A stretch of DNA of 64,000 bases, taken from NCBI GenBank assembly GCA_035934015.1, contig DASYYH010000026.1, positions 62,001 to 126,000 on the forward strand, in the 5' to 3' direction. Made by a program: the position numbers and the translations under genes. Source of the stretch: Candidatus Acidiferrales bacterium. GTDB lineage: Bacteria > Acidobacteriota > Terriglobia > Acidiferrales > UBA7541. The notes below the pieces were generated by a model. It was given only the letters and a program-made list of their open reading frames with translations, did not search any database and had not been told where the DNA came from. Shown here piece after piece: positions 1-64,000 of this stretch (position 1 is its first letter; the number at the start of each line of letters is the position of its first letter).

Positions 1-172
1 TCAAAGGTGGTAACGCGCCGACAAGCCCCATCAACAATAAGGTGAAGAGTCCAAAAATAGTCGCGCCTTTGTATGGGCGAAAATATGGTACTAGCCGGAC
101 AAGCTCCCTCCACGCCTTCGGTTTCTTTTGTGCAGGCTTCACGGCACTCACGGTTTGTGCGGCTGTGCTCAA
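1..172 (-). CDS. ABC exporter, N-terminal fragment (cut by window edge)
   Basis: Reading the minus strand from TTG at 172 (or GTG at 151) gives an open frame to base 1 with no stop. A basic N-terminus (KKPKAWREL) is followed by LVPYFRPYKGA and then a hydrophobic helix ending in VGALPPL. This is the usual opening of the membrane domain of a half-size ABC exporter (MsbA/LmrA type): a cytoplasmic elbow helix, then TM1. The ATPase part lies outside the window. It starts 11 bases after the lipoprotein gene stop, so co-transcription is likely. The family call rests on about 55 residues, and the start codon is uncertain because no strong ribosome-binding site is visible. Confidence 0.6.
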   Translation of the reverse strand, partial: MSTAAQTVSAVKPAQKKPKAWRELVRLVPYFRPYKGATIFGLFTLLLMGLVGALPPL

Positions 173-182
173 TTTTGCTCGC

Positions 183-773
183 TCATTTTTGGGGCATGTC
201 GTCGAGTGGTTCCAGCGTAGGGACTTCCATTAGAAACTTGTCGAAATTGCGATCCAACATCTGATAACGCTTCTCTGTTGGGTTCCATTGGACGCCAAAG
301 GTCTGGATGTAGCCACCCTCGGGCTTCTGTACAGGGGTAAAGTATAGGGTCAAACCCTTCTGCGGATCTTGCTCATATTGCAGCCGCCAGGCGGGAACGG
401 ATGCAAGAGGCTGGCCACCGAGGTAACCCTTCGGATTTTTCATATGCTCGTCACAAAGAAATTCTTCGTTCCATCCGTCGCTTGCCTTCTCGATGACCAC
501 GGCTCGCGTAATCACGGTCCCCGGAGGCATGTTTTCCGGTTTGATCTTCAGGAGACTCACGACCAATGCTTCTCGCTTGCCATTCCTCGCCAAATCTCCG
601 TATGCAAGCACTTGCGCTTCTGGGCCGAAGAGTTTCTGCGCCGCCTGATCCACTTCTGGCGGGTACGCCGGAGCCGCCGGTTGTGCGGCCTGCCGAGACG
701 TTGGATGCGAATCCCCGCCACAGGATGCGAGCAGCACTCCGCACAGGACAGCCACCAAGGAACCGCGTCGCAT
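183..773 (-). CDS. Putative lipoprotein, unknown function
   Basis: A 196-residue exported protein. The N-terminus is a short basic stretch, a hydrophobic core and a lipobox LLASC with Cys at about residue 18, so signal peptidase II processing and lipid anchoring are expected. The mature part is soluble and rich in Pro/Gln at first, with no domain I recognise. The ATG at 773 has an excellent ribosome-binding site (AAGGAGG, 5 bases upstream), which fixes the start. It lies 20 bases after the preceding unknown gene and 11 before the ABC exporter start, suggesting one minus-strand transcript. A link with the exporter is only positional. Confidence 0.75.
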   Translation of the reverse strand: MRRGSLVAVLCGVLLASCGGDSHPTSRQAAQPAAPAYPPEVDQAAQKLFGPEAQVLAYGDLARNGKREALVVSLLKIKPENMPPGTVITRAVVIEKASDGWNEEFLCDEHMKNPKGYLGGQPLASVPAWRLQYEQDPQKGLTLYFTPVQKPEGGYIQTFGVQWNPTEKRYQMLDRNFDKFLMEVPTLEPLDDMPQK

Positions 774-793
774 TGGCCTCCTTCAGGATTTCC

Positions 794-1390
794 TTAAAGA
801 GACTGAAACGCCAGCGTGATTTCGACGACGCGGTGAGTCACTGCGTCGCAGGACACTTCCATTGATTGCGGCACGTCTTGCCCAGTCCAATCGAACGAGT
901 AAAACAGTAATTCTAGCTTGCGTGTACCTCTTACGGAAGGGCCGCGTGATTCAGGGTTGCCATAGAGTTCCTCGATGCGTTGGCAAGAATCCCCAAGCTC
1001 AAGCCCGCGTCCAGTTTTTAGATTCGCAAATATTCTGCCGTTCGCTTGGCCTTGGCAGTCAGCTCCTGAGCGGGATCCAAGCGTCGAAGCCGTTACTGTC
1101 TGCACGATGCGATCATTTCCGACTTCGACACTCAGGATTTTGTCAACGCAGCCTGTTGACCAGAGAAGCCCTGTAGGACTCGCACTCGGAGTTCCCAACT
1201 CTGATATTTGCATTGCTGACGAACCTTTTGATGACCCCGGCCGCAAACCAGCCAAAGTCAACTCATTATGGCGCTTCGGCTTCACGTCCGATGAAGTCTG
1301 GACTCTCTCAGTGGCGACTGCTTCGACCGCTGCAATCAGTAGAGCCGCGATGCTAGCGAGCCGCCAAAATCTCTTCCATACGGGCTTCAA
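794..1390 (-). CDS. Exported protein of unknown function
   Basis: The open frame reaches back to 1522, but most of that upstream part overlaps the preceding gene. I chose TTG at 1390, which has GGGGAAG about 6 bases upstream and gives a clean signal peptide (KPVWKRF, then a hydrophobic LASIAALLIAAVEAVA core). The product is about 198 residues with several cysteines and no recognised domain. The start overlaps the end of the upstream gene (stop at 1353) by 38 bases, which suggests translational coupling. Function unknown; the start is an inference. Confidence 0.55.
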   Translation of the reverse strand: MKPVWKRFWRLASIAALLIAAVEAVATERVQTSSDVKPKRHNELTLAGLRPGSSKGSSAMQISELGTPSASPTGLLWSTGCVDKILSVEVGNDRIVQTVTASTLGSRSGADCQGQANGRIFANLKTGRGLELGDSCQRIEELYGNPESRGPSVRGTRKLELLFYSFDWTGQDVPQSMEVSCDAVTHRVVEITLAFQSL

Positions 1391-2036
1391 AATTTTCTTC
1401 CCCTTCGGACCACAGCCGATTGCGCTCCACGGGTATAGTCGCCTCAATACGTTGCATCCAATCGAAAAGCTTCCGAATGTTTTCGCGGGTCCGTTCTTGA
1501 TATACGCGCCGGTTTTCCGCAAACGACATCACCGTGACGAAGTTTGCCTCGTCAGGGTGTGCCGCAGCAGCTCGCTGCCTTTCATCGAACCCGAGCAGAC
1601 CGGCATGGCCGGTGAAAAAGTGCTCGAACCCCGCGTCAATCAGGAAATGGCCGCTCTCTCGCCAAACACCACCATCGAAATCCTCACCATTGCAGAAAAT
1701 CGCCAACGGCTGTGGCTGCAACTCCCAGCGATCATGCGCCAAGTCGTAGGTCCACAGGTCCCAGGAAGCTTTGGTTTCGTAGCCGCAATCGCCGTGCACG
1801 TGCTCGCGAGCCACATCGGTCACTGCAGTTGCATCAAAATTGCCTGACCTGAGGTCGAGTTCGACAATTGGAGTCTCGCTTGTATCCACCGCTCGGATGA
1901 CGAGTTCTGTAAAGCTCTGTCTCCCAGTTGAGAAGGGAACCGTCTCCAAAAATGCCTTCCACCGTTCGACGAGCGTCTCCTCTGAGAAACCTCTTATCCA
2001 AACACTCGCGTAGGCGTGGTTTGCCACGGGAGGCAT
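1353..2036 (-). CDS. Conserved-looking hypothetical protein, cytoplasmic
   Basis: A 227-residue soluble protein without signal peptide or membrane segments, rich in aromatic and acidic residues. It opens with MPPVANHAYASVW and ends in a charged helix (ENFEARMEEIL). I do not recognise the family. Codon use and the long uninterrupted frame support a real gene. The ATG at 2036 sits inside a TATAATG string with no good ribosome-binding site, so the exact start is uncertain. The downstream gene starts within its last 38 bases. Confidence 0.6.
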   Translation of the reverse strand: MPPVANHAYASVWIRGFSEETLVERWKAFLETVPFSTGRQSFTELVIRAVDTSETPIVELDLRSGNFDATAVTDVAREHVHGDCGYETKASWDLWTYDLAHDRWELQPQPLAIFCNGEDFDGGVWRESGHFLIDAGFEHFFTGHAGLLGFDERQRAAAAHPDEANFVTVMSFAENRRVYQERTRENIRKLFDWMQRIEATIPVERNRLWSEGEENFEARMEEILAAR

Positions 2037-2110
2037 TATACCGGATGTCGATTTCGCAGCCGGGGAGATTTGGCGGGCGCTCGTACGGATTACAATTCCA
2101 GGATGCGCCC

Positions 2111-4993
2111 TTACTTCTTTTCAGGCGGTTTTTCTTTAGTTCCCACGTCTGAAGAAATTCCCAACATTCGCGCTCGTAACGTTTCACCGAGGCCGGCGAA
2201 AACATCCGAGCATGTGTCGCGCAAACGCTCTTCGGCCGCCTTCGACAAGGTCTCAAGCACGCCTTTCGAGTGCTGGCCAAGAGTGGTCGCCGAGGCGAGC
2301 AGCCACGAATTCGACGTATTTTCAAGCCGCTCTTTGTATTGCTCGATGGACTGTTCGACGGCCACTTTCATCTGTTCCAGCCAAGCCTTCTGCTCCGCTT
2401 CGCGTTTGGCATAAAAGGCCTCGACAAGAGGTTTCAATTGTTCTTCGAGCTGCTGGCGAGCGATCTTTGCTCCCTGAACCATACGCTCTTCCACACGCGA
2501 ATCGAAATCACTGAGCGCCTGATTCGCGCCTTCTTGCATCTCCGCTTGCGTTCGGTCCGATGAAGCCTTGGCCGCTTCCTCGAAGCGCGCAAGACCCGCG
2601 GTCGTGATTCGCATCATTTCATCAGTTACGCCCGCCGTTGCAATCTTGGCAGCGTCTTCGATCTGCTCGCGAGTGCGTTCCCGGACTTCCTTGGCACCTT
2701 CTTCGATCAGGCCTTGGGCGTGCTCGACGTAGCTCCGGCTGTAATGATCGAGCTCGGAAGCAAACATACGGGACAGTTCCGCGGCGCGGTCGCGCATGCC
2801 GCCGGTCGACTGTTCGAGCATTTTTTCAAGCGCCGACTGCATGCTCGTTTGCGCTTTCTTTTGATACCAGTCCGAAGCCTTGTAAAGTGCCTCAAACGTC
2901 GTATGCGTCGTTTCCGTGGTCTTGGCGTCCAGCTCTTCTTCCATTTTCGCTAATGCAGTCCGGCAAGATTGCTCGAATTCCGCAGGCAACTCTTCTGTTT
3001 GCTTGCGCATGCGTTCGAGCGAAGCCATCAGAGCTTGTTCGGAAGCATCGTGCATCCCCGCGCGAAATTGTGCCAAGGCGTCTTCCGCGCTTTGTCCGGC
3101 GTTCGCGAGCTGTTCTGCTGTTTTTCGAGCGCGATCAAGCTGCGGACCCAGTTGCTGTTCGATCTCTTCCGCCAGGCGGCGCATGGCATCGTCCGCCAAA
3201 TCGTTGATGGGCTTTTCGAGCTCGCCCGCCTTCTTCTGAATTTCTTCTTCGACGCGCTGGCTCAATTTCTCCGTCTGCGACGCCAGCAGTGTGTCCATTT
3301 GGTGCCGGGCAATATCATACGAAGCCCGCGACATGGCTTCGACTTGCTGCGAGATTTCTTCTGCGTGGCGGGCGGCATCGTTCGTCTTGCTAGCCGCTCC
3401 TTCAGCGCGTTCCCGTTCCTGCTCAAGATTGGCGCACAAGCCTGCAATGTTCTTCTGAGCTTCGGAGGCAGCTTCGTTCAGAACATTCTGGAGCGACGCG
3501 CTTCGCGCGGATATTTCTTCCTCGGCCCGCGCCGTTGCCGCTTGCGAAATCTGGTTCAACTGCGCGCTCATGCGCTCAGAGGCTCCAGCCAGCGCGGCAT
3601 CAAATTGCTCACGCCACTTCTTCGCGACGCCGGTGGAATCCGCGCTAACACGATCGAGCGTTTTCGCCTGCAGCTTGCCCGCGGCGTCCTCGATTTCTTT
3701 TCGCCAATTGGCGAGCCGGTCTTTCGCGGCTTCATCCAATTGTTGCAGCATTTCCTTCGCCGGAGGGATTACTGTGGCAGACGTCCCTATAGGCGCGAGC
3801 TTTCCGGAAGCTTGCTCGACAGCTTGCTGGACCGATTGTTTCACGGCCAGTTCAATCGTTTGCCGCACGCTCTGCTGGACAGTTTGCTCGGCGAGCTTCG
3901 CGGCGGATTTTTCGACGACGCGTTGCACAGCGGCGCGTACGTGCGCGTCCAATTCCTCTGGTTTTGGGATAGCGGCTTTCCGCGCCTGTTCGAATGCGGT
4001 GAGCGTGTTCTTCACCACTTGTTGGGTCGCTTGTTCGACCAACTCATGCAATGATCCGTGGACGGCTTTTTGAACCGCGCCTTGCACCGATGCTTCGGCG
4101 GCCTTGGCGGCCGATTCTTGGACAGCCTCGTTTACCGTGGCGCGCAGCTGCGATTCCACTTGTTCGCGAGCCGTACGCACTTCGTGAGCAACGGCCTCCG
4201 CTGCACCGCCTTGCATGGACTGACGGAGGTGTTGTTTGGCCTCGGCGAGGAGCCGCGCCATTTGGCGTGCCATAGACATTGATTCCTGCGCCTGAGACTG
4301 AGCTTGCTGTGCCGACGCAGGAGTTGGGAGTACGCGAACCTTGCTCTCGGCGGAAGCAATGCTAGCCGCTTCCGCGGGCGCTTCGGCCGGCGGGGCTGGC
4401 GGTTCAGTGCGGGGCTCTTTTTCTGCTATGCGAAGCGCAGAAGAATCTAGCACGGATGGAGTATCTTCCATCGTGCTTCGTACGGACTGTTCCGCCGTTG
4501 CTGAAGGCGCTGCCGACGGGGCGATGGGTATTTCCAGTGAGGGCTCTTCGTTTGGCAAAGGGAACCAGTCAGCTGGAGGGAAGGCAATGCCCCACACATT
4601 GCCCGGCGTGGGGAATTCAACTCCGATCTGAAAGAGTTCTCGTACCGTGCGTGGCCTCTGCACCCATGCAACCCGTCCATCAACAATGCGCGGCGGCGCG
4701 TCCGAATCCGCCCGCGGAATTTCAATTGTGATCTGGGAGGTCTTTGGAACATAGTGCTTGGACTGGTATTTGCAGCCGTGGCAGTTAATCGATACCGTGG
4801 AAGTCCGCTCTTTGAATGCCTGACCGAGCGCATCTACACCAATAACGGTGATCGGCACAGTCTGCGCAATTCGCGTGCTGCGTCGCTTCTGGACTCCAGG
4901 GTCGTTTGATGGTTTCGACTCGGTCACACTACAAACCGCCCCCCTCAGAGGCAATTTACAAATATTACCAGCAGGGAGGGCAGAGCTATCCAT
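2111..4993 (-). CDS. PilZ-domain protein with very long coiled-coil region
   Basis: A 960-residue protein with no signal peptide. Residues about 35-130 form a PilZ-like beta-barrel: an arginine motif (KRRSTR), TVSINCHG, and a closing GVEF strand. The usual D/NxSxxG motif reads SINCHG, so c-di-GMP binding is not assured. A Pro/Ala/Glu-rich linker follows (about 140-225), then some 700 residues of charged, Ala/Glu/Gln-rich heptads with repeated AVQxA / VEQA-type units. That is typical of an extended coiled coil or amphipathic helical rod. Only a short tail (SDVGTKEKPPEKK) follows. ATG at 4993 is preferred to the TTG three codons earlier. A scaffolding or filament role is inference. Confidence 0.8.
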   Translation of the reverse strand: MDSSALPAGNICKLPLRGAVCSVTESKPSNDPGVQKRRSTRIAQTVPITVIGVDALGQAFKERTSTVSINCHGCKYQSKHYVPKTSQITIEIPRADSDAPPRIVDGRVAWVQRPRTVRELFQIGVEFPTPGNVWGIAFPPADWFPLPNEEPSLEIPIAPSAAPSATAEQSVRSTMEDTPSVLDSSALRIAEKEPRTEPPAPPAEAPAEAASIASAESKVRVLPTPASAQQAQSQAQESMSMARQMARLLAEAKQHLRQSMQGGAAEAVAHEVRTAREQVESQLRATVNEAVQESAAKAAEASVQGAVQKAVHGSLHELVEQATQQVVKNTLTAFEQARKAAIPKPEELDAHVRAAVQRVVEKSAAKLAEQTVQQSVRQTIELAVKQSVQQAVEQASGKLAPIGTSATVIPPAKEMLQQLDEAAKDRLANWRKEIEDAAGKLQAKTLDRVSADSTGVAKKWREQFDAALAGASERMSAQLNQISQAATARAEEEISARSASLQNVLNEAASEAQKNIAGLCANLEQERERAEGAASKTNDAARHAEEISQQVEAMSRASYDIARHQMDTLLASQTEKLSQRVEEEIQKKAGELEKPINDLADDAMRRLAEEIEQQLGPQLDRARKTAEQLANAGQSAEDALAQFRAGMHDASEQALMASLERMRKQTEELPAEFEQSCRTALAKMEEELDAKTTETTHTTFEALYKASDWYQKKAQTSMQSALEKMLEQSTGGMRDRAAELSRMFASELDHYSRSYVEHAQGLIEEGAKEVRERTREQIEDAAKIATAGVTDEMMRITTAGLARFEEAAKASSDRTQAEMQEGANQALSDFDSRVEERMVQGAKIARQQLEEQLKPLVEAFYAKREAEQKAWLEQMKVAVEQSIEQYKERLENTSNSWLLASATTLGQHSKGVLETLSKAAEERLRDTCSDVFAGLGETLRARMLGISSDVGTKEKPPEKK

Positions 4994-5078
4994 ATTGGAC
5001 AAGGGGGTGGCGCGAAAGAGGTATCATTCAAAAGCGCGCAGCGGACTTTAGATGACCTCAAAGGCCAGACAGGACAAA

Positions 5079-5387
5079 TTATCGGGGCGCAGTTGGGTCC
5101 TTGCTACCTAAAACGGCGTCCTTCAGCTCCTTGGCTATCCAAACCGGGCCAACCATAAAGTAGATTAGTCCTTGGAAGAACGCTGGCTTGTTTCCTTCGA
5201 TGCGATGACCACCAAATAGGAAAATCCACCCAAGGACAAAAAGTCCCAGTCCGAAACGCCATCGCATCATCAGGAGCAAAACGAGTCCCGCAATCACCAT
5301 CGGGATACCGATCCCATGGAAGATCTTATTCCATCGATTTGTATGCTCGCGATCGTATCGCGCCATGTATTCGGAAAGATCCGGCAT
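5079..5387 (-). CDS. DUF962 / Mpo1-like (YGL010w-type) membrane protein
   Basis: A 102-residue protein with a conserved early HxxxxN-type motif (REHTNRWNKIFHGIG), two hydrophobic helices (about 29-47 and 49-60) and GHRIEGNKPAFFQG, followed by an amphipathic C-terminus. This matches DUF962/Mpo1-like proteins. The yeast member Mpo1 is an Fe(II)-dependent dioxygenase of fatty-acid alpha-oxidation; the bacterial role is not established. The conserved His residues are present. It is divergent from the amidohydrolase gene, with about 160 bases between the starts. The family call is good; enzymatic function is only suggested by family. Confidence 0.75.
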   Translation of the reverse strand: MPDLSEYMARYDREHTNRWNKIFHGIGIPMVIAGLVLLLMMRWRFGLGLFVLGWIFLFGGHRIEGNKPAFFQGLIYFMVGPVWIAKELKDAVLGSKDPTAPR

Positions 5388-5548
5388 CTAACGCCTCGAC
5401 AAAGCAGTCTCGCTCTTATACCCCAGTGGCGATGCGACGGGCAAGAAGCTGTTTTCTTACTGCAACGCACTGCCGTTGCAGCGCGTCTTCTTCGTTGACA
5501 TTGACCTTTTCCCCGTGCTACACGCGAGTCATCTGGAGTGTGATCGTA

Positions 5549-6799
5549 ATGACCAAAAGTTCGATGCGTGTCGCTGTCTTGTTGCTCGTGTTCTCCTGCT
5601 GTGCTTATGCGCAGGAAAAGCCAATCGTTATCGCCGCAAGCACGGTGCTTGACGGCCGCGGTAAAGTGTTGCACGACACTCGCATAGTCGTCGAGAATGG
5701 CAAAATCATCGGCATCGATCCGAATGCCGGACCCGTCACCTATGACCTTCGCGGGTTGACGATTCTACCCGGGCTGATTGATTGCCACGTCCACATCACG
5801 TACCACTTCGGCCCCAATGGGCGCGCTGAGGACAAGAACGAAACACCGGAACAGGCCGCGCTTGCATATGAATCAAATGCGTGGCTGACCCTGATGGGTG
5901 GGTTCACGACGGTCCAAAGCGTCGGTGCGCCAGAAGACAAATCTTTGCGCGACATGATCAATCGCGGTGAGATTCCGGGCCCGCGGATTCTTACGGCTCT
6001 GCATCCTTTGTTTGGGCGAGGTCCCGCGACTGGCACTCCGGACCAAATTCGCGCCTTCGTCGACAAGGTCGCCGGCGACGGCGCAGACCTGATTAAGATT
6101 TTCGCTTCGCAGAGTATTCGTGACGGCGGCGGACCAACGCTTTCTCAGGAACAACTCGACGCCGCGTGCAGTGAAGCGAAAAAACGCGGCCTCAGAACTC
6201 TCGTGCATGCTTACCGGGATTCCGTGCGCATGGCCACGCTCGCAGGTTGCACGGAGGTCGAGCACGGGACATTTGCGACAAATGATGACCTAAAATTGAT
6301 GGCTGACCATGGTACTTACTTTGATCCGCAAGTCGGTCTCGTCATCCAAAATTATCTCGATAACGAGCAACGATACCTCGGCATTGGCAATTACACTGAA
6401 TCCGGATTCGAGCAAATGAAACAGGCGCTGCCGCTCGACGCCGACCTTTATCATCGTGCGCTAAGAACTCCTGAATTGAAAATCGTGTTTGGAACTGATG
6501 CTGTTGCCGGCGCGCACGGTCGAAACGCCGAAGAGCTTGTCGATCGGGTGCGCGATGGTGGCCAGGATTCTATGTCTGCGCTTGTTTCCGCGAATTCCCT
6601 TGCGGCGGAATCGCTCAATTTACAAAATGAAATTGGCTCCATTGCGCCCGGTCTTGAGGCCGACGTTATTGCTGTCGATGGGAATCCGATTGAGGACATT
6701 ACCGCAGTCCGTCGAGTCGTATTTGTCATGAAGAGTGGAGTCGTATACAAGAACGTTACCTCGACCCATATCCCGAAATATGGCGGTGTGACGCCCTAG
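5549..6799 (+). CDS. Exported amidohydrolase (imidazolonepropionase/prolidase-like)
   Basis: A 416-residue metal-dependent hydrolase of the amidohydrolase superfamily with a signal peptide (VAVLLLVFSCCAYAQ). Metal-site landmarks are visible in order: DCHVH after the LPGLID strand, a LIKIF lysine strand, LVHAYRD, VEHGTF and FGTDAV. The C-terminal composite beta-domain ends with GLEADVIAVDGNP. Likely substrates are cyclic amides or dipeptides; the exact substrate cannot be read. ATG at 5549 was chosen over a start 210 bases upstream because it has GGAG nearby and places the signal peptide at the N-terminus. It lies 39 bases before the M28 peptidase gene, probably in one operon for peptide breakdown. 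Confidence 0.85.
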   Translation: MTKSSMRVAVLLLVFSCCAYAQEKPIVIAASTVLDGRGKVLHDTRIVVENGKIIGIDPNAGPVTYDLRGLTILPGLIDCHVHITYHFGPNGRAEDKNETPEQAALAYESNAWLTLMGGFTTVQSVGAPEDKSLRDMINRGEIPGPRILTALHPLFGRGPATGTPDQIRAFVDKVAGDGADLIKIFASQSIRDGGGPTLSQEQLDAACSEAKKRGLRTLVHAYRDSVRMATLAGCTEVEHGTFATNDDLKLMADHGTYFDPQVGLVIQNYLDNEQRYLGIGNYTESGFEQMKQALPLDADLYHRALRTPELKIVFGTDAVAGAHGRNAEELVDRVRDGGQDSMSALVSANSLAAESLNLQNEIGSIAPGLEADVIAVDGNPIEDITAVRRVVFVMKSGVVYKNVTSTHIPKYGGVTP

Positions 6800-6838
6800 A
6801 ATTCTTCAAATTGATTGTCGTTAATCTCAGGAGGTCCA

Positions 6839-9106
6839 ATGCGTCGTTTTGCTTTATTGATGGGTTTGATTCTCTGCCTGCCTCCGGTCACTGTCGGCCA
6901 GCAGGAAGAGCAGGCGGGTCTTGCCGGCTATTTCGGCAATTCTTCAGCAGATGAACAGAACTGGGAGCAGAAATTTCAAGCGATACCCTCGCCGAACAAT
7001 ATGAAGGAGTATATGCAGCTGCTTGCGGCGCGACCGCACCACGTGGGTTCGCCATACGACGCGCAGAACAGCCAATGGATTCTCGCTCAGTACAAGAAAT
7101 GGGGCTGGGATGCGCACATCGAAACCTTCTATGTTCTTTTTCCGACTCCGAAAGAGCGCGAGCTCGAACTTGTCTCGCCGACGCATTACATCGCGAAGCT
7201 TGAAGAACCGACCGTCCCGGGAGATCCAACTTCTTCGCAGCACAATGAGCAATTGCCCACCTACAACGCATATTCCGCCGACGGCGATGTCACAGCGCCG
7301 CTTGTCTACGTGAATTACGGCGTGCCGGAAGACTATGAACAACTTGCGCGGATGGGTATTTCCGTGAAGGGCAAGATCGTTATCACGCGCTATGGCCATT
7401 CGTGGCGTGGAATCAAGCCGAAGCTCGCCGCGGAACATGGCGCGATTGGCTGCCTGATTTACTCCGATCCGCGAGACGATGGCTATGCTCAAGGCGACGT
7501 CTATCCGAAAGGCCCATGGCGCCCAAAGTATGGCGTTCAGCGGGGCAGCGTCATGAAGATGGAACTTTATCCAGGCGATCCTTTGACGCCGGGAATCGGC
7601 GCGACAAGGGATGCCAAGAGGCTCGCAATCAAGGATGCGAAGACAATCGAGAGCATTCCTGTCCAGCCAATTTCCTATGGCGATGCCCAACCTTTGCTTG
7701 AGGCGCTCGGTGGCCCTGTTGCTCCGGCCGCTTGGCGCGGCGCTTTGCCAATCACGTACCACGTCGGCCCGGGTCCTGCGAAAGTCCACCTGAAGCTTGC
7801 TTTCAACTGGGACATCAAGCCGATCCACGACGTGATCGCGAAACTTCCGGGCTCTCAATTCGCTGACGAGTGGGTGATTCGCGGCAACCACTACGACGGC
7901 TGGGTCAACGGCGCGGAAGATCCAATCGCGGGCCAGGTTGCGGAGCTCGAGGAAGCGCGCGCGATGGGAGAACTATACAAACAGGGGTGGCGTCCGAAGC
8001 GTACGATTATTTACTGCGCTTGGGATGGCGAGGAACCAGCCTTGCTGGGTTCGACGGAATGGGTTGAAGAGCATATCGGTGAATTGACTGCTCACGCTGT
8101 CGCGTACATCAATTCCGACACGAATGGCCGCGGCTATCTGCAAGCCGAAGGCTCACACTCGCTCGAGGCGCTCGTCAACAACATCGCGGACGAAATCCGG
8201 GACCCGGAAAAAGATATGTCCGTAGGCAAACGCTTGCGTCTCGCGGAGATTTTGCGTGCTCAAGATGCAAAGGACCGCCAGCGCCTCGAATCGAATGGGG
8301 ACCTCATTCTTGGTGATTTGGGCTCTGGCTCGGATTACTCGCCGTTTATCGATCATGCCGGCATCTCCTCGATCAATTATGGTTTCGGAGGCGAAGACGG
8401 TGGCGGGATTTATCACTCGATTTACGATGATTACTACTGGTATTCGCATTTCGGCGATCCGACCGAGGAGTATGGACGCACGTTGGCGCAAATGGTGGGC
8501 ACAACCGTGATGCGTCTGGCGGATGCGGAAGTAGTCCCGGTCAATTTCGACGGGCTTTCGGCTGCTCTCGATCGCTTCGAATCGGAGATCAAGAAACTTG
8601 CCAAGACAGAAGCCGACCAGATCAGCGAGTTGAACAGGGAAATTGAGGAAGGCGTTTTTACTGCGACGGCTGACCCGACGAAGACCTCTGTTCCGCCATC
8701 GCCGGAGCAGCCCGAGCCTACGCTCGATTTTTCTCCGATGGATACCGCGATCGCCAATGTGCGCAGCAGCTCGCAACGTTACAAAGCCGCATTCCAGAAA
8801 GCACAACAGAGCGGGAGCGTGGCGAGCGCTCAGCTCGCTTCCATCAATCAGGCGCTCATTCAAACGGAACGCAGTTTGCTGAGCGCGAATGGTCTCCCCG
8901 GCCGGCCGTGGTACAAGCATGAACTTTATGCTCCCGGAATCTTCACAGGTTATGGCGTGAAGACGATTCCTGCTGTCCGCGAAGCGATCGAGCAGAAGAA
9001 TTGGTCGCAAGCAACGGAAGAAATTGACATCGTTGCAGGAGTTCTGCAAAAAGAAGCCGATTCTATCAACGCCGCAGCATCAGCGTTGGAATCAGCGGAC
9101 CAGTAG
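6839..9106 (+). CDS. Exported M28 metallopeptidase, glutamate carboxypeptidase II-like
   Basis: A 755-residue exported zinc peptidase with the architecture of PSMA/transferrin-receptor-like proteins. A signal peptide ending in VTVGQQ is followed by a PA insert domain, the M28 catalytic domain and a helical dimerisation domain. Catalytic features include NHYDGWVNGAEDP (first zinc ligand and bridging Asp), WDGEEPALLGS (general-base Glu and ligand), NSDTN, and YHSIYDD (last His). It should remove C-terminal residues from peptides in the periplasm or outside the cell. ATG at 6839 follows AGGAGG by 4 bases. It is probably co-transcribed with the upstream amidohydrolase. Confidence 0.9.
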   Translation: MRRFALLMGLILCLPPVTVGQQEEQAGLAGYFGNSSADEQNWEQKFQAIPSPNNMKEYMQLLAARPHHVGSPYDAQNSQWILAQYKKWGWDAHIETFYVLFPTPKERELELVSPTHYIAKLEEPTVPGDPTSSQHNEQLPTYNAYSADGDVTAPLVYVNYGVPEDYEQLARMGISVKGKIVITRYGHSWRGIKPKLAAEHGAIGCLIYSDPRDDGYAQGDVYPKGPWRPKYGVQRGSVMKMELYPGDPLTPGIGATRDAKRLAIKDAKTIESIPVQPISYGDAQPLLEALGGPVAPAAWRGALPITYHVGPGPAKVHLKLAFNWDIKPIHDVIAKLPGSQFADEWVIRGNHYDGWVNGAEDPIAGQVAELEEARAMGELYKQGWRPKRTIIYCAWDGEEPALLGSTEWVEEHIGELTAHAVAYINSDTNGRGYLQAEGSHSLEALVNNIADEIRDPEKDMSVGKRLRLAEILRAQDAKDRQRLESNGDLILGDLGSGSDYSPFIDHAGISSINYGFGGEDGGGIYHSIYDDYYWYSHFGDPTEEYGRTLAQMVGTTVMRLADAEVVPVNFDGLSAALDRFESEIKKLAKTEADQISELNREIEEGVFTATADPTKTSVPPSPEQPEPTLDFSPMDTAIANVRSSSQRYKAAFQKAQQSGSVASAQLASINQALIQTERSLLSANGLPGRPWYKHELYAPGIFTGYGVKTIPAVREAIEQKNWSQATEEIDIVAGVLQKEADSINAAASALESADQ

Positions 9107-9154
9107 TCTCGTTGGGAAAAAGAATGGGGGATTCAATGGAGAGCCGCCAGCCGG

Positions 9155-9754
9155 TTAAAGCTCGCGGCGGCCCTCCATTGCCTTGACCATCGTCACTTCG
9201 TCGGCGTATTCCAAATCCGAGCCGACCGGGATGCCCATGGCAATGCGCGTTACGCGGACGCCCAGAGGCTTGATTAACTTCGAGAGATAAACGGCAGTTG
9301 CTTCCCCTTCAGCGGTGGGGTTTGTCGCAATAATGATCTCCTCGACGGTCCCGCCTTTTAGCCGTTCGATCAAACTCTTGATCTTTAATTGTTCCGGCCC
9401 TCGGCCTTGCAGAGGCGAAAGTGCGCCGCCGAGCACATGATACATGCCGTTGTACTCCCGCGTTTTTTCGATGGCGGCAATATTCGGCGCATCCTCCACC
9501 ACGCAAATTGTCTTCTTGTTTCGCGTGGCGCTGGTGCAGAAATGGCAAGGATCCGTGTCCGTGATGTTGTTGCACACGGAGCATTCGCGGATTTTTTCTT
9601 TCGCCTCGCGAATCGCATCGGAGAGTGCCAGCGCCTGCTCGCGATCCGCACGCAGCAGATGGAATGCCAGCCGTTGCGCCGTCTTCTGGCCGATTCCCGG
9701 AAGATGCTTTAGTTCGTCAATAAGGCGTGTGATCGATGGAGCGTAGTCTGGCAT
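9155..9754 (-). CDS. recR: Recombination mediator protein RecR
   Basis: A 199-residue protein matching the usual RecR length. It has a helix-hairpin-helix N-terminus ([20 protein letters not shown]), a four-Cys zinc finger ([16 protein letters not shown]), and a Toprim domain ([12 protein letters not shown], then [15 protein letters not shown]). RecR acts with RecO/RecF to load RecA at gapped DNA. It is last in the dnaX-ybaB-recR run, a very widely conserved order, and ends convergent with the M28 peptidase gene. Start is the ATG at 9754. Confidence 0.97.
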
Positions 9755-9845
9755 CAGCAGTGCGTCTCAGGTGGAAATTTTGGCGATGAAAAAGCTGTGC
9801 GAGAAAGGGCCCTTGAAAATCCAAATGCGCGCAATTTCTCGCGCT

Positions 9846-10172
9846 TCAGAAAAGTCCCGGTATGCGTAAACCGCCGAGTCCGGAAAGATTTCCAGTCATA
9901 TCTTTCATTTGCTTCGTCAATTCTTCGTCCACGCGGCGCGATGCTTCATTCACCGCAGCGAGGAGCAAATCCTGCAGCATTTCCTGATCTTTACTGGCAA
10001 AAACGCCCGGCTCGATTTTGACTTCCGTGAGCTGCTTCTGCCCGTTCATTTTCACGGACACCATTCCGCCGCCGGCTGTGGCTTCGATGTTGATCTGCCC
10101 GCGCCGCTGCTCCAGGCTTTCCTGCATCTGCCACAACTGAGTCATCATTTGCTGCAGCGCTTTGACTTCCAT
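9846..10172 (-). CDS. ybaB: YbaB/EbfC family nucleoid-associated protein
   Basis: A 108-residue dimeric DNA-binding protein. An N-terminal amphipathic helix (QQMMTQLWQMQESLEQ) is followed by GGGMVSVKMNGQKQLTEVKIEPG, the typical YbaB beta-sheet, and a C-terminal helix ending in GGLRIPGLF. Its start is one base after the dnaX stop (TGA-A-ATG), with GAGG upstream, so translation is coupled to dnaX. The place between dnaX and recR is the conserved context. Confidence 0.95.
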   Translation of the reverse strand: MEVKALQQMMTQLWQMQESLEQRRGQINIEATAGGGMVSVKMNGQKQLTEVKIEPGVFASKDQEMLQDLLLAAVNEASRRVDEELTKQMKDMTGNLSGLGGLRIPGLF

Positions 10173-10173
10173 T

Positions 10174-11874
10174 TCAGTCCTCGCTTCGCCGCTTCACTTC
10201 TGAAATTTTTCCCCCGAAGCGCTCCAGCATCGCCCGAACGATGGGATCTTGCTCAAACCGCGCCCGCAATTCCGATGCTCGCGGCGCAACGCTTCGGCCA
10301 GAATCGAGTTTAACACAAACTCGGAGCGGTTGGCCCATCACGGTGCTCAACACGGCACGCAATTTCTCCATGGCGTCTCGCGCCTGCAGCATTTCGGCAA
10401 GAGCATGGCTCTCTGGCGGGAAATACAAATTCATCTCGCCGCCAGCAAGTTCCCAGCGGTTCGCGTGTTCAACCATCGACCACAAGAATTTCTGCTGGTT
10501 TTGCAGCGTCGACTGGATTGCCTCAAGCTGCGCTGCGGCGAGGCCGCTGCATTGCCTCTCTGCCGCCTTGGCAACGACTCGTGGCGCCGAAGCAGGCAGA
10601 GGCGCAGACTTTTCGGCAGCGGGCGCGGTCGCAACCGCATTCGGCACAGTCTCTGTGGTTCCCGTGGTCATGACGGCGGCATTCGCTTTGGTGTTACTCA
10701 CAATCGATTGGCGCGGTTCTCCGGACGTGGGCCGAGCCGAAACTTCGCGGCGCAAATCGCCGATCACTTCTTCCAGCGAACCCAGCCGCGCCGAATTCAC
10801 CAGGCGCAGAAGTCCCAGTTCGAGATGCAGGCGCGCGTCTGGCTTGCGGCGCAGATCTTCATCCGTTGCAACTAAAATTCGAAAAAAGCGCGTCAAGTCT
10901 TCTTCGCAGAATTGCTCCGACTGTTTTGCCAGCCCGGGGCGTTCATCGCTCGGCGCGGCAATTAAAGGCGAATCGGAGCCCGACACTTTTGCGACAAGAA
11001 GATTCCGCATGTGCCGGATGGCTTCTCGGCAGAAATGCTGCAGATTGTGTCCTTCCGCATGGAGCCGCTGCACCAACGACAGAGCCTTTTCGGCGGAGCG
11101 ATCAGCGATCGCTGCAATCAAATCATCGAGTATTTCTTCGGCAACAACTCCAAGCAACTCGCGCACCTGTGCGTCTCTAATCTTTTCGCCAGAATAGGCA
11201 ATCGCCTGTTCCAGAAGCGAGAGCCCATCGCGCAGGCTTCCTTCCGCGGCGCGTGCGAGCACAGCAATCGCTCCCGGCTCGATTTCCAGTTTTTCTTCCT
11301 TGGCAATATGCTCCAGTGCTTCGGCGATTTCTTGGAAAGTGAGCGAGCGGAACTGAAAGAGCTGCGCTCGCGACTTGATTGTGTCGACCAAATCTTCCGG
11401 CCGCGTCGTCGCCAGGATAAAAACAACTTTCTCCGGCGGTTCTTCCAGTGTTTTCAGCAAGGCATTCGAGGCTTCATCGGTAAGCTGGTGCGCTTCGTCA
11501 AGAATAATCACCTTATAGCGTCCCGCAGCGGGCGCGTAGCGCACCATCTCTCGCAGCTCGCGAATCTGATCAATGCCGCGATTGGATGCCGCATCAATTT
11601 CCAGTACGTCGAGCGAACCGGATGTCGCGATTTCCCGGCATGCATCGCACTGGGTGCACGGCGTGGCTGTCGGCCCTTTCACGCAATTCAAACACTTTGC
11701 CAGAATGCGCGCCGTGGTCGTCTTTCCAACGCCGCGTGTCCCGCAAAAAATGTATGCATGCGCGAGGCGCTTCTGCGTGATCGCATTTTCCAGCGTTTGC
11801 GTGACGTGGCGCTGCCCGACAACTTCACGAAACGTTTGCGGCCGCCACTTGCGCGCGATGACTTGATAGGCCAT
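10174..11874 (-). CDS. dnaX: DNA polymerase III subunit gamma/tau
   Basis: About 566 residues. The N-terminus MAYQVIARKWRPQTF is the family signature and decides the ATG at 11874; an upstream in-frame start would run to 11928 through the SRP RNA. The AAA+ module has Walker A GTRGVGKTT (45-53), a zinc motif with Cys 64, 73, 76 and 79, Walker B (VIILDEAHQL) and sensor 1 (LATTRPEDL). A Pro/Ala/Thr-rich linker follows, then a C-terminal domain. It is the clamp-loader ATPase that links polymerase cores. No poly-A slippage site for a gamma form was noticed. It lies directly downstream of the SRP RNA gene. Confidence 0.97.
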   Translation of the reverse strand: MAYQVIARKWRPQTFREVVGQRHVTQTLENAITQKRLAHAYIFCGTRGVGKTTTARILAKCLNCVKGPTATPCTQCDACREIATSGSLDVLEIDAASNRGIDQIRELREMVRYAPAAGRYKVIILDEAHQLTDEASNALLKTLEEPPEKVVFILATTRPEDLVDTIKSRAQLFQFRSLTFQEIAEALEHIAKEEKLEIEPGAIAVLARAAEGSLRDGLSLLEQAIAYSGEKIRDAQVRELLGVVAEEILDDLIAAIADRSAEKALSLVQRLHAEGHNLQHFCREAIRHMRNLLVAKVSGSDSPLIAAPSDERPGLAKQSEQFCEEDLTRFFRILVATDEDLRRKPDARLHLELGLLRLVNSARLGSLEEVIGDLRREVSARPTSGEPRQSIVSNTKANAAVMTTGTTETVPNAVATAPAAEKSAPLPASAPRVVAKAAERQCSGLAAAQLEAIQSTLQNQQKFLWSMVEHANRWELAGGEMNLYFPPESHALAEMLQARDAMEKLRAVLSTVMGQPLRVCVKLDSGRSVAPRASELRARFEQDPIVRAMLERFGGKISEVKRRSED

Positions 11875-11900
11875 GTCTATTTTCGTTCGTCCGTGCGTTG

Positions 11901-12008
<108 letters not shown>

Positions 12009-12277
12009 CGATAGGCGACCGATTTTCTCGTTGCGCTCGTCGCGCGACAATTTTCGTTCGCTGTGGCGAGTTTAGCACACCGCTTTGGGCTACGAAAGCT
12101 TCGCACATCATACGAGTTGTTTTTTGGAACGCGCTCGCGGAATTTCCTGAAGCTGGCATCTCGGTTCCTAGTATCTTCTTCTCGGGTGAATTCCTCCTCG
12201 CCCTGCCGCGGCGCCAGCGGGCACCCCCACGAAACGGGACAGCTCAGGGCATAGAAGCCTCGAGCATGGAGGAAAGA

Positions 12278-12961
12278 ATGAAGCGGTTGCTTTCGCTCGT
12301 CTCAGTTCTGTCTCTGGCGCTTCTCCTGGCGCCGAAAGCAGTTCACGCACAGACCACAGAGCTCATGCAGGGTACGCAAGTCAAGCTGACCCTGCTCAAT
12401 GGGTTGAGCAGCAGCGTCGCCCGCAATGGTGATCCGTTCATAGCCGTTGTTGCTGAGCCTGTTTATCTCGGAAACCAGTTGATTCTCCCAGCCGGTGCTA
12501 AAGTCCATGGGACAGTCACCGATGTCGAGGGGCCAAAGCGATTTGCCTTGATTCGAGGAGGCGCTTCCATAAGCCTTACATTTAGCTCGATTGAGGTTGA
12601 CAGTCGCATCCTGCCCGCGCGCATGAGCCTTCTCGGGATTTACAAGGATTCGAGCCAAGGCAACAAAGTGCGCAAGGACCTAAAAGAAGTGGAGGGTGTG
12701 GCCGTCGAAGAAAAACGAGACATCAAGGGTTATGTTCTCGATGCTGCAATCGGTACGGGAGGTGGTTCGCTCGTTGGCGTGGTCTTCAGCCATGTCGTGC
12801 GCGGATTCGGGATAGGCATGATTGGCAGCGCTGCGTACATTGCCATGAAGCGCGGCAAAGATGTTGAGCTCCCCGCACAAACCGGCATGCTCGTGCGTTT
12901 AGACAATACCGTCTGGGTGCCGATGATACAAACGGCCGCTTACAACGAGGGAATGAAGTAA
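12278..12961 (+). CDS. Secreted protein of unknown function with glycine-rich hydrophobic segment
   Basis: 227 residues from the ATG at 12278, which has GGAGG 5 bases upstream. A signal peptide (LLSLVSVLSLALLLAPKAVHAQ) is followed by a beta-rich domain with QLILPAGAKVHGTVT, which recalls the barrel segments of TrbI/VirB10-like periplasmic proteins. Then comes a Gly/Val-rich hydrophobic stretch (GTGGGSLVGVVFSHVVRGFGIGMIGSAAYIAM) and a short domain ending with VRLDNTVWVP. The role is unknown. The gene stands alone, divergent from the SRP RNA. Confidence 0.75.
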   Translation: MKRLLSLVSVLSLALLLAPKAVHAQTTELMQGTQVKLTLLNGLSSSVARNGDPFIAVVAEPVYLGNQLILPAGAKVHGTVTDVEGPKRFALIRGGASISLTFSSIEVDSRILPARMSLLGIYKDSSQGNKVRKDLKEVEGVAVEEKRDIKGYVLDAAIGTGGGSLVGVVFSHVVRGFGIGMIGSAAYIAMKRGKDVELPAQTGMLVRLDNTVWVPMIQTAAYNEGMK

Positions 12962-13047
12962 GCCGTTCTTAGCAGAAGTGTGCGAGAGCAGCGAGCTGCC
13001 GGGATATCGCAGGCGAATTCGCGTCCGGTCAGCGATGAGGCTAAGGC

Positions 13048-13437
13048 CTAGTCTTCCTTTTGCGGTTGCTTAGGGTTGCGGAAGACGACCAGCCACACGC
13101 TGTCGTGCTGTAATTTCGCGGCTCCAACAACCCAGCGACCTCTTTGTTGTTCGCTTCGCGCGACTTGGTAGAGGAATGGTTTTTTGTTCGAGACGTCTTT
13201 CTTCGTGGTCGTACTCACTCGAATCGCCACGACGCTTCCGCGCTCGACGCCGTTTTTCAATTCAAACGAGCATCCGCTCTCGCTCACATCCACTGTCTTG
13301 GTTCGCTCGCAAAAGAATTTCCCATCAAAATCCAGGCCACTGACTTCGATCGCCACCGACAATGGCAATCGCGGTTCGCGCCGTCGATCCTGACTCGCTT
13401 GGATCCCTAACTCTTCCCAATTCACTACGCCTTGCAT
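13048..13437 (-). CDS. PilZ domain protein
   Basis: 128 residues from ATG at 13437, which has AGAGGAG about 6 bases upstream; a longer frame to 13563 lacks such a site. The PilZ motifs are intact: DRRREPR near residue 17-23 and VDVSESG near 55-61, with the closing hydrophobic strand. This supports c-di-GMP binding, though that is predicted only. It has no other domain, so it would be a stand-alone effector. It lies 148 bases downstream of the sigma-54 response regulator on the same strand and may share its transcript. Confidence 0.85.
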   Translation of the reverse strand: MQGVVNWEELGIQASQDRRREPRLPLSVAIEVSGLDFDGKFFCERTKTVDVSESGCSFELKNGVERGSVVAIRVSTTTKKDVSNKKPFLYQVARSEQQRGRWVVGAAKLQHDSVWLVVFRNPKQPQKED

Positions 13438-13585
13438 AATGGCTCCTCTGGTTAAGACAAAGGCAATCGAATAGCCAAGAGCCTCATTTCCTAAGTTGCT
13501 GGAAACAAGAAGACTCTCCTGAGGTCTTGAGAACGCCGATGCCATATCGTGAGACAGTTGCACCGTTTTGAAACATGCGCGAGCC

Positions 13586-15001
13586 TCAATGCGCAGTCTT
13601 ACTACTGGAATGCTGCTGTTCGCGTTTCAAGAAGCGATACAGACTTGTCCTGCCGATCCCCAAGATCTCTGAAGCACGAACGCGATTTCCAGAGCACATT
13701 TCCAGCACCTTCTTGATGTGAATGCGGTCAACCTCCTCTAGCGGAAGCGGCCGCCAGGCTTCTCCGCCGCCCGCCAATCGCTCACCGGATCTCCTCAGAT
13801 TTGACGGCAAATCACCGACATCAATAAACTCGCCCGAAGCCGTGATGGCTGCGCTTGAAATGGTGTTCTCCAATTCACGCACATTGCCCGGCCAGTCATG
13901 ATGCAACAGGACAATCTGTGCCCGGCGTGTCAATCCGCCGAATACCTTGCCGTAGGTCTCGCTGTATTTCTTCAAGAAGTATCGAATGAGAATCGGAATG
14001 TCCTCCCTTCGTTCGGAGAGCCCCGGCACTTTGATTTCCAAGGAACTAAGGCGATAGAAAAGATCTTCGCGGAAGCGGCAGGTCAGGACTTCATTCCGCA
14101 GGTTGCGGTTTGTTGCCGCGATGATTCGCACGTTCACCTTTTTCACCTCCGGCGAGCCAACGCGCTGAATCTCTCTGTTCTGTATCACTCGCAACAACTT
14201 CGCCTGCATCGCCAGCGACGTTTCGCCGACCTCATCAAGGAAAACCAAACCTCCATCGGCGTATTCAAAGAGCCCTGGTCGTGTGTCCGTGGCGCCAGTG
14301 AAGGAGCCCCGTACGTGACCAAAAAGCTGGCTTTCCAGCAACGTATCCACCATCGCCGAGCAGTTGCATACCGCGAACTTTTGCGCCGCCACCGGACTCA
14401 TCCTATGGAGCGCCCGGGCGACCAATTCCTTGCCCGAGCCTGTCGGGCCGCTGATAAGCACATTTGTGAAGTGCTTCGCCACCTTGCGAGTCATATCCAA
14501 CATTTCCAGCATTGCTGGACTTCGCCCCACGATGCCTTCGAATTCTAGGCTCGAAAGCAATTGCTCATCCAGCACGCGCACCTGGGAACGTTGCGAGAAA
14601 ATCTCGGCCAGTTCGTCGAGCACACGCACAAGGCGGTCTTGTTCCAGAGGCTTGCAGAGAAAGTCGTAGGCCCCGCGCTTGATTGCTTGAATCGCGGAAT
14701 CCACAGAGTAGAAGCTCGTAATTAAAATGACGGCGACATTTGGGTCGAGCTGCAGCGATTTTTCAAGAAGGGCGAACCCATCCATTGCCGGCATCTTCAT
14801 ATCGGTCAGCAAGACTCGGCACGTCCCGGCGCGGACTTGCGCCAGAGCCTCGTTCGGATTCGTTGTGCTCACAGATGGAAAACCAAGGCGTTCCAATTGC
14901 GCTGCTGTCGCTTCCGACAGATCGGATTCACCATCCACAACGCATACAGGGAGATTCTGACGGGCAAGATTTACCATCGGTCTTTCTGTGGTTGTGGCCA
15001 T
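13586..15001 (-). CDS. Sigma-54-dependent response regulator (NtrC family)
   Basis: A protein of about 471 residues with three domains. The receiver has VDGESD for the acidic pocket and the phospho-acceptor Asp in LLTDMKMP. The AAA+ domain has Walker A GPTGSGKE, a sigma-54 contact loop GSFTGA (a common variant of GAFTGA) and Walker B FLDEVGE. The C-terminal Fis-type helix-turn-helix is GNRVRASEILGIGRTSLYRFL. It should activate RpoN promoters on phosphorylation. No histidine kinase is adjacent, so it is an orphan here. ATG at 15001 is preferred to a GTG at 15019. PilZ-type genes lie on both sides, hinting at surface or motility control. Confidence 0.92.
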   Translation of the reverse strand: MATTTERPMVNLARQNLPVCVVDGESDLSEATAAQLERLGFPSVSTTNPNEALAQVRAGTCRVLLTDMKMPAMDGFALLEKSLQLDPNVAVILITSFYSVDSAIQAIKRGAYDFLCKPLEQDRLVRVLDELAEIFSQRSQVRVLDEQLLSSLEFEGIVGRSPAMLEMLDMTRKVAKHFTNVLISGPTGSGKELVARALHRMSPVAAQKFAVCNCSAMVDTLLESQLFGHVRGSFTGATDTRPGLFEYADGGLVFLDEVGETSLAMQAKLLRVIQNREIQRVGSPEVKKVNVRIIAATNRNLRNEVLTCRFREDLFYRLSSLEIKVPGLSERREDIPILIRYFLKKYSETYGKVFGGLTRRAQIVLLHHDWPGNVRELENTISSAAITASGEFIDVGDLPSNLRRSGERLAGGGEAWRPLPLEEVDRIHIKKVLEMCSGNRVRASEILGIGRTSLYRFLKREQQHSSSKTAH

Positions 15002-15307
15002 ATTTTTGAACTCAGGCACGGCCAGGGCCAGAACCTATCGATCCTGGCAACCATTACGGTTCGCAGTTCCTGTGAAACCTACAGCCGCCGATGGATCTCA
15101 TCCGCTTGCAAGTGAAGAACTTACGCAGTCTCACGTTGTCTCTGAGGGCGCTTTTGATTAGGAGTTTGACAAAAACGAATCGGGCTGTTCGAGGCTTAGA
15201 AGCCTATAGTCATTTCAAATCAGGATTCGCGGTTTCAAGTAGGAACGCTAGTCAAAGCTTCATGTTTCAATTTGACCGCGCTCCGGCAGATGCAGAGCTT
15301 CCGAAAT

Positions 15308-15610
15308 TCACGGGTCGGCTATGTGGGGGGGGTGAACTTGTCTAAGAAAGATCTCCCAACCCGCGGGTGCGCTGTTTTCGCTGATGCTTGCCACACGAAA
15401 TGTCACAGGCACACTGCGCGAGGCGGACCCTCCATCGCTGGAGCGGACAAATACCAGGGAGCCTACGCGAAGCCATGCTTGCAGGATGATCCGTTGGATC
15501 CCATCCCCGCCAAAAAACAGCACCCCCTTTTCGACAAAGAACTCTTCGCCTATATCCCATCCCGAAACCTCAACGCGAGAGCCCGGTTCGTACATCGTTT
15601 TCGAGGCCAT
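15308..15610 (-). CDS. Small beta-rich protein, possibly PilZ-related
   Basis: A 100-residue soluble protein with alternating hydrophobic residues throughout (VTFRVASI, GWEIFLRQV), compatible with a small beta-barrel. The layout resembles the back half of acidobacterial PilZ-like proteins, but the RxxxR and D/NxSxxG motifs are absent, so PilZ membership is only a guess. The ATG at 15610 has AGAGGT about 9 bases upstream. It lies between the M50 protease and the sigma-54 regulator, all on the minus strand. Confidence 0.55.
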   Translation of the reverse strand: MASKTMYEPGSRVEVSGWDIGEEFFVEKGVLFFGGDGIQRIILQAWLRVGSLVFVRSSDGGSASRSVPVTFRVASISENSAPAGWEIFLRQVHPPHIADP

Positions 15611-15797
15611 TGATTCTTACCTCTGTGCCAGTGCAATGCAGAAGTAGGGCCAAAGTCTGCATAACTGCAGGCCCGATGCTCTTCAAGGGGTTGTGTGTTT
15701 CCTTGCACGCTTCCCGGGCGGGAGACAGTCGCAAATCAGAACATTCTGTGCGTCTCTGGGTCAAAATCGAATTTCACGCTTTGGCCGTGCGGGCCTT

Positions 15798-16502
15798 TCA
15801 TCCGTAATGTGCCCCCGGATACAGCAGATTCAATGCGAGTTTGAAAATGATGGGGAATGCCTTGTCATACACAAACCATGCAATCAGGAGCCCTGCAAAT
15901 CCCAATCCTGCAAAACTTCCACGAATAAAGCGTGTGGCAACGCGTTCTGGGAATAAAACGGTGATGCCGTTGTGTCCGTCCAGCGGCGGGAAGGGGAGCA
16001 AATTGAATGTTCCCAGCAAGAGATTGAGGACGAAAAGAATGCTCAGCACCGTCGCTGCGAATTCCGCCGGTCCGCCCTTTGCCATGGCCTCTGTGATTCG
16101 CGTAAAGGAAGCGCTCTCCGGGGCCCGAAATACTCCGATAGCCATTCCAATGTGAATGCCTATGCCCGCCGCGATCATCAGCACAAAGTTTGCTGCGGGC
16201 CCAGAGAGTGCCATCCATGCGGATCGTCTAGGGTATCGTTGCGCCCAGGCCGGATCGTATGGCGCACTGGCCCATCCAATCATCCAGCCGGCCAAAATGT
16301 ATGACAGGATCGGCACCACGATTGTGCCGAATGGTTCGCGCTTCATGTGTGGAATAGGATTGAGCGTAACCTGTCCGCCATGGAAAGCAGTGAGATCGCC
16401 GCCGAGTTTGGCCGCCAGCGCGTGTGCGCTCTCATGACACACAGTCGAAAAGAGGAAGACCAAATACCAAATGACTCCCAATACAATCGTTCGCGTGTCC
16501 AT
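15798..16502 (-). CDS. Site-2 protease family membrane protein (peptidase M50)
   Basis: A 234-residue integral membrane protein with about five or six helices. The zinc motif HESAH is in the first helix (residues about 24-28), and the second catalytic motif NLLPFPPLDGHN carries the third metal ligand Asp. There is no PDZ domain and the length is short, so it belongs to the minimal S2P subgroup rather than RseP. It would cut substrates within the membrane. The substrate is unknown, and no anti-sigma factor lies beside it. Confidence 0.88.
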   Translation of the reverse strand: MDTRTIVLGVIWYLVFLFSTVCHESAHALAAKLGGDLTAFHGGQVTLNPIPHMKREPFGTIVVPILSYILAGWMIGWASAPYDPAWAQRYPRRSAWMALSGPAANFVLMIAAGIGIHIGMAIGVFRAPESASFTRITEAMAKGGPAEFAATVLSILFVLNLLLGTFNLLPFPPLDGHNGITVLFPERVATRFIRGSFAGLGFAGLLIAWFVYDKAFPIIFKLALNLLYPGAHYG

Positions 16503-16995
16503 GCCGCGCGATAGAGTAAGTCCCCCCGCCTCCGTAACGCAAGGCTTTCGCTCATAGAGAGCGTTCCTGACGAGAAAATTCGATTCATCAAATCCTTGGC
16601 GCGCTTATCCGGTTTCGCCGATTTATTCGCGATCCAATGAGACTTGAGCGACTGCTGCGGAGCCTAGGACTGATGTGGATACTTTCCAGGCGACCGGATC
16701 AGTCCTATGCCGCTGCTGGCAGCCTCAGGACTCACCAAGTGACATACAAAATCACATACGAATCATGCACGTTTTCATATTTTTCGAGTTGGCTTTGGCT
16801 GCCCGGTGTTAGCCACGCGCCCCTAAGTTCTGCAGTTTCCATATGATTTCCTGTTTTGTCAGACTTCCGAGAATGGTGCCATGCGTGCATATATTGCATA
16901 CTAGTGAGTTGCAGTGCTTCTCGGGGTGTTTTTGCCTAGTGGTGGGGGCTTCCGGCGGTTTCCGTCAGTATTGATTTCGAGAGCGGCCCTCATCC
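16503..16995. other. Intergenic region upstream of the TonB receptor; inverted repeats, no gene
   Basis: No convincing coding frame. The stretch after about 16740 is A+T-richer than its surroundings. It contains AGGACTGA (16666-16673), its inverted copy TCAGTCCT (16699-16706) and a further AGGACT (16727-16732), each direct copy preceded by AGCCT. These could form alternative hairpins or act as a protein-binding array. Confidence 0.5.
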
Positions 16996-17024
16996 TTGAC
17001 ACTGGATACAAAATGCAGTATAAG
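16996..17024 (+). promoter_or_regulatory. Sigma-70-type promoter for the TonB-dependent receptor
   Basis: TTGACA at 16996-17001, exactly 17 bases, then TATAAG at 17019-17024. The -35 box is a perfect match and the -10 box has one mismatch. Transcription would start near 17031, leaving a leader of about 130 bases before the GTG at 17161. Confidence 0.7.
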
Positions 17025-17160
17025 GCCCGCCAGGCCTTGATTAAATTTTTGAAATATTGATATTACGTTTTCCCATTGGTGGCGCGTCGCTTTGTCCTGC
17101 TCCGCATAAGACTCTATGGTTCTTGAGATCTGACAAATGAAGCCAAGGAGGATGTGAGCC

Positions 17161-20100
17161 GTGAAACTAAGGCTGGTTGTCCTGCTGGGCCTGTTGGCTT
17201 TTCTCGTGGGAATTATTTCTCCGCGAACACTTCATGCACAGACGGTGGCTTCGGCAACCGTGGTGGGCACAGTGACGGATCAGAGTGGCGCGGTGATTCC
17301 CGGAGCTGTGGTGAAACTGACGAACACCTCTACGGGTATCTCACTGACCACGACCGCGAACGGAGCGGGCCAGTACACGTTTCCTACAGTCACGCCCGGA
17401 CCATACCAGATTGAAGTGACCAAGCAGGGCTTTAGAAAGGCCACGATTCAAAATCTCGCGATTGACGTCTCCAAGAGCTATTTGGTGAATGTCCCTATGC
17501 AGGTTGGAGAAGTTGCCCAGTCCATTACAGTCGAGGCTGGTGCCGGCGTTCAGTTGGAGACGACCACGGCACAGGTTGGCAATGTTATTAATAGTGAAGA
17601 AATGGAAAACCTACCCACACTGACGCACAATGCCACGGAGCTAATTACCCTCCAACCGTCTGTCTCTCCCGGAATGGGTGACAACACTTTCCCGATGCCG
17701 GAACCTCGCGTTTCCGGCGCGATCGATGATCAGAATACGTACACGGTCGACGGCATCGACATCAGCGACAATCTCGTCGGCGCTGGTACGTGGATTCCCG
17801 TCTCAATCGATAGCGTGCAAGAATTCGACATCGGTGTCACAAATCCGAACTCCACGTTCGGGCGCAGCTCTGGCGGACAGATCAACCTTCTTGGCCGCCA
17901 CGGAACGAACGCATATCACGGCTCGGTTTATTGGTACACACAGAATAGCGCTTTTAACGCTAATTCTTGGGACTTGAATGCCGCTGGCGTGGCTCAGCCC
18001 CATCTGGATGACAATCGTGGTGGCGTCCGCTTCGGTGGCCCGATTATCAAGAACAAGACCTTCATCTTTGCTAATTATGAACTTCGCCGATTTCCGGAAT
18101 CCACGATATTCACAAGAGAGGTTCCGACGGCAAATCTGAAAGCTGGCATCCTCACATTTAAGGATGCGGCTGGGAACGTCGACACTTACAACCTGAAGAC
18201 TTCTGCGGCGTGCGGCCCGAGCGGTCTCACAGCTTGCGACCCTCGTGGCCTTGGCATCAGCCCCACCGTTCAGGATTTCTGGAACCTGATGCCAGGGGGT
18301 AATTTCGGCGGCGTGGGCGACGGCTTGAATGAGACTGGCTATCGAGGCACAGTTTCTTCTCCTCTAGATACGGACTATGGCGTGCTGCGCCTGGACCACA
18401 ACTTTACGGATAAGTGGCGCTTTTCCGGCAGCTACTCGTATTGGCGCAATATATCGTATGGCACCCAAATCAGTATTCTCAATGGAAATCCATCGGACGT
18501 AAGCACTTCGCCGTACCGCACGGCCATGGTGACCGGACAATTGACCACCCTGATTTCTCCCACGTTGACGAATACGTTCCGGTTTGGATGGGTTCGCAAC
18601 TGGCAGAACTTCCAGGTGGAGAGTCCTGCTGTGACCGCAGCGCAGTTTAATTTGCCCGGAACGGCCACCGGTCTCAGCTCTGACCCGTACGTCGCGATTA
18701 ACCCGGCCGAGGGTTTGCTGAATGCGCCTGTCGATAATACTTCCGCCGGCGCGCGTTTTCAGGATTATTTTGAAAAGAGCGTTCAATTTACGGATGGCAT
18801 CGACTGGACCAGGGGCAAGCATACGATTGAATTTGGTACAGACGATCGCCATCTCCCGATGCTGACCGACCGTGCCGATAAGGTGGTAAACGGCATCACG
18901 TCTCTAGTGAGCGTGATGGACAGCGTGGACCAGACGGGTGCATTCCTCTCCATTCCTGCATCGAATTCGCCACAACCTTGCGGAGGCGCAATCACGACCA
19001 ATTGCCTGCCCGCAAGCCAACTGGGAAATTGGAACTCGCTTTATGCAGGGTCTCTGGGGCTAATCGACAATACATCCATCTTGGCTGTCCGCGATGGGGG
19101 CCTGAACCCGCTTCCTTTCGGGACGCCATTGAGCAATAACACCGTCCAGAACCAGTTCTACTTCTACGGTCAAGACATTTGGCGCGCGACGAATTCGCTG
19201 ACCTTGAGCTATGGTCTCTCTTATGGTTGGCAAACTCCCCCATCGGACACTTTGGGGCGCCAGACGATCTTGATTAATGCTTCGAGCGGACAGTTTATCT
19301 CTGCGCCCGGCTACTTGGGCGACAAGCTGACCGCCGCGGAACAGAGCAACATTTACAATCCAACGACCGGATATATACCTGTGAATACGGCCCATCACTC
19401 GGTCTTCAGTACTGACTGGGGTGACTGGGCACCGCGCGTCTCAGCGGCGTGGAATCCCAGTTTTGATAATGGATTTTTGAGCCGTGTGTTTGGCGACAGG
19501 AAGTCAGTTATCCGTGCCGGCTACTCGATGGTCTATGACCGCGAGTCCACAATCGAGACGGTCGTGATTCCAATGCTTGGAGTGGGTTTCGGTCAAACGA
19601 TCAACAGTATTCTCCCCAACTGCACTGGAAGCTGCTCAAACCCAGCGGCTTCGGATTTCAGAGTGGGAGTGGATGGGAACATTCCGTTGCCGACCGTTCC
19701 AGCCATCTCTAATCCAGTTATCCCGAGTACACCGTTCGGCGAAATCCTTTCGTTCCAAGACGACCCCAATTTTAAAGTCGGCCGCAGTAACAACGTGGAC
19801 TTGGATATTCAGCGAGAATTGCCCCACAGTATGTTGTTGGAAGTGGGTTATATCTCGCACTGGGCCTCCCGGCTCCCAAGCTCCGTTGACATCAACAACT
19901 CGCCCTACATGTTCAAGGACTCGGCCTCGCGCCAGACTTTTGCTCAGGCGTTTGACGCCGTGGGCGCTGCCGTTCGCTCTGGCAATACGCCTTCCACGCA
20001 GCCTTTCTTTGAAAATCAGCTGCCCGGGTATGCCGCGGCGGTCTGCGGGGGCGGCACGAACACGGCTTGTCTTGTTTCAAAGGAAAGCTCGGCCTTCCAG

Positions 20101-21039
20101 TTTGGGTTGGTGCAGACCATGTTCCAGAACATGGATCTTTACCGGCTTGGCCAGGGCTTGCAACCGTACGATAACCTTCAAACCGTTCTCTCTGAATTGC
20201 GCACGTATGTCGGCTCGTCAACGTACAATGGGCTGATCGTCAGCTTGCAAAAGAAAACGTCACGCGGGTTGACTTTCCAGGTGAACTACACATTTTCGAA
20301 GTCCCTTGACCAGGGCCTCATCAACCAGGACAACGCGGGCTACTACCTGAATAGCTACTATACGAACGCCAGCTATGGCCCGTCGATCTATGATCGCAGA
20401 CACCTGATCACAGGCGACTACGTCTATCAGCTTCCAATTGGCAATGGCCATCGATTCCATTTCAATAATGGTCTCGATCGCGCCATCAGCGGTTGGTACT
20501 GGTCAGGTATTTTCGAGGCATACTCCGGTCTGCCAAATACAGTCGGCGAAAGCCCCGAGGTTTGGGGCGTGTCGTCTATCATCGGAGGCAATGTCCCGGC
20601 GATTCCAACCGTCCCGTCCTCGCAACTTAACAATAAACTGCATTCGGGTGTGACGGGTTCGGGAGGCATTGGCACCGCAACCGATCCCGCCAACGGCGGA
20701 ACCGGCCTCAACGTATTTGCCAATCCGCAAGCAGCTTTCGGTGACTTCCGCGATGTGAATATCAGCACCGATGGTCGCGACGGGTCGGCCAATCCATTCC
20801 GGCAGTTGGGCATGTGGAACTACGATATGGCCGTGGGCAAGTCCACGGCGATTCACGAAAACATTTCAATGGATTTCTCCGCTCAGTTCCTCAATGTATT
20901 CAACAACGTGAACTTTGCGACTCCTGGTCTGAGTTTGCAGAGCCCGTCGAATTTCGGCGAAATCACGAGCACGTTTGTTCCGGCGAACCGCGAAGCCAGC
21001 TCCCGCTGGATCGAACTCGGTCTGCGCTTGAACTTCTGA
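17161..21039 (+). CDS. Oar-like TonB-dependent receptor with carboxypeptidase-regulatory domain
   Basis: A 1292-residue outer-membrane protein. It starts at GTG 17161 with AAGGAGG about 9 bases upstream. A signal peptide ends at LHAQ. Residues about 32-115 are a carboxypeptidase-regulatory-like Ig fold (GTVTDQSGAVIPGAVV, then GPYQIEVTKQGF), followed by the plug (about 125-240, with YTVDGIDISDN) and a very large beta-barrel ending in RLNF, with the terminal aromatic needed for outer-membrane assembly. Such receptors are greatly expanded in Acidobacteriota and are thought to take up glycans or peptides; the ligand cannot be read. No SusD-like partner is adjacent. It has its own promoter and terminator. 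Confidence 0.93.
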   Translation: MKLRLVVLLGLLAFLVGIISPRTLHAQTVASATVVGTVTDQSGAVIPGAVVKLTNTSTGISLTTTANGAGQYTFPTVTPGPYQIEVTKQGFRKATIQNLAIDVSKSYLVNVPMQVGEVAQSITVEAGAGVQLETTTAQVGNVINSEEMENLPTLTHNATELITLQPSVSPGMGDNTFPMPEPRVSGAIDDQNTYTVDGIDISDNLVGAGTWIPVSIDSVQEFDIGVTNPNSTFGRSSGGQINLLGRHGTNAYHGSVYWYTQNSAFNANSWDLNAAGVAQPHLDDNRGGVRFGGPIIKNKTFIFANYELRRFPESTIFTREVPTANLKAGILTFKDAAGNVDTYNLKTSAACGPSGLTACDPRGLGISPTVQDFWNLMPGGNFGGVGDGLNETGYRGTVSSPLDTDYGVLRLDHNFTDKWRFSGSYSYWRNISYGTQISILNGNPSDVSTSPYRTAMVTGQLTTLISPTLTNTFRFGWVRNWQNFQVESPAVTAAQFNLPGTATGLSSDPYVAINPAEGLLNAPVDNTSAGARFQDYFEKSVQFTDGIDWTRGKHTIEFGTDDRHLPMLTDRADKVVNGITSLVSVMDSVDQTGAFLSIPASNSPQPCGGAITTNCLPASQLGNWNSLYAGSLGLIDNTSILAVRDGGLNPLPFGTPLSNNTVQNQFYFYGQDIWRATNSLTLSYGLSYGWQTPPSDTLGRQTILINASSGQFISAPGYLGDKLTAAEQSNIYNPTTGYIPVNTAHHSVFSTDWGDWAPRVSAAWNPSFDNGFLSRVFGDRKSVIRAGYSMVYDRESTIETVVIPMLGVGFGQTINSILPNCTGSCSNPAASDFRVGVDGNIPLPTVPAISNPVIPSTPFGEILSFQDDPNFKVGRSNNVDLDIQRELPHSMLLEVGYISHWASRLPSSVDINNSPYMFKDSASRQTFAQAFDAVGAAVRSGNTPSTQPFFENQLPGYAAAVCGGGTNTACLVSKESSAFQFGLVQTMFQNMDLYRLGQGLQPYDNLQTVLSELRTYVGSSTYNGLIVSLQKKTSRGLTFQVNYTFSKSLDQGLINQDNAGYYLNSYYTNASYGPSIYDRRHLITGDYVYQLPIGNGHRFHFNNGLDRAISGWYWSGIFEAYSGLPNTVGESPEVWGVSSIIGGNVPAIPTVPSSQLNNKLHSGVTGSGGIGTATDPANGGTGLNVFANPQAAFGDFRDVNISTDGRDGSANPFRQLGMWNYDMAVGKSTAIHENISMDFSAQFLNVFNNVNFATPGLSLQSPSNFGEITSTFVPANREASSRWIELGLRLNF

Positions 21040-21065
21040 TTAACCTAGCTTGACACGCAGCTTCG

Positions 21066-21101
21066 ACCCTGGGCTCCAGCAATGGAGCTCAGGGTTTTTT
21101 G
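21066..21101 (+). terminator. Rho-independent terminator of the TonB-dependent receptor
   Basis: A 13-base-pair stem (21066-21078 with 21083-21095, one G-U pair) capped by a GCAA tetraloop and followed by a run of T. It starts 27 bases after the receptor stop codon. Confidence 0.9.
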
Positions 21102-21150
21102 TTGTCTCCCAACGCGCGGAACATTTTTCGATTAAATGGAGCAGGAAATA

Positions 21151-21225
21151 TGGCTCCGGGGCTTGGACTCGAACCAAGATTCTAGGCTCCAAAGGCCCAT
21201 GTGCTACCAATTGCACCACCCCGGA
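21151..21225 (-). tRNA. tRNA-Gln (anticodon TTG)
   Basis: On the minus strand the acceptor stem TCCGGGG pairs with CCCCGGA. The D arm is GTGC/GCAC, the anticodon loop is CTTTGGA with TTG at 34-36, and the T arm has TTCGAGT. Discriminator G and an encoded CCA follow. All stems pair perfectly. Confidence 0.95.
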
Positions 21226-21419
21226 AGCGAGGAAAGCAGCTTAAGAAGTATAATGAAACGTCCGATTCTTTTGCCAAATTTCTTGACTCAAGAATTCTGT
21301 GTTGGAATTCCCTCGTTCGGGACACAAAGAGTCAAAATTCAAACTGGCCCACTGCCCAAATTCTGCCTCGATTGCTGCTCTTCGCTCAATCTGCTACGCT
21401 TCTATGACGCGTTTTCCAC

Positions 21420-21509
21420 GGAGAGGTGTCCGAGCGGCTTAAGGAGCACGCTTGGAAAGCGTGTGTAGGAGAAATCCTACCGTGGGTTCAAATCCCACCC
21501 TCTCCGCCA
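21420..21509 (+). tRNA. tRNA-Ser (anticodon GGA)
   Basis: Acceptor stem GGAGAGG/CCTCTCC, anticodon stem CACGC/GCGTG with loop TTGGAAA (anticodon GGA), and a long class II variable arm (TAGGAGAAATCCTA). The T loop is TTCAAAT, and CCA is encoded. It reads UCC/UCU serine codons. Confidence 0.95.
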
Positions 21510-21539
21510 CTCCTGAAGTCTCTCGCCATTGATTCGAAG

Positions 21540-23408
21540 TCATGATTTCAAATACCACGGAATATTGATGATTACGACTTTCTCGTTGCCCTTTAACAAC
21601 AACGCGGCTTTCAGCCATTCCGCGCGCTGATTGTGCAGGAAATATTGGTACCACCGCTTTTGCACAAGCTCCGGAATGATCACAGCGATCTGCCGGTCCG
21701 GTTCCTTCGACGTGATCCTGAGGACATAATCCACAATCGGGTTGATCACAAAACGATAGGGAGACTTCAGTATCGTCAATTTCGGCGCTGGCAAGCCGGC
21801 ATTCTTCATGGGCGTCTCGACGTCCTCACTCCAGCTCTTTCGTACATCCATCTCCTGCTCATTCCCGCAATCCACGTGCAAAACATAAATTTCTGAAGAG
21901 AGATTGAGTGCAAATTGCAGTCCCTGGCGAACGATCTTGTTCCACGTAATCATGGGCATCACAACGATTGGCGCGCGAAGGTCGTGCAAAACCAGCGGCG
22001 CCGGGTCCGCGATTTCCTCGGCCACCCGATCGTAGTGGTGCCGGATTCCATACATGAGAGCAATGATCGAAGGAATCATCAGCACGGTGATCCATGCGCC
22101 CTCGACAAACTTCGTTGTCACCACGACGATTATCGTGACCCCCGTGCAAATAGCTCCGAAGAGATTCACGAACATCGCCGCGCGCGATTTCTTCCCGCCC
22201 GCGCGCCGCCAGTGAACCACCATTCCCGCCTGCGAAAGCGTGAATGCCAGAAATGCTCCTACGGCATAAAGCGGAATCAGTCTGTCCGTCACTCCGTGGA
22301 AAAGGATGAGCATCGCTCCGCAAAGCAGCGCCAGCACGAGGATTCCAGACGTGTACACAAGCCTTCGTCCTTGAACAGCCAGAGGGCTCGGAAGATAGCC
22401 GTCCCGGGCGAGCAATCGGCTCAGGCGCGGAAAATCCGCGAAGGCTGTGTTCGCAGAAAGCGAAAGCACGAGAAGGATCGACGCAATCGTCAGGTAGTAG
22501 AAAGTATGGCGTCCGGCGACCGCGGCAGTAAGTTGCGAAAGCACACTTTGATATCCAGGGCCGGGATTCGTCGCGCTTATATGATAGACTCGCGATAAAA
22601 ATGCGATGCCTGCGAGCAGCGCCACCAGGACCATCACGATTATCGTCAGCGTTCTCTGCGCCGTTTTCGCGACCGGTTCGCGAAATGCTTTAACGCCATT
22701 GCTGACGGCCTCTACTCCCGTCATCGCCGTGCATCCGCTGGAAAACGCTTTCAGGAGCAGCCACAGGCCTACAGCTCCCGTCGCGGCTGGCAAAACAGGA
22801 GGCGCTTCCACAGGAACGGGATGTCCGCCGGCTGCCAGGGTTTTCGCAATTCCGATGCCCAGCATCGTGAGCAGTGTTCCAACGAAAAGCCATGTAGGAA
22901 CCATGAAGATGATGCCCGTTTCGCGCACACCGCGCAGATTGATAAGAGTTATCAGGGCCAGTATCCCGACACAGATTCCTGTTGTGTGCGGTTCGAGCGA
23001 CGGCACGGCGGAAACCAGTGCACCCACTCCTGCGGAAATTCCAACCGCGGCGGTTAAAACGTAATCGATCATCAGCGCGCCGGCTGCGAGCAATCCTGCC
23101 GCTGGCCCCAGGTTTTGTCCCGCCACAGTGTAAGACCCGCCGCCATTGGGGTACGCCTCAATCGTCTGTCGATAGGAAAAATAGACGATCCAAAGCAGGA
23201 TGATGATGCTGATTGTAATGGGAAGAATATAGACCGCGCTCAGCGCGCCAAGCGAAGCCAGCAATGCCAGAGCTGCTTCCGGGCCGTACGCCGCGGAGCT
23301 GAGCGCATCGAGGCCGAAAACGGAGATCCCTGCTGCGGCGCCCAATTTCTCTCCTCTTTCCTCGGAGGAGCGCAGCGGCCGGCCGCACAAAACGTCGATG
23401 ATCGCCAT
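21540..23408 (-). CDS. APC-superfamily permease, KimA-like
   Basis: 622 residues with about twelve membrane helices and a C-terminal cytoplasmic domain of about 150 residues. The start of helix 1 (GISVFGLDALSSAAYGPEAAL) and the long soluble tail match the KimA/YdaO group of APC transporters, where the Bacillus member is a c-di-AMP-inhibited proton/potassium symporter. A generic amino-acid permease is the alternative. ATG at 23408 has GAGG about 8 bases upstream and lies just after the stop of the preceding methyltransferase gene; a GTG at 23420 would overlap that stop. The two genes are one transcript. Confidence 0.82.
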   Translation of the reverse strand: MAIIDVLCGRPLRSSEERGEKLGAAAGISVFGLDALSSAAYGPEAALALLASLGALSAVYILPITISIIILLWIVYFSYRQTIEAYPNGGGSYTVAGQNLGPAAGLLAAGALMIDYVLTAAVGISAGVGALVSAVPSLEPHTTGICVGILALITLINLRGVRETGIIFMVPTWLFVGTLLTMLGIGIAKTLAAGGHPVPVEAPPVLPAATGAVGLWLLLKAFSSGCTAMTGVEAVSNGVKAFREPVAKTAQRTLTIIVMVLVALLAGIAFLSRVYHISATNPGPGYQSVLSQLTAAVAGRHTFYYLTIASILLVLSLSANTAFADFPRLSRLLARDGYLPSPLAVQGRRLVYTSGILVLALLCGAMLILFHGVTDRLIPLYAVGAFLAFTLSQAGMVVHWRRAGGKKSRAAMFVNLFGAICTGVTIIVVVTTKFVEGAWITVLMIPSIIALMYGIRHHYDRVAEEIADPAPLVLHDLRAPIVVMPMITWNKIVRQGLQFALNLSSEIYVLHVDCGNEQEMDVRKSWSEDVETPMKNAGLPAPKLTILKSPYRFVINPIVDYVLRITSKEPDRQIAVIIPELVQKRWYQYFLHNQRAEWLKAALLLKGNEKVVIINIPWYLKS

Positions 23409-23416
23409 CCAATACC

Positions 23417-24001
23417 TCACTTTGTTCTAGTCAGCAGCCGGTAGGGCAGAAACCGCGGCACGCGCTGGCAGTATTCCTCGTAGGCCGGGCCGAAACGCAC
23501 GCGCAATTCTCGTTCTTCAAGTGCAATGACGGTCGCTACAAGCAACAGCCACACTCCCGCAATCGCCCACATCAGTCGCGTCGCAGCCAGCAAGCAAGCT
23601 CCAGCCACGGACGCAATCATGCCTGCGTATCGAGGATGGCGCATGTACGAATAGATCCCAGTCCGCGCCACTTCGCCGCCACCGGAAAGCTCTGTCTTGC
23701 CAATCAGCCGCGAAGTTCCCAGATCACGGTGCACTTTCCCGAAAAGCCACAAGTCGAAAGCAATCAAGAGTAGTCCGATTCCGATTTCGGTTTTGCTGGG
23801 ACCTTCACCCCGAAAAATTTTGCTGTGGAATGTAATCAGCAGCCCTGTCACGGCGCTCCAAGCTACGCTGACCGCCGTAACGTACGCCGCTCTTATTCGG
23901 CCTCGCCAAAAACGAGCAAGCGGGTGCACGACCAGCCAGAAAAGAGGATTGGGCAATTGTAGAAAGAAGATGACCGCTGCAATCCACGCAAACAGATTCA
24001 T
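23417..24001 (-). CDS. Isoprenylcysteine/phospholipid-type membrane methyltransferase
   Basis: 194 residues with about five membrane helices. The C-terminal signature TGIYSYMRHPRYAGM, and then EERELRVRFGPAYEEYCQRVPRF, is the S-adenosylmethionine-binding part of the ICMT/PEMT superfamily. Bacterial members methylate lipids or unknown small acceptors; the acceptor here is not predictable. It is followed immediately by the KimA-like permease gene and is divergent from the cupin gene. Confidence 0.82.
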   Translation of the reverse strand: MNLFAWIAAVIFFLQLPNPLFWLVVHPLARFWRGRIRAAYVTAVSVAWSAVTGLLITFHSKIFRGEGPSKTEIGIGLLLIAFDLWLFGKVHRDLGTSRLIGKTELSGGGEVARTGIYSYMRHPRYAGMIASVAGACLLAATRLMWAIAGVWLLLVATVIALEERELRVRFGPAYEEYCQRVPRFLPYRLLTRTK

Positions 24002-24189
24002 CCACGACCTCGCTGGCGCGAAGCTAGCTGGAATCCAAAAGGCTCGCCGCGCATCTTAATGGAGTTGCTCATGCTTCCGCAAACGCATCTCGTTCACCTC
24101 GCGTTTTTATCTGCATTCCATTTCTCGCCCATTGACGCCGCGTCTCTTTCATTGGAGGATTCCAGATTCACTTTTCGAAGGGAGCTGCT

Positions 24190-24546
24190 ATGCCAAATGT
24201 CACATCTTGGGAAAAGATCGAAACGGAAAAACTCAACGAGCAAATCTCGCGAAAGATGATTTTTGGCGAAAAGGCTATGCTCGCGCGGATCGCTCTCGCG
24301 AAGGGAGCCGTTGTTCCTCGCCATTCGCATGTGAACGAGCAAATCACGTGGATCCTTTCCGGCGCGCTGAAACTGAGCTTCGATGATGGCGACAGAGTTG
24401 TTCGCGGCGGCGAGATGCTTCTGATTCCGTCGAATGTTCCACACTCGGCGGTGGCGCTTGAAGATACGATAGACATCGATATTTTCGGGCCGCCTCGCGA
24501 GGATTGGATCAAGAAGACCGACGCCTATTTGCGCGGCCAAAAATAA
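24190..24546 (+). CDS. Cupin-domain protein
   Basis: 118 residues forming one cupin barrel. Motif 1 is present as GAVVPRHSHVNEQITWILSG, with two His and a Glu as metal ligands. Motif 2 is GGEMLLIPSNVPHSAVA, with the last His. It may be a small sugar-lactone or aroma-compound dioxygenase/isomerase, or a ligand-binding protein. It lies 41 bases upstream of the SDR gene on the same strand, so the two probably act on one pathway. Confidence 0.85.
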   Translation: MPNVTSWEKIETEKLNEQISRKMIFGEKAMLARIALAKGAVVPRHSHVNEQITWILSGALKLSFDDGDRVVRGGEMLLIPSNVPHSAVALEDTIDIDIFGPPREDWIKKTDAYLRGQK

Positions 24547-24587
24547 CTTGCCTGAATATATCTCTGACGAATAAGGAGTCCAATCTA

Positions 24588-25379
24588 ATGGAACTTGGTT
24601 TGAAGGGACGCGTGGCTATCGTAGCTGCAGCAAGCAAGGGGCTGGGACGCGCAGTGGCGGAAGCGCTCTCGCGCGAAGGCGCGGAAGTCGCTATTTGCGC
24701 GCGTTCATCCGCGAATCTTAGGAAAGCCGCAGAGTCCATTCGCACAGCTACCGGCCGCGAGGTTTTTCACCGCGAACTCGATGTTACGGATGCGAAGGCT
24801 GTCCGCGATTTCGTTGTGGCCGTCGAAGAGCGCTTCGGCTCCGTCGACGTTTGCGTCACCAATGCGGGAGGTCCTCCCGCGAAAAAATTTCTGGAAATCT
24901 CCTTGGACGAATGGCGCGCGGCCGTTGACCTCACATTGATGAGCGCAGTTTATTTTGCACGCGAAGTTCTTCCTCGCATGCAGATGCGCGGCTGGGGTCG
25001 CTTGCTGGCCGTCACTTCCGTCTCCGTCAAGCAGCCCATCGACAATCTGCTGCTCTCCAATTCCATACGCGCCGCGGTCACGGGACTCATGCGCACACTT
25101 GCGAATGAATTCGGCCCAAGCGGCATCACTGTGAATTGCATTTGCCCGGGGTATACACTCACCGAGCGCCTTGATGAACTCATCGGCGTGCAGGCGAAGA
25201 ATGCCGGCCTTGAGCGCGAAAAAATCCTGGAGCGCTTGGGCACGCAAGTGCCGCTTGGCCGTATCGGCAAACCGGAAGAGTTTGCCGCTATGGTCGCATT
25301 TCTTGCATCCGAGCGCGCCAGCTACATCAACGGCTGCTCGATTCCTGTCGATGGTGGCTGGGTGAAGAGCTTGCTGTAA
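24588..25379 (+). CDS. Short-chain dehydrogenase/reductase with atypical active site
   Basis: 263 residues from ATG at 24588, with AAGGAG about 10 bases upstream. The Rossmann motif is variant (AAASKGLGRAVAEAL in place of TGxxxGIG); the NAG of TNAGG and the catalytic-region Ser in VTSVSV are present. Where YxxxK is expected the sequence reads SNSIR, so both Tyr and Lys are replaced. The C-terminus (GRIGKPEEFAAMVAFLASERASYINGCSIPVDGG) is that of FabG-like SDRs. I recall a subgroup of 3-oxoacyl-ACP-reductase-like SDRs with the same LSNxxR motif, so the change is not necessarily a defect. It is paired with an upstream cupin gene. Confidence 0.85.
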   Translation: MELGLKGRVAIVAAASKGLGRAVAEALSREGAEVAICARSSANLRKAAESIRTATGREVFHRELDVTDAKAVRDFVVAVEERFGSVDVCVTNAGGPPAKKFLEISLDEWRAAVDLTLMSAVYFAREVLPRMQMRGWGRLLAVTSVSVKQPIDNLLLSNSIRAAVTGLMRTLANEFGPSGITVNCICPGYTLTERLDELIGVQAKNAGLEREKILERLGTQVPLGRIGKPEEFAAMVAFLASERASYINGCSIPVDGGWVKSLL

Positions 25380-25392
25380 ATCCCACGCTCAT

Positions 25393-26703
25393 TCACCCGG
25401 CGAGAAGGATGCGGAGGTCGCGCAGATTATTTCCGGTCGGCCCGGTCATGATCGCGTCGCCGAGCCGGTCGAAAAAAGTGAAGGCATCGCTGTTCTGAAA
25501 AAATTCCTGCGGATTCATTTTCGCATTTCGCGCGCGATCGAACGTTTCGCCGTCGGCTGCGGCGCCAGCGGCGGGGCTATTGCCATCGATGCCATCCGTC
25601 CCTGCGCTGAGCACTGTAATCTCGCGCCCTGCGATTCGTTCGACGCACGCGAGAACAAAGGCTGAATTTCGCCCGCCGAGCCCCGTTCCCGTCACGGTGC
25701 TGCTGACTTCGCCGTCGGAGATCAATGCCACCGGCTTGCCCGCCTGAGATCGCATCAGACGTTCCAGTTCTTGAAGAAGATGCTCGGCAGCTCTTTCTAC
25801 GGACCAGCCATCCGTGGAGTTGTCGCACACCGTGAAATATCCCGCCGCTTCGGCGGCCACGTGCGCATGGTGAAACAATTCGCGCCGCCCCAACAACAAT
25901 TCGAAATGCGCGCGAGCGAATGCTGTGTCTCCGGCCTTCGGAGTTTCGACGAGTCGGTGATTTTCGAATTTCTCCTGCAGCGAAGCGGGCATCTTGTCGA
26001 GCAAGCGATACTGTCGCGCGATTCTTTCTGCATCGGCGATCGTCGTCGGATCGGGCAGCGTTGGTCCGGACGCCAGGGCTGTCTCTTGGCCTTCCGGCAC
26101 GTCGGTCACGCCAAATGTCAGTTTCATCGCGCGCGGCGCTGCGGCGGCAAGGCGCCCGCCCTTGACGGCGGAAAGATGCTTGCGGATCGCGTTGATTTCC
26201 TCGATGGGCGCGCCGCACGTCACGAGCGCGTGATGCAATTTCACAAAGTCGTCCAGAGATATGCCTTGGTCAAGCGGCAACTCGCACAAAGATGAGCCGC
26301 CGCCGGAGAGCAGGAAAAAAATGAGCGTGTGTTCGTCGGTTTTTTTCAGCAGCTCGAGAATTGCCCGCGCGGCGCGAAAGCTTTCTTCGTTGGGCACAGG
26401 GTGGCCCGAGACGAAAATCTCCCAGCCTTCGAGCCTGTGCGGCGGTTTTGACGGCCCGGCAAGTACGCCACGAACATGAAATTCGGGCGCGAGCGCACGG
26501 TTGAGACCATCCGCGAGGGCGAATGCGGCTTTGCCGATGGAGACCGCAAAAATCTCGCGATACTCGCGCAAATCGATGATCGAATTTCCCGCGTGGATTT
26601 TGCCGCCTTGAAAACCCAGGTTTTGCGCGAGCGTGGCCGGTATATTAATTCCTGCGAGCGTCGAGAGAAAAATGTTGCGGGCGAGAGTTTTGCGGTCGGT
26701 CAT
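25393..26703 (-). CDS. gckA: Glycerate 2-kinase (MOFRL family)
   Basis: 436 residues in the two-domain DUF4147 plus MOFRL layout. Features are IGKAAFALADG early, FLLSGGGSSLCELP (phosphate-binding glycine loop) in the middle, and the C-terminal MOFRL signature GLGGRNSAFVLACV followed by SAGTDGIDGNSPAAGA. It phosphorylates D-glycerate to 2-phosphoglycerate. ATG at 26703 (MTDRKTLARN) is preferred because the longer frame to 26745 overlaps the upstream dehydrogenase. Together with that dehydrogenase and the divergent glycolate oxidase it completes a route from glycolate to glycolysis. Confidence 0.9.
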   Translation of the reverse strand: MTDRKTLARNIFLSTLAGINIPATLAQNLGFQGGKIHAGNSIIDLREYREIFAVSIGKAAFALADGLNRALAPEFHVRGVLAGPSKPPHRLEGWEIFVSGHPVPNEESFRAARAILELLKKTDEHTLIFFLLSGGGSSLCELPLDQGISLDDFVKLHHALVTCGAPIEEINAIRKHLSAVKGGRLAAAAPRAMKLTFGVTDVPEGQETALASGPTLPDPTTIADAERIARQYRLLDKMPASLQEKFENHRLVETPKAGDTAFARAHFELLLGRRELFHHAHVAAEAAGYFTVCDNSTDGWSVERAAEHLLQELERLMRSQAGKPVALISDGEVSSTVTGTGLGGRNSAFVLACVERIAGREITVLSAGTDGIDGNSPAAGAAADGETFDRARNAKMNPQEFFQNSDAFTFFDRLGDAIMTGPTGNNLRDLRILLAG

Positions 26704-26728
26704 TGCAATGAATTTTGGTGGCGCCTCG

Positions 26729-27712
26729 CTAGGTCGCTGCGGCAAGAGCTTCGGGGTTCAGCGCGTTTGCCGGACGGCGTCCCTCGAAAAGCGCGATCAC
26801 GTTTTCCGCGGCCATCACCGCCATTTTCGTACGCGTCTCGACGGAGGCGCTGGCGATATGTGGAGTGAGGACAATATCTTTGCGTCCCGCGAGCGCGGGC
26901 AGTACTTTCGGCTCGCTTTCAAAGACATCCAGCGCCGCGCCGCGAATTGTTTTTGCGTCTAGCGCGGCCGCAAGTGCGGCCTCGTCCACTACGGGTCCGC
27001 GCGATGTATTGATGAGATACGCGCCGGACTTCATTTTTGCAAGCGTCTGCGCGTTGATGAGATGGCGCGTCTCCGGCAGGAGCGGGACGTGCACGCTGAT
27101 AAAATCGGATTCCGCAAGCAAGCGATCCAGAGAAACAAACTCAGCGTGCAAATCGCGCTCGGCTTCTGGGGCCACGCGCCTTGCATCGGAATACTGAATG
27201 CGCATGTCGAATCCCTGCGCGCGCTTCGCTACCGCCCTGCCAATGCGGCCAAAGCCGATGATGCCGAGGGTCTTACCCCAGATGTCGGCGCCGCACAGTT
27301 GATCGAGATTCCAGCCCGGCCAGGTACCGGTGCGCATCCAAGCATCGCCTTCAACGACGCGCCGCGCAACGGCCATCAGCAGAGCGAATGCAAAGTCTGC
27401 TGTCGTGTCGTCCAAGACCCCGGGCGTATGCGTGGCGATAATTTTTCGCCGCGTACAGGCGGGCACGTCGATATTGTCGTAGCCGACGGAAACCGTCGCA
27501 GCGATGCGCAGCTTCGGCGCGCGATCGAGCAATTCGTCATTCACTTTTTCCGTCAGCAAGCAAATCAGTGCGTCTTTGTCGGCCACGCGGCGCAGGAGTT
27601 CATCGCGAGGAGGGCGTTCCTCGCGCGTCCAGTAATCCACGTCGAAATTCTTTTCCAGCAGCGTGCGTGCTGGAGGGAACAGCCCGTGAGTCGCAAAGAC
27701 TTTTGGTTTCAT
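26729..27712 (-). CDS. D-2-hydroxyacid dehydrogenase (glyoxylate/hydroxypyruvate reductase type)
   Basis: 327 residues. The NAD(P) fold carries GFGRIGRAVA, and the catalytic triad is intact: Arg in NTSRGP, Glu in FESEP, and His in TPHIASAS. The overall resemblance is to the GRHPR/glycerate dehydrogenase branch, which reduces glyoxylate to glycolate or hydroxypyruvate to D-glycerate. The next gene is glycerate 2-kinase, and glcDEF lies across the divergent region, which favours hydroxypyruvate/glyoxylate as substrate over lactate. Confidence 0.9.
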   Translation of the reverse strand: MKPKVFATHGLFPPARTLLEKNFDVDYWTREERPPRDELLRRVADKDALICLLTEKVNDELLDRAPKLRIAATVSVGYDNIDVPACTRRKIIATHTPGVLDDTTADFAFALLMAVARRVVEGDAWMRTGTWPGWNLDQLCGADIWGKTLGIIGFGRIGRAVAKRAQGFDMRIQYSDARRVAPEAERDLHAEFVSLDRLLAESDFISVHVPLLPETRHLINAQTLAKMKSGAYLINTSRGPVVDEAALAAALDAKTIRGAALDVFESEPKVLPALAGRKDIVLTPHIASASVETRTKMAVMAAENVIALFEGRRPANALNPEALAAAT

Positions 27713-27807
27713 TGGATGGATGCCTCAAAAGAGCTGCGGTCAAGAGGGGCTATGCGACCAGAGGATGCAGTTCCTGGCAAAGTGCAAAACGCGAAAACGG
27801 CGCGAAA

Positions 27808-27822
27808 TGTGGCGATTAGAAA
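27808..27822 (+). repeat. Direct repeat copy 1, candidate operator
   Basis: TGTGGCGATTAGAAA, identical to the copy at 27873-27887. The copies are 65 bases apart start to start, near six helical turns, and lie about 95 bases upstream of the dehydrogenase start. Confidence 0.5.
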
Positions 27823-27872
27823 ATGAACGGCCCTTTGTTTTGTGTAACTTACGAGCAATTCTAATTTCGAGG

Positions 27873-27887
27873 TGTGGCGATTAGAAA
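27873..27887 (+). repeat. Direct repeat copy 2, candidate operator
   Basis: TGTGGCGATTAGAAA, the second exact copy. A regulator binding both sites is an inference; a chance exact 15-base repeat at this spacing is unlikely. Confidence 0.5.
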
Positions 27888-28102
27888 TCGAGTGCTTTCG
27901 GGGGATTCTGTCTGCGGGAGGTTCGCTCCGGGGCGGTTTTTGATTTGCGAACTGCCTGCTCACCCGGTTCCTTTTTACCGATCCGTATTCCTGAACGCTT
28001 TTCGGACGGTAGCATAGTCGCACTCAACTGACTAGCGAAAAATGAACAGTGACGCATTCTGAGGATTGCGCCTCGCAACGCTTCGGTCTATATTCGCGCA
28101 AG

Positions 28103-28393
28103 ATGCACGATCCTCTCATTCAGTACCTCGTGGGCACATGCATACTGAGCGTTGGGCTGGCAATTTTTCTTTCCGCGACGGATATCGCCCAGGGACTTTC
28201 GCATCTATGGGAGCGCTGGCTGGGCAAGAAAGATGATTCAGGCGCGAACCTGAACAGCGATCAACCGCTTTCGTACAGAGCACGCCTTATCATTTGGCGG
28301 ACGATCGGGATGATTTTTCTCGTGGAAGGGCTTATTTGGATTGGGCTCGCCACCATCGGCGCCTTCCATCTTGCGTCGCACAATAAGTCATGA
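28103..28393 (+). CDS. Small two-helix membrane protein, unknown
   Basis: 96 residues from ATG at 28103; the frame extends to 28049, but the upstream part is not protein-like. The first helix (about 8-26) and the second (about 68-90) flank a charged loop (WERWLGKKDD). No family recognised. It lies between the dehydrogenase and glcD, on the glcD strand, but is separated from glcD by 212 bases with a separate promoter. Confidence 0.55.
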   Translation: MHDPLIQYLVGTCILSVGLAIFLSATDIAQGLSHLWERWLGKKDDSGANLNSDQPLSYRARLIIWRTIGMIFLVEGLIWIGLATIGAFHLASHNKS

Positions 28394-28446
28394 GTTGCAT
28401 GATGCCGGGGTGCTTTGCGTCACTCCAAGCAGGGGAGTGCGATTTA

Positions 28447-28502
28447 CGGTTCTGCGTGAGCAAGCTGCGAACCGCAGATTTCTCGCTACGCGCAGAATGA
28501 CA
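28447..28502 (+). repeat. Possible interspersed repeat with hairpin
   Basis: CGGTTC (28447-28452) pairs with GAACCG (28469-28474), followed by GATTTCTCGCTACGCGCAGAA and TGACA. The 'gatttctcgct...cgcagaatgaca' string resembles a short element that recurs between genes in many acidobacterial and other genomes. Only one copy is in this window, so repeat status is not shown here. Confidence 0.3.
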
Positions 28503-28552
28503 ATTTAGAGATTTTTTTCAGCGACCCGCCAGGCGTTTGGCGGGAACCCACG

Positions 28553-28582
28553 TTGACGGCGCGGGACGCGCGCGACTATAGT
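28553..28582 (+). promoter_or_regulatory. Candidate promoter of glcDEF
   Basis: TTGACG at 28553-28558, an 18-base spacer, then TATAGT at 28577-28582. A start near 28589 would leave a leader of only about 17 bases with no ribosome-binding site before the ATG at 28606. Confidence 0.5.
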
Positions 28583-28605
28583 GAACTTCGCGCGTCATAC
28601 CTCTC

Positions 28606-30063
28606 ATGGACCACCATCTTCTCCGCGAACTCGAACACCTGCTTGGCCGTGACGGCGTCTTGAGCCGGCCGGAAGATATGCTTCTGTACGAGTACGACGG
28701 ATCGGTCGAAATTGCACGGCCGCAATGCGTGGTATTTCCTACGAAGACAGCAGACGTTGTCCGCATCGTCGAACTCGCAAATCAGTACAAGACCCCGATT
28801 GTAGGACGCGGAGCCGGAACGGGGCTTTCCGGAGGTGCACTGGCGCGCGAAGGAGGAATTGTCGTTTCCTTTGCGCGCATGAACCGCATTCTCGAAATGG
28901 ACATTGAGAATCAGCGCGCGGTGGTGCAGCCGGGGGTGGTGAACGCGGATCTGAGCCTTGCCGTTGCGCATGCAGGATTGCATTTTGCGCCGGACCCTTC
29001 GAGCCAGCGAGCGTGCACGATTGGCGGAAACGTCTCGGAAAATGCAGGCGGGCCGCACACGCTTGCTTATGGCGTGACGACGAACCATGTGCTGGGACTG
29101 GAGATGGTTCTGCCCACGGGCGAACTTGTGCGCATCGGAGGCAAGGCTGCCGATGCGCCGGGGTACGATTTATGCGGATTGTTTGTCGGTTCGGAAGGCA
29201 CGCTCGCGCTGGTGACGGAAATCACCGTGCGGCTGACGCGACTGCCGGAAACGGTGAAAACTCTTCTCGCTGTATACGATCGCGTAGACGACGCCACTGA
29301 GACGGTCGTTGAGATCACTGCGCGAGGCATTACGCCTGCGGCATGCGAAATGCTCGACGGCTGGACGCTGCGCGCGGTGGAAGCCTGGGTGCATGCAGGC
29401 TTTCCGCTCGACAGCGCGGCGGTGCTCCTGATTGAAGTTGATGGCCTGCGCGAAGCTGCTGAGGAGCATTCTGCTCAGATTGCGGAGGTCTGCAAGCTTC
29501 ATGGCGCTCGAGAAGTGCGCGTGGCGCGAGATGAGAAAGAACGAGACCTGCTGTGGAAAGGCCGGAAAAATGCGTTCGGCGCAGTGGGACGATTGTCGCC
29601 GACGTACTACGTGCAGGACGGAGTGATCCCGCGGACCAAGCTGCCGGAGACTTTGCGCGAAATCGGCCGCATCGGCAAAGAGAATGGATTTGAAATCGGC
29701 AATATCTTCCACGCCGGCGACGGCAATTTGCATCCCATCATTCTTTTTGATGCGCGCGACCCAAAACAGTTCCATCGCGCTGTCTTGACGGCCGAAGCGA
29801 TTATTCGCTTCTGCATCGAAATGGGCGGAACTATTACGGGCGAACACGGAGTCGGTATGGAGAAGGACCGACTGATGCCTTTTCTCTTCAGCGAAACGGA
29901 TATGGCGCTGATGAAGCGAGTTCGAGACGAATTCAATCCCGCCGGACTGCTCAATCCCGGCAAGATTTTTCCCACAGGCAAAGGATGCGGCGAAGTTCGT
30001 GCGCGGCCTCAGAGACACAATGCGGAAACCGATTCGGCGCACACGGAGAACCATCCCGCATGA
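28606..30063 (+). CDS. glcD: Glycolate oxidase subunit GlcD, FAD-linked
   Basis: 485 residues of the FAD-linked oxidase (vanillyl-alcohol-oxidase fold) family. The FAD pyrophosphate motif GRGAGTGLSGGALA is near residue 68, NVSENAGGPHTLAYGVTTNH and DLCGLFVGSEGTLALVTEIT follow, and the C-terminal cap has HAGDGNLHP and GEHGVGMEK. It oxidises glycolate, or D-lactate as an alternative, to the 2-oxoacid. The neighbouring GlcE and GlcF give the three-subunit membrane-associated oxidase. The stop overlaps the glcE start (ATGA), so the two are translationally coupled. Confidence 0.93.
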   Translation: MDHHLLRELEHLLGRDGVLSRPEDMLLYEYDGSVEIARPQCVVFPTKTADVVRIVELANQYKTPIVGRGAGTGLSGGALAREGGIVVSFARMNRILEMDIENQRAVVQPGVVNADLSLAVAHAGLHFAPDPSSQRACTIGGNVSENAGGPHTLAYGVTTNHVLGLEMVLPTGELVRIGGKAADAPGYDLCGLFVGSEGTLALVTEITVRLTRLPETVKTLLAVYDRVDDATETVVEITARGITPAACEMLDGWTLRAVEAWVHAGFPLDSAAVLLIEVDGLREAAEEHSAQIAEVCKLHGAREVRVARDEKERDLLWKGRKNAFGAVGRLSPTYYVQDGVIPRTKLPETLREIGRIGKENGFEIGNIFHAGDGNLHPIILFDARDPKQFHRAVLTAEAIIRFCIEMGGTITGEHGVGMEKDRLMPFLFSETDMALMKRVRDEFNPAGLLNPGKIFPTGKGCGEVRARPQRHNAETDSAHTENHPA

Positions 30064-31454
30064 GTTCCGGGGCAAAAATTGCGGCGCCGCGCGTAGCGGA
30101 GATTGTCGGCCCAGCGAACGCGGTGGATGGCGCGGACAAACTCGCCGCCTACGAAGTGGACGGCGTGCGGCCCGGCGCGGCGGCGCGGCCCGAAACAGCG
30201 GAGGAAATTGCGGGACTTGTGAAATATGCGGCGACGGAAAAACTCGCCGTCATTCCCATTGGTGCACGAACCATGCTTGGCATCGGCATGCCGCCGGCGC
30301 GGTACGATCTGGCGATTGACATGACGCGTCTGGACCGGGTGATTTCATACGATCCGGGCGATTTGACGCTCAGCGTCGAGCCAGGAATTCCTCTGGCGAA
30401 ACTAGCCGCGACGCTTGCGGAGCACAAGCAATTTTTGCCGCTGGGTGTTCCTTTTTTCGATTGCGCAACCGTCGGTGGAACGCTGGCGAGCGGCGTGGAT
30501 TCGCCGCTGCGGCATGCCTACGGAACAGCGCGAGAATTTGTTTTGGGGATGGAATTTGTCTCTGGCGACGGCGCAGTAACGAAAAGCGGCGGGCGCGTGG
30601 TGAAAAATGTGAGCGGTTACGATTTGCACAAGCTGATGCTCGGCGCGATTGGTTCGCTTGGCGTCATCACGCGAGTCAATTTCAAAACGTTTCCGCGGCC
30701 AGCCTTGGCGCGAGGTTTTTTTGCTGCGTTCGAAACGATGGAAAAAGCGCTCGAACTGCGAGAGCGCATCATGCGTTCGAAACTTTCGCTTTTGACTCTT
30801 GATCTTGGCAGTCCCGGCACAGGGGAATTGTTTTCGAGCGCCACGGCGGCGAAGGTTGTTCCCGAAGTGGTGACGGCGGATTTGCCGGCGCATGGCAAGT
30901 GGACGATTTCGTGCGGATTTTGGGGGAGCACGGATGTTCTGGCGCGTTATGAGGGCGATTTGCAGCAGATGGCCGCGGATAGCGGCGCGATTCGTGTCGA
31001 TACGATCGGCGAAGATGAAATTCCCGGGCAGTTTGGGCGAAAGCGTGAATTTGTTGCGATTGTTTCCGCGCTCTCGCCCGGAGCCATCGTGATGAAGCTG
31101 AGCGTGCGAGCGTCGCAGCTTCAAGAAGCGCATGCCAAGGCGCGAAGCATCGTTGGGGCAGCGCCGGTGGATCATGTGACGCTGACGAATGGCGCGGGAG
31201 TGATTTATTTCGCGATGCTTCCGCGCCGCACTGGCGATGCGACACAGGCCTGCCGGCAAGCGACGGGGCAAATCATGAAGGCGATCACGGCGCTGGGCGG
31301 ATATGCGACGATCATTCGATGCCCACTCGAACTGAAGCGCGAAATTAACGTCTGGGGCGCGCCGCGCGAGGACTTTCCGCTGATGCAGCGCGTGAAGCGA
31401 GCGTTCGACCCACACGATATTTTCGCGCCGGGCCGGTTTGTAGGAGGCCTCTGA
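30060..31454 (+). CDS. glcE: Glycolate oxidase subunit GlcE, FAD-binding
   Basis: 464 residues from the ATG at 30060, which overlaps the glcD stop as ATGA; a longer frame to 29985 is discounted. The PCMH FAD-binding features are PIGARTMLGIGMPP, DCATVGGTLASGVDSPLRHAYGTAREFVLG and NVSGYDLHKLMLGAIGSLGVI. The C-terminus has AFDPHDIFAPGRF. It is longer than the E. coli subunit of about 350 residues, with an expanded middle cap region. It is the second flavoprotein subunit of glycolate oxidase. Confidence 0.93.
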   Translation: MSSGAKIAAPRVAEIVGPANAVDGADKLAAYEVDGVRPGAAARPETAEEIAGLVKYAATEKLAVIPIGARTMLGIGMPPARYDLAIDMTRLDRVISYDPGDLTLSVEPGIPLAKLAATLAEHKQFLPLGVPFFDCATVGGTLASGVDSPLRHAYGTAREFVLGMEFVSGDGAVTKSGGRVVKNVSGYDLHKLMLGAIGSLGVITRVNFKTFPRPALARGFFAAFETMEKALELRERIMRSKLSLLTLDLGSPGTGELFSSATAAKVVPEVVTADLPAHGKWTISCGFWGSTDVLARYEGDLQQMAADSGAIRVDTIGEDEIPGQFGRKREFVAIVSALSPGAIVMKLSVRASQLQEAHAKARSIVGAAPVDHVTLTNGAGVIYFAMLPRRTGDATQACRQATGQIMKAITALGGYATIIRCPLELKREINVWGAPREDFPLMQRVKRAFDPHDIFAPGRFVGGL

Positions 31455-31458
31455 CTCG

Positions 31459-32817
31459 ATGCCTGGAGTGCCGCCACTGACTCACGAAGAAGCGCAGCGC
31501 GAATTCGCGGAGACGCTCAGCGGATTCACGGCGGGCGACAAGCCGGAATATGCGGATTACTCGCGCTGCATTCATTGCGGGCTGTGTCTCAATGCGTGTC
31601 CGACATACCGGTTGTGGCACAACGAAGCGGATTCGCCGCGCGGGCGGATTCGGCAGATGGCGCTGGTGGATCAAGGGCGGCTGGAGCTGAATGAAACTTT
31701 TGTCACGCACATTGACCATTGCCTGGATTGCCGCGCGTGCGAGACGGCATGCCCGTCGGGCGTTGAGTATGGAAAACTCGTCGAATTGGCGCGCGCGCAG
31801 ATTGCCAGAAATTTCAAGCGGCCGCGGAAGTCGCGATGGATACGCAATTTTGTCTATCGCCGATTGCTGACGGATTCGCGGCGCATCGCGCGAATGGCGC
31901 GTTTGGTTCGCTTCTATCAACGGTCTGGGCTTGAGGCTGTTGCGCGCGGGACAGGCATTTTGCGCCTCGCCGGCATGAGCAAACGAGCGGAGCTAATGCC
32001 GCGGATTGACCGCGAGTTTTTCTTTTCGCGGCTGGGCAAGACATTCCCTGCGCAGGGAGAACGGCGCGCACGGGTGGCGTTTTTTGCGGGCTGCCTCGCG
32101 CAGGTGACGTTCACGGCGCTGAATGACGCGACGATTCGCGTTTTGCAAGCGAATGGCTGCGAGGTGGTGGTCCCGGCGGATCAATTCTGCTGCGGCGCGC
32201 TGGCGGCACATGCGGGCGAGCGGGATGTGGCTCGGGAACTGGCACGGAAAAACATGTCGGCGTTTTTGGCCGAACCGTTTGATGCCATCGTGACCAACGC
32301 GGCCGGGTGTGGATCGACGCTGAAAGAGTACGCGCATCTTTTCGAGACCGAGCGCGAAGGCGGCGAATGCGCGGGCGACGCCGAACGCGCGGCGGAATTT
32401 GCGCATCGTGTGCGCGACGTGACGGAATTTCTTTGCGAGCTCGGATTCTGCGCACCGCTGCGGGAGATGAAACTGCGAGTTACGTATCAGGACTCCTGCC
32501 ATCTTCTTCACGGGCAGAAGATTCGCGAGGCGCCGCGCAAACTAATCCGCGCGATTCCGGGAGTGGATCTGGCGGAAATGCCGCTGGCGGAGCAATGCTG
32601 CGGCTCCGCGGGCGTTTATAACGTGACGGAGACAGCCACGTCGATGGAGCTGCTCGAAGAGAAAATGCGGAACGCGAAATCAACGGAAGCGCCGATTATC
32701 GTCACGGCGAATCCCGGATGCATGCTGCAATTGCGCGCGGGAGCGAAGTTGCACGCGACGGGGCAGGAAGTTTTACACGTCGTCGAGCTGCTGGACCGCG
32801 CGCTCAACAATTCTTAG
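31459..32817 (+). CDS. glcF: Glycolate oxidase iron-sulfur subunit GlcF
   Basis: 452 residues. There are two [4Fe-4S] motifs (Cys 37/40/43/47 and 88/91/94/98), then two CCG (cysteine-rich) domains: FAGCLAQVTF...FCCGALAAHAGE, and DSCHLLHGQK...QCCGSAGVYNVT. These bind the cluster that passes electrons towards quinones, as in heterodisulfide-reductase-like proteins. It starts 4 bases after the glcE stop, so the three genes form one operon. Confidence 0.95.
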   Translation: MPGVPPLTHEEAQREFAETLSGFTAGDKPEYADYSRCIHCGLCLNACPTYRLWHNEADSPRGRIRQMALVDQGRLELNETFVTHIDHCLDCRACETACPSGVEYGKLVELARAQIARNFKRPRKSRWIRNFVYRRLLTDSRRIARMARLVRFYQRSGLEAVARGTGILRLAGMSKRAELMPRIDREFFFSRLGKTFPAQGERRARVAFFAGCLAQVTFTALNDATIRVLQANGCEVVVPADQFCCGALAAHAGERDVARELARKNMSAFLAEPFDAIVTNAAGCGSTLKEYAHLFETEREGGECAGDAERAAEFAHRVRDVTEFLCELGFCAPLREMKLRVTYQDSCHLLHGQKIREAPRKLIRAIPGVDLAEMPLAEQCCGSAGVYNVTETATSMELLEEKMRNAKSTEAPIIVTANPGCMLQLRAGAKLHATGQEVLHVVELLDRALNNS

Positions 32818-32870
32818 CCGACGGTTCTACCAGCGCCGCCTTTTGACGCCACAAAGCATGCACGAAACTT

Positions 32871-33137
32871 TTAACGCTCGCCGATCAGATACCGGCAGCC
32901 GTGCGATCCGATTTTCGCAGAGTGGACTCTGCCGGCGGGAACATCGCAACGTTCGCCGGCCGAAAATGTGCACGATTTGCCGTCCATGGTCAGGGTCATT
33001 TGGCCGCTGAGGATGATGTGAGCTGTTTCGGACGCGTGGGTGTGCTCCGGGTAATACGCGCCGGCGGCGTCTTGCCAGATGTAAGTTGTGCGAAAGCCTT
33101 CACTGCGGAGTTGTTCTTCGAGAGCCTGTTCGTCCAT
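32871..33137 (-). CDS. Small cupin protein
   Basis: 88 residues. Cupin motif 1 is PEHTHASETAHIILSG and motif 2 is GERCDVPAGRVHSAKIG, with the expected His and Glu metal ligands. ATG at 33137 has GAGG upstream. Function unknown. It ends convergent with glcF and may be independent of it. Confidence 0.8.
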   Translation of the reverse strand: MDEQALEEQLRSEGFRTTYIWQDAAGAYYPEHTHASETAHIILSGQMTLTMDGKSCTFSAGERCDVPAGRVHSAKIGSHGCRYLIGER

Positions 33138-33211
33138 TTCACCCTCGCTGCAAATGCGCTGTCCATTTCTGGCAAAGATCGAAACGGAACTCCGGCGCCG
33201 GAGATGGAAGA

Positions 33212-33240
33212 AGCAAAAGGGCGCGCGGGGAGCGCGCCCT
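33212..33240 (-). terminator. Rho-independent terminator of the sigma/anti-sigma operon
   Basis: AGGGCGCGC (33218-33226) pairs perfectly with GCGCGCCCT (33232-33240) around a five-base loop. On the minus strand the stem is followed by a short T run (TTTTGC). It lies about 95 bases after the last gene of the operon. Confidence 0.75.
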
Positions 33241-33335
33241 CCGCATATTACCTCAGCTACGCCGGGGTGCGGACGTCAGCAGAGGTATGTTTGCCGGCCG
33301 GATGCGCAGCCGGAAACAAACTCGACCGGTTGACG

Positions 33336-34208
33336 CTACTGCCTATCCGGCTGTTCTTGCGGGCGCATTGAGCCGGACCGCGGTCCGCGCGCGGGGGCAG
33401 CCGTATAGTCCTGCGGCACCATGAACATCGATTGCGGCGGATTCGTGCGATCAATATTCGCCAACTGATACGTCGTGGTGCCAAAGCGCGGATCAGTGCG
33501 CTTGACGGAAACCATCATTTGCAGGTCAGGCGAATACCACTCCTCGGTGGTAATGACAATCGGCTTGTCGTTGCCAAACTGGCCTGCGGGAATCGTGCGA
33601 GTCTTGAGTGTCCCTTCAACGGTCAAGCCGTCCATCGTTTTCGTCCCGAGCGATTTTGTTTGCACGTCAACCCCGTTTCCTCTGTGACCTGCGAAACGGC
33701 CGGATGCTCCGGGGCCTCCACTGTCGAAGGCCTGCATATTCGATCGCCTCCGCAGATTTAAGACTCTAGCGGTCTTCTTGTTTTCGTTGAGGATGTAGCT
33801 CTTGCCTGCCGCAGGATCCTGGATGAATGCGATGTGCGGCACTTGTCCGGAAGCAGCAAGCGGGCCGATGGCCGGCAGAGTCATTTCATGCCGCGTCCGA
33901 CCCAAAGAGTCGCGCGCAATTGTACCGCTTTCCTTGCGATCGATGCGCGTGCCGTCACTTAGGACCTGAACCGATTCGCGCGTGAACTGCGCCGAAAATG
34001 GCGCGTTGGCGACAACCTTTCCGCCAAAGCCGCCGACGATTCTTTCAAACGCGAAACTTCCGGGTCCCATTCCAGGCCCGCCGTGTCTCATATACGTCTG
34101 CGGCTGCTGCTGTGTCTGCGCATCCGAGGATTGCGCCTGTGCGCTCGTGCACATCGCGAAGGCGAGAAACGCGGCTGCGACATAGAATGCAAGTTTGCTC
34201 TTCAACAT
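33336..34208 (-). CDS. Secreted protein downstream of the anti-sigma factor, unknown
   Basis: 290 residues from ATG at 34208, with GGAGGAG 6 bases upstream. A signal peptide (LAFYVAAAFLAFAMCTSAQAQ) is followed by a Gln-rich stretch. The beta-rich body has MLKSKL-type lysines only at the start. Late strands such as IVITTEEWYSPDLQMMVSVKRTDPRFG recall a family of exported acidobacterial proteins found beside ECF sigma genes. I do not assign a function. It is third in the sigma - anti-sigma - secreted protein operon, so it may be a target or modulator of that envelope-stress pathway. Confidence 0.75.
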   Translation of the reverse strand: MLKSKLAFYVAAAFLAFAMCTSAQAQSSDAQTQQQPQTYMRHGGPGMGPGSFAFERIVGGFGGKVVANAPFSAQFTRESVQVLSDGTRIDRKESGTIARDSLGRTRHEMTLPAIGPLAASGQVPHIAFIQDPAAGKSYILNENKKTARVLNLRRRSNMQAFDSGGPGASGRFAGHRGNGVDVQTKSLGTKTMDGLTVEGTLKTRTIPAGQFGNDKPIVITTEEWYSPDLQMMVSVKRTDPRFGTTTYQLANIDRTNPPQSMFMVPQDYTAAPARGPRSGSMRPQEQPDRQ

Positions 34209-34291
34209 GGAACTCCTCCCAAAATAATTCGCGAAGCAAAATCGTTCTGCAAGATCCGAAGGCCCAATTGACGTACTGGATATCGGCGCAT

Positions 34292-35017
34292 TCATTGTGG
34301 TTGCACCAAGCGCACGGCGCGAGGCCAGCCATCCTCCCCGACGAGCAGGTCCGCTTGCACAACATCCGCAGCATGCGCTTCATCCACCGGGTAGCCCAGA
34401 CTGCCCAAAGCGCCGCGCTGCATCTGAACGCGAACGATCATGCCCGGATCACCGGGAGCCAATCCTTCGGCGTAGGGAACTGGCACGAAATCCGAAGTCA
34501 GGTCTTCCGCCGTTTCTTCGGGAGCAGAGTCTCGGACTACGGGTTGCGCGTTCGAGGGAATCGCAGCGACGGAAACCGGAGCTATTCCGGTTTTTCTATT
34601 TGTTATGCCGGGATGAGGCCGCGACAAATTCCAAATGCCAATGGCGAGGAGAACCGCAGCGGCTGCGGCTAGCGACGACCACTCTAGCCAGCGAAGCCGC
34701 GTCTGGCGCCGGCGATGACGCGCGCGTTCGAGACTTTGGTGGTGCTCACGGAACACAGATACCAGCGTCGGTTCCACATACGCGGGAGTTTCGAACTGTT
34801 CAGAGTCTTCTGCCGCGGCCGCAAGAGCCAATGCCAGCGATTGCGCTTCGGCCAACCGCGCCGCGCATTCCTGGCATGTCTCGACATGAAATCGCGCGAT
34901 GACTGCCCGTGGCTTATCCAGTGCGCCGACCGTTCCACGCATTTCCTGGTGTGCCAGCTCGTGTACGATCTCCTGAAATTCAACGCAGTTCATATCTGTT
35001 TCACCCATTCCGTTCAT
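34292..35017 (-). CDS. Anti-sigma factor with zinc-binding N-terminus
   Basis: 241 residues. The ATG at 35017 overlaps the sigma-factor stop as ATGA, which decides the start against the longer frame. The N-terminal domain has an HxxxCxxC zinc anti-sigma motif (FHVETCQECAARL). A single membrane helix (AAAAAVLLAIGIWNL) follows, then a periplasmic domain ending in VVQADLLVGEDGWPRAVRLVQ, whose strand pattern resembles TonB C-terminal-like domains. It should hold the ECF sigma factor inactive at the membrane until a periplasmic signal arrives. Confidence 0.85.
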   Translation of the reverse strand: MNGMGETDMNCVEFQEIVHELAHQEMRGTVGALDKPRAVIARFHVETCQECAARLAEAQSLALALAAAAEDSEQFETPAYVEPTLVSVFREHHQSLERARHRRRQTRLRWLEWSSLAAAAAVLLAIGIWNLSRPHPGITNRKTGIAPVSVAAIPSNAQPVVRDSAPEETAEDLTSDFVPVPYAEGLAPGDPGMIVRVQMQRGALGSLGYPVDEAHAADVVQADLLVGEDGWPRAVRLVQPQ

Positions 35018-35625
35018 CGCTTGCCGCCGGCCGATTTTTTCACCGCAGCGACGGGCCGCAAACGCGCCGCCAGCATTTCCCGTCCGCGAGCAAGGCGCGA
35101 GCGCACCGTGCCAATTGGGCAATCCAAAATCTTCGCCGCGCCTGCGTAGTCGTGTCCCTGAAGATCGCAGACGGTCACAGCCTCACGGTAGTGCAGAGGC
35201 AGGGCAACGATCGCACGGCGCAGCTGTTCCAAAGTTTCAGCGCGGACCAGGCTGTCAGAAAAATTCTCACCCAGCCCATAGGTGAGCGACGCATGATCCG
35301 CGCCCAACTGCGATTCAACGTCATCGGCGAGAGGCAAATACCGTCCTTCTCGTTCCAGAAGCCGCCGAGTATGATTTCGCGCGATGCCAAAGAGGAAAGC
35401 CTGCGGTACGCCTCGCGCGGGATCGAATCTTGCGGCTTCTCGGATCAGGGTCATGAATGCCTCTTGAACGACCTCTTCGGCTGCCTCTGGCTGTCCGGTC
35501 ATGTGCAGCACAAAGCGATAAACAGAGCGCTGATGGCGGTGATAGAAGGAGCGAAATGCCTCCTCATCGCCCGCCGCCAACTGACGCAGCAGATCCTCGT
35601 CTCGGGGTTCAGCCCTGTCCGCCAT
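35014..35625 (-). CDS. ECF-type RNA polymerase sigma factor
   Basis: 203 residues with region 2 (AFRSFYHRHQRSVYRFVLHMTG and AAEEVVQEAFMTLI) and region 4 (IVALPLHYREAVTVCDLQGHDYAGAAKILDCPIGTVRSRLARGREML). The overall pattern is that of SigE/RpoE-like ECF factors. It is first in an operon with its anti-sigma factor and a secreted protein. It probably controls an envelope or stress regulon and its own operon. Confidence 0.93.
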   Translation of the reverse strand: MADRAEPRDEDLLRQLAAGDEEAFRSFYHRHQRSVYRFVLHMTGQPEAAEEVVQEAFMTLIREAARFDPARGVPQAFLFGIARNHTRRLLEREGRYLPLADDVESQLGADHASLTYGLGENFSDSLVRAETLEQLRRAIVALPLHYREAVTVCDLQGHDYAGAAKILDCPIGTVRSRLARGREMLAARLRPVAAVKKSAGGKR

Positions 35626-35916
35626 ATCTGCCTATTGGACGTATCCGCTGCGCCTTACTTATACCATTCACCTTGAGAGAGGCGAAAGTTCCAGGAAAAC
35701 GGTCTCCGCTAAATCTGCAGGCCGGGGGGCCCTTGAGCCCGCGGACGACCATAACCCCAGGTTAAACCCCTGAACCACGCGTGGGTTGCGGCATATAGGG
35801 ATTCTTGACCAAGCTACCCACGCTCTCGTACCTTAGGGACGGACAGAGGCTTTCCGTCCAAAGGCTGCGCTGCCAGCTGGCAATATCCACCAGGAGCGGG
35901 CCGCCCGGAGGCATTC

Positions 35917-37869
35917 GTGCAGGAATTTGATCCGCATGTGCTCAACGAAAAACCGGTCGCTCCTCCGCCCGAATTTCAGCGCCGCGCTCGAATCCGCTCT
36001 CTTGAGGAATACAGAAAACTCTATGAGCGCGCCAAGAACGACCCCGAAGGGTTCTGGAGCGAACAGGCGAAAATGCTGGACTGGTTCGAGGCGCCGAAGA
36101 AAATTTTGGAATGGGATCTACCGCATGCGAAATGGTTCGTGGGAGGGAAGCTCAACGTCTCGTATAACTGCCTGGACCGGCATTTGGCGAAAAACAGCGA
36201 GAAAGTCGCACTGTACTGGGAAGGGGAAGACGGCAAGAAAGTTCGATTGACCTATGGCGAGATGCACGAACACGTCTGCCGGTTTGCGAACGCGCTGCTG
36301 AGCCTGGGTGTGAAGGCGGGCGATTGCGTCGCCGTTTATATGCCCATGATTCCGGAATTGGCGATTACGCTGCTCGCCTGCGCGCGCATCGGAGCGGTTC
36401 ATTCCGTCATTTTTGGGGGATTCAGCGCCACCGCGCTCATCGATCGCATCGGCGATGCGAAATCGAAGATTCTGATTACTGCGGATGGCGGGTATCGGCG
36501 CGGGCACATCGTACCGTTGAAGGAGACGGCGGACAAAGCCGTGGGAAGCTGCCCGACCATCGAAAAAGTGATTGTCGTGAAGCGCACGGACGAGGAGGTT
36601 GCATGGACAAAGGGACGCGATCTCTGGTGGCACGAAATCGAGGAGAAAGCTTCGCCGCATTGCCCCGCGACGCCGTTTGACTCGGAGCAACCGCTCTACA
36701 TTCTTTACACCAGCGGAACGACCGGCAAACCGAAGGGCGTGTTGCACACGACTGCTGGATATTTACTTGGGGCAATGTACACGACGCAGATTGTTTTCGA
36801 TCTGCGCGACGATGATGTGTACTGGTGCACTGCGGATGTCGGGTGGGTCACAGGGCACAGCTACCTGGTTTACGGGCCGCTGGCGAATTGCACGACGTGC
36901 GTGATGTACGAGGGAGCGCCGGATTTTCCGGAGAAGGACCGGTTTTGGAAGATTATCGAGCGCTACAAGGTTTCGATTTTTTACAGTTCTGCGACGGCCG
37001 TGCGGGCGTTTATGGCGTGGGGAAACGACTGGATTACGAAACATGATTTGTCGAGCGTGCGATTGCTCGGCACGGTGGGCGAGCCGATCAATCCGGCGGC
37101 GTGGAAGTGGTATTTCGATGTGATCGGGCAGAAACGCTGCCCCATCGTCGATACATGGTGGCAAACGGAAACGGGCGCGATCATGATTTCGCCGCTGCCG
37201 GGCGCGACGCCGACGAAACCCGGTTCGGCGACGCTGCCGCTTCCGGGAGTAATTACGCGCGTGGTGACGATGCAAGGCGAACCCGTTGGGCCGGGCGAGA
37301 CAGGTTATCTCATCATCGAAAAGCCTTGGCCTTCGATGCTGCGTACAATTTTTGGCGACGATGAACGCTTCAAGCGCGACTACTGGAGCCGCATTCCTGG
37401 CGTTTATTTCACTGGCGACGCGGCGCAATGCGATGCCGACGGCTACATCTGGGTGCTCGGGAGAGTGGACGACGTCATCAAGGTCGCGGGGCATCGCTTG
37501 AGCTCGATGGAAATTGAGAGCGTGCTGGTGAGTCATCCGTCTGTGGCTGAAGCGGCGGTGGTCGCGCGTCCGGATGAAATCAAGGGCGAGGCGATTGTGT
37601 GTTTTGTCACGCTGCGGTCGGGCTACACTCACTCTGCGGCGTTGCGCAGCGCTCTGATCGAGCATGTGGCCGCAGCCATTGGCTCGATTGCGCGGCCGTC
37701 GGAAGTTCGTTTCGCCGATGTGCTGCCGAAGACGCGCAGCGGGAAGATCATGCGCCGCTTGCTGCGTGAACTGGCAGAGAAGGGCGGCGTCTCCGGGGAC
37801 GTGACGACGCTCGAAGATATGAGCGTCATTCAAGAACTCGCCAGCGCGAAAGCCCTCGACGAGGAATAG
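35917..37869 (+). CDS. acsA: Acetyl-CoA synthetase
   Basis: 650 residues, the normal length. It has an N-terminal ACAS domain, AMP-binding motif [50 protein letters not shown], and the C-terminal [10 protein letters not shown] with the regulatory acetylation lysine at about 610. It activates acetate to acetyl-CoA via acetyl-AMP. The start is GTG at 35917 with GGAGG about 7 bases upstream. Divergent from the sigma operon across 291 bases. The AcuABC/Pat partners are not nearby. Confidence 0.96.
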
Positions 37870-38107
37870 ATTTCGCACGGCTGCACGGTCTGCGATTCGA
37901 GAGGCAAGCGCCTTCCGCTCGCAACGCACGTTTGGGATTTCCGAGAAATTTGGCTATTGATCCTGGCCTCTTTATGTGTAGACTAACTGTATGAACGCAC
38001 TTACACAGGTTAGAAGATTCGCGTCGATTATTCGTAAATTCTCTTTCGTTCATTACAGACGTGAATCGGTGCGCGGACGTATTTCCCCGAAGCTGCTCTG
38101 GAGACCA

Positions 38108-39493
38108 ATGATCGCTTCGGCACTATTCTTTCTGGGCCTGGCAGGAGCGGCTGCAGCAGCACAGACCAATCGGCCCGCGAACCCGGTGCCTGCAGCGGCA
38201 GGCGGCATGTCGGTTGGACTTGGCGATGCCGTTGTGCCACTCAACGGGCCGTGGAAATTTCACGTCGGCGATGATATGCGCTGGGCACAGGCTGGCTACG
38301 ACGACTCCTCGTGGGAAACAGTGGATCTGACGCCTCCGACCGGCGCGCATGATTCAGATGTGGGGCTGACTGGCTATGTTCCGGGATGGGGTGCGCGGGG
38401 GCATAGCGGCTACTCCGGCTACGCATGGTATCGGCTGCGCGTTTCCGCTAGCGCACCGGCGGGAGAGAGCCTCGCGATTTGCGGCCCATTTTATGTTGAT
38501 TATGCTTATCAAATCTTCGTCAACGGCAGGTTGCTCGGTGGCGTAGGCGATTTTTCAAGACAACCTCCCACGGCGTACAACATACATCTGCCCAAGATCT
38601 ATCCATTGGCACAAACATTCGGTTCCACGCCTTCCGGCAGCGGAAATTCCGTGCTCATAGCGGTTCGCGCGTGGATGGGCCCTTGGGCGCTGGGGGCGAC
38701 CGACGCCGGAGGAATCCATATCGCGCCCGCGCTTGGTACGACGGCAGGCGCGGAATCTCTTTATCATATCCAGTGGTCGCAGGTGATCAAGGGCTATATC
38801 GTCGATGCCAGCGAAGGGCTTTTCTTTTTGTTGCTTGCCGCTATGGCTTGCATGTTGATCCCGTTTGATCGCAGCAATCCTGCCTACCGCTGGCTGGCGG
38901 CTGCATTGATTTCGATCGCTTTCGCGCGCGCGAATCAGGCCGTTTTCTTTTGGTGGCAATTCGAGAGCGTTCAAGGATTTGAGCTGGCGACAATTGTGCT
39001 TTTTGTTCCGCTGAGCCTGGGGGCGTGGACAATGGCTTGGTGCAGTTGGCTGCGCTTGCATGAATGCGCGTGGATGCCCAAAGTGGTCGGCATCATTACG
39101 GTCCTTTATATTGTTATGGAATCGTTGCGGCGCTCCTGGTTTTACGGTGATTTCCCGCACTGGGTCAATGCTCTCACAGGCCTCGGAATTACTTTGATTC
39201 GGTTGCTGTTTGCGCTTCTCACGTGCTGGATCATTTTCCGCGGGCTGACACAGAAGAACCGCGAGAAATGGCTGACGCTGGCGTCCATCGTGCTGATTTC
39301 GATCGGCCTCTTCGCGTCAGAACTGTCCCTGCTGCACATTCCCGGAATTTGGTTTCCGTTCGGTGTCGGCGTCTCCCGAACGCAATATGCCTATGCGGGG
39401 TTCGACGCCGTTTTCTTCGCGCTGCTGCTCCAGCGGCTGTTTTCTTTTGCGCGGGAACGAAGCATGTTGACACTTGCGCCCACGGAGCGGTAA
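38108..39493 (+). CDS. Sensor-like membrane protein: jelly-roll domain plus seven helices, no output domain
   Basis: About 461 residues. After a signal peptide (MIASALFFLGLAGAAAAAQ) comes a domain of about 200 residues with PLNGPWKFHVGDD and YAWYRLRV, resembling the sugar-binding jelly roll of GH2 enzymes (also used by 7TM-DISM receptors). Seven or so membrane helices follow. Proteins of this kind usually continue into a PP2C, kinase or cyclase domain; here the protein stops 15-20 residues after the last helix. The start could also be 37991. ATG at 38108 is chosen for its signal peptide and GGAG, though the spacing is short. Ligand unknown. Confidence 0.7.
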   Translation: MIASALFFLGLAGAAAAAQTNRPANPVPAAAGGMSVGLGDAVVPLNGPWKFHVGDDMRWAQAGYDDSSWETVDLTPPTGAHDSDVGLTGYVPGWGARGHSGYSGYAWYRLRVSASAPAGESLAICGPFYVDYAYQIFVNGRLLGGVGDFSRQPPTAYNIHLPKIYPLAQTFGSTPSGSGNSVLIAVRAWMGPWALGATDAGGIHIAPALGTTAGAESLYHIQWSQVIKGYIVDASEGLFFLLLAAMACMLIPFDRSNPAYRWLAAALISIAFARANQAVFFWWQFESVQGFELATIVLFVPLSLGAWTMAWCSWLRLHECAWMPKVVGIITVLYIVMESLRRSWFYGDFPHWVNALTGLGITLIRLLFALLTCWIIFRGLTQKNREKWLTLASIVLISIGLFASELSLLHIPGIWFPFGVGVSRTQYAYAGFDAVFFALLLQRLFSFARERSMLTLAPTER

Positions 39494-39533
39494 GAAACGC
39501 TCTCGGGGAGGCGCGTGCAGCTCGCGCCGGAGC

Positions 39534-40160
39534 ATGAGAAAGCGCGAAGAAGCCAAAAAGCCAGCGACCAAGGATTTTCAATTCATCGCGGGGAATCTGG
39601 CGCTCGACTTTGTGAACACGGTTGCAGACAGGTTAGGCACTCCGCGCGATTATTTCGTATCCGTGGGCGAATTCAATCGTTGGGCGTCCATGCGCGGGCT
39701 CTTGAAAGACGATGAATCCCTGCCATTGACTGCGCAGCAGTTCCAGACAATTCACGGAATACGCGAGGATCTCTATCACCTTTTTTGTTCGCTTACTGGC
39801 GGTGCGCGTCCCGCGGAGCGCCTGCTTCAAAGGCTGAACGTCAGGTTCAGCAAGGTTGTGAAGAAACGACGGCTGGTGGTCGCCGGACGCGAGGTTAGCT
39901 GGCAGTGGGATATGAAGAAGAGCGATCCGGACCGCGCGTTAGGGCCGATTCTCCTCAGCGCGACGGAGCTATTGACTTCGGGATTGTGGCGCAAGATTCG
40001 CCAATGTGACGACGTTCACTGCGGATGGCTTTTTGTCGATCGTTCGCGCGCGGGACGCAGGCGCTGGTGCAGCATGGCAGACTGCGGCAACCGAGCGAAA
40101 GTGCACAGATTTTATCGTAAGAGGTCGAGCAGGCGTCCGGAACAGCGCGCGAGAGCTTAA
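39534..40160 (+). CDS. ABATE/CGNR zinc-finger protein, putative stress-type regulator
   Basis: 208 residues from ATG at 39534. The N-terminal ABATE domain (FIAGNLALDFVNTVADR) is followed by a C-terminal CGNR zinc finger, CDDVHCGWLFVDRSRAGRRRWCSMADCGNRAKVHRFYRK, here cited by its four cysteines and the CGNR box. Such proteins are thought to be DNA-binding regulators; targets are unknown. It lies 40 bases after the sensor-like membrane protein and overlaps the convergent beta-glucosidase gene by 4 bases. Confidence 0.85.
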   Translation: MRKREEAKKPATKDFQFIAGNLALDFVNTVADRLGTPRDYFVSVGEFNRWASMRGLLKDDESLPLTAQQFQTIHGIREDLYHLFCSLTGGARPAERLLQRLNVRFSKVVKKRRLVVAGREVSWQWDMKKSDPDRALGPILLSATELLTSGLWRKIRQCDDVHCGWLFVDRSRAGRRRWCSMADCGNRAKVHRFYRKRSSRRPEQRARA

Positions 40161-41746
40161 GTTGCTTCCGGCGCGGCGAGGAGAGCGCCGCGGGAAGCAA
40201 TCACGCGAGCGTACCACCGGGCGGAGTCCTTCAAAATCCGTTTCTGAGTCGGATAGTCCACGAAGGTCAAGCCAAAACGCTGCGTGTAACCTTCCTGCCA
40301 TTCGAAATTATCGAGCAGCGACCAATGCAAATAGCCGAGCAGAGGAACGCCGTCGCGCGCGGCGCGCGCGAGTTGCTGCAAGTAGCGCGCGGTGAAATCG
40401 ATTCTCTGGGGATCGTGAACTTTTCCATCGAGCGAAATCCAGTCGCGCGTCGCGCAGCCGTTTTCCGTAATAAAGATAGGGGTCTTGTAACGTTCGTAAA
40501 GCCATTTGGGCGCCCAATACATCGCATCGGGCGTCACTTGCCAGCCGAACGCTGTTAGCGGGAACCCTGCAGGAAAGGGAACTGCTTCCGCTGTGCCGTT
40601 CGTTGCGGCGCGGATTAGCCAGCCGCCATAGATATTGGCGCCGAGAAAATCCAGCGGCTGGCGAATCGTTTCCATGTCGCCGGCTCTGATTTCCGGTGCA
40701 TCAGCAGCGAGCGCGCGGAGCGCGTACTCGGGGTACTTGCCGAGAAAAACAGGATCGAACCACCAGGCATTTTCGCGCCACCAATGCGCGCCTGAAAAAT
40801 GGTCGAGCGGGCTCGCAAAAGTGGAGGCACGCGCAGCGTCCACATCCGGCGCAGTTTCGCTTTCGGGAAGAGAGGGAGAAACGTCGTTGAGATAACCGAC
40901 CTGAACAGGTCGCTTCGAATTCGCGCGAATGGCCTGGACAGCGCGGCCTTGCGCTAGAAATGTAATGTGCGTGGCACGCATGTATTCGCGGCGCGGCAAT
41001 TTCTCGCCGGGAGCTTGCACGCCAGTGACATACGCGCCGCCAATAAACGAGCGCGGCTCGTTGATCGTCAGCCAATAGGTGGCGCGATCGGAAAGTGCGC
41101 GGGTTACAGTGGCGGCATAGTCGCCGAACCACTCTGGCATGTCGCGATGCAGCCAGCCGCCGCGGCGATGCAGAGCCAGAGGCGTATCCCAGTGGAATAG
41201 AGTGACAATCGGCTGGATGTTCGCGGCGAGGAGGGCATCGACCAGACGACTATAGAAATCGAGGCCCTTCGGGTTGGGCTGGCCAGTGCCCTCGGGGAAA
41301 ATGCGCGGCCAGGAAACGCTGAAACGAAATGCGGTTAGCCCCATTTCGCGCATGTGGCCGACATCTTCGGCGTAGCGATGATAGAAATCGCAGGCGAGAT
41401 CGCCGGTCTGGTTATCGCGAATCTTCCCGGGCGTATGCGAAAAGACGTCCCAGACGGAGACGCCCTTGCCATCTTCGTGCGGTGCGCCTTCGGTTTGATA
41501 TGCGGACATGGCCGCGCCCCAAAGGAAGTTTTCGCCGAATGGCGAGGTTGCAGCGCTTGCCGAAGATTGTGGGGAAGAGACGAGGGCCGCCGACGTTTGT
41601 CGGCTTTTCGTCGCCGCGGAGCTTTCGGGAATGTTGATGCAGGAACCAGCGAGCGCGAACGCACTGCCTACAGATGCAGACATAAATTCCCGGCGCGTCA
41701 GATTTCGTCGCGTGGCGGAATCGCGTTGTGTCTGGTCTAATTTCAT
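40157..41746 (-). CDS. Exported GH1 beta-glucosidase
   Basis: 529 residues. It has a twin-arginine signal (NLTRREFM) and ALAGSC at about residue 36, a possible but non-ideal lipobox. The (beta/alpha)8 barrel starts at FLWGAAMSAYQTEG. The acid/base Glu is E230 in TINEP and the nucleophile is E428 in ITENG. It hydrolyses beta-glucosides or related glycosides, and unusually for GH1 it is predicted to be exported folded through the Tat system. The SDR gene lies 13 bases upstream on the same strand. Confidence 0.92.
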   Translation of the reverse strand: MKLDQTQRDSATRRNLTRREFMSASVGSAFALAGSCINIPESSAATKSRQTSAALVSSPQSSASAATSPFGENFLWGAAMSAYQTEGAPHEDGKGVSVWDVFSHTPGKIRDNQTGDLACDFYHRYAEDVGHMREMGLTAFRFSVSWPRIFPEGTGQPNPKGLDFYSRLVDALLAANIQPIVTLFHWDTPLALHRRGGWLHRDMPEWFGDYAATVTRALSDRATYWLTINEPRSFIGGAYVTGVQAPGEKLPRREYMRATHITFLAQGRAVQAIRANSKRPVQVGYLNDVSPSLPESETAPDVDAARASTFASPLDHFSGAHWWRENAWWFDPVFLGKYPEYALRALAADAPEIRAGDMETIRQPLDFLGANIYGGWLIRAATNGTAEAVPFPAGFPLTAFGWQVTPDAMYWAPKWLYERYKTPIFITENGCATRDWISLDGKVHDPQRIDFTARYLQQLARAARDGVPLLGYLHWSLLDNFEWQEGYTQRFGLTFVDYPTQKRILKDSARWYARVIASRGALLAAPEAT

Positions 41747-41759
41747 GAACGCGGCAGAC

Positions 41760-42569
41760 TCATTTTTTTGGTTCGAACATTCCGGCAGCCACGCGCGCGA
41801 CCATGCGGCGCGGTGCGAGACGCTGGCCTTCGACGCTCAGATTGTTCTTGAGACCGGAGATCACGCTGCTCTTGCCAGCGGCAAGGGCGCGCAATCCGAC
41901 GCGGGCCACTTTCTCCGCCGTTTCCGCGCCGCGAAACGTGTTTTCCGGCTGGCCAGCGACTTCGCGAAATTCGGTGGTGGTCGAACCGGGGCACAGGGCG
42001 CAGACATGCACGCCGTAGCGGCGAGCTTCCTCCGCGATGCCTTCGGCAAAGCGAAGGTCAAAGGCCTTCGTCGCGGCGTAAGTCGAAATGTAAGGCACGG
42101 CCTGAAAACCTGCGACAGAGGCCAAAATTAAAATGTCGCCATGGCGGCGCGCAACCATGTCAGGAAGATAGAGGTGCGTCAGATGCACAACCGCAGCGCA
42201 GTTGACCTGCACCATATCCAACTGCCTGCGAATATCTGTTTCGTGAAACCGGCCGTAATCGCCGAACCCGGCGTTGTTGACCAGCAACTCGATTTCGATT
42301 TTCTTCGACTGCGTGAATGCGCGGATCTGGCCGGGCGCCGTGGGATCGGTCAGGTCTGCGACGAAGATTTCGACGCTGATGTCGTGATCATGGCGCAATT
42401 TTGCGGCAAGTTTTTCAAGGCGATCCTTGCGCCGCGCGGTCAGGACCAAGTGTGCACCGCCTGAGGCAAGCTGTTCGGCCAGCGCCTGACCGATTCCAGC
42501 GCTGGCACCCGTAATGAGCGCCCATTTGCCCGCCCAGCGATTTGGAGCGTTATTTTTTCCGCTGGCCAT
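41760..42569 (-). CDS. Short-chain dehydrogenase, DltE/YqjQ-like
   Basis: 269 residues. Classical SDR motifs are all present: TGASAGIG, NNAGFG, the catalytic Ser in ILASVAG, and YAATK. The C-terminal region (FEPKK) is that of the 'SDR family NAD(P)-dependent oxidoreductase' close to DltE. Substrate unknown. Start ATG 42569 has GGGGG upstream. It may share a transcript with the downstream beta-glucosidase. Confidence 0.88.
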   Translation of the reverse strand: MASGKNNAPNRWAGKWALITGASAGIGQALAEQLASGGAHLVLTARRKDRLEKLAAKLRHDHDISVEIFVADLTDPTAPGQIRAFTQSKKIEIELLVNNAGFGDYGRFHETDIRRQLDMVQVNCAAVVHLTHLYLPDMVARRHGDILILASVAGFQAVPYISTYAATKAFDLRFAEGIAEEARRYGVHVCALCPGSTTTEFREVAGQPENTFRGAETAEKVARVGLRALAAGKSSVISGLKNNLSVEGQRLAPRRMVARVAAGMFEPKK

Positions 42570-42712
42570 GATTACCCCCTGTCCGAATGGCTTTTTGCAA
42601 AAGGCATGGAACCATAATCGAGGCGTCCCTGAACAGGAATAAGTTAGGGGTGTACTGAAAAGGCAGGCGATTTGGTGGTCGTGAGACTACAGGAGGGTTG
42701 TATTGCGGGGGA

Positions 42713-42961
42713 TTATGCGCCGCGGGCGTTTCCGCGAGTCAGAACGAAGTCACGCAAACGCGCGCCCTGCTCCTTCATGCGGTCCAAGAGCTGCCGCGCC
42801 CACACAAATTCGGCGGCGAGGATGCCCAACCCAAGCAGAATCACCAGCCAGCCCGGCCCGGGGCCAATGAGCAAAACGATGCCGACACCAAGGAGCGTGA
42901 ATCCAAAGAGGATTTTTAGGAACCGCTTTGCTTGTTGAAGTGTCCTGAAAATCAGCGGCAT
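42713..42961 (-). CDS. PGPGW-family small membrane protein
   Basis: 82 residues with two close hydrophobic segments joined by the hallmark GPGPGW turn (IVLLIGPGPGWLVILLGLGILAAEF), flanked by basic amphipathic helices. This is the PGPGW family of putative transmembrane proteins; the role is unknown. It stands alone in a 650-base gap between the SDR and the adenosine-specific-kinase family gene. Confidence 0.85.
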   Translation of the reverse strand: MPLIFRTLQQAKRFLKILFGFTLLGVGIVLLIGPGPGWLVILLGLGILAAEFVWARQLLDRMKEQGARLRDFVLTRGNARGA

Positions 42962-43229
42962 TGGGCGCGACCCGTTCGTTCTTGCATTTGCTTCTTTCGC
43001 TGTCCGCCTCCTCCTCTAACCACCCGCTGCAGGGGAGGAGTCTCTAGAAATTACAGGGCAATGATTGGATGCTGAATCTTCCCCATTCGATGCGAGCACG
43101 CCGTTCGCCAATTTCGAGCATCCTTGCCTTCTGCAACTCCCATGCTGATAATGGGTTCCATCCTGCGCTGGGCGACCGAGGGAAATTTGTTGCCCGGAAC
43201 CGGAAAGAACTTACCTATCGAGGTCAAGA

Positions 43230-43712
43230 ATGGAGATCGTTGCGGTACGGTTGGAAATGCCCGTGGGAGCCAACGTTATTCTCGGACAGGCTCATTTTAT
43301 CAAGACGGCCGAGGATCTCTTCGAGGCTGTGGTGAACACGGTCCCCGGAGCGAAATTTGCGATTGCCTTTAACGAGGCGTCCGGACCTTGCCTGATACGC
43401 GTGGAAGCGAACGACGAGGAGCTTCGCCGAGCCGCTATCGCGAATGCTCAGTCCATTGGTGCGGGGCATCTCTTTGTGCTACTGCTGCGCGATGCCTATC
43501 CGATTAACTTGCTTGGCCGCATCAAGGATTGCTTTGAGGTTTGCTGCATTTATTGCGCTACGGCGAATCCTATCGAGGCGATCGTTGCGGAGACGGAGCA
43601 GGGACGCGCAATTTTGGGGGTTGTGGACGGGAACTCTCCGAAGGGAGTCGAAGGACCAGCGGAAGCAAAGGCACGGCATGAGTTTGTCCGAAAGATCGGC
43701 TATAAGCGCTGA
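43230..43712 (+). CDS. Adenosine-specific-kinase family protein
   Basis: 160 residues matching the small archaeal/bacterial family typified by Pyrobaculum PAE2307 (PF04008). Diagnostic strings are NVILGQAHFIKTAEDLFEA, KFAIAFNEASGP, GAGHLFVLLLRDAYP and the C-terminal ETEQGRAILGVVDG. The family has been proposed to bind or phosphorylate adenosine, but physiological proof is thin. ATG at 43230 has GAGG about 7 bases upstream. It sits alone before tRNA-Ser. Confidence 0.85.
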   Translation: MEIVAVRLEMPVGANVILGQAHFIKTAEDLFEAVVNTVPGAKFAIAFNEASGPCLIRVEANDEELRRAAIANAQSIGAGHLFVLLLRDAYPINLLGRIKDCFEVCCIYCATANPIEAIVAETEQGRAILGVVDGNSPKGVEGPAEAKARHEFVRKIGYKR

Positions 43713-43808
43713 CTTGGCTGAGAGAATTGCGCGTTTGAGGTGGCGGCTGGCGGCGTGTCGTTGCTGCAAGTGAGAGCGTCTGGTAATCTTTTCATACGCT
43801 GTTGGCGC

Positions 43809-43901
43809 GGAGAGGTGTCTGAGCGGTTGAAAGAGCCCGCCTCGAAAGCGGGTAGCCTGGCAAAACCGGGCTCGTGGGTTCAAATCCCACCCTCTCCGCC
43901 A
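43809..43901 (+). tRNA. tRNA-Ser (anticodon CGA)
   Basis: Acceptor GGAGAGG/CCTCTCC, anticodon stem CCCGC/GCGGG with loop CTCGAAA (anticodon CGA), and a long variable arm (GCCTGGCAAAACCGGGC). The T loop is TTCAAAT, and CCA is encoded. It reads UCG. Confidence 0.95.
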
Positions 43902-44057
43902 TGTTCTTGGTGATTCCTCTCTGAACCTGCAGGGTTGAGCGGCTACAGCAGCCTGGGCATTCGACATCTTGATGGCCGCTGCGCGCGATGCGCTTTCAAA
44001 TCCCCCTATTTCCGCCTTTGCGTATAGGTTGCTCTCGATGGAAATTCGAGCTTGTGG

Positions 44058-44537
44058 CTAGCGACGGAGGGCGAAGAAGTCTTGCATCAGGGCGATGGCC
44101 TCTTCGGCGCGGATGCCGGAAGCAACTTCGACTTTGTGATTGACCTTCGGATGGTCGAGGACCGCGAAACAGGAGCGCACGGCGCCGCCCTTGGGGTCTT
44201 CGGCTCCGTAGACTAGCCGAGCGACGCGCGCCTGCAGCATTGCACCGGCACACATAGCGCAAGGTTCGATCGTGACATAGAGAGTCGTGCCGAGGAGGCG
44301 GTAGTTGCCAAGCACTGCTGCCGCCGCGCGGAGGGCAACTATTTCCGCGTGCGCCGTTGGGTCACAATCTCTGATTGTGCGATTTGCTGCGCGAGCCATG
44401 ATGCGCTCACCCAGCGTGATTACGCATCCAATGGGAACTTCTCCTGCTTGCTGCGCCGCACGAGCTTCGGCAAGGGCCATTTCCATATACTCCACATCCC
44501 TTGTGGCTAAGGACGCAGCATTTCTTTCCTGAGTCAT
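44058..44537 (-). CDS. tadA: tRNA-specific adenosine deaminase TadA
   Basis: 159 residues of the cytidine-deaminase fold. The zinc site is H63-A-E65 (DPTAHAEIVALR) with C93 and C96 (PCAMCAGAM). The C-terminal region has GAEDPKGGA, typical of TadA. It makes inosine at position 34 of tRNA-Arg(ACG). ATG at 44537 was taken over a TTG two codons earlier. It is divergent from galT. Confidence 0.94.
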   Translation of the reverse strand: MTQERNAASLATRDVEYMEMALAEARAAQQAGEVPIGCVITLGERIMARAANRTIRDCDPTAHAEIVALRAAAAVLGNYRLLGTTLYVTIEPCAMCAGAMLQARVARLVYGAEDPKGGAVRSCFAVLDHPKVNHKVEVASGIRAEEAIALMQDFFALRR

Positions 44538-44578
44538 ATTCAAATTAGAGTATCACGCCAACTTGTTTGTATGTCGGC

Positions 44579-44607
44579 TTGCTCGAATGCGCCTGGTAAG
44601 GTATAAA
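44579..44607 (+). promoter_or_regulatory. Candidate promoter of galT
   Basis: TTGCTC at 44579-44584, a 17-base spacer, then TATAAA at 44602-44607. Transcription would start near 44614, about 47 bases before the galT ATG. Confidence 0.5.
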
Positions 44608-44660
44608 AATTCGGCTGCTTTATTCAGCAGGATTGCCTCGCAGGTTTAGAACAAGGCGCG

Positions 44661-45632
44661 ATGGAACTTAGAAAAGATCCAATCACAAGAAGCTGGGTTG
44701 TAATCGGGCATGCCGGACACATGGAATTGCCGCGAGATCCCTGTCCGCTGTGTCCTGGCAATGAAGGCGATACGCCGACGATTCTGCAACTGCCCTCGCA
44801 TGGTCCCTGGCGTGTCCGAGTGATGCCCCATTTTCGGCCGCTTTATCGCATCGAAGGAGAGCCCGGGCGGACAGCCGAGGGCATTTATGACCGGATGAGT
44901 GGCCTCGGAGCCCACGAAATTATCGTGGACACCACGAACCACGTGAACGATCTTGCCGATGAGCCGGATGAGCAAATTGCGTTGGTTCTTGAGACCTACG
45001 CCAATCGCATTGCTGACTTGAAGCGCGACCCGAGGTTCAAATACGTTACTGTGTTCAAGGACCGCGGCGCAAATTCCGGCCAGGAATGGTTGCATGCGCA
45101 TTCTCAGGTAACTGCGACTACGTTTGTCCCGCGCCGAGTCCTCTATGAATTGCGCGCGGCGCGCGATTGGTTTCACGAGCGTGACCGATGCGTTTTCTGC
45201 GACATTCTTCGCCAGGAAGAGAAGCAGGGCAAACGCGTGGTGGATTCGCAAGCGGGGTACATTGCATTTTGTCCCTATGCTTCCCGCGTTCCCTTTGAGA
45301 CGTGGATTTTTCCACGCCGCCACAGCCACGAATTCGAAAAGCCAGGCGAAGATTTTCGCGCACTCGGTGCGCTATTCGGACGAACGATTCGCCGCTTGCG
45401 CGCTCTTTCTCAGGGCTATCATTTGGTTTTGCACACGTCGCCAAACGTCCTGCAGACGAAGGGCGAATTGAGCGAATATTGGCAGAACCTGTCCGGAGAC
45501 TACCACTGGCATATCGAAATTATGCCGGTCGTACCGACCAGCGAGAAGTCGTACATCCTAAAGGAAGTCTATTTCAACAGCCTTTTGCCCGAACAGGCCG
45601 CCGAGCTGCTTCGGCAGGTTGATCTGGGCTGA
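44661..45632 (+). CDS. galT: Galactose-1-phosphate uridylyltransferase family protein
   Basis: 323 residues of the HIT superfamily GalT branch. A zinc site CPLC is near residues 28-31, and the nucleophilic His sits in HAHSQ (145-149, normally HPHxQ). A second metal/phosphate site is near CVFC, and YHWHIEIMP comes late. It should transfer UMP between UDP-glucose and galactose-1-phosphate; an ADP-sugar or dinucleotide phosphorylase is a possible alternative. Its stop overlaps the start of the next gene (TGATG). No galK or galE is adjacent, so a purely Leloir role is not shown. Confidence 0.88.
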   Translation: MELRKDPITRSWVVIGHAGHMELPRDPCPLCPGNEGDTPTILQLPSHGPWRVRVMPHFRPLYRIEGEPGRTAEGIYDRMSGLGAHEIIVDTTNHVNDLADEPDEQIALVLETYANRIADLKRDPRFKYVTVFKDRGANSGQEWLHAHSQVTATTFVPRRVLYELRAARDWFHERDRCVFCDILRQEEKQGKRVVDSQAGYIAFCPYASRVPFETWIFPRRHSHEFEKPGEDFRALGALFGRTIRRLRALSQGYHLVLHTSPNVLQTKGELSEYWQNLSGDYHWHIEIMPVVPTSEKSYILKEVYFNSLLPEQAAELLRQVDLG

Positions 45633-46384
45633 TGGTGCGGGAATTCACCGGCGGAGGCACTTCGCGTGCAGAACGCGGCGGAGTGATTGCCAAACTGCTC
45701 GTCCTCGCCATTCTCATCGTGTTTTGTTTCCTCATTTATCTTGTGCGCGCACCCCTCTTGCGGCTCGCCGGAGGCTATTGGGTTGTATCTGATGCGCCGG
45801 CGAATTGCGATGCCATCGTGATACTCAGCGATGATGATTTCACGGCCGATCGCGCGGCTCGCGCCGCGGAGCTTTATCACGCGGGCTGGGCGCCACGCAT
45901 TCTCGCCAGCGGGCGCTGGCTGCGGCCCTACGCAAGCATTGCGGAATTGATGCAACACGACCTGGAAACACGAGGCGTGCCGAAGGAAGCGATCTTGCCG
46001 TTTGCCCACCAAGCCCCTGACACGCTCGAGGAGTTGAAAGATATTCGGCAATTCGTTCAACAACACGGATGGAAGCGCATCATGATTGTTACTTCGAATT
46101 ATCACACGCGGCGGACGCGGTATCTTGCCAGACATGTATTTCCGGCGACCGTTGCAGTTCTCATCGAGTCCGCTCCGGACGCTAACTACGATCCTGAGTC
46201 GTGGTGGAGGACGCGCGGCGGGCTCAAGATTTTCTTTCACGAAACCGTGGGGATGATTGTTGCCATGTGGGAAGTGCACACCGGCGGGACAAATTCGAAG
46301 CCGGCCATGCTATTGGCTCTATTTCCTTTCTGCGAACATTTTTCCTTGTCATTTTGTTTACAGACTTGCGGCTCTGTACTATAG
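45632..46384 (+). CDS. DUF218 (ElyC/SanA/YdcF-like) membrane protein
   Basis: 250 residues with one N-terminal membrane helix (LLVLAILIVFCFLIYLV) and a DUF218 domain facing outward: ANCDAIVILSDDDFTADRAARAAELYHAG, DTLEELKDI, and MIVTSNYHTRRTRY. Relatives such as ElyC and SanA act in envelope or lipid-carrier homeostasis. Its start overlaps the galT stop. The last 20 or so residues (FPFCEHFSLSFCLQTCGSVL) are odd in composition and overlie the downstream promoter. Confidence 0.85.
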   Translation: MVREFTGGGTSRAERGGVIAKLLVLAILIVFCFLIYLVRAPLLRLAGGYWVVSDAPANCDAIVILSDDDFTADRAARAAELYHAGWAPRILASGRWLRPYASIAELMQHDLETRGVPKEAILPFAHQAPDTLEELKDIRQFVQQHGWKRIMIVTSNYHTRRTRYLARHVFPATVAVLIESAPDANYDPESWWRTRGGLKIFFHETVGMIVAMWEVHTGGTNSKPAMLLALFPFCEHFSLSFCLQTCGSVL

Positions 46385-46385
46385 T
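46357..46385 (+). promoter_or_regulatory. Candidate promoter of the bactofilin gene
   Basis: TTTACA at 46357-46362, a 17-base spacer, then TATAGT at 46380-46385. It is embedded in the last codons of the upstream DUF218 gene; transcription would start near 46392, 68 bases before the bactofilin ATG. Confidence 0.5.
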
Positions 46386-46459
46386 TCCTGCACCGCAGAC
46401 GATTGCCTGGCACCCGGGCCTGGGGCGGTCGCGATAACTCATCCACAATGGAGGTTTCC

Positions 46460-47140
46460 ATGTGGCGGAAACAACCAGAAGTGAAGCCGTCTCCAGCAGT
46501 TGCGCCCGGAGCTCAGAATTCTCCCTCATACGCGCCGGCAGTGGAATCGCCAGTGCGTTCTTCAGCGCCTGCCACGGCTGCAAGCGGGCCTGCTTCCTCC
46601 TCGCCTTCGTCTTTTTCATCCGCTCCTTCGGCGTCGCCTGATGCCGCCGTTCTCACAAATGGAATTCGCATCAAAGGCGAACTTTCCGGCAAAGCGGATC
46701 TGGTTATCGATGGCGAAGTCGAGGGCAGTATTCGCCTGGTTGAATCGCGGCTGACGATTGGGCAAAGTGGACGCGTCAAGGCCAGCATTGAGGCCCGTGA
46801 AGTGACAGTTCGCGGATCCGTGGAAGGCAATGTTCGTGGCCGCGAGCGCATCGCGCTCGGTTCGTCTAGCCGTGTGAAAGGCGACCTCGAAGCTCCGCGC
46901 ATCGCTATTGAAGATGGGGCGAAATTCAAAGGCCGCGTGGAAATGGGTCCCACGGCAGACGCGCGCGAACATCAGAGCAAACGAAACGCGCCTGCGGCGA
47001 ACGCCTCGACACCGGCTATAACATCGCCAGCGCCCGCTGCGGCTCCGTTTTCTTCCGCCGCACCCGTACAAACGCCTTCGTCAGTAAGCGCTTCTCCGGC
47101 GAATTCCGCTGAGCCAATCGCAGCGCATACAAAGCCATGA
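46460..47140 (+). CDS. Bactofilin (polymer-forming cytoskeletal protein)
   Basis: 226 residues. The ATG at 46460 has GGAGG 6 bases upstream and is preferred to one 12 bases earlier. A disordered Ser/Pro/Ala N-terminus leads into the bactofilin beta-helix (VLTNGIRIKGELSGKADLVIDGEVEG to FKGRVEMG), with short repeated strands. A Pro/Ala-rich tail follows. Bactofilins polymerise without nucleotide and place cell-wall or envelope enzymes. It overlaps the next gene by an ATGA junction. Confidence 0.93.
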   Translation: MWRKQPEVKPSPAVAPGAQNSPSYAPAVESPVRSSAPATAASGPASSSPSSFSSAPSASPDAAVLTNGIRIKGELSGKADLVIDGEVEGSIRLVESRLTIGQSGRVKASIEAREVTVRGSVEGNVRGRERIALGSSSRVKGDLEAPRIAIEDGAKFKGRVEMGPTADAREHQSKRNAPAANASTPAITSPAPAAAPFSSAAPVQTPSSVSASPANSAEPIAAHTKP

Positions 47141-47844
47141 ACTGGATGAGCAAACCGCGTCTGGGAAGCAGTGCCGCGGCGCCGTTGCGCGTGAAGAAAT
47201 ACGATTCACTTTCGGCGTCAACTCACACGAACGGCAATGAAAACCTTCGCCTCTCCAACGGGCTTAAAGATTTCCTATGGCTCATCAGCGATGTTGAAAA
47301 TGGACGGCTTCTCGATCTCGGTGCAGTGTCCCAGGCCACACTCAGTTTTTTCATCGAACGAGGCTTTCGCGTGACGACCGATGATCTGCAGCGGTCCTGG
47401 GCGCAATTTCGTGCCATCGAGGAGGAAAAGCAGCGCAATCTCCCACCGAGCGATTTCAATGAACCGCTGACTGCCGAAGAGATTGCGCAGCAGTTCCTGC
47501 AAAATTCGCTGCAATATGCCGATGAAGAATTCAATGCTGTGCTTGTCTGGGATCTTTTCGATCATCTCGATGCAGACTTGCTTCCGAGCATCGCCAATCG
47601 GCTCTACGAAATCGTGCGTCCCGGTGGCGCGGTCCTCGGCATTTTTCACAGCAAACCTGCGGAGCGAATGTATCGCTACCGCATCGTAGATAACCAAACG
47701 ATCGAAGTGATTCCCATTGGACCGGCTAAGGCGACGGAGCGTGCATTTCAGAATCGCGAGATTTTGAATTTGTTTGGCCGCTTCCGTTCGGCCAAGACCT
47801 TTGTGGGCCGCGACCAGCTCCGCGAAGGCCTGTTTATCAAGTAA
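47137..47844 (+). CDS. Methyltransferase-like protein with degenerate motif I, coupled to bactofilin
   Basis: 235 residues. The fold pattern is class I methyltransferase: LLDLGAVSQAT in the motif I position, VLVWDLFDHLD, and YEIVRPGGAVLGIFHSK. Motif I lacks the usual GxGxG, so catalytic activity is doubtful. It starts 3 bases inside the bactofilin gene (ATGA), a sign of linked expression. A role as a partner of the bactofilin polymer is inference only. Confidence 0.7.
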   Translation: MNWMSKPRLGSSAAAPLRVKKYDSLSASTHTNGNENLRLSNGLKDFLWLISDVENGRLLDLGAVSQATLSFFIERGFRVTTDDLQRSWAQFRAIEEEKQRNLPPSDFNEPLTAEEIAQQFLQNSLQYADEEFNAVLVWDLFDHLDADLLPSIANRLYEIVRPGGAVLGIFHSKPAERMYRYRIVDNQTIEVIPIGPAKATERAFQNREILNLFGRFRSAKTFVGRDQLREGLFIK

Positions 47845-48071
47845 GTTGCTGAACCGCTGCAGGATTCCGCATCTGTGAGATTCTCCTTATTTTCTCTCTT
47901 GCGTTCTTGCGCGCATCGGCGTATTAGGGACTTGGAACATGAATCACTTGGAGCACGGATGGACGAAAGTGTGACTCCACCGGGCCAAGACTCCTGATAC
48001 ATTCACACCGCTCTTGCGGTGCGTGCCCTCCAGGCGCCCAAGCGACGCCGACTGGGCTTCAGGAAACGCCG

Positions 48072-48110
48072 AATCGGGGAATCGCAAGATTCCCCGATTT
48101 GCATTTTTGG
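48072..48110 (+). terminator. Rho-independent terminator after the bactofilin operon
   Basis: A perfect 12-base-pair stem (48072-48083 with 48088-48099) with a GCAA loop, followed by TGCATTTTT. It lies about 230 bases after the plus-strand gene stop and before the convergent DedA gene. Further T residues follow. Confidence 0.75.
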
Positions 48111-48128
48111 GAAGGTTTTTTCTGCGCG

Positions 48129-48761
48129 CTAGCCCGCCCGCTTCTGAGCGCGCACTTTCCACGCAGAAATAATTGCGGGCAGCAACGAGAGGAAAATCAC
48201 TGCGGCGATGACCCAATGGATTTGCCTGTCGATGTGAGGAATAGTGGCTCCCAGCGTGTAGCCCAGCAGCACCATGCTGCAAACCCACAGAAGGCCACCG
48301 AAGATGTCGTACGTGAGATATCGCGCATAGTTCATTTTCGCAGCGCCGGTCACCGGAGGGCAAAACGTGCGGATAATGGGCACGAAGCGCGCGAGGATGA
48401 CGGTCATGCCGCCATACTTTTCATAAAAGGCATGTGCTTCCTCAAGATGCTTTTTCTTGAAGAAGCGCGAATCCGGCCTGTTGTATAGGCTCCCGCCCGC
48501 CTGGCGGCCAATGAAATAGCCGAGCTGGTCGCCCGCAATCGCACACATGGATACCGGGAGCAGTAGCCAAACAAGCCGCAGTTGGCCTGCTGCGGCAAAT
48601 ACGCCGGCAGTCACCAGGAGGGAATCGCCCGGCAGGAAAAAGCCGAAAAACAGCCCCGTTTCCACAAAAATGACTCCGCACACCAAGAGTGTGCCGCCCC
48701 ATTCGATCAGGCCTTTGACGTCGTATAGGCGATGAACCAAGCCTTGCCAGGGAATCAGCAT
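48129..48761 (-). CDS. DedA-family membrane protein
   Basis: About 210 residues. Family signatures are FVETGLFFGFFLPGDSLLVTAG and FIGRQAGG, then ARFVPIIRTFCPPVTGAAKMNY with its conserved Arg/Pro residues, and about five membrane segments. DedA proteins are thought to be lipid-carrier flippases or proton-dependent transporters, and some translocate undecaprenyl phosphate. The start is uncertain: ATG 48761, or a TTG at 48782 that overlaps a GGAGG. Confidence 0.9.
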   Translation of the reverse strand: MLIPWQGLVHRLYDVKGLIEWGGTLLVCGVIFVETGLFFGFFLPGDSLLVTAGVFAAAGQLRLVWLLLPVSMCAIAGDQLGYFIGRQAGGSLYNRPDSRFFKKKHLEEAHAFYEKYGGMTVILARFVPIIRTFCPPVTGAAKMNYARYLTYDIFGGLLWVCSMVLLGYTLGATIPHIDRQIHWVIAAVIFLSLLPAIISAWKVRAQKRAG

Positions 48762-49005
48762 TTGAACCGCATTATCCTCCAACAGAACACATAGACTGCT
48801 TGGACCTCACAGCAGAGCTACTGTAACTGACGCATTCTAAAACACATAGATATAGTCGCTGTCTCCGTGTGCGGCCGACGCCCCATCTCTGCATGCTACT
48901 AGTACTTTGCTCCCAGCTAAAGTGGCCCAGCGTACCATATCGCGCGCCGCGCCCAAACTTCAGAATGCGTGTGTCGGACACAAAACGCAGTCCAGGAGGG
49001 CAAGT

Positions 49006-49212
49006 ATGGAAGGCGGATACACAGTCTGGATGGGGCAGCCAGTGGTTCTGAGAGTCGTGGCAGGTAACCTCCGCGTGCCGCTTCGTGGCCGCCTGGTGAG
49101 CGAAACGAATGATTCGCTCCGTTTGCGCATCGCCGACAACTGGGACGTCGATATCTTTAAGTCCATGGTCGTGGCAGTCGAACAGGATCTGCCGACGGTT
49201 CTGATTCACTAA
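49006..49212 (+). CDS. Small protein of unknown function
   Basis: 68 residues, with a clear AGGAGG 6 bases before the ATG at 49006. The sequence is beta-rich (VVLRVVAGNLRVPLRGRLVSETNDSLRLRI), like a single small barrel such as an Sm/PilZ-type fragment. No family assigned. It is followed 15 bases on by another small frame. Confidence 0.6.
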   Translation: MEGGYTVWMGQPVVLRVVAGNLRVPLRGRLVSETNDSLRLRIADNWDVDIFKSMVVAVEQDLPTVLIH

Positions 49213-49227
49213 GCCGAGAGTTTTCAT

Positions 49228-49401
49228 ATGAGTGAGTTTCGCGATATTTCGACAGACACACAATCGGCGGATCAAGGCGCGGACGATTTTCGATCTGCGA
49301 CACTTCTTCCGTTGCTGATGAGCGCTTATGGATTGGCTGCTACGCTGGCTTATCGCGAAATCTTGAGGTTTTTAATCATGGCGCGGGTTCTGGGCTGCTA
49401 G
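49228..49401 (+). CDS. Possible 57-residue small protein
   Basis: An open frame with ATG at 49228 and stop TAG at 49399-49401, only 15 bases after the previous small gene. The first 22 residues are acidic and polar (MSEFRDISTDTQSADQ); the rest is a hydrophobic/basic segment (LLPLLMSAYGLAATLAYREILRFLIMARVLGC) that could be one membrane helix. A GAGAG is about 7 bases upstream. A strong terminator follows it, which supports a small operon. Could be non-coding. Confidence 0.4.
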   Translation: MSEFRDISTDTQSADQGADDFRSATLLPLLMSAYGLAATLAYREILRFLIMARVLGC

Positions 49402-49452
49402 TTCGGACTCGCGCCAGAGAATTCGATCTTCCGGCCCACCCTCAATGCCCCC

Positions 49453-49491
49453 GCCCGGGCTCGTCACCCCACGAGTCCGGGCTTCTTTTTT
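49453..49491 (+). terminator. Rho-independent terminator
   Basis: GCCCGGGCTCGT (49453-49464) pairs with ACGAGTCCGGGC (49471-49482) with one G-U pair, then TTCTTTTTT. It ends the transcript of the small genes upstream. Confidence 0.88.
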
Positions 49492-49591
49492 CTGCGCGGA
49501 TAGGCGCCCAACTTCCAAATCAATACAGCACTGGAATCGAGAATCAGCGATGCGCCCTAGAAGTTTCTGCGCGTTAGCCGCTGGCAGCGGA

Positions 49592-49978
49592 CTAGTCGCT
49601 GTTCTTTTCTTCTTTGCCCGACACCCAGGCGAATGCCTCTTCGCGGTCGCGAAACACACGTATGCCGCGCTCGCCGCGCATGTCACGGTGGATCTCAAAT
49701 AAGCGCGCAAGTCCGTATACGGCAGATGTCCTGGCGATGATTGCACGACGAGAGGTCGTTGAGAAAACGTGTTCTATAGCCAAGTCTCGAATGTCGGAAG
49801 CTTCTACGTCCACATCTGTTACCTCAGAGAAATCCATGATCTGCGAATAATTGGGGTCGAAATCAGGATCTCTAGTAAGCGCGCGGCGATGGGTAACAAG
49901 TTCGGCTTTCGTAACCACGCCGGATGCGGAACTCAGCACTAGCCGGCGAGTCTTGTCGATGGTGTATGCGGTGGGCAT
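49592..49978 (-). CDS. Hypothetical protein, SpoIIAA/STAS-like pattern
   Basis: 128 residues from ATG at 49978 (a longer frame reaches 50035). Alternating strands and helices (YTIDKTRRLVLSSASGVVTKAEL, QIMDFSEVTDVDV, AIIARTSAVYGLARLFE) resemble the SpoIIAA-like/STAS fold of small bacterial proteins. No phosphorylatable Ser motif is evident. Function unknown. Confidence 0.6.
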   Translation of the reverse strand: MPTAYTIDKTRRLVLSSASGVVTKAELVTHRRALTRDPDFDPNYSQIMDFSEVTDVDVEASDIRDLAIEHVFSTTSRRAIIARTSAVYGLARLFEIHRDMRGERGIRVFRDREEAFAWVSGKEEKNSD

Positions 49979-50099
49979 ACTCTGTTCAACGCCGAGTGAA
50001 GCTCGGATACTGAACCGCGCTGCGAAAATTTTCAATCACCGGAAATTCTTAGTCGTTCCTCCTGAGAAATATTTCGCCAGCCTTGCCCATGGCGTTCTC

Positions 50100-51785
50100 T
50101 CATTTGACGTCAGACATCGGAACAATCACGGTTCCGACATCACTTGTGGCAGGGTCTTCAACAAGGATGCGCATTGTTGTTGCGCCGGCCTGAGTCTGAA
50201 CGTATTCATGAAAGAGAATGCCGGATTTCAAGAGTGCAGGATATCGCTGCTCGGGGAATTGCAAGGTGAATGTCTTTCCGGACTGAAAAATCACTTTCCC
50301 GGTCTGGTCCTGTTCGATGATGTAGACCTCAACGGTGCCTTTGCGCTCGCCGCCGCTTTGCGCAAGATGAAGATCATGCGCATCTATGGAACACAAAATC
50401 TTCAGTGAATTAGGCGGCTGGTCCGTGCGATCGATACGCGCGGTCAGCGGAATCGAAGAAGATTCGATTGGGCTCCGCACTGCTGTGACGAGCCGTACCT
50501 GGTCTTCGTTCTTCGTGGCTTCGGTGTCCGGGAAGGCGAAGTAGCCTCTCGGATAACGCACAGTCAAGCCGTGGCCTTTCACTTCCACCTTGATGTTATG
50601 AAATTTCCCGTCGAGCGCGCTGGGATCGATATAGAAGCCGAGAGTATAGGTGACGGCGGAATCGTCTACGGCTTTGCGAATGGCGCCGGTCAGATCGTTG
50701 GTGTTGACGAACGCCTTACCGCCGGTATCTTCGGCGACTTTCTCCATCGTTGCAATGCCGATGGGCCGCTGCGACTGCCCAGGCATATTGTCATAGTGGC
50801 CCGCAGCGCCGGAAACTTCATCAGCATCCGCATTTCCGCCGATCTCAGCCTGCTCCGAAAAGCCCGCGGGAAGCAGACCGCGTGCATCCACAGGATAAAC
50901 GGCAATATTTGCGGGACCGAGCACATGAGCCATTGCTGCGCCAGAAAAAGGAAGATTGGCCGTCAGCCAAACGAGATTCTTGCGCCCCGGAATATTGGCG
51001 ACATGGGAGGCAATTTGTTGGAGCGCAGCCATCGTTTCCGCACCGCGTTCTTCGTTGGCTCCTGCCGCCAACCGCATTGAGGCGCTGTTATCGAATCCGC
51101 TGCCTTGGCGGAAAAAATTTTCGGCCGTAGAGTCGTGGCCGGAAAGATTTATCGCCGTGCGGCCGGGCTCAACAATCTCACGATTCGTGATCGACTTGGC
51201 ATCGTAGTTTTTCAGAATATTGAGCAGCTGGTCGCGGTCGCTGGTGAAATCGCAGAGTACATAAAGAGAATGGTGGAGGCCGTAAATCGCGATGCGGTCC
51301 TGCGGCGGCAATTGCTTGATGAATTCGATTAAGTGTGACTTGGCGTTTTGTAGTGCATGGTCTTCGATCCAAAACGGCGTGCTCTCGTACTGGCTTTCCG
51401 GCGAGGAACCGTAGAGCGTGTTCAGATTGTCGAGCAGTACGATGGTGATGCTGCGAGGTGCGGTAATTCCATAGTGCGGAACATCGGAGAAGACGTTCTG
51501 AGGCAGCGGCTGTTGTGGCGGTTGTTGTGTAGCAGCGGCGGCATCGGCGGAAAAAATGCTGATTGGCTGTGGTTTGCCGCGGTCAAAAACTGTGAAATCG
51601 TCTTTCGTGAGATTGGCCACCGTGCGATTTTTATCGCGGACAATAATACCAAGCTGAACGAGACGCGCCGACACGCGAATCTTCGGAAGCTGCGAAGGAT
51701 TCTGCGGCGCCGCCGAGATTGGCAAGAGCGGCAGCAGAAGGCAAATGGCAACGCGGCAGCTCATCGAGCAAAGTGCGATTCTCAT
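50100..51785 (-). CDS. VWFA-related Acidobacterial domain protein
   Basis: 561 residues with a signal peptide (RVAICLLLPLLPISAAPQ). The region VSARLVQLGIIVRDKNRTVANLTKDDFTVFDRGKPQPISIF opens the TIGR03436-type domain. The von Willebrand A fold then has TIVLLDNLNTLYG in place of the DxSxS metal site, so metal binding is doubtful. YYT-like strands (AVTYTLGFYIDPSALDGKFHNIKVEV) end the domain. This exported family is near-specific to Acidobacteriota. Role unknown; probably envelope-associated or protein-binding. Confidence 0.9.
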   Translation of the reverse strand: MRIALCSMSCRVAICLLLPLLPISAAPQNPSQLPKIRVSARLVQLGIIVRDKNRTVANLTKDDFTVFDRGKPQPISIFSADAAAATQQPPQQPLPQNVFSDVPHYGITAPRSITIVLLDNLNTLYGSSPESQYESTPFWIEDHALQNAKSHLIEFIKQLPPQDRIAIYGLHHSLYVLCDFTSDRDQLLNILKNYDAKSITNREIVEPGRTAINLSGHDSTAENFFRQGSGFDNSASMRLAAGANEERGAETMAALQQIASHVANIPGRKNLVWLTANLPFSGAAMAHVLGPANIAVYPVDARGLLPAGFSEQAEIGGNADADEVSGAAGHYDNMPGQSQRPIGIATMEKVAEDTGGKAFVNTNDLTGAIRKAVDDSAVTYTLGFYIDPSALDGKFHNIKVEVKGHGLTVRYPRGYFAFPDTEATKNEDQVRLVTAVRSPIESSSIPLTARIDRTDQPPNSLKILCSIDAHDLHLAQSGGERKGTVEVYIIEQDQTGKVIFQSGKTFTLQFPEQRYPALLKSGILFHEYVQTQAGATTMRILVEDPATSDVGTVIVPMSDVK

Positions 51786-51831
51786 TTTTGTCCTGCTTCG
51801 CGGCGCTCAGCCTCTGCTGATTCTATAACTC

Positions 51832-52818
51832 TTACTCTGCGAGAAACAAACTCTGTGCGAACGGCCATTCCGTGTCGACCCACTGAGCGGCGCAGCGGAA
51901 GCCAGCGCGTTCTCCCATCTTGGCGGCCTCGTCACAGCGATATTTATGCGAGCTTTCCGTCCAGATGGTTTCGCCTTCTGCAAAGTTTACATTCAATCTT
52001 GCGGCCGTAATATGCGCTGTTTGACGTCGCGCCGAACGCAAATGCATTTCGACTCGCCGATTTTCTTCGTCGTAGCGTACTTCATGTTCGAAAAATCGCA
52101 GGTCGAAATCGGCGCCGAGTTCGCGATTGATGCGCGCCAGCAAATTCTGATTGAACGCCGCGGTGACGCCTGCAGGATCATCATAAGCCAACAATAACTG
52201 ACTCACGGATTTTTCAAGGTCCGTCGCCAGCAGCAACGCATCGCAAGGATGCAGCACGTTCCGCACTTCGCGCAAAAAAGCTTCGCCGGCGGGACGATCG
52301 AAATTGCCGATCGTGCTGCCCAGAAACAGAACGAGGAATCGCTCTCCCGAATTCCGCCGCGAAGCAACATCGAGCAATCCATCCAAATAGGCGCGCTCGA
52401 ATCCCACGATGCTGACGGAATCGATGCGGCCGAGTTCCTGCCAGCAGCGCGAAAGCGCGGTGCGCGAGATGTCAATGGGATAGTAATTGACGGGCTGTCG
52501 CCGCGAGAGTGCCTCCAATATCCATCGCGTTTTCGTTCCGCTTCCACTGCCCAATTCCGCGACGGCCACCGGCGCTGGCAGCCGGTCGATGACATCTTCC
52601 GCGTGACGCTTCAGCAAGCGAGCGCCCGCGCGCGAGAGGCCGTACTCCGGCAGCAAGCAAATCGCTTCGAACAGCGCAGAACCAACTTCGTCGTAAAGAT
52701 ACTTCGACGGCAGTTCTTTTTGTCCTGTCTTACTCAATCCAGCGTGCACATCCGCGGCAAAATCTTCGAGCTGCTTCCCTGTGACGCCATGCGTGGCGAT
52801 TCTCGCGGCAGTTGCCAT
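51832..52818 (-). CDS. egtD: L-histidine N-alpha-methyltransferase EgtD
   Basis: 328 residues. Motif I is AELGSGSGTKTR (87-98). The EgtD-type LFLGSTIGNFDRPAG and YDDPAGVTAAFNQNLLARINRELGADFD follow, and a C-terminal EGETIWTESSHKYRCDE is present. It makes hercynine (trimethyl-histidine) from histidine and three S-adenosylmethionine. It begins 3 bases after the egtB stop. Confidence 0.95.
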   Translation of the reverse strand: MATAARIATHGVTGKQLEDFAADVHAGLSKTGQKELPSKYLYDEVGSALFEAICLLPEYGLSRAGARLLKRHAEDVIDRLPAPVAVAELGSGSGTKTRWILEALSRRQPVNYYPIDISRTALSRCWQELGRIDSVSIVGFERAYLDGLLDVASRRNSGERFLVLFLGSTIGNFDRPAGEAFLREVRNVLHPCDALLLATDLEKSVSQLLLAYDDPAGVTAAFNQNLLARINRELGADFDLRFFEHEVRYDEENRRVEMHLRSARRQTAHITAARLNVNFAEGETIWTESSHKYRCDEAAKMGERAGFRCAAQWVDTEWPFAQSLFLAE

Positions 52819-52821
52819 GGC

Positions 52822-54147
52822 TTACTCCTCCACCGTGCGGAATTTCGCGTACACATAGGGATAATGCGGCTGGAACCAATTGCGGAAGGAGCGCCGCAGC
52901 ATGCAAGCGGCCGTGCGTTGCGATCCGCCCTTCATCACGAAATGCTTGCCATCGAAAAAGTTCGCAGAGTAGCCGGGATAAAACGAAAACGGTTCGAATC
53001 CAGGGAATGGCGCAAACGGAGTCGAAGTCCACTCCCATCCGTTTCCCAGCAAGTCGTAAATACCAAACGCGCTTTGCCCCGCCGGATGCGCGTTTACCGG
53101 CGTCGGATCCCAATGCTGAAAATTGAAATTTCCGCGACTGGCGCTCGGCTCCACATCACCCCACGGGTACATGCATTCGATTTCGGCGGGCGTGCCATAG
53201 GCCGCGCGATGCCATTGCGCTTCCGTCGGCAAGGACTGGGCCTCCCATCGCGCATAGGCTGAGGCTTCCGCGTGGCTTACGTACGCAGGGCAATCGAACG
53301 GCAGCGGCACTTGCGCGAACATCCCGCGATATTTCCACTCTTCGCCGTCGCGCTGCCAGAGAAGCGGATGCGAGATTCGCGCTTCGGATTTCCATGCCCA
53401 CGCTTCGCGGCTCCATAGCCGCGCGTCGTCGTACCCGCCCGCGCTGAGGAATGCCAGAAACTCTCGATTCGTTACCGGATACGCGCCAATGCGAAACGCG
53501 TTCACATCGATCGCGTGTTCTTCGAATTCGTTGTCCCAGCCGAACGCGCCACTGGAGCGCCGCAGTCCCAGTGTTGCCTTCCCAGAGGGAATACCAGCCA
53601 TGTGCGGCTCGACTGTTCGCGCCGCGACAGTCGAACTGCTCACTTCGGGCGCGATTTTCCGGTCATACGGCAATTGGTGCAGCAAATATGCCAGCGTTTC
53701 CGCATGCATCAGCCGATGCTCGATGGCAACGTTCAGCAGCGTTCCGTCGGCGACAAACTTCGGCAACGAATTCGCCGGGGCATTCAGCGCAGAGTCGATT
53801 CGGTTGCGCACTTCGCGATTGTATGCAGCTACATCTTCAATTGTTGGCCAGTCGCTGGGAACGTCGTGCGGGAGCTGGCCATCGACGGGATCGATTCCGA
53901 AGGCGAAAAGTTTGTCGTACTCAGGATGGAAGCTCAGATGATCGAAAGCGCCACGCGCGATCAAATTCCAATCGAAGGCCTCCAGGTGGCCTAAATAAAA
54001 AACGAGCCTGTGGCGTTCGGGGATTGGCCGGTCGTAAAGAGCCTCGGGACGGAGAATCCGGAAAAGCATATCCGTCTGCCGTCGCGCACTCCCCAGACGT
54101 CCCTGCAAGGGATAGATAGATTCGGGCTGTACCTTCGGAGTAGCCAT
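52822..54147 (-). CDS. egtB: Ergothioneine biosynthesis protein EgtB-type, non-heme iron sulfoxide synthase
   Basis: 441 residues. An N-terminal DinB-like domain carries three iron-ligand histidines, H54 in GHLEAFDW and H144/H148 in EHRLMH. A C-terminal formylglycine-generating-enzyme-like domain starts at GWDNEFEEHAIDV and has LPTEAQWHRAAYG, GNGWEWTSTPFAPFPGF and FVMKGGSQRTAACMLRRSFRNW. It forms the C-S bond to hercynine from cysteine or gamma-glutamylcysteine. No EgtC glutaminase, EgtA or EgtE lyase is adjacent, so a direct-cysteine variant is possible. It is coupled to egtD downstream. Confidence 0.93.
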   Translation of the reverse strand: MATPKVQPESIYPLQGRLGSARRQTDMLFRILRPEALYDRPIPERHRLVFYLGHLEAFDWNLIARGAFDHLSFHPEYDKLFAFGIDPVDGQLPHDVPSDWPTIEDVAAYNREVRNRIDSALNAPANSLPKFVADGTLLNVAIEHRLMHAETLAYLLHQLPYDRKIAPEVSSSTVAARTVEPHMAGIPSGKATLGLRRSSGAFGWDNEFEEHAIDVNAFRIGAYPVTNREFLAFLSAGGYDDARLWSREAWAWKSEARISHPLLWQRDGEEWKYRGMFAQVPLPFDCPAYVSHAEASAYARWEAQSLPTEAQWHRAAYGTPAEIECMYPWGDVEPSASRGNFNFQHWDPTPVNAHPAGQSAFGIYDLLGNGWEWTSTPFAPFPGFEPFSFYPGYSANFFDGKHFVMKGGSQRTAACMLRRSFRNWFQPHYPYVYAKFRTVEE

Positions 54148-54281
54148 GAGAGGGGCCTCCGGGCTAGATGCTCATTTTCCTACTTTGGGGCGCTTTGGAC
54201 AACAAGACTTAGATTCACGGACAGTGCGGGCGGATACATACAGAGACTTCCGGGTCGGGGGCTAACAAGGGTTTCCCGGAG

Positions 54282-54911
54282 CTAGCCGAGGTGCGAGCGG
54301 CCCGGAGAAATGACATACTCCATCAGCTTGCGAAGCGCTTTGCCGCGATGGCTTATTTCATTTTTTTCTGTTTCATTCAATTCCGCGAAGGTCTTGGCGC
54401 GTTCGGCGGAGTAAAAAACCGGATCGTATCCAAATCCATTGCGCCCTCGGGGTTCTTCGGTGATCGTGCCCTCGGCCAGATCGGAAAAAATGGCGAGCAT
54501 CCGACCCTCTCTTGCGGCTGCGACAACACAGACAAAGTGCGCCAGGCGCGTATCACCGTCCTTTCCGCGCAATTCGCCGAGCAGTTTCGCCACACGCTCC
54601 GAATCTGTCGCGTTTGGTCCTGCGTAGCGCGCCGAATGCACGCCCGGCGCGCCACCCAATGACGGAACAACCAGCCCCGAATCATCCGCGAAGACGATTC
54701 CATCCCTATCCCCACGGAAATGTTTGCTGTAGTGCAGCGCTTTTCCGGCTGCGTTTTCGGCGAATGTTGGGGCGTCCTCAGGAAAACCGGGAATGTTCTG
54801 AAATTGTGGGAGCAAATCCACCACGATGTCACGCCCTATAGCCAGTGTGCGGTATTCGCTCAGCTTTCCGGCGTTCGTTGATGCGAGGAGTAATTTAACG
54901 GGCGTGCGCAC
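54282..54911 (-). CDS. rdgB: XTP/dITP diphosphatase (RdgB/HAM1)
   Basis: 209 residues. [15 protein letters not shown] at the start, [25 protein letters not shown], and [12 protein letters not shown] and SHRGKAL in the second half are the complete set of HAM1 motifs. It removes non-canonical purine triphosphates. It starts with GTG, overlapping the end of rph by 17 bases, so the two are coupled. Confidence 0.95.
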
Positions 54912-55632
54912 GGAAATCCATGTGCAGCAGGTCGCGCTGCACCTTTGTCAGATCGCGTATTCCTGCCGTTGCGAGACGCAATAACGACTGCATCTCGCCA
55001 TCTGTGAAAGGACGGCCCTCCGCTGTCGCCTGCACTTCGACAAGCCGGCCCGTGCCGGTCATCACCACGTTCATGTCCACCTGGGCGCGCGAATCTTCTT
55101 CGTACGCGAGGTCAAGAAGCAATTCATCTTTTACGATTCCCACGCTGACAGCGGCCACGGAATCCACGAGCGGGATGACCGGCAGAATTCCTGCCGCCTT
55201 CATGCGCTCGAACGCCAGAGCCAGAGCCACAAATGCGCCAGAAATGGACGTCGTTCGCGTCCCGCCGTCGGCCTCAATCACATCGCAGTCGATCCATACC
55301 GTGCGCTCACCCAGCGCCTCAAGGTCGGTCACGGCGCGCAAAGCTCTCCCGATCAATCGCTGAATTTCTTGCGTTCGTCCCGATTGTTTCCCGCGAGCGG
55401 CTTCCCGAGGAGTGCGCTTATCTGTCGCGCGCGGCAGCATTCCGTATTCGCTGGTCACCCAGCCTTTTTCCTGGCCGCGCAAAAATTGTGGCACGCCGTC
55501 TTCAATCGTCGCCGTGGCCACGACGCGCGTGCGCCCCGCCTCAATCAACACGCTTCCTTCGGCCGTCGAGACGAAGTCCGGCGTCAGTTTAATCGACCGC
55601 AATTCGCTTGCTGCGCGTCCGTCGGGTCGCAA
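54895..55632 (-). CDS. rph: Ribonuclease PH
   Basis: 245 residues. [61 protein letters not shown] and [20 protein letters not shown] are all characteristic. It trims tRNA 3' ends using phosphate. The start is an uncommon TTG at 55632, supported by AGGAGG 6 bases upstream. It belongs to an amidase - GerMN - rph - rdgB run similar to gerM-rph-ysnA in Bacillus. Confidence 0.95.
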
Positions 55633-55726
55633 AAATCCCTCCTGGCATGAACTCAGGTCGTCTTACTCCATCGCGACGCTACAGTTTGAAACTCAACCTG
55701 CACAGTGTCAACCGTGCTGCGCAGCT

Positions 55727-56416
55727 TCATAACAAACTTTTTGGCTTCTGTGGCGCTCCAGACTTCGCTGGCGGATTCACGGAGGGAGCCGGACTCGGAG
55801 GATTCGAAGGCGCAGCCGGAGTCATAATGGCCGGACGCACTTCGAAAAAACCCGATAGGTCGATGTGTCCGGCGAGCGTCTCCGCTCCTTGCCCATGGAT
55901 GAGAATTTTCAGACGCGTGATCGATGGTACGTTTGCGCCCAGCGTTTGTGCCAGCGAACTGACCGCCATCCATTCGCTCAGAATTCCCGAAGGCATTTCT
56001 GACGCCATCTCATCGGAAAAATCCGCCACAGCAGTGCCGTCCGGCAAAATGTAAAAATTGAGGAGTGTCGCTCCCGTGGGCAGAGTTCGTTGCGCGGGCG
56101 ACGGCGGATTTGCGATGAGTTCCTCGATCAATTGCTTGGCGCGTTCGACGGGATCAGCCGATAGCGGCAATTGCACAGTCACGGGCGCGAGCTGATCCGG
56201 CTGCGTCGTGGAAACCCAAAACAACTGAGCGTTCGACTTTACGTCCGTCGGCGTCGAGATCGGCGGCGCAATCACCTCGCGCCGCTCCTGCTCTTCCGTG
56301 GCCTGTGTGTGTTGCAAACGCGCCGCACGTTGGTGCAGCGTTCGAAAGTAAACCAATCCGACCAGCACAGCGGCTGCGAGCGCGATCAGAATCAGCGTAA
56401 TGCGCCGCATACTCAT
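55727..56416 (-). CDS. GerMN-domain membrane protein
   Basis: 229 residues with one N-terminal membrane helix (ITLILIALAAAVLVGLVYF) and an exported GerMN domain (ERAKQLIEELIANPPSP, FYILPDGTAVADFSDEMASE, SLAQTLGANVPSITRLKILIHGQ). A Pro/Ser/Ala-rich tail follows. GerMN domains occur in envelope proteins that act with wall enzymes. The start overlaps the stop of the amidase gene (ATGA). Confidence 0.88.
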   Translation of the reverse strand: MSMRRITLILIALAAAVLVGLVYFRTLHQRAARLQHTQATEEQERREVIAPPISTPTDVKSNAQLFWVSTTQPDQLAPVTVQLPLSADPVERAKQLIEELIANPPSPAQRTLPTGATLLNFYILPDGTAVADFSDEMASEMPSGILSEWMAVSSLAQTLGANVPSITRLKILIHGQGAETLAGHIDLSGFFEVRPAIMTPAAPSNPPSPAPSVNPPAKSGAPQKPKSLL

Positions 56417-57213
56417 TTTCCACCCGGTGGATAAATCGTTTTGTACGCCATCACAGCGCGTGTGATTCCGCTGGCCAGATCGGGAATCAACGCTTCCAGT
56501 TTTGCGCGATCCATAGCTATGTTGGAAATTTCGAGTGCTACAGCCGGTTCAGCGATGGAGCGCAATTGATATACCGGTGCGCCCCGCGAAACATTCGGCG
56601 ATCCCTTGAATTTGTCCGCGAGCTCGACTTGAATCAAATCGCCAAGCTTCCCGCTCTGCGTCAGATAAGGTTTCTGAGCTTCGCGCCACAATAGAAATCC
56701 CGAGGCTGCGCTCATCTGCGCGGCGGTTTGAGCTGCATTCCCTTGTACGTCGCTCGCTCCCACGTTCGGCGACGGAAACAAATACGTGTACGTCCGCAGA
56801 CTTCCTGGCGGCCCGGAAGAACCCACGTGCAGGCTGATAAAAATGGCGTCCGTCTGCGCATTCGCTGTTTGTGCGCGATCATCGAATGCCGGATCCGCGT
56901 CGCTTTCGCGCGTCATCACGACTTGAAATCCCTGCGCACGAAGCGAGCTTGCTATTGCCTGCGCGAGTTCGAGAACGATGTCTTTTTCCGCCACGCCGCC
57001 TGGACCGCGCGCGCCGGAATCCGTGCCGCCATGCGCTGCGTCGAGCACAACGGTCCGCAAGGATTCGTTCGCTTGCGGCGGCGTAACGGCCTGCTGGGTC
57101 GGATTTTGTTGTGGCTGACTTTGCTGCGCTGGCTGTTGCGCGTTAGAGGTGTGAGCCAACGCGCACGCTACAGCAAAGCAACAAACCGCTCCGAAGATTC
57201 GGGCGCGCCTCAC
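56413..57213 (-). CDS. N-acetylmuramoyl-L-alanine amidase (Amidase_3)
   Basis: 266 residues. A signal peptide ending in NAQQ is followed by a Gln-rich linker and the zinc amidase domain: VVLDAAHGGTDSGARG (first His), EKDIVLELA (Glu ligand), ISLHVGSSG (second His) and the catalytic LEISNI. It cleaves the amide that joins stem peptides to MurNAc. Start is a GTG. It is first in the amidase - GerMN - rph - rdgB operon. Confidence 0.92.
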   Translation of the reverse strand: MRRARIFGAVCCFAVACALAHTSNAQQPAQQSQPQQNPTQQAVTPPQANESLRTVVLDAAHGGTDSGARGPGGVAEKDIVLELAQAIASSLRAQGFQVVMTRESDADPAFDDRAQTANAQTDAIFISLHVGSSGPPGSLRTYTYLFPSPNVGASDVQGNAAQTAAQMSAASGFLLWREAQKPYLTQSGKLGDLIQVELADKFKGSPNVSRGAPVYQLRSIAEPAVALEISNIAMDRAKLEALIPDLASGITRAVMAYKTIYPPGGK

Positions 57214-57344
57214 GCCGCAGAGGATAACAGAAATATTCCTGAAGTATTTCCCGAACCACGGACCTCTTGCAGTGCTGTGTACTCTTTGCAGACGAAAACC
57301 TCACGCCGGTTGACCTGGGGCCGTCACTGCCCTAAAAAGGAACC

Positions 57345-57668
57345 ATGAAGCCCTTTGCGATTTTCCTATTTTCGTTGATGTCAGCAATTCCCGCGCTGGC
57401 CGGCCCGCGTGTCTATCAGCCCGGCAAGGTGCTTTCGTTCGATACGGGGCAAGTTCAAAAAGGTTCGAAGCACGCGGCGAAAGATGAAGTCGTGTATCAG
57501 GTGCAAGTCGGTTCCGTCGTTTACAAAGTTACGAACCACTCGAAGAAGCACGAATTCTCAGCCGACCAAATGGTCCAGTGCCGCACCGACAAGGCTCATC
57601 TCTTCATTGAGAAAGAAAAGGGCGGCGAAGTGAAGTACGACATTGTTGGCGAAGTCGCCTCACACTAG
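57345..57668 (+). CDS. Small secreted protein, unknown
   Basis: 107 residues with a signal peptide (FAIFLFSLMSAIPALAG). The mature domain (about 85 residues) is Lys/Val-rich and beta-like (VYQVQVGSVVYKVTNHSKKHEF). No family assigned. ATG 57345 is preceded by AAAAGGA. It is convergent with the next gene. Confidence 0.6.
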   Translation: MKPFAIFLFSLMSAIPALAGPRVYQPGKVLSFDTGQVQKGSKHAAKDEVVYQVQVGSVVYKVTNHSKKHEFSADQMVQCRTDKAHLFIEKEKGGEVKYDIVGEVASH

Positions 57669-57722
57669 TCCACGCAGAATCCCAGTTCGCTTCGGACAGA
57701 CATTCAGAAATGCTGGCGCGAG

Positions 57723-58619
57723 CTAGGAGCCAGCTGCGATCCCTGCATCTTCCGAGGCTCCCAGCGCGGCGGCGGCCCAGTCCAGATTCTCGCGTTTCTT
57801 GGCCATCGCGGAGAGCCAGCGGTCACGCAGCAGGCTTGCCGTCGGCATCGGCGTTTGGGATTCCGCCGCAGTTCGCAGAACGAGATGGATGTCCTTCAAG
57901 CCAAGCGCAAGGCGAAATCCCGCTGGCTCATAAGAATGTTCAGCGATGCGCTTGCCATAGCTTTCGTAAACCGGGCAGGGAAACAACGTCGGGACCAGCA
58001 TTTCGAACGCGCGAGTGCGATCTATCCCATTTTTTTCAGCCAGCGTGAACGCTTCCGCCAGCGCCTCAATCAGAGCGGCGAGCAGAAAATTTCCGGACAA
58101 TTTCACCACATTCGCTGCGCCAGGGTCTTCACCGAACTCGAAAACGCTCCGGCTGAGAGGAGACAGAATCGGCGCGACTCTCTTTCTCGCCGCGGCCGGG
58201 CCAGATACGCAAACGGCAAGCTGGCGTGCCGCTGCTGCTTCCGGCCGCCCGAAAACCGGCGCAGCAATGTACGCGACGCCCATGCTTTCGTGCTGCCGAG
58301 CGAGCATTCGCGCGGTCGCCGGAGCAATCGTACTCATGGAGATGTGGACTCCGCCGGCGCCCAATCTGGAGACGAAAGAGTCGGAGCCAGTGCAAAGAGC
58401 CTCCAGCGCAGCATCATCGGAAACCATGGTCACAACGATGCCGCCTTTCGATGCCACTTCGGCCGGAGTCGAAACGGATTTCGCGCCGCTGGCAACGAGC
58501 GCGGCAGACTTGGACGCGGTGCGGTTGTAGACCTTCAGCGAATGTCCCGCGCGCTGAATATTTTCTGCAATGGGGAATCCCATGTTGCCGAGGCCGATCA
58601 TTCCGATGGTTTCACTCAT
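57723..58619 (-). CDS. NAD(P)-dependent dehydrogenase of the 3-hydroxyisobutyrate/6PGDH-like family
   Basis: About 298 residues. MIGLGNMGFPIAENIQ is the nucleotide site and VYNRT is typical. STIAPATARML, APVFGRPEAA and VKLSGNFLLAA (catalytic Lys within) match beta-hydroxyacid dehydrogenases such as GarR/HIBADH/GLYR. Substrate undetermined. The ATG at 58619 follows a TTG codon; the ATG is chosen. Confidence 0.9.
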   Translation of the reverse strand: MSETIGMIGLGNMGFPIAENIQRAGHSLKVYNRTASKSAALVASGAKSVSTPAEVASKGGIVVTMVSDDAALEALCTGSDSFVSRLGAGGVHISMSTIAPATARMLARQHESMGVAYIAAPVFGRPEAAAARQLAVCVSGPAAARKRVAPILSPLSRSVFEFGEDPGAANVVKLSGNFLLAALIEALAEAFTLAEKNGIDRTRAFEMLVPTLFPCPVYESYGKRIAEHSYEPAGFRLALGLKDIHLVLRTAAESQTPMPTASLLRDRWLSAMAKKRENLDWAAAALGASEDAGIAAGS

Positions 58620-58978
58620 CAAGAGAATCTCCCGCGAATACGAAATCGTACCAATACTGAATGCAAGCCACGGAAACCCGGCTTCAAATGAAACCGCGGG
58701 TTTCTTCCATGCAGGAAAAGGCTAACAGAAAACCCGCAAACGAGCATTAGCGCACCAGCAAACTGCGACTGAGCATGCCGGTGCGAATTTGGCTGCAGCT
58801 GCACAGAACAGGAGTTGAAATGAGCCGCGAAACTTACGAGGAAGAAAAAAGAAAGAAGAAAGCCAAGGGGAAATGCTTGCCGGTGGTTTTCGGTTGGCTC
58901 TGCTGGCTGCAAAGGCCGCCCTGCTTCATTCAGCGGAGCTGCCTTTGCAGTCCTAGAGAGCTGAGGGTAAAAAACTTC
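58620..58978. other. Intergenic region with hairpins
   Basis: About 360 bases between the dehydrogenase and the PEP-CTERM gene. There is GAAACCCG/CGGGTTTC near 58673-58706. A hairpin with stem CTGCAAAGGC (58907-58916) and GCCTTTGCAG (58941-58950) lies just after the PEP-CTERM stop. Neither is followed by a T run, so they are not simple terminators. A possible 73-residue plus-strand frame from 58820 overlaps this and is not accepted. Confidence 0.45.
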
Positions 58979-59572
58979 TTAGCTGTTACGGCGAAGCAGA
59001 AAGAATCCCACAATGCCGGTGCCAAGAAGGACGAGCGTTGACGGCTCTGGAGTTCCACCAATGCCGCCCGGGCCTGTCAAACCGCTCGGAGGACCTTCAA
59101 GCGAGAAGTAAGTGGTCGCTCCGATGCCCAAGCCACCCGTGAAGGTGACGACCAAGTTGCCACTGCTGAAGGCGAACGTCATGTTTGGCCCTTCGTAACC
59201 GTACGTCGTGCCCGAACAATACGAAGCGCCCGTGTACGTGCAAATGCCATCGCCGTCAAAGCCAAAGGCAATGCCCGTGCTCGTCAGCGTCATCGAATTC
59301 AACGTTGCGCCAGTGTTGTTTGTAACACCGATGGACGTATCCTCGATGCCGTCGTAAGCCGGATTGCCGGTCAGTGTAACGCTGAAGGCTGTGGCCACTC
59401 CACCGCTCGCCGACGTCACATTGATTTCTGCTCCGCAATACAGAGGCCCTAAACCGGAGTCAGATCCGACGTTGGGGCACACTGCGCTCTGCGCCTGCGC
59501 CGCGCCTGCCGCCAGAAGCAAGAGGCAGCAGCCGAAGACAGGGTAAAGCATCTTCTTAATTGAAATGTTCAT
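58979..59572 (-). CDS. PEP-CTERM-anchored secreted protein
   Basis: 197 residues from ATG 59572, with AAGGGGG upstream. A signal peptide (MLYPVFGCCLLLLAAGAAQAQ) is followed by a Thr/Ser/Gly-rich beta domain. The C-terminus is a clear PEP-CTERM sorting signal: TPEPSTLVLLGTG, a hydrophobic helix, then LLRRNS. The signal directs the protein to an exosortase. No exosortase (epsH-like) gene lies in this window. Confidence 0.9.
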   Translation of the reverse strand: MNISIKKMLYPVFGCCLLLLAAGAAQAQSAVCPNVGSDSGLGPLYCGAEINVTSASGGVATAFSVTLTGNPAYDGIEDTSIGVTNNTGATLNSMTLTSTGIAFGFDGDGICTYTGASYCSGTTYGYEGPNMTFAFSSGNLVVTFTGGLGIGATTYFSLEGPPSGLTGPGGIGGTPEPSTLVLLGTGIVGFFLLRRNS

Positions 59573-59792
59573 AGTTATGAACACCCCCTTAGACAAGACA
59601 CTAGCACTTGGCGCGCCAAAGTACTGTTTCCGTATCCTGTTCGTAATCATATATTTAGCTGGTGTAAATGCACGATGAACGCATGCATTAGGCACGGAGA
59701 TAGCAGAATTGTGGAAATTGCTTGCACAATCCGTCGGCATGGAACGTCGTGATTTTCTACAATCCTGAGGGTGAGTACTAGTCATCCCCGCG

Positions 59793-60110
59793 TCAGTCGC
59801 CATGGACTTGAGAGAGCCACTTCATCAGGATCGCTTTTTGATCTGGTTCGATCTGTGTGAATGATATTCCCATTCCGATGTTCGGTTTGGAATGGGCAAC
59901 CGTGCCGACGGCGGTGAACTTTGCGTCCATGTGGGTGATCGTGATACGCACGTTCGCCCCGCCGGGGAATGGATTCATGGTGTCGACATAGCAGCCATGG
60001 AGGCTTAAATCGCCGGTTCGGGCGTTTATACGCGTTTCCTGAGCCGATTCGAGGAGCTCGACCGAGGCGAAGAAAGGATGGCGCGGCTCGCGCCTGTGTT
60101 CGATGTCCAT
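59793..60110 (-). CDS. PilZ domain protein
   Basis: 105 residues, a single PilZ domain. HRREPRHPF near residue 5 and GDLSLHGCYV near 33 are the two c-di-GMP motifs, and GMGISF closes the barrel. Binding is predicted, not shown. It is upstream of, and on the same strand as, the PEP-CTERM gene. Confidence 0.9.
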   Translation of the reverse strand: MDIEHRREPRHPFFASVELLESAQETRINARTGDLSLHGCYVDTMNPFPGGANVRITITHMDAKFTAVGTVAHSKPNIGMGISFTQIEPDQKAILMKWLSQVHGD

Positions 60111-60653
60111 TCCGTTGGAGGAATTATGCTCACCCGGCCGGGATAGTCAAGAGCCAAGCCGTCCGGCGGAGGCCCGCCGCGGCGGGATTCGCGGCCGAGG
60201 AATACAGCAAAAATCGCGCGATTTCCGGCCCCGGAAAAACTTTTACCGTAGACGATTTTCGCTTACACAAGAAACTACTTGCGTCAAGAATGAGTCTCGT
60301 CCTAAAATAAATTCTGTAAGCTCGATTGGTGTCTCCCCGCGAAGTAAACTTCCCGTTTTCCCCGAAAATCCGGAGAACCTGCGCGCGGTGCGCGTTTCGT
60401 CGCCGCAAAGCCGCAGCGCAGCCGCGCAACTTCTTCGCCGCTACCGTGTTCATCAAGACGGGCTGCGGTTGCGGCGCGCGAAGGGCTGCGCCTCCGCACT
60501 TCTTGCCCAAAGAATCAATTTCCTGTGCGGCTTGTGCAACCCTCCCTGCGCACAGGCCGTCGAAAAAAGTGAGAGGCCTGCGGCGAGTGTGTGGCACTCT
60601 GGAGCGAGAGTCGGGCGGAAACCGCGCGCAGAAAGGCGCGGAGGAGAGAATCG
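60111..60653. other. Long G+C-rich non-coding region, possible leader or RNA
   Basis: No credible gene on either strand. TTGCGT at 60279-60284 and TAAAAT at 60303-60308 (spacer 18) could be a promoter. CCTGTGCG (60522-60529) and CGCACAGG (60549-60556) form one clear hairpin. The long frames here conflict with the gene at 60654 and look like shadows of high G+C. Confidence 0.4.
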
Positions 60654-61022
60654 ATGAGAACGAAAATCGTGCCTGCCATTGCGCTGTTATCGCTGGCGCT
60701 CATTTCCGGCGCGGGATATGCGAAGCCGAAGCCAGCGCCGCCGGTGAAACTGGTGATGTCTCCGGCGTCGATGGTATCTCCCGCCGACATCGTCAAATAT
60801 CTTCAGGAAAAATGCCCCAATGTGACGATAACGATCAATTCCAAAGAGTCGGATTACATGCTCGACGCCCGGGGCTGGCCCGAACGCTATCGGTTTACGT
60901 TATATCGCAAGGGCGGGACGGCGGTGTTCGCCACGTCTACGATTTTGCTGAGCAACGCGGTCAAGGATGTTTGCAAGTACGTGAACAATAATCCGCTGCC
61001 AGCCGAAAAGCCCGCGAAGTAA
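60654..61022 (+). CDS. Small secreted protein, unknown
   Basis: 122 residues from ATG 60654, with GAGGAG about 8 bases upstream. A signal peptide ends in GAGYAK. The mature part (KLVMSPASMVSPADIVKYLQEKCPNVTITINSKESDYML) looks like an alpha/beta domain with one Cys pair, similar to 'periplasmic protein of unknown function' families in Acidobacteriota. No assignment. Confidence 0.6.
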   Translation: MRTKIVPAIALLSLALISGAGYAKPKPAPPVKLVMSPASMVSPADIVKYLQEKCPNVTITINSKESDYMLDARGWPERYRFTLYRKGGTAVFATSTILLSNAVKDVCKYVNNNPLPAEKPAK

Positions 61023-61184
61023 ATTGCGAAAAGGCGAGTCGGCGCGAATGCCGCTTGCACTTTAGAAAATATAATGACCGCCGCGTTCGCCGCTTCGCCA
61101 CGATGATGAGACGTGTTGTGCTCTAGAAGAGCAAGAAGATTTAGGCGAGTCCACAATTCTTCGGGGATCTCAAATCAACACGCC

Positions 61185-61625
61185 TCACTTTCGGGCGCGG
61201 GATTCCCGCTGCAATCGCGCTTCTGCCGCAGCGCGAATTGCCGGCGGAAATGGACACGACTTGTGCGTTCGCCGATCCAGGTGCACGGCAGTCAATTCGC
61301 TGGTGGCTGCCACCGTATTTTTTTCGATGTTGCGCATCTCATGCACAAAGCGAATCACTTTTTCGCGCACCTCGAGTACGCGCGATCTGACTTCGACTAC
61401 GTCACCCGCGAACAGTTCTTCTTTGTAGGTTGTGTTTTGCTGCACGCCGGCCATGCCACGGTGTTGCTCGCGCATATATGACGGCGTGATTCCGAGCTCG
61501 GCGAATAAATTCCACGTCGCTTCGTCGAATTTTCCCGTGTACCACATCACGTTCATGTGTCCCATGTGATCGCAGTGCCACGGATGCACCACGCCTTTGT
61601 ATGTGAGTGTCTCCATGGCCACCAT
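61185..61625 (-). CDS. Acyl-CoA thioesterase, 4HBT hotdog family
   Basis: About 146 residues. HCDHMGHMNVMWYTGKFDEATW is the 4-hydroxybenzoyl-CoA thioesterase signature with the catalytic Asp, and RVLEVREKVIRFVHEMRN is in the second half. It hydrolyses an acyl- or aryl-CoA. ATG at 61625 or 61616. Divergent from ssrA. Confidence 0.85.
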   Translation of the reverse strand: MVAMETLTYKGVVHPWHCDHMGHMNVMWYTGKFDEATWNLFAELGITPSYMREQHRGMAGVQQNTTYKEELFAGDVVEVRSRVLEVREKVIRFVHEMRNIEKNTVAATSELTAVHLDRRTHKSCPFPPAIRAAAEARLQRESRARK

Positions 61626-61703
61626 AGTATGCCGTGATGCTTCGTGATGCCAACTCGGGCATGTGTTTCCGCACCATGATAATATAGCGAAGAGTCGTAA
61701 TTC

Positions 61704-62082
61704 GGGGGCGAAACGGTTTCGACGGAGGCTGTCGCGGCCCGAAGGCATGCCGGGCGTCACCTGCCCGCAATCGGGTGAAACAATACAACTGCCAATACGC
61801 AGTTGGCTCTCGCTGCTTAATTAAAAACTAAGTAGCGCGTCTCCCTTCCTGTCGCCCACGCGGGGAGGACGAGGCGTCACAAGGTGGACTGGCTGGCGCA
61901 TTTCGGCCCGTAATGCGTCGGCGAGACTATCGGGCTAGCTGGCCGCGTTTCTTGCTCGCTCTGAGCGCGGGCGGCGAACAGCGGAATGCCGCAAGGCATG
62001 GCCGCATGCGAACGAGCTAAGCATGTAGTCTTCGTGCTACAAGGTCTCTCGGACGGGGGTTCGACTCCCCCCGCCTCCACCA
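61704..62082 (+). ncRNA. ssrA: Transfer-messenger RNA (ssrA)
   Basis: The 5' end GGGGGCG pairs with CGCCTCC near the 3' end, followed by A and encoded CCA. The tRNA-like domain has AAACGGTTTCGAC at the 5' side and GGGGGTTCGACTCCCC as T arm. The tag reading frame from 61791 encodes ANTQLALAA and ends at TAA 61818-61820. It rescues stalled ribosomes with SmpB. Confidence 0.97.
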
Positions 62083-62252
62083 AATCCGCCGACGATCCTG
62101 GGGATAGTCGAGAGAAAAGCCGAAACGTCAGATGAAGTTGATTCCGTTCATAACGAGCCTCTAATGCGTCAGGCGATCAGGCAAGATCGCGCTCCGCTCG
62201 TTGCTACCTTATGAGGACGTACGTCTTAACATGAACTGACTCGTCGCGCTTG

Positions 62253-62663
62253 TCAGTGGCTTGCTGGCTTGAAAAGAGGCGGTGCGGTCTCCGTGGGAAC
62301 GATAGAAGCAGCGAGAATCTTTCCGCCGTCGGCTGTGCGTGTCATTGTCCCCGTGACCCTGACGCTCTTGGCGGCAAATTTCGCAGCCAGCGATTGCGGA
62401 TCGAGTTCATACACTTTATTATCCGACCACAGTCCATACTTCGAGCCGCGTTCCACGCACAGGCGGACGCACTTCAAATCCGGCGTCATGTTCGAGGTGA
62501 CCTGGCAGTGCGTGCCGCAATGCGTGTCCGTGACGAAGCCGATCCAAACTTGCTGCGCAGACTGATGGCCGGGTTGCGGCGGCTGAGGTTGACTCTGGGA
62601 ATAGGCGCCGGCCGAAACGACGATGCATGCCAGAAATGCAACGAAAAAAGCCGTGCGGCGCAT
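62253..62663 (-). CDS. Exported protein, DUF5818-like
   Basis: 136 residues from ATG 62663, with GGAGG about 8 bases upstream. A signal peptide is followed by a Gln/Pro-rich linker. The domain has VWIGFVTDTHCGTHC, CVRLCVERGSKYGLWSDNKVYEL and AAKSVRVTGTMT, a Cys-bearing OB-like pattern seen in many secreted acidobacterial proteins. Role unknown. Confidence 0.75.
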   Translation of the reverse strand: MRRTAFFVAFLACIVVSAGAYSQSQPQPPQPGHQSAQQVWIGFVTDTHCGTHCQVTSNMTPDLKCVRLCVERGSKYGLWSDNKVYELDPQSLAAKFAAKSVRVTGTMTRTADGGKILAASIVPTETAPPLFKPASH

Positions 62664-62866
62664 GAACAAAACCTCCGCGAAAAGCTTTTCGATGCGGACA
62701 TCTTAACTCTCGGAACCGAGATTTGTCGACCATCGTATGCGAAGCGGCAGTCCAAAATGGCAGGAGAGATACAAGAAGGGAATTCTTCGCGGAAGACGGG
62801 TCGCCGCGTAGAATGTGCGACGATAAGCGGCGCAGCGGGCCGCGAAACAGACGAAAGCGAGAATGG

Positions 62867-63487
62867 ATGGCTGAAGCCCCAGTGAAAGACGTGACGAAAG
62901 AAATGATGATTGCTCCTGCGACGCTCGAAGGACGGCACGTCCGGCTGGAACCTCTTTCGCGTGCGCATCATGCCGCGCTCGCTGCCATTGGCCTCGACGA
63001 AGAATTGTGGCGATGGATTCCCGATCCTGTCCGCACGCCGCAAGAGATGGCGGCATACGTCGAGGTCGCCCTTGCCGACCAGGCGCGTGGCGTTTCGCTG
63101 CCATTCGCAATCATCGAAAAAAAATCGGGTCAGGTGATTGGCTCGACGCGTTACGCCAGCATCGAGCGAATGCATCGCCGCGTCGAGATTGGCTGGACGT
63201 GGGTTGCAAGGCAGTGGCAGCGCACAGCGGTGAATACGGAGTGCAAATACTTGTTGCTGCGCCACGCGTTTGAAGTCCTTGGATGCATGCGCGTGGAGTT
63301 GAAAACGGATTCGCTGAATGAAAAATCACGCAACGCGATTTTGCGCATCGGCGCGAGGCAAGAGGGCATCTTTCGCAATCACATGATTACTGCCAGCGGC
63401 AGAATTCGCCACTCGATTTATTTCAGCATCATCGATTCAGAATGGCCGGAAATAAAATCCCGCCTCGAAGAAAAACTGAAAGTCTGA
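62867..63487 (+). CDS. GNAT-family N-acetyltransferase (RimJ/RimL-like)
   Basis: 206 residues from ATG 62867. GRHVRLEPLSRAHHAAL opens the GNAT fold; GSTRYASIERMHRRVEIGWTWVARQWQRTAVNTECKYLLLRHAFE contains the acetyl-CoA-binding loop, and LNEKSRNAILRIGARQEGIFRNH ends it. It resembles the 'GNAT family / RimJ-like' proteins that acetylate small molecules or N-termini. Acceptor unknown. Confidence 0.9.
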   Translation: MAEAPVKDVTKEMMIAPATLEGRHVRLEPLSRAHHAALAAIGLDEELWRWIPDPVRTPQEMAAYVEVALADQARGVSLPFAIIEKKSGQVIGSTRYASIERMHRRVEIGWTWVARQWQRTAVNTECKYLLLRHAFEVLGCMRVELKTDSLNEKSRNAILRIGARQEGIFRNHMITASGRIRHSIYFSIIDSEWPEIKSRLEEKLKV

Positions 63488-63650
63488 GGGCTTTTCCCTT
63501 CGAAGCGTTTTTGCTGCTGAAATGACTCCGCAAATTTTCGAATTTGCAATTCCTCGATTGACGAAAGTGTTTCTCGCGGTATGATTTGCGGTTCCGACAG
63601 CTCTAATGAACGAATTTTGCTTTCATCATGCGTCCAGAAGGAGATTTCTA

Positions 63651-64000
63651 ATGACTCGATCGAATTATCGCTTGGCGTCTCTCTTTGCGTTGATCTTTCT
63701 GCTGGCTGCACCTGCGGCATTCGCGCAAGCCGGCGCAATTCAATTGACCGTGGACGCGACCAGCGTCCCGCTGGGCTATGTGCGGACGCACATGATCATG
63801 CCTGTGCATCCCGGGCCTCTGACGCTCTATTTTCCAAAGTGGATTCCCGGCGAGCACGGGCCCGATGGACCGATCTCGAACCTCACGGGACTGAAATTCA
63901 GCGCGAATGGCCAGGCGATTCCATGGCAGCGCGATTTGCTCGACGTTTTCACGTTTCACGTCAATGTCCCCGAGGGTATCGAACGCCTTGATGTGGATTT
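63651..64000 (+). CDS. M61-family metallopeptidase, N-terminal fragment (cut by window end)
   Basis: The open frame from ATG 63651 (AAGGAG about 9 bases upstream) runs through the end of the window with no stop. A signal peptide (LASLFALIFLLAAPAAFAQ) is followed by the N-terminal domain of glycyl-aminopeptidase-like M61 proteins, with PLTLYFPKWIPGEHGPDGPI and WQRDLLDVFTFHVNVPEG. The HExxH catalytic domain lies beyond the window. An exported aminopeptidase is likely. Confidence 0.8.
   Translation, partial: MTRSNYRLASLFALIFLLAAPAAFAQAGAIQLTVDATSVPLGYVRTHMIMPVHPGPLTLYFPKWIPGEHGPDGPISNLTGLKFSANGQAIPWQRDLLDVFTFHVNVPEGIERLDVD

Follow-up and report, generated by a model that had tools for sequence, protein, structure and literature searches.

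XCC6012 of Xanthomonas is a tetrameric PilZ protein with a coiled coil (PDB 3RQA and 3PH1). Its motifs are not intact, and ITC did not reliably detect binding of c-di-GMP (PMC3131395). The coil comes from a short helix of three heptads inside the PilZ fold, which assembles into a parallel four-stranded coil (PMC3131395). CsdK1 and CsdK2 of Myxococcus xanthus are PilZ-DnaK chaperones (PMC10313047). Scy and FilP of Streptomyces are bacterial coiled-coil scaffolds, and hendecads have been discussed for this group (PMC6599971, PMC9858780). The tetramerisation domain of VASP is among the right-handed coiled coils that have repeats of the 11- and 15-residue type, according to a passage in PMC4721544 that cites Kuehnel et al. 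2004. When we searched the literature for PilZ domains with a coiled coil in Acidobacteria, we found no paper.

Here we describe a protein with a modified PilZ head and a non-heptad helical rod, which is a new architecture in the PilZ superfamily. It is encoded in a 64,000-nucleotide stretch (the window) of a 3.37 Mb draft genome of a soil acidobacterium (Candidatus Acidiferrales). The features are as follows, with residues numbered from the GTG at 4927:

2111 to 4927, minus strand: the PilZ-rod gene (open reading frame; start column common to orthologues)
4928 to 5002, minus strand: upstream in-frame extension (TTG 5002, ATG 4993), not conserved and probably untranslated
4553 to 4894, minus strand: PilZ-fold head, residues 12-125, with the family W-loop GNxWGIxxPPxDW (AF2 model, fold searches, conservation)
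4871 to 4885, minus strand: RxxxR motif (RRSTR), both arginines invariant in 70/70 heads
4775 to 4792, minus strand: degenerate second motif, SINCHG replacing D/NxSxxG (D/N position altered in 68/70 heads; HG invariant)
4304 to 4552, minus strand: disordered linker rich in Pro, Ala and Glu, residues 126-208 (pLDDT around 40; low identity and irregular indels)
2153 to 4303, minus strand: all-helical rod, residues 209-925, with a hydrophobic period of about 3.74 (AF2 helices, periodicity, indel quantisation)
3803 to 4135, minus strand: tetrad-like AVQxA/VEQA runs, residues ~265-375, with a local period of about 3.9
2153 to 2950, minus strand: most conserved, C-terminal module of the rod, with invariant H, W-Y, S, R and W residues (alignment)
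1353 to 2036, minus strand: X227, conserved downstream neighbour, 75 bp after the stop (synteny)
5079 to 5387, minus strand: Mpo1-like gene (PF06127), upstream neighbour, 77 bp before the TTG at 5002 (Pfam E = 2.7e-22; synteny in 11 loci)

A single open frame on the minus strand extends from the TTG at 5002 to the stop at 2111 (963 amino acids from the TTG). An earlier reading from the sequence only had taken the protein to have 960 residues. The frame is indeed open from the corresponding ATG at 4993, but the orthologues begin at the column of residue 26 of the TTG frame (with an ATG in L047 and, in L049, with a GTG before which no in-frame start occurs), so the GTG at 4927, which gives 938 amino acids plus the stop, is the likelier start. 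We found over 60 orthologues that keep the rod, with a median length of 928 amino acids. In one of them (L078:6125-8884, genome G014), the reading frame of the first ~50 residues does not match that of the conserved head, which may reflect an assembly frameshift or a damaged gene.

The PilZ head

The head matches the Pfam PilZ model (PF07238) with E = 8e-4, but its score of 20.1 bits is below the curated cutoff of 22.5. A paralogue from the same genome (L066) scores above the cutoff, at 23.1 bits, and 6 of 52 orthologues have matches at E ≤ 0.001. Comparing the head to PDB sequences with phmmer gave no useful match. The AlphaFold (AF2) model of the head, built from 70 heads of the family, is an uninterrupted six-stranded barrel (mean pLDDT 86.9). 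Foldseek gave nine matches to this model at E ≤ 0.001, all of them PilZ (cellulose synthase, PA0012, and Alg44), and the top rows of a VIA fold search held PilZ-containing entries, with Z up to 10.8. Because the model and both fold searches agree, we are confident in predicting that the head is a PilZ beta-barrel, as the sequence-only reading had proposed, although it falls just under the Pfam cutoff. We also considered a coil inserted within the PilZ domain, as in XCC6012, and rejected it, as the modelled barrel has no interruption.

In the second motif, the residue at the D/N position is I in 38 of the 70 heads, M in 18, S in 7, V in 2, N in 2, and L, F, or A in one each. N stands at the S position in 62 heads (S in the other 8), and the H and G that follow are invariant. 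The family has two signatures of its own: HGC..SKH, in which this H and G and the downstream S and H never vary, and the W-loop, whose N, W, P, D, and W are invariant. SINCHG had already been picked out as standing where D/NxSxxG is usual, and this is borne out, with RRSTR present too. Since D/N is replaced in 68 of the 70 heads, the altered motif is a trait of the family and is not peculiar to this protein. The doubt that had been raised about whether the head binds c-di-GMP is justified, as the family has lost D/N although it keeps RxxxR without exception.

One alternative to the scaffold that we propose below keeps the rod but makes the head a protein-protein adaptor that no longer senses c-di-GMP. 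Its new, conserved surface of HGC..SKH and the W-loop would then serve for contacts, as it does in partner-dependent PilZ domains. This would fit with the loss of D/N (N remains in 2/70 heads), with the invariant residues of the two signatures, and with XCC6012, a coiled-coil PilZ protein that lacks intact motifs and reliable binding by ITC (PMC3131395). It would not explain why RxxxR is invariant in 70/70 heads or why the head family is missing where the number of GGDEF proteins collapses (see below). We consider it possible but somewhat unlikely.

The same head is found in several other proteins. It is joined to another long rod in L066, to shorter helical tails in L076, L077, L080, and L082, to very short tails in L071, L072, and L086, and to a DnaJ J-domain with TPRs in L073:5672-6796, L074:5320-6429, and L075:5655-6794. 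Because one head is fused to rods, to short tails, and to a J-domain with TPRs, these architectures suggest that a common module, a sensor or an adaptor, serves different outputs. The J-domain/TPR proteins are possible c-di-GMP-linked co-chaperones. The genes around the second rod paralogue (QueC, a DegT aminotransferase, a glycosyltransferase, and a TPR protein) gave no coherent clue to its function. The source genome also encodes a large PilZ architecture that is unlike the PilZ-rod protein: L081:4182-6863 on contig C21 has 893 amino acids, and its PilZ match, near the C-terminus, is preceded by a long helical region that may be HEAT-like.

A helical rod with a non-heptad period

The head is followed by a linker of ~83 residues and a rod of ~717 residues. 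In a full-length AF2 model that used 52 orthologues, the rod is split into six helices of 53-177 residues (pLDDT 60-80), with breaks at about 319-322, 376-389, 567-570, 670-675, and 791-796. We saw no confident packing between helices in this monomer model (pTM 0.29). The sequence-only reading had described a helical region of about 700 residues, rich in Ala, Glu, and Gln and containing AVQxA/VEQA units. The modelled helices (209-925) and the runs at residues ~265-375 agree with this, but the description of the region as heptads was wrong.

The spectral power of the window's rod peaks at ~3.74 residues (power 6.8, versus a maximum of 2.3 among 200 shuffles of the rod), and at 3.5 residues it is at the noise level (1.1). 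The period was 3.67-3.77 in 62/62 orthologues and with three residue codings, including charge alone. Most of the paralogues that we tested have periods of 3.71-3.74, and one is at 3.67. As controls, the SMC protein of the source genome and MukB of E. coli peak at 3.45-3.52 by the same method. These results rule out a canonical left-handed heptad coiled coil. The AVQxA runs have a local period near 3.9. Periods of 3.67-3.75 correspond to 11- and 15-residue repeats; the peripheral stalk of ATP synthase is a right-handed coiled coil with an 11/15-residue repeat and this period. The rod thus has a mixed 11/15-residue repeat, the kind found in right-handed coiled coils, and from the period we infer the same handedness. 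With such a repeat, a coiled-coil predictor trained on heptads could well give the rod a misleadingly low score. The hydrophobic face spans about 120 degrees, is nearly uncharged, and is rich in L, V, I, M, and A. The back face is charged and acidic, and there is no basic belt at the edges of the hydrophobic face.

Insertions and deletions in the rod also follow the helix. Among 155 distinct events in the orthologues, nearly all sizes were 4, 7, 8, 11, 14-15, 18, 22, 25-26, 33, 36, 40, 54, 58, 66, and so on. Sizes of 2, 6, 9, 10, 12, and 13 residues were absent from these events, and 3 and 5 were nearly so. (Eleven events of length 1 are off the pattern; we suspect that these are alignment errors.) The phase coherence R was 0.71 at p = 3.58, versus a 99% null of 0.25. 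The linkers of these orthologues show almost all small lengths, and their R was 0.29, within the null (99%, 0.36). We grouped events by sequence similarity and not by placement on a tree, so their independence is approximate. Because the indels in the rod are whole helical turns and those in the linker are not, the helical phase of the rod is under selection. Several of the sizes are multiples of 18 (18, 36, 54, 72) or 22 (22, 66), as if the rod grew and shrank by tandem units of 5 and 6 turns. Rough estimates of dN/dS, with saturated dS, were 0.03-0.06 in the head and 0.05-0.11 in the rod, a sign of purifying selection. Given the indel phase, these dN/dS values, and the nearly uncharged face, we conclude that the rod is a genuine helix under constraint and that it has a preferred face.

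In a second alternative, the rod is no coiled coil. It would instead spread as a long amphipathic helix over a membrane, a storage granule, or a lipid surface, much like apolipoproteins or phasins, and carry the PilZ head to that site. The Pfam family for Apolipoprotein A1/A4/E (PF01442), which has 11/22-residue repeats, matches 29 of 52 members, with a best E-value of 3e-14, and the 3.73 period is close to the 11/3 of lipid-binding helices. (The window's protein scores 19.9-20.3 bits and L066 scores 24.3; the single members listed are far below the cutoff of 90 bits.) However, the hydrophobic face is narrow for this role, the edges lack a basic belt, and the back is acidic. Also, selection on phase over hundreds of residues is expected more from packing against protein than from a fluid surface. 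We think that a surface-bound helix is quite improbable. More improbable still is that the helices fold back into antiparallel bundles to form a compact client-binding or chaperone-like body. AF2 does split the rod into six helices, and sister paralogues do carry J-domains, but the model has no confident contacts between helices, and many segments of the rod have gained or lost whole turns, which would be hard to accommodate in paired antiparallel helices unless the partners changed together.

Distribution, neighbours and the c-di-GMP network

The PilZ-rod protein is restricted to one family of Candidatus Acidiferrales in the genomes that we searched. Among 95 genomes of the order, 88 have the head at E ≤ 0.001, and all matches with E below 1e-40 are in the family to which the window belongs. 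Outside the order, with 396 genomes sampled in the phylum, it reaches 1e-10 in one genome. The C-terminal module of the rod is in 65 of 299 genomes of the class, all in the window's own family, and mostly in frames of 800-1400 amino acids where the contig is long enough. These counts are limited by draft contigs and by sampling. Two contigs with close orthologues are titled Betaproteobacteria and Bacillota (L125 and L163), and are probably from mislabelled or contaminated MAGs.

In the window's family, the rod gene, along with the Mpo1-like gene in 11 loci, lies between recR and the conserved operon of X227 downstream. As recR directly adjoins X227 in the nearest sister families, the simplest history would be that the rod gene was inserted on the main-family lineage. 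X227 has no match in Pfam or NCBIfam. It is also present in genomes without the rod, so we do not interpret its co-occurrence as a functional link. Positions 183-2036 of the window hold X227, an overlapping frame of 242 amino acids, and a lipoprotein-like protein of 196 amino acids, all conserved and upstream of two ABC exporters; none of these genes matched Pfam or NCBIfam. Between recR and the Mpo1-like gene, at 5339-9106, the window has two plus-strand ORFs (by eye, amidohydrolase-like and M28 peptidase-like), where its relatives have tight spacing. Overall, Pfam, NCBIfam, and synteny gave no hint of function from the neighbours of the rod gene.

Two genera (g6 and g8) lack the entire head family and retain X227. 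We read two g6 loci, and in both the interval from recR to X227 is occupied by other genes. By eye, the large frames at the position of the rod gene (L176:7754-12621 and L177:1123-5783) resemble acyl-CoA dehydratase activator proteins and appear to be unrelated to it, so we do not regard them as replacements for the rod. Six genomes without the head family (five from g6 and one from g8) have just 2-4 GGDEF and 2-3 PilZ matches, versus 6-15 GGDEF and 12-24 PilZ matches in nine genomes with it. Loss of the head family accompanies a shrunken c-di-GMP network, but this is only suggestive because the genomes are few and related (two genera, and perhaps one or two losses). Conversely, the sister families f2 and f3, which lack the rod, have 10-12 GGDEF and 17-36 PilZ matches. 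This is a full network, so the network does not need the rod.

Proposed role and comparison with known systems

We propose that the protein is an oligomeric rod scaffold in the cytoplasm that is linked to the c-di-GMP network by its PilZ heads, and we give this about an even chance of being correct. A flexible tether would connect the N-terminal PilZ domain to one end of a long rod, up to ~100 nm if fully extended. The helices of the rod would pack side by side along the continuous hydrophobic stripe with its 11/15-residue repeat, as in a right-handed type of coiled coil, and this oligomerisation would gather several heads. The heads might sense c-di-GMP with the RxxxR site that they retain, or via a partner, and might accordingly position or attract other proteins as the messenger rises and falls. 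Counting against this are the lack of confident packing of the rod in AF2 (pTM 0.29), the degeneracy of the second motif in all members, the dependence of the c-di-GMP association on two genera (with f2 and f3 keeping the network without a rod), and the absence of functional hints from neighbouring genes. The sequence-only reading had suggested a structural or polar-organising role. A structural role is still the best reading, but we found no support for the polar part. A bolder version is that this is a lineage-specific, cytoskeletal-type rod under c-di-GMP control, in which heads on a right-handed (11/15-residue) coiled coil of ~100 nm organise proteins in acidobacterial cells, while sister proteins with the same head control a J-domain chaperone. 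We consider this version rather unlikely.

If the scaffold is real, then c-di-GMP signalling in a little-studied soil phylum gains a very long dedicated scaffold, a type of output that is absent from the literature that we searched. Its rod would be far longer than the right-handed coiled coils of VASP and the ATP synthase peripheral stalk, and the proteins that share one modified PilZ head would illustrate the remodelling of a binding site within a bacterial family. Whatever the function, more than 60 natural variants of the rod, with insertions quantised by helical turns, are a rare dataset on the rules of non-heptad coils of the right-handed type.

The head has the beta-barrel, and the RxxxR before its first strand, of the PilZ domains of the c-di-GMP receptors BcsA, Alg44, PA0012, and YcgR/VCA0042. 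Unlike those domains, it has lost the second motif's D/N, carries HGC..SKH and the W-loop as family-specific features, and is fused to a rod of ~717 residues, with no enzyme or YcgR-N domain. XCC6012 (VIA Z of 8.0 to the head) likewise joins a PilZ domain to helices, which oligomerise in that protein, and has degenerate c-di-GMP motifs; here, however, the non-heptad rod follows the domain, and its helices start ~83 residues past an uninterrupted barrel. CsdK1 and CsdK2 resemble the PilZ-J-domain-TPR paralogues, and not the rod protein itself, in combining a PilZ head with a chaperone part, although that part is DnaK in Myxococcus and a J-domain here. The rod shares its hydrophobic period of 3.67-3.75 with the tetramerisation domain of VASP (Kuehnel et al. 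2004, cited in PMC4721544). The coils of VASP and of the ATP synthase peripheral stalk are far shorter than 717 residues and have no PilZ head. Scy and FilP are, like this protein, long, helical, and cytoplasmic, but they come from an unrelated phylum and lack a PilZ head, so the resemblance is an analogy only.

Follow-up and report, generated by a model that had tools for sequence, protein, structure and literature searches.

Bactofilins form a nucleotide-independent polymer beneath the membrane, and an N-terminal membrane-targeting peptide is common, though not universal, in the family. The bacA-lmdC operon of Hyphomonas and Rhodospirillum combines a bactofilin gene with the gene for an M23 endopeptidase (PMC10945521). 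In Caulobacter, the bactofilin BacA carries an N-terminal membrane-targeting peptide and has the membrane-bound protein PbpC as its client (PMC12448750), while in Myxococcus the adaptor PadC, which has a ParB-CTPase fold, acts on the bactofilin BacP (PMC12704722, PMC12448750). As far as these accounts go, the bactofilin partners known so far comprise enzymes of the cell wall and an adaptor of the ParB type.

Here, we analyzed a locus in a 64,000-nucleotide stretch of acidobacterial DNA (“the window”; Candidatus Acidiferrales bacterium, contig DASYYH010000026.1), in which a bactofilin gene is flanked by a DUF218 gene and a methyltransferase-like gene and, further out, by genes for GalT-like, deaminase and VTT proteins (Pfam). 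The features of the locus are as follows:

44661..45632, + strand: GalT-like open reading frame, both Pfam GalT domains over cut-off (GalP_UDP_tr_C 29.7 bits, cut-off 29.2; GalP_UDP_transf 27.0 bits, cut-off 22.1)
45632..46384, + strand: DUF218 open reading frame (Pfam PF02698, 76.0 bits, cut-off 27.6)
46357..46385, + strand: promoter-like site of the bactofilin/methyltransferase-like pair, TTTACA-N17-TATAGT, within the 3' end of DUF218 (10/12 to consensus)
46460..47140, + strand: bactofilin (Pfam PF04519, 91.0 bits, curated cut-off 27.9)
about 46649-46939, + strand: bactofilin domain, residues 64-160 (PF04519)
47137..47844, + strand: methyltransferase-like gene, 235 aa (Pfam Methyltransf_23 26.4 bits, slightly short of the cut-off of 27.0; AlphaFold2 model; structural match)
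48070..48101, + strand: terminator-like hairpin of 14 pairs, downstream of the bactofilin/methyltransferase-like pair (the hairpin scan found 11 terminator-like sites vs 5.9 expected by chance)

We use the name “GalT-like” because the first product does not reach the NCBIfam cut-offs for a GalT equivalog (galT_1 74.3 vs 102.1; PRK11720 90.6 vs 448). Both overlaps reported in a preliminary description of this DNA are present: the GalT-like and DUF218 reading frames meet in TGATG, and the four bases ATGA shared by the bactofilin stop (47138-47140) and the methyltransferase-like start. The probable bactofilin start is the ATG at 46460, behind a GGAGG at 46450-46454; the reading frame as listed opens already at TTG 46403. 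Upstream of the four-gene stretch lies a tRNA-Ser gene, separated from it by the deaminase gene on the opposite strand, and the VTT-domain (DedA-type) gene follows downstream, also on the opposite strand. Among the flanking genes tested with Pfam, no M23 peptidase gene adjoining the bactofilin was found. Since relatives keep the gene order and purifying selection on the last gene is strong (see below), the locus is not a chance arrangement.

The preliminary description had proposed the last gene as a candidate bactofilin partner, and the conservation check leaves it a good one: the pairing reaches well past close strains and spans 43 family-level groups of Acidobacteriota. Across 150 loci examined, a same-strand bactofilin gene lies just upstream in 98 of the 111 that carry the methyltransferase-like gene. 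As most of these 111 loci had been picked for having this gene, we drew a second, independent sample solely on the basis of bactofilin sequence. Among the best 80 of its 400 loci, 74 were usable, with at least 700 bases downstream, and the methyltransferase-like gene adjoins the bactofilin in 73 of these (72 scripted, plus L204, where the matched frame begins ahead of the bactofilin's end); L250 is the one usable locus without it. The six short loci among the best 80 include two that show part of the gene. According to their titles, 75 of the 80 belong to Acidobacteriota and five to other phyla, at least one of the five probably wrongly.

In 60 class- and phylum-level loci fetched by profile match, a bactofilin lies just upstream in 52. 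A single-protein search detected the methyltransferase-like protein in at least 50 of 61 relatives, which is an undercount; in G045, missed by this search, the profile later matched a gene adjoining a bactofilin. Across 396 genomes of the phylum, a profile from the first alignment yielded at least 205 matches at E 1e-3 and a profile from the wider alignment at least 162 at E 1e-15, the latter in at least 137/354 good genomes and at least 93/210 genera. At most 234 of the 396 genomes showed no match to the methyltransferase-like profile at E 1e-15. The gap between the two genes is −4 to +23 bases in 34/35 order-level pairs, and no fusion of the two was seen among the matched reading frames. When neighbour families were counted over 153 loci, the two members of the pair reached 146 and 140, and no third family was comparable (thioredoxin, 23), the third largest cluster (129 loci) having been left out as antisense shadow frames opposite the pair. 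The conserved unit is the bactofilin plus the methyltransferase-like gene and is smaller than four genes.

In 13 of the 111 loci carrying the methyltransferase-like gene, no bactofilin adjoins it. One of these lone copies (L044) is a contig-edge fragment, and another (L108) is a second copy in a genome whose better copy adjoins a bactofilin on a different contig. The gene stands alone in three genomes of Terriglobia (L076, L080, L081), each of which still has a bactofilin elsewhere. Because of such lone copies, and because the gene is missing from many genomes of the phylum, an obligate pair is disfavoured. The lone copies would also fit the view that the two genes stay together through shared expression or chance of descent and have no joint function. 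Nor does a partial distance correlation set the pair apart (r 0.48 for bactofilin/partner vs 0.80 for galT/partner). However, the adjacency has survived the reshuffling of all other neighbours across the 43 family-level groups, and we consider co-transcription without joint function very improbable. Plasmids from other phyla yielded eight bactofilins, none of which had a match to the partner profile within 3 kb, and a plasmid search with the methyltransferase-like protein returned one weak match, an ordinary methyltransferase of Cytobacillus.

The preliminary description had read all four genes as one envelope-building unit. Within the order of the window, GalT-like, DUF218, bactofilin and partner genes do stand in this arrangement in 21 of the 22 loci with enough sequence, and the genes of each half overlap or lie close together, as expected if all four products served one envelope-building pathway. 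This linkage is, however, limited to the order. DUF218 lies directly upstream in 23/24 order-level loci vs 0/130 outside the order (0/19, 0/42 and 0/69 in three samples). Outside the order, galT was found upstream in 3/19, 0/41 and 0/62 loci, and both genes together in 0/19, 0/41 and 0/62. Moreover, 31/35 order-level loci have a promoter-like site (score ≥ 10/12) between the two halves at a similar distance from the bactofilin, about 80–120 bases before it, with the sequence found in the window or a near variant. The mean best score was 10.8 vs 7.8 in shuffles, which were scored alike with consensus variants partly drawn from the window itself. Beyond the order, a score of at least 10/12 was reached in 3/17 class loci and 10/42 phylum loci; many of the latter sites read TAGACA-N17/18-TATACT. 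The order-limited linkage together with the bactofilin's own promoter-like site indicates that galT-DUF218 and bactofilin/partner are probably separate transcription units in tandem. A single four-gene unit was rejected on account of the complete lack of DUF218 upstream of the pair in the 130 loci outside the order and of the conserved promoter-like site, and a common pathway of the four products appears improbable.

Genomes carry several bactofilins, raising the matter of which of them is paired. The source genome has four bactofilin matches, three clear and one weak, and a single methyltransferase-like copy, which just one of these bactofilins adjoins. On a bactofilin tree with 139 sequences (98 paired, 41 unpaired), the distribution of pairing takes 5 changes vs a mean of 35.5 after shuffling, and none of 500 shuffles came as low. 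The paired bactofilins thus cluster in one region of this tree; the deep branches are weak, so that a single origin of the pairing is not proven. Our main reading, to which we assign a probability of roughly 0.55, is that the core of the locus is a two-gene bactofilin module, in which the methyltransferase-fold protein would be the dedicated partner of one bactofilin lineage.

The partner itself was studied by structure prediction, profile comparison and an alignment of 81 family members. The AlphaFold2 model (pLDDT 89.7, pTM 0.82) is confident from about residue 36, preceded by a flexible N-terminal tail (first 30 residues, pLDDT 53–60). The closest fold, aligned with VIA-align, is 3e23 (Z 13.5, rmsd 2.9, 146 aligned, residues 35–235), and the structural matches 3e23, 7pd7 and 3sm3 range from Z 12.9 to 13.5. 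The sequence profile likewise reaches methyltransferases of the PDB (best E 2.4e-7). As modelled, the protein has a complete seven-stranded class I methyltransferase fold. The following elements stand out:

47137..47160, + strand: N-terminal peptide M-x-[WFL]-[LMF]-x-K-x-R with a variable tail after it (order-level alignment)
47314..47334, + strand: motif I site, DLGAVSQ in place of DxGxGxG (81-member alignment)
47383..47385, + strand: D83, terminal acid of strand 2, at the ribose-binding position of class I methyltransferases (D in 74/81)
47548..47562, + strand: W138-D139-x-x-D142 motif behind strand 4 (W in 80/81, D139 in 67/81, D142 in 67/81)
47752..47826, + strand: C-terminal family signature NRxIxxLFxxF...RDxxRE (N206 in 62/81, R207 in 70/81, R229 in 68/81, E230 in 79/81)

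With motif I reading D60-L-G62-A-V-S-Q, the GxGxG pattern is absent, as had been noted before, and this holds for the whole family. Over the 81 aligned members, D60 is found in 78 and G62 in 80, while position 64, that of the second glycine, is never glycine and position 66 is glycine in 29. The third motif I glycine is kept by 28/35 members outside the class of the window vs 1/46 within it. D83 aligns with the corresponding D of CmoM (4htf). Class I topology would place D60, D83 and W138-D139, together with the beginning of strand 7, on the side facing cofactor and substrate, and since the conserved residues sit there, the pattern suggests that a ligand pocket is maintained.

Compared with the nearest relative (L051), dN/dS is 0.028 for the methyltransferase-like gene, 0.026 for galT, 0.146 for DUF218 and 0.227 for the bactofilin, several more distant comparisons having given no ratio on account of saturated dS. 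The methyltransferase-like gene is under strong purifying selection, and with a ratio of 0.028 the reading as a decaying pseudogene was rejected.

With its complete fold and with the acids retained at the canonical cofactor positions in 78 and 74 of 81 members, the “pseudo-methyltransferase” of the preliminary description may bind S-adenosylmethionine (SAM) either normally or in an altered way. The protein could be a SAM-dependent methyltransferase that is active despite its unusual motif I and that, held on the polymer, methylates the bactofilin itself or a substrate in the membrane or envelope. Such activity would fit the complete class I fold, the retention of D60, G62 and D83, the strong purifying selection and the DxGxxxG pattern that results from the third glycine in most members outside the class of the window, a pattern known from active enzymes of the FtsJ/RrmJ type. 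The second glycine is, however, missing throughout the family and the third from nearly all members of the window's own class, and no counterpart can be named for the NR...RDxxRE block conserved at the C-terminus; we regard an active enzyme as possible but doubtful. Only slightly less tentative is the proposal that the partner is a former methyltransferase with little or no methylation activity, which acts at the membrane as a ligand-gated adaptor on one bactofilin lineage and makes the polymer or its envelope clients responsive to SAM or to a related nucleoside.

Both proteins of the pair begin with a peptide that may bear on their location. The bactofilin N-terminus, MWRKQPEV, resembles a bactofilin membrane-targeting peptide, and its W2 is nearly invariant among 54 aligned paired bactofilins; the reported bactofilin consensus is MFSKKKK (PMC12448750). 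The partner's N-terminal peptide (K at position 6 in 27/37 and R at position 8 in 24/37 order-level members) also resembles the bactofilin membrane-targeting peptides described in that source, and perhaps binds the membrane. A crude membrane-peptide score is unspecific, passing 5/29 bactofilin N-termini and 18/22 GalT N-termini, and membrane binding of the partner is therefore offered as a suggestion.

In the two-gene module that we favour, the bactofilin would polymerise beneath the membrane and the partner would probably sit on this polymer, with its short hydrophobic-basic N-terminal peptide helping to hold it there. The pocket of the partner, with its altered glycine loop, would accommodate a ligand of nucleoside type (SAM or a related compound). 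Its likeliest role would be that of an adaptor or regulator tying the polymer to a process of the membrane or envelope, in a position equivalent to that of the M23 peptidase LmdC in other phyla.

In the open PubMed Central papers searched, we found no report of a bactofilin-methyltransferase pair. This suggests that, while bactofilin operons with dedicated partners are already known, a methyltransferase-fold partner of a bactofilin is so far undescribed. If the reading is true, such a partner, maintained next to one bactofilin lineage in much of this major soil phylum, would bring in a new kind of bactofilin client and would suggest that a small metabolite could act on a nucleotide-independent cytoskeleton. 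The cell biology of the phylum has been little studied. A ligand-gated adaptor would represent a class of bactofilin partner that is new for Acidobacteriota. The pair offers a two-gene target for expression, deletion and imaging in a cultured member of the phylum.

Among the described systems, bacA-lmdC shares several features with this pair. Both are bicistronic with overlapping genes (by 17 bp in bacA-lmdC and 4 bp in this locus), in both the adjacency is kept over many species, and both would join a bactofilin to a single, dedicated partner that associates with the membrane. LmdC, however, is bitopic in the membrane and bears a peptidoglycan hydrolase domain, whereas the partner here has a cytoplasmic-type class I methyltransferase fold, as modelled, and Pfam detected no transmembrane or peptidase domain in it; the portions of the bacA-lmdC account available to us mention neither Acidobacteriota nor methyltransferases (PMC10945521). 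BacA-PbpC offers a parallel in the membrane-targeting peptide of its bactofilin, which the bactofilin N-terminus here resembles, and in its membrane-bound client, as the partner here may be. PbpC is a cell wall synthase that binds via its cytoplasmic tail, and a methyltransferase-like partner goes unmentioned in the corresponding portions of that source (PMC12448750). PadC, according to the same partial accounts, is a soluble adaptor with a small-ligand-binding fold on a bactofilin scaffold, as proposed for the partner, but its CTP-binding ParB-CTPase fold is unrelated to the methyltransferase fold found here. Compared with class I SAM-dependent methyltransferases (Methyltransf_23/25/11), the partner is predicted to have the same complete fold but lacks the second motif I glycine in 81/81 members and carries a C-terminal signature of its own. 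The most economical account sees the protein as dedicated to one bactofilin lineage and comparable to LmdC or PadC, though built on a methyltransferase fold.

At three of the compared loci (L076, L080 and L081), no bactofilin adjoins the methyltransferase-like gene. Judged by eye, their upstream ORF resembles the mandelate racemase/enolase-type protein encoded upstream of bactofilin at locus L042 (Pfam, run for L042 only), as if bactofilin had been lost from these three loci. Locus L031 (genome G020) shows a row of galT-like, DUF218 and methyltransferase-like genes, with no bactofilin in between.

The methyltransferase-like proteins of L100, L123 and L124 (family code f27) are longer, with 365-371 aa by the chosen starts. 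Here, the profile match splits into two parts, as if the protein sequence carried an insertion.

Two upstream features were recorded:

a tRNA-Ser (cga) at positions 43809-43901 of the window, a short distance ahead of the galT-like/DUF218/bactofilin/methyltransferase-like cluster
TAGACA-N17/18-TATACT, a different conserved promoter-like site outside the window's class, which precedes bactofilin by 80-126 bases at L084, L085, L086, L090, L092, L094, L127, L128 and L129

Further bactofilins are encoded elsewhere in the window's genome (G000). The third, with the N-terminus MWGSNEKKP, lies near lexA on contig C16 (L149, 2970-5287), where the two genes are separated by an SDR-like gene (SDR assigned by eye); the methyltransferase-like partner is absent at this bactofilin locus. 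The second is located on contig C8 (L148, 1242-3404) directly downstream of parA and parB, and Pfam matches at this locus comprise AAA_31/CbiA, ParB_N and Bactofilin. This gene order points to a possible link between bactofilin and chromosome partitioning in Acidobacteriota.
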